Part shown: piece after piece, positions 1 through 7,764 of the stretch
Layout: each line of letters begins with the position of its first letter
Numbering within the stretch: the stretch's first letter is position 1
Origin: Bryobacteraceae bacterium
Lineage (GTDB): Bacteria > Acidobacteriota > Terriglobia > Bryobacterales > Bryobacteraceae
Reading direction: 5' to 3'
NCBI GenBank assembly: GCA_030039005.1
Contig: JASHQT010000206.1
Coordinates: 1 to 7,764 of the forward strand
Length of the DNA stretch: 7,764 bases
The notes under the pieces: generated by a model
Seen by the model: only the letters and a program-made list of their open reading frames with translations
Databases searched by the model: none
What the model was told of the DNA's origin: nothing
Program-made: the position numbers and the translations under genes

Positions 1-10
1 GTTAAGACTC
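1..10 (+). repeat. Inner part of the IS3 left terminal inverted repeat
   Basis: GTTAAGACTC here is matched by GTTAAGACAC on the minus strand at 4800-4791. Similarity stops after these ten bases, so this is the inner end of the repeat; the outer part is cut off by the window start. Confidence 0.6.
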
Positions 11-37
11 AAAATCCATCCAAAGGAGAATTGAGTC

Positions 38-382
38 ATGGGGTTGTCGAGAAGAACGTTCACCAAGGAATTTAAGCTGGCCGCGGTGCGGCGGCTGGAA
101 CAAGGGGTTTCCACCGGCGAGGTGGCGCGGGCGTTGGAAGTCAACGCGAACGTGCTGCATCGCTGGCGGCGAGAGTTCCGCCAGGGGCCTGGCAATGTGT
201 TTCCGGGCAACGGCAAGCAGCGTTGGTCCGAAGGGCGGATCGCTGAACTAGAACGAAAAATCGGCCAGCAGGCGCTGGAACTGGATTTTTTGAAGGGGTG
301 CTTGCAGCGCATCGAGGAACAGCGGATGCTGCAGGCATTGACTGGAAAGCCGCGGTCTACCAAAAGGTCCAAGGAGAAATGA
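38..382 (+). CDS. IS3-family transposase OrfA (DNA-binding subunit)
   Basis: The 114-residue product is the small OrfA of an IS3 element. It binds the terminal repeats and, in this family, is joined to OrfB by frameshifting or acts beside it. Residues about 7-50 form the HTH_Tnp_1 helix-turn-helix: a FTKEFKLAAV-type start and a second helix around EVARALEVNANVLHRWRREF. Residues about 66-98 have regular hydrophobic spacing (I68, L71, I75, L82, L85, L89, I92), typical of the leucine zipper used for dimerisation. The start follows AAGGAG at 23-28 with nine bases between. The stop codon overlaps the orfB ATG as ATGA at 379-382. The gene appears intact. Confidence 0.92.
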   Translation: MGLSRRTFTKEFKLAAVRRLEQGVSTGEVARALEVNANVLHRWRREFRQGPGNVFPGNGKQRWSEGRIAELERKIGQQALELDFLKGCLQRIEEQRMLQALTGKPRSTKRSKEK

Positions 383-1022
383 AGGCCGGAGGCAGACTGA
401 CCGGCGAACGTATGGTGAAGCTGGGCCGGGTTTCCCGGTCCGGCTTCTACCGTTTCGCAGACGCCGAACCACAGCCCGATCCGGACATGGACTTGCGCGA
501 CGCGATCCAGAAGATCGCGCTGGAATGGCCCTGTTACGGAAGGCCCCGCATCACCAAGGAACTTCGCGAGCGCGGCTGGAAGGTGAACCCCAAGCGTGTG
601 TACCGGCTGATGGGCGAGGACAACCTGCTGTGCGTGCGCAAGCGCAAGTTCATCGTCACCACCGATTCCAACCACACCCACAAGGTGTATCCGAACCTGG
701 CGCGCGACATGATCCTGACCGCGATCAATCAACTATGGCGGGCCGATATCACCTACATCCGGCTGCGCGATGAGTTCGTCTTTCTGGCGGTGATTCTGGA
801 TGCCTACTCGCGTCGGATCATCGGCTGGGCGCTGGATCGCAACATGGAAGATTCGCTCACCCTGACGGCGCTACGCATGGCGCTGTCGCGGCGCGCAGTC
901 GAGCCCGGTCTGGTGCATCATTCCGACCGCGGGTCGCAGTACGCCAGCAACGATTACACCGACTTGCTCAAAACCAACGGCATCGACATCAGCATGTCGC
1001 GCAAAGGAAATCCTTGGGACAA
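379..1022 (+). pseudogene. IS3-family transposase OrfB, 5' part (split by insertion)
   Basis: These 214 codons hold most of the catalytic OrfB. Residues about 35-85 match the HTH_21 region and about 115 onwards the rve integrase core. Visible catalytic residues are D123 (in RADITYI) and D183 (in HHSDRGSQY); the final Glu lies beyond the insertion, so this half cannot transpose DNA alone. The ATG at 379 was chosen because it overlaps the orfA stop as ATGA and follows AAGGAG at 371-376; the frame is open upstream from about 298, which would also allow a -1 frameshift product, but I see no canonical slippery heptamer. Past 1022 the frame reads into the inserted element and stops at 1191. Confidence 0.9.
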
Positions 1023-1044
1023 GGCTTACGCTTCATACTGCACC
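1021..1044 (+). other. Left attachment half-site of the serine-recombinase element
   Basis: AA at 1021-1022 is the last sequence shared with the predicted uninterrupted orfB; GGCTTACG starts the inserted DNA at 1023. Read on the minus strand from 1044 to 1023, the end begins GGTGCAGT and finishes AAGCC, matching the right end (4340-4361) at 13 of 22 positions. This looks like an arm of a serine-integrase att site flanking an asymmetric AA core. Boundary uncertainty is about one base, because C precedes AA at both junctions. Confidence 0.72.
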
Positions 1045-3116
1045 TCCTGGGAACCGTGCATGATGTTCTCGGGGAAACGACGCCGTTTGGCGAGCTTTAC
1101 TCCTTGTGCCCTGCAAGGTGGATTAGGTCCGGGGTCCTCGTACAGCCAGTCGTCTCTATCGTTGAACGGATGGGCCAGAAGCAGACCGTGATTGCGCCAG
1201 TGAATGACGCATTTGGGAGTGACCCCGAGCCGTTCAGACATTTCCTGAAGCGTCAACAAGCCTTTCTCGCGCAGCCGATCATAACGCGGTTTGAGTTGGT
1301 ATTCACGGCGGAGCCGCGCAACCATGCGACTGTTGAAACGCTGACCGCAGCCGGAGAGGGCTCCGCGTTGGTTCAGAACGTCGACGATCTTTTTGTCGGT
1401 ATAACGATCGGTCAGCCGATCGATCTCGGCGACGACCTCCGCCGGGGTTGTTCTGATCTCCCAAGCCGTCAGCGGTCTCGGTAGTTCCAGCGTCTTCGAG
1501 GCTCCGCCCTTGAATCGAACATGAACCGTGATTCCAGTGCCGCGAAGCAGCGTCACGTCGGCCAGCAGTAGGCGCATCATCCGTTTCCGCTCCCGGTCCG
1601 GCGTCTGGGGATCTTGCCAGAGCCGTGGAAAATCGCTGGCGAGGGCGGCGATGCGGGCGCGCTGCTGTTCATCGATAGCGGTGCGATCCTGCCGCCGCTG
1701 CTGTTCGTACTGTTCCTGGGCCTCGGTTAAGGCCCGGAGCTTTTCGTTCCAGTCTGCCTCCAGCGAGTCGGCAACGAGACGGTTCGCAGGATCGACATGA
1801 AGGTAGCGGCGCTGAGCCAGGTCGGCTTCGTAGCGCGCCCGCTCCACTTGTTTCCTGCGGAGTTGGTCCACCTCCTCGATTCTGGCCTGGAGTTCTAGCT
1901 GGATAGACAAAGTGACTTCCAGCGCCAGTGGCGCCACGCTTTCCACCAGCAGTTGACCGACGGCGTGATCGATGTGATCTCCGATCACGCGCTGGCACAG
2001 CGAAATGGCATGTTCGATTCCGTCGCGCTGGCAGACGTATTCGGGCACCAGCCGGTCCCGGCGTGTGTGGTACCGAACCGTCATTCGGCTGCCGCATACC
2101 CCGCAGACTACCAAGCCCTGCAGCAATGCCGGGCCCTCGCGTGGTGGACTCTTGCGACGATCCGCGCCGACGGCTTGAGCGTTTTCCCGGAGGCGGAGCA
2201 GATTCTCTTCATACTGTGCCCAGGTGATGTAGCCGGGGTGAGCGTCCTGGAATAGCATCCACTGCTCGCGCGGTAACTTGGTGTGGGAAGTGCCTCCGTT
2301 AGGGTGGTTGCGAGTACGGCTGCGACCGTAGACGAATGCGCCCGCGTAACGAGGATTGTGCAGAATGTGCAGTGCCCGGCTGTGCGGGAGTTCGGCCCAC
2401 ACCAGATCGCCTTTATTCGGCCCTTTCTTTAACCGGCGTGGAAACAGAAGCGCCTTTTGGCGGAACGCCTTGACCACCGCGCACGCCGAAGCGGTCCGCC
2501 GGAATGTATCGAAAAAGAAGCGAATGCTCTGCTGCACTTGTTGGTCGGGGTCCAACACCGGCTGATTGCTGGCGTTATAGAGAAAGCCCACCGGTAAGGG
2601 GCATTGCAACTCGCCACGGCGAGCTTTGTTCAGGATTCCACCTTGCAGGCGCGCCCGGAGCACATGCAGCTCGGCTTCACTCATGGTTCCTTTCAGGCCC
2701 AACAGAAGACGATCGTTGAAGTGCGAGGGATCATACACGCCATCTTCATCCAGAATGAGCGTGTCGGTCAGAGCGCAGATCTCTAACAGCCGGTGCCAGT
2801 CCGTGGAGTTTCGCGCCAGGCGGGAAACCTCCAGGCCCAGCACGATGCCAGCTTTGCCCAGACCGACTTCGGTAACCAGCTTCTGAAAGCCTTCCCGATC
2901 GACAGCCGATGCTCCGGACTGCCCCAGATCGGTGTCGATAACGATGATGCGTTCCACAGCCCAGCCCAACGCGACCGCATGTTGGCGGAGACCATACTGC
3001 CGCTTGGTACTCTCGGTATTTTCAAAAACCTGGCGCAACGTCGATTGGCGGACGTAAAGATAGGCGTTTCGCTTGAGGTGGCCCGCGTTCACTTTTTGGT
3101 GTGCGTCGCCTGTCAT
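1026..3116 (-). CDS. Large serine recombinase (resolvase/invertase family, integrase type)
   Basis: The 696-residue product should cut and rejoin DNA through a covalent phosphoserine link, moving the element between circle and chromosome. The N-terminal resolvase domain (about 18-160) shows the nucleophile Ser25 in YVRQST, with R23, R99 and R102 (VSRLAR) as expected catalytic arginines. The Recombinase domain follows (about 172-265, PVGFLY to YAGAFVYG). A zinc ribbon has C338, C341, C362 and C374. A coiled coil runs about 400-490, as in integrases that control direction. The tail has a probable extra helix-turn-helix at about 620-660 (LTLQEMSERLGVTP), unusual for phage integrases. ATG overlaps the orf3 stop as ATGA, implying coupling. 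The stop lies three bases inside the element's left end. All key residues are present. Confidence 0.93.
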   Translation of the reverse strand: MTGDAHQKVNAGHLKRNAYLYVRQSTLRQVFENTESTKRQYGLRQHAVALGWAVERIIVIDTDLGQSGASAVDREGFQKLVTEVGLGKAGIVLGLEVSRLARNSTDWHRLLEICALTDTLILDEDGVYDPSHFNDRLLLGLKGTMSEAELHVLRARLQGGILNKARRGELQCPLPVGFLYNASNQPVLDPDQQVQQSIRFFFDTFRRTASACAVVKAFRQKALLFPRRLKKGPNKGDLVWAELPHSRALHILHNPRYAGAFVYGRSRTRNHPNGGTSHTKLPREQWMLFQDAHPGYITWAQYEENLLRLRENAQAVGADRRKSPPREGPALLQGLVVCGVCGSRMTVRYHTRRDRLVPEYVCQRDGIEHAISLCQRVIGDHIDHAVGQLLVESVAPLALEVTLSIQLELQARIEEVDQLRRKQVERARYEADLAQRRYLHVDPANRLVADSLEADWNEKLRALTEAQEQYEQQRRQDRTAIDEQQRARIAALASDFPRLWQDPQTPDRERKRMMRLLLADVTLLRGTGITVHVRFKGGASKTLELPRPLTAWEIRTTPAEVVAEIDRLTDRYTDKKIVDVLNQRGALSGCGQRFNSRMVARLRREYQLKPRYDRLREKGLLTLQEMSERLGVTPKCVIHWRNHGLLLAHPFNDRDDWLYEDPGPNPPCRAQGVKLAKRRRFPENIMHGSQEVQYEA

Positions 3117-3406
3117 GAGTTTCCCTCCTGTTGGACGCAGAGAATCATGCCGGCCAGCAATGTGGCGATCTGTGATCGCAGGCCGGCTGGAATCGGTTCA
3201 TCGACACCAGCCGTCGCCCGGATACCTGGTTCGATGGGGGGAGCGCATTCCGACCAAGCCTGCATCCAGGCGGTCATTCCGCGTCGGACAAAAAGCGCCA
3301 AGCCCAAGCCTTCTCCGCGGTGGGCCAGCGTTCCTATAGCATCGCGCCGCAGCTGCTCGTACTTGGCAACCAGATCCTGACGAGTGGCCGATGCAGGCTC
3401 GTTCAG
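3113..3406 (-). CDS. Unknown 97-residue protein between HTH and recombinase genes (orf3)
   Basis: I do not recognise this protein. It runs from NEPASATRQDLVAKYEQLRR to QQEGNS. Residues about 10-22 look helical and charged, and the C-terminal third has a hydrophobic stretch (SQIATLLAGMILCV) too short to be a confident membrane segment. The stop overlaps the recombinase ATG as ATGA at 3113-3116, so the two are probably coupled. No ATG, GTG or TTG starts the frame near the HTH stop. CTG at 3406-3404 overlaps that stop as CTGA and would be a rare start; alternatively the frame is entered by a -1 slip at the A8 run just upstream, giving a 249-residue fusion with the HTH protein. A role as accessory or directionality factor is a guess from position only. 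Confidence 0.7.
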   Translation of the reverse strand: MNEPASATRQDLVAKYEQLRRDAIGTLAHRGEGLGLALFVRRGMTAWMQAWSECAPPIEPGIRATAGVDEPIPAGLRSQIATLLAGMILCVQQEGNS

Positions 3407-3861
3407 CGGAGTTTTTTTTGATGACGCAGTAAACCGCGTTCGATGCTTCGTGGATGAACCTTCGTGCCGAAGCGTTCCTGGATTAGCCTCACCAGATCCG
3501 GCAAACGCACGGATGGCTCCTTCTGCCGCGTCTCCACAATGAACGTAAGAACTTCTTCGGTAAGTTTGTGCGCCTGCTTTGGACCGCGCTTGTGCGGCAC
3601 CAGACCAGCCAGGCCGTCTTGCTGGAAGGCGGATAGCGCCTGATAGAAAGATGGTCGCGAAAAACCGAAGTTGGCAGCCGCATCCGTCACAGACCGGCCT
3701 TCGGTCCGCACGCGGCGCAGCATCTCGTACTTGACCTGGACCTGATCGCGAGGATCGAAAAAGTCGTCCTGGAGAAACAGCTCGTCGCGGACATCTTTGG
3801 GGCGCGGGTTCAATGTCCCCTGCTGTTGGAGCGTCCCGAGCTTGGCATCTTTGCCGGCCAT
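3403..3861 (-). CDS. Helix-turn-helix DNA-binding protein of the inserted element
   Basis: The 152-residue product has two likely helix-turn-helix units, as in the paired-like DNA-binding halves of IS630/Tc1-type transposases. The first is at about 42-92 (EGRSVTDAAANFGFSRPSFYQAL, then a GLVPHKRGP linker) and the second at about 100-147 (LPDLVRLIQERFGTKVHPRSI). No catalytic domain follows, so it probably binds DNA only, either as a regulator of the element or as a partner for the recombinase. It is the first gene behind the strong promoter at 3899-3927, about 30 bases downstream of the expected transcript start. No clear Shine-Dalgarno lies before the ATG. The 3' end carries eight consecutive A codon bases that may cause frameshifting into orf3. 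Confidence 0.85.
   Translation of the reverse strand: MAGKDAKLGTLQQQGTLNPRPKDVRDELFLQDDFFDPRDQVQVKYEMLRRVRTEGRSVTDAAANFGFSRPSFYQALSAFQQDGLAGLVPHKRGPKQAHKLTEEVLTFIVETRQKEPSVRLPDLVRLIQERFGTKVHPRSIERGLLRHQKKLR
3404..3420 (-). promoter_or_regulatory. Possible -1 ribosomal frameshift site joining the HTH gene to orf3
   Basis: On the minus strand the HTH frame reads CAA AAA AAA CTC CGC TGA. This contains A_AAA_AAA, a canonical X_XXY_YYZ heptamer in the right phase, with eight A in all. A -1 slip continues as ACT CCG CTG AAC into orf3, which lacks a standard start codon. I see no obvious upstream Shine-Dalgarno-like stimulator. A polymerase-slippage product or simple coupling at CTGA are alternatives. 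Confidence 0.45.
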
Positions 3862-3898
3862 GAGTGTCTCGCCAACTCTCGAACAGATCCGTAAGGAT

Positions 3899-3927
3899 AA
3901 TTATGCTCCAATCAACGCCGATGTCAA
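3899..3927 (-). promoter_or_regulatory. Sigma-70-type promoter for HTH, orf3 and recombinase
   Basis: On the minus strand TTGACA (3927-3922) and ATAATT (3904-3899) are separated by exactly 17 bases. The -35 is a perfect consensus and the -10 is close to consensus. Transcription would begin near 3892, about 30 bases before the HTH ATG at 3861. It is the best promoter match I noticed in the window. Confidence 0.7.
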
Positions 3928-3982
3928 GCTGTTTTTGCCGTTCTGGAGCTGTGATTACGGGCGTGTATTCGACATTTACTAC

Positions 3983-3996
3983 TCGCCACGGTGTAG
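3983..3996 (+). repeat. Internal near copy of the element's right-end sequence
   Basis: TCGCCA followed by CGGTGTAG here recurs at 4331-4346 as TCGCCA, TG, CGGTGTAG: all 14 bases match with a two-base gap. The GGTGTAG part is also in the terminal inverted repeat of the element, so this may be an accessory binding site for the recombinase or the HTH protein. Confidence 0.45.
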
Positions 3997-4071
3997 CAAT
4001 CCAACTGCGGCTCGGCATGATTCCCTTTACACATACGGCGTTATTGTCTTTACACTCCGAACCCCGCGCTT

Positions 4072-4337
4072 TCATCGCGCCTTCTCCAGCAAGTCAGCCA
4101 GCTTTAACAGATCCTCATAACGAAACAGGCACCGACCGGCGGCTAACATCACGAATGGATCTGCCGCCACCACCGTTGTCCAGCACGCCGGAATCGAGCG
4201 TAGGTGGCCGTCGCCAGCGTGGAAGTAAACTCGATCCTCACCCCAGTTGTGACGATAAGTCACCAGCTTGAACCGCTCGCCTCTCAGTGGATGATGTGGG
4301 TGGATGACTTCAAACGTGGTGTCGGCATGGTCGCCAT
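4072..4337 (-). pseudogene. DUF5372-like gene, broken by a one-base frameshift near its 5' end
   Basis: From memory of DUF5372 proteins (a start like THP.HPLRGREF followed by VTYRHNWGEDRVYF), this 88-codon gene belongs to that family of unknown function. Frame one reads MATMPTPR from ATG at 4337-4335; the rest, FEVIHPHHPLRGERFKL then VTYRHNWGEDRVYF to LADLLEKAR, lies one frame away. Adding one T to the TTT at 4314-4312 would restore a continuous 88-residue product. Without it translation from ATG ends within 17 codons. The downstream frame has a GTG at 4263 that would give only 63 residues. The stop is at 4072-4074. The lesion could be a real mutation or a sequencing error. No Shine-Dalgarno or promoter is visible upstream. 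Confidence 0.75.
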
Positions 4338-4339
4338 GC

Positions 4340-4363
4340 GGTGTAGTTGACGGCCCAGGCCAA
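4340..4363 (+). other. Right attachment half-site of the serine-recombinase element
   Basis: The inserted DNA ends with GGTGTAGT (4340-4347) and a GC-rich stretch to 4361, followed by the shared AA at 4362-4363 where orfB resumes. Joined in a circle with the left end (1023-1044), it would make a 46-base site of two 22-base imperfectly inverted arms around AA. Thirteen of 22 arm positions match, including GGTG and AGT at the outer ends and GCC next to the core. Confidence 0.72.
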
Positions 4364-4565
4364 CGCCGCCTGCGAGTCGTTCATGAAAACGCTCAAGTAC
4401 GAAGAAGTGCTGCGCAACGACTACCGGGACTTGGCCGAGGCGCGCGCGTCGATTCGCCAGTTCCTGGAAAAGATCTACAACCACAAGCGGCTGCATTCGG
4501 CGCTCGGCTACGTGCCGCCCGCCCGATTCGAAAAGGATGCCGCTGCGCGGCAGCTCTCTTTATGA
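4362..4565 (+). pseudogene. IS3-family transposase OrfB, 3' part with the catalytic Glu
   Basis: The frame resumes as NAACESFMKTLKYEEV and ends RQLSL, with the HKRLHSALGY signature typical of IS3 OrfB C-termini. The Glu of CESF is residue 219 of the restored protein, 35 residues after D183, as the D,D(35)E family requires. Joining 1022 to 4364 gives 846 bases, 281 residues plus stop, the usual OrfB length. Alone this fragment has no start signal and no function. Four apparent extra codons upstream of NAAC come from the inserted DNA. Confidence 0.9.
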
Positions 4566-4790
4566 GTTTTTCCAGGCATCAGGAAATCTATCGTCCGATA
4601 TGGTCTTTCTGCGAACGAAGCTTGGGGGCGACTACGGCTGCCGCCCCCACCCATCGTCTCGATGAGTTTCCGGCCGGCTATTCCTTGGCGGGTTGCGCTC
4701 CCGCAGAGCCCGCCTCCGCTTCACCAGCCGGGAACCAGTATGCGTTAAAGTCGTTTTGCCGGTCGAGGATTTTTCACCGAACGGCCAACA
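4566..4790. other. Non-coding 3' part of the IS3 element with stable hairpins
   Basis: No convincing gene lies here. One hairpin pairs GGGGGCG (4624-4630) with CGCCCCC (4642-4648). A nested structure pairs CCGGCT (4674-4679) with AGCCGG (4726-4731), GGCGGG (4687-4692) with CCCGCC (4709-4714), and TGCG (4694-4697) with CGCA (4702-4705). No U-run follows either, so they are not standard intrinsic terminators; they may protect the transposase mRNA 3' end. Confidence 0.5.
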
Positions 4791-4811
4791 GTGTCTTAAC
4801 TGTTTGTGTCA
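4791..4811 (-). repeat. IS3 right terminal inverted repeat
   Basis: Read inwards on the minus strand this is TGACACAAACAGTTAAGACA plus C. Its inner ten bases (4800-4791) match 1-10 at nine positions, and the TG...CA terminus fits IS3 elements. The tip could instead be 4816, starting TGGGC. Confidence 0.65.
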
Positions 4812-4944
4812 GCCCAGGGGGCAAGCGCAATTCGCGCCCTGATGCTCGAATTGAGCCACTACCAATAGCGAGAAATCTAATCCGGAAATCTAATGTACAG
4901 AGCACCTGTTGCTCAAAGTCGCGTTGTGTTGTAGTCTGTACGGT
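4812..4944. other. Host intergenic DNA between the IS3 end and the first aptamer
   Basis: No gene is visible. GAAATCTAAT occurs twice, at 4872-4881 and 4885-4894, with a 13-base period. A weak promoter may sit at 4909-4937. Confidence 0.5.
4909..4937 (+). promoter_or_regulatory. Weak candidate promoter for the first aptamer and ilvD
   Basis: TTGCTC (4909-4914) and TAGTCT (4932-4937) are 17 bases apart. Each matches consensus only partly. The support is positional: initiation near 4944 would begin the transcript at the aptamer's first stem. Confidence 0.3.
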
Positions 4945-4989
4945 GGCGGTGGAGTTCGCCTATCGTCGCTGAGCGACCAATGACTCCTG
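4945..4989 (+). ncRNA. Fluoride (crcB-motif) riboswitch-like aptamer, copy 1, upstream of ilvD
   Basis: P1 pairs GGCG (4945-4948) with CGCC (4957-4960) around the loop GTGGAGTT. P2 pairs GTCGC (4965-4969) with GCGAC (4973-4977). CAATGACTCCTG (4978-4989) follows, and its ACTCC (4983-4987) pairs with the loop GGAGT (4951-4955), forming the pseudoknot; U4956 and G4982 can add a wobble pair. This is the known layout of the crcB-motif fluoride aptamer, including the U-G and A-U-G segments that hold the ligand site. Counterparts of A6 and U38 in the Thermotoga petrophila structure are G4949 and C4978. AGGAG at 5007-5011 could compete for the CTCCT strand. The ilvD ATG is 205 bases downstream; no terminator is evident. 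Confidence 0.75.
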
Positions 4990-5193
4990 GAATCGGCATG
5001 TTGGCGAGGAGGATCGGTCGTGCTTCCAGAAGGATCCTTAAGAAAGTTCACAGTCCACGAAAACCAGGACACATCCTTTCATACAGTCCGGTTGTGGAGG
5101 CCTGACTCCGATTGCCTAAGGCATTAGAACATCGCGATGCCACTTTGTACCTGATGAGGCGGCGAGGATTTCACTTTTCTTTCCGTTAACACG
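4990..5193 (+). other. Long leader between aptamer copy 1 and ilvD
   Basis: No credible gene lies here. Several small hairpins are possible: GGATC (5011-5015) with GATCC (5033-5037), GGAC (5067-5070) with GTCC (5086-5089), GGAG (5097-5100) with CTCC (5106-5109), and TGCCT with AGGCA (5115-5125). None has a U-run. The 15 bases before the ilvD ATG contain no Shine-Dalgarno. Confidence 0.45.
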
Positions 5194-6873
5194 ATGCCCA
5201 ATAATCTCAACAAATATAGCTCACAGATCACGCAGCCTAAGTCTCAAGGAGCCTCCCAGGCGATGCTGTACGCCACCGGACTTCGGGACGAAGACATGGA
5301 TAAGGCTCAAGTTGGAATCGCGAGCGTCTGGTTCGAGGGCAACCCATGCAACATGCATCTTTTGACGCTTGCCGAGGAAGTAAAGAAAGGCGTTGCTAGC
5401 GCCGGGCTGATCGGCTTCCGATTCAATACGATTGGCATGAGTGACGGGATTGCAATGGGCACGGATGGTATGAGCTTCTCGCTCCAATCGCGGGAACTGA
5501 TCGCCGATTCGATTGAAACCGTCATGAGCGGTCAATGGTATGACGCCAATATCTCCATTCCGGGTTGTGACAAGAACATGCCTGGATGCATTATTGCCAT
5601 GGGGCGGCTTAATCGCCCGGCGCTGATGATTTATGGCGGAACGATCCATGCAGGTCACCTCAATGGGGAAAGACTAGACGTCGTTTCCGCATTCCAAAGC
5701 TACGGCCAGTACATCGCGGGAACCATCGGAGAAACCGAGCGACGGGACATCGTGCGTCACTCTTGCCCGGGGGCCGGCGCTTGTGGAGGTATGTACACCG
5801 CTAATACGATGGCCTCCGCGATCGAGGCGCTCGGCATGTTATTACCCTACAGCGCCTCCACACCGGCTGAAGATCCCCAAAAACTTGATGAGTGCCTCCG
5901 CTCTGGAGCCGCGATTAAGAATCTCTTGGAACTCGACCTGAAGCCGCGTGACATCATGACGCGAGAGGCGTTCGAGAATGCGATTGTGTTGGTCACGGTT
6001 CTCGGCGGCTCAACGAACGCAGTTCTGCACTTGATTGCCATGGCGCGATCTGTGGGTGTCCAGTTGAGCATTGACGATTTTCAGAGCGTCAGTGATCGTG
6101 TGCCTCTCCTAGCAGATTTTCGACCGAGTGGACCCTACGTAATGGAAGACCTTCATGCCGTCGGAGGCATTCCCGCCGTGATCAAGATGTTGCTCGATGA
6201 AGGATGCTTCCATGGGGACTGCATCACGGTAACCGGCAGGACTATTCGAGAAAATGTGAAAGATCTCCCAGGGCTAAAGGTGGAACAACAGGTCGTACGG
6301 CCTTTCTCAAACCCTCTAAAGAAGACCGGGCACCTCCAAATCTTGAAAGGGAACCTCGCGCCGGATGGTGCCGTGGCTAAGATCACGGGCAAGGAAGGGC
6401 TGCGCTTCTCCGGCCCTGCCAAAGTCTACGATTCCGAAGAAGAGATGCTCCGCGCCCTCGAAGCCAACGAGATCCAGCGGGGCGATGTCATCGTAATACG
6501 ATACGAGGGACCGAAGGGGGGCCCAGGCATGCCTGAAATGCTAACCCCGACCTCTGCTATTGTCGGCGCGGGATTGGGGAAAGACGTCGCGCTGATCACG
6601 GACGGTCGTTTCTCAGGTGGTTCCCACGGATTTATCGTCGCCCACGTCACCCCGGAAGCACAGGATGGTGGTCCGATTGCGGTCATCCAGACCGGAGATC
6701 GAATCGTCATCGATGCAGAGCAGAACTTGCTAAAAGTTGATATTTCGAGCCTTGAGTTAGCCGATCGCCAAAAACGTTGGCGGATGCCACCATACAAAGC
6801 CACTCGAGGCACCCTTGCGAAATACATTCACCTTGTGAAGAGCGCCAGCCTTGGATGCGTGACTGATGAGTAA
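5194..6873 (+). CDS. ilvD: Dihydroxy-acid dehydratase
   Basis: The 559-residue enzyme converts 2,3-dihydroxy-isovalerate and dihydroxy-methylvalerate to the 2-oxo acids in cytoplasmic valine and isoleucine synthesis, also feeding leucine and pantothenate. Length is normal for the short IlvD type. Iron-sulphur ligands are expected at C52 (EGNPCNMH), C125 (PGCDKNMPG) and C197 ([16 protein letters not shown]); their 73/72 spacing matches the [2Fe-2S] plant and mycobacterial enzymes. D126 and K127 are the usual magnesium-binding and carbamylated residues. The active-site SGGSHG is at 474-479. ATG 5194 was chosen because the family N-terminus fits and an upstream ATG at 5154 is out of frame and soon stops. 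No Shine-Dalgarno is visible. The enzyme looks intact. It lies behind a fluoride-type aptamer and is followed, 63 bases on, by a small gene on the same strand. Confidence 0.97.
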
Positions 6874-6936
6874 CGGGATTGCACGGTTGTAGTTGAAGCC
6901 AGGAATGAATATCAGCCCCGATCCCTTGTCAGCGTC

Positions 6937-7263
6937 GTGCCGAACTATCAAATTCATCGCCTGCAGGAATCCCAGCTGAAGAAGTTTCGCTGGGAGCCTC
7001 ACACGTCGGGGCGTGCCACCGCCAAGCCGACGGATTACACTCCCGGGATTTCGATAGAGGGTGAATCACCGTACGCTGTCTGGCGCGCTCTACGCGGGAC
7101 GCCAGATGAGTTGCGAGTCGGCGACATCCTGGAGACCTCCAGCGGAGAATTACGAATCTACAAATACGTCGGATTTGAAGAGGCTCGCTGGCTGGTTCCC
7201 GAAGACACGGGCAAATTGGAAACACGACCCGCCAGCGATAAACCCTCGGTGAAAAACATTTGA
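6937..7263 (+). CDS. Unknown 108-residue protein downstream of ilvD
   Basis: I do not assign a function. The product starts MPNYQIHRLQESQLKKFRWEP and contains YKYVGFEEARWLVPE at about residues 80-94, a compact, charged and aromatic-rich pattern that suggests a small soluble domain. There is no signal peptide, membrane segment or cysteine motif. The start is GTG at 6937; no in-frame ATG lies nearby upstream and no Shine-Dalgarno is visible, so the start is uncertain. It follows ilvD by 63 bases with no terminator between, so co-transcription is plausible. The C-terminal 18 residues are polar and probably disordered. Confidence 0.75.
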   Translation: MPNYQIHRLQESQLKKFRWEPHTSGRATAKPTDYTPGISIEGESPYAVWRALRGTPDELRVGDILETSSGELRIYKYVGFEEARWLVPEDTGKLETRPASDKPSVKNI

Positions 7264-7433
7264 ACAATCGGCCAATGGTGGAGATTTCAAATGTCCGCCC
7301 GACGGCTGGTTTTGGCTGTCCCCTGAGGCGCTAACTCGATCGGATCCACTTGCCAGCCTCTTCCTCCCAGGAAGTTCCGAGGTAGTCCGTGCCCTGCTGC
7401 TTTTGGCCGCTATTAGCTACAATTGATATTAGA
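7264..7433. other. Intergenic region before aptamer copy 2
   Basis: No gene is visible. A tight hairpin pairs CTTCCT (7360-7365) with AGGAAG (7369-7374) over a CCC loop, but it has no U-run, so a terminator role is doubtful. TACAAT at 7418-7423 is a reasonable -10 box that would start transcription near 7430, a few bases before the aptamer; the -35 region at the correct spacing (TGCTGC, 7395-7400) is poor. Confidence 0.4.
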
Positions 7434-7482
7434 AGCGGTGGAGTTCGCTCAATACCGCGAGCCATGCGGTCAATGACTCCTG
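7434..7482 (+). ncRNA. Fluoride (crcB-motif) riboswitch-like aptamer, copy 2
   Basis: P1 pairs AGCG (7434-7437) with CGCT (7446-7449) around the loop GTGGAGTT, identical to copy 1. P2 pairs ACCGC (7454-7458) with GCGGT (7466-7470). CAATGACTCCTG (7471-7482) follows, with ACTCC (7476-7480) pairing with loop GGAGT (7440-7444). Relative to copy 1, the outer P1 pair changes G-C to A-U and two P2 pairs change (G-C to A-U, U-A to C-G), while single-stranded parts stay fixed. Such compensatory change supports a functional RNA. Positions equivalent to A6 and U38 are again G (7438) and C (7471). Confidence 0.77.
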
Positions 7483-7577
7483 TAACTAGAATCGTTGCAG
7501 GAGTGACTCTCCTAAGGTAGCTCTTCAGCGGTTCCTGTGAAAATCCGCGTTGGACCTAGCGACAGGCAGGAGCCTTT
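7476..7577 (+). promoter_or_regulatory. Probable expression platform of aptamer copy 2
   Basis: ACTCCTG (7476-7482), needed for the pseudoknot, is also perfectly complementary to CAGGAGT (7498-7504), so the two pairings exclude each other. A second CAGGAG (7567-7572) contains the ribosome binding site of the next gene, and a free CTCCT (7509-7513) could pair with it. This would allow ligand control of translation. No U-rich terminator is present. Confidence 0.5.
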
Positions 7578-7764
7578 ATGCGCTTACCAAAAGTTCTGGA
7601 ACCGGGAGCACACGCGTACCGCGTCCGTTACGCGATCGCAACCATCCTCCGAGATCGCATTGCGAACGACGGCGCGTTTACGAACTGTTTTGAGATGGAA
7701 GACAGCGAAGCCGTTGTCTGCACAATCCTTCGCCGCGGACTCAGGAGTCCAAAATTGCGTGCTG
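7578..7764 (+). CDS. Unknown protein, 5' end only (runs off the window)
   Basis: Sixty-two codons are visible, starting MRLPKVLEPGAHAYRVRYAI and still open at the window end. I do not recognise the protein. The visible part is soluble-looking and Arg-rich with two cysteines, not the membrane-helix pattern of CrcB or CLC-F fluoride exporters. The start is well supported: AGGAG at 7568-7572 precedes ATG by five bases and an in-frame TAG lies at 7557-7559. It is the first gene behind aptamer copy 2, 95 bases downstream of it, so it is the likely target of that riboswitch. Confidence 0.7.
   Translation, partial: MRLPKVLEPGAHAYRVRYAIATILRDRIANDGAFTNCFEMEDSEAVVCTILRRGLRSPKLRA

Follow-up and report, generated by a model that had tools for sequence, protein, structure and literature searches.

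The window analyzed here is a 7,764-nucleotide stretch of a Bryobacteraceae bacterium contig (JASHQT010000206.1) and contains an IS3-family insertion sequence (IS) whose transposase gene is split in two. The host IS3 has overlapping orfA and orfB genes. orfA lies at positions 38–382 on the plus strand and matches HTH_Tnp_1 (8.8e-16) and transpos_IS3 (9.5e-13); the window starts 37 bases upstream of it, and the left IS end may be outside the window. orfB, on the same strand, consists of a 5′ piece (379–1022; rve, 5.2e-27) and a 3′ piece (4362–4565; rve_3, 1.1e-12). The 5′ piece contains catalytic Asp123 and Asp183, the latter within the motif HHSDRG, and ends two bases (AA) past the codon of Asp214; the fifth residue of the 3′ piece is catalytic Glu219 (codon 4374–4376). 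Since the NF033516 profile matches the first piece at its positions 102–313 (bases 379–1020) and the second at 314–369, the two pieces are contiguous. The insert thus interrupts orfB between Asp183 and Glu219, between bases 1022 and 4364. The 35 residues that separate these two acids in the joined protein are the spacing of a DDE transposase, so the ruler on which a sequence-only reading of this DNA had relied is sound. The ilvD gene is found 3′ of the interrupted IS3, at 5194–6873.

The inserted element comprises 3,341 bp (1023–4363), and its close copies end alike, in CCTT on the recombinase side and in TTGG-N8-GTCAACT on the other. Aligned ends of relatives place a two-base core AA at 1021–1022 (recombinase end) and again at 4362–4363 (DUF5372 end); this core, together with a matching C at 1020 and 4361, accounts for the junction ambiguity that the sequence-only reading had described. 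Attachment arms conserved among relatives lie 14 bases from the core on both sides: GGTGCAGT at 1037–1044 on the minus strand and GGTGTAGT at 4340–4347 on the plus strand. With a two-base core, no target duplication beyond it and symmetric arms within its ends, the insert has these features of a large serine recombinase element. The profile positions and shared ends thus bear out the earlier proposal of a 3.34-kb serine-recombinase unit with base-exact junctions in IS3 orfB.

Four genes are carried by the insert, all antisense to the transposase. The first encodes a large serine recombinase of 696 amino acids (1026–3116, minus strand), in which Pfam domains follow in the order N-terminal Resolvase, then Recombinase and zinc ribbon, in one protein. 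It is followed by a small ORF (3113 to about 3448, minus strand, start uncertain), which has no match in Pfam or NCBIfam scans, and by a helix–turn–helix (HTH) protein (3403–3861, minus strand; HTH_28, 1e-11; transpos_IS481, 3.2e-14), which resembles the DNA-binding half of IS481/IS630 transposases. The fourth gene, encoding a DUF5372 protein (4072 to about 4317, minus strand), matches PF17342 at 4072–4263 (1.3e-16); its true start is unclear, with the frame open toward the element end. Among 82 relatives, some of them on truncated contigs, tblastn matches were found for the small ORF in 71, the HTH protein in 80 and the DUF5372 protein in 77. The predicted DUF5372 structure (pLDDT 91.3, pTM 0.62) is small and built of beta strands with helices at the C terminus; we claim no function for it because its matches in the PDB are weak (best E 0.084). 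The HTH and DUF5372 proteins may act in directionality or targeting, although these roles are guesses.

Comparison with other IS3 transposases indicates what the uninterrupted enzyme looks like. In 116 of the 120 nearest transposases listed (the best 120 of at least 8000 scored), no residue lies between the two orfB pieces; four extra codons in close IS3 relatives and copies of the insert with different ends had been named as observations that would speak against the proposed junctions, and the relatives have neither. The empty site of the window's own IS is judged here on protein relatives that are at most 94% identical over the 5′ piece, and the DNA-level empty sites described below belong to other ISs. 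Three orfB relatives (P0130, P0197 and P0237) run from the identical residue into the antisense end of a similar insert, and a fourth (P0180) has only 220 amino acids and ends shortly past the insertion site. Taken alone, the window would be compatible with an ordinary serine-recombinase transposon that had landed by chance in one IS3 copy, but the breakage of three more IS3 proteins at the same residue by a similar insert argues against this.

We consider the chance landing together with a survey in which relatives were gathered by their recombinase only, regardless of flanks, with a profile built from 20 recombinases. The best 80 of 143 confirmed genome loci were kept, together with two viral loci. 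Record titles of the 80 genome loci name 16 phyla; most are metagenome bins, and single assignments may be wrong. A phage vehicle is unsupported, as just the two relatives lie in viral contigs, one of them distant (40%). Among the 83 loci examined, window included, 62 have a recognized left end with 30 or more bases of flank; the other 21 lack the left end or have a shorter flank. In 51 of the 62, representing 48 distinct flanks, Glu is the fifth residue from the core when read antisense to the recombinase, and the core AA starts an Asn or Lys codon exactly four residues before it; with AA as the core, no residue other than N or K is possible at the first position. These counts use a tighter left-end pattern, looser ones having missed or mis-set ends, and even this pattern mis-sets L043 and probably L069. 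Both belong to the 11 loci without Glu (with L053, L055, L056, L059, L060, L062, L079, L081 and L082), and in both the other flank is still transposase-like. Among the 17 rows listed nearest the window, all 15 that have a left junction use the Glu codon position. A single codon position shared by so many loci that were collected irrespective of their flanks leaves chance landing with a negligible probability. Instead, these comparisons point, at the level of sequence, to the Glu motif of transposases as the common target of the lineage; the single landing envisaged in the sequence-only reading gives way to a site that recurs across several IS families.

Profile scans of the flanks revealed which families are involved. 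Before the core (59 loci scanned), matches were found to IS481 (25), IS3 (24), IS21 (12), ISNCY (9), IS630 (9) and IS66 (2), and after the core (54 scanned) to IS481 (26), IS3 (23), IS21 (16), ISNCY (6), IS66 (3) and IS630 (1); these numbers count matching members, and one protein can match several families. In single-locus scans, the break position is constant in each family profile: 313|314 in IS3, 226|227 in IS21, 228|229 in IS481, after 235 in ISNCY and after 329 in IS66. The IS3 break at 313|314 was seen in L003, L007, L008, L015, L020, L025 and L030, and from the other side in L013 and L021; in L005, the local profile match ends earlier than the family break position. For L006, L041 and L049, single scans of the flanks tried found no matching transposase profile, and the Glu of L041 may be a chance one. 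Some side branches have other neighbors: L056 lies within a transposase sequence of IS91 type, such sequence also borders L072 and, with a score under the Pfam threshold, L047, and L060 adjoins a DUF3489 gene.

The same distribution bears on common descent, by which a single old insertion would have been inherited and spread with one IS, in the absence of repeated targeting. The window, L001, L003 and L007 all have IS3 orfB as host (L001 assigned by motif), and whole units do spread in Polaromonas and Sinorhizobium, as such a history would have it. However, the recombinases of L002 and L004, which share 87% and 86% identity with the window's in the best segment, reside in ISNCY-type genes (L002 assigned by motif), and different loci are flanked by different IS families. 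In a tree built from 80 recombinases by a quick method, with 28 open branches, the target family changes at least 18 times over the 45 rows that are labeled by profile hits or motif, with the other 35 rows unlabeled. These observations contradict common descent as the history of the entire lineage, for which we regard it as very improbable; for single units it can hold.

We also asked what the target has in common as DNA. Across the window and L001–L007, the invariant bases are C at −8, the core AA, G at +3, GA as the start of the Glu codon, and T at +22. Matches to C-N7-AA-N-G-N8-GA number 365 in the 583 kb of L001–L082. With so few invariant bases and so common a six-base pattern, recognition of the DNA by itself may not be enough to select the site; the remaining specificity could come from weak preferences over a wider stretch, from a targeting factor or from survivorship. 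As a full explanation, survivorship would mean that the element inserts at many loose sites and that only insertions in dispensable, repeated and mobile IS genes persist and spread. The small number of invariant bases is in keeping with this, as are the amplification of IS-plus-element units and the existence of multi-targeting large serine recombinases in the portions of PMC10083194 consulted. Yet it predicts scattered positions and both orientations, and what is seen is the one codon position of the 51 loci, without deviation in the 15 junctions nearest the window. We consider survivorship unlikely, and targeting of the Glu motif remains the preferred reading.

The element ends are consistent with such targeting by site-specific recombination. 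In the Glu-positive loci, they read GAGGTGCAGTNTGAAGCGTAGNCC-TT (43 distinct) on one side and TT-GG...GTCAACTGCACC (46 distinct) on the other, and the predicted circle junction therefore has symmetric arms, GGTGCAGT-N14-TT-N14-ACTGCACC. As TT differs from its own complement, the orientation of insertion would be fixed. The circle junction of one relative, used as a query, reached at least 80% coverage in none of 72 matching plasmid records.

Empty and filled alleles of the same site were found in two genera. In the Polaromonas genome of L025, the IS copies that continue intact across the site are L087, one recorded as L088/L093, and L086, in which the TT core stands between both flanks without a scar. 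The element-bearing copies form a common unit of about 5.05 kb, the edges of which are those of the intact copy L101; L025 (identical to L105), L103 and L104 are complete, and L026 and L027 extend up to or across assembly gaps. The upstream transposase flank of the unit copies is 100% identical over the matched length, compared with 96–99% in intact copies, and no clear target duplication was seen. At 79%, the flank of L094, which also bears the element, places that copy in another IS variant.

In Sinorhizobium meliloti, the pSymA region near noeB lacks an IS in Rm41, has an intact IS21 in ABS7 and CCMM B554, and has IS21 plus the element in 1021 and 2011. ABS7 reads TTTCGCCTT|GTCCCGC, and in 1021 the element is interposed at this point. 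Between ABS7 and 1021, the IS parts are 96.6% and 98.6% identical and the outer flanks 97.5% and 98.6%, a similar divergence that is as expected if both strains carry one orthologous IS insertion, where the element may have been either gained or lost. Among the 60 rows listed (229 records matched), 28 begin at 1119–1132 and end at 6985–7040 of the query, which are the edges of the 5.9-kb IS21-plus-element unit, and lack the outer flanks of the 1021 locus; these are search coordinates without realignment, and some of the matches are fragmented. The TT core is present in nine of the 10 intact IS21 copies inspected and is TG in one (L117). The recurrence of IS-plus-element units with constant IS edges suggests that the element hitch-hikes on its host IS.

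Taken together, ends, core, codon position, orientation, the variety of IS families, empty alleles and repeated IS-plus-element units, all of them sequence comparisons, make it highly probable that the insert belongs to a widespread serine-recombinase lineage whose usual site is the DNA of the catalytic-Glu motif ([N/K]-x-x-x-E) of DDE transposases. We infer that the integration would be performed by the element's own recombinase, acting on a circular form, with strand exchange at the two-base core, which reads AA on the strand of the transposase and TT on that of the recombinase. The element would enter antisense and split the enzyme four residues before the catalytic Glu, with no duplication beyond the core. 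Precise excision could restore the IS, in which case the silencing would be reversible, as the sequence-only reading had supposed. With its ends retained, the crippled IS could be mobilized in trans by intact copies and carry the element along. Somewhat more boldly, we favor, with moderate confidence, a phylum-crossing lineage of hyperparasites: its degenerate att site would read catalytic-Glu codons, and at least five IS families, with IS91-type sequence on side branches, would be homed into, disarmed and then ridden as cargo moved in trans.

A close known arrangement is a unit on pNGR234a of Sinorhizobium fredii NGR234, annotated as a recombinase family protein, a “transposase”, an HTH protein and a DUF5372 protein; its genes have y4b names. 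Its gene set and order (recombinase, small ORF, HTH, DUF5372) are identical to those of the insert, and its recombinase is about 54% identical. The host IS family differs: the NGR234 unit interrupts an ISNCY-type transposase, with ANTPQA before it and KGRVER after it (placed by eye, as the right end escaped the pattern). Its annotation names genes, but no element, ends or target.

Large serine recombinases and integrases of the PhiC31, Bxb1 and TndX type have in common with the insert the Resolvase, Recombinase and Zn-ribbon domains, a two-base core and symmetric arms; the insert differs in its target, a protein-coding catalytic motif common to several IS families. Multi-targeting serine recombinases and enrichment of target genes are described in PMC10083194, the consulted portions of which do not mention transposase targets. 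DUF4368 is frequent in the multi-targeting clade of that study, as far as these portions go, and has no match in the Pfam scan of the window. In the IS607 family, the transposase has its DNA-binding domain first and is accompanied by tnpB, which sets the family apart from the insert, whose resolvase domain is N-terminal and whose gene content differs. Common to both is that a small element employs a serine recombinase, as the consulted portions of PMC4058570 describe for IS607. In the open literature searched, including the portions consulted of PMC10083194, PMC5704250 and PMC3281130, such targeting is not described; subscription journals, supplements and ISfinder were outside this scope, and priority is not established. 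Serine-recombinase elements are known, and homing on a transposase catalytic motif across IS families has no description in the literature searched.

Judged by its sequence relationships, the element looks like a specialized parasite of transposons. If so, transposons would be subject to widespread, specialized parasites, and it would be the active site of an enzyme, not the species, that sets their host range. The lineage would offer a testable natural brake on IS activity, would supply serine recombinases tolerant of many related sites, and would explain annotated recombinase/HTH/DUF5372 clusters and some broken IS genes. Homing endonuclease introns and inteins exploit codons that host proteins can hardly change without loss of function, and the insert would work by exploiting codons of the same kind. 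Unlike these, it uses a serine recombinase, involves no RNA or protein splicing, and leaves the host gene inactivated while it is present.

Within the element, the DUF5372 frame (window 4072–4363, minus strand) contains no ATG, GTG, or TTG start upstream of the beginning of the conserved domain, yet the domain is kept in relatives. Outside the element, ilvD (5194–6873) is flanked on both sides by copies of a 20-nt intergenic repeat, GCGACCAATGACTCCTGGAA, located at 4973–4992 and 7466–7485 (second copy, 85%). A search against Rfam at the gathering threshold gave no match anywhere in the window.

Among loci from other genomes, L013 has an ISNCY flank before the two-base core and an IS3 flank after it. 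The flanks of L068, read by eye, likewise derive from two different transposase families. These mixed flanks could reflect exchange between element copies or mis-assembly. In two intact IS copies that lack the element, L117 and L087, the core dinucleotide is TG or CT where TT is usual; these copies possibly represent insertion-resistant alleles or plain variation.

Within the recombinase lineage, L056, L047, and L072 form a side branch whose loci are situated in or alongside transposase sequence of the IS91 type (Y2/zinc-binding). L058, L059, and L060 constitute a separate branch with different, ACGT-containing element ends, and L060 is adjoined by a DUF3489 gene rather than a transposase.
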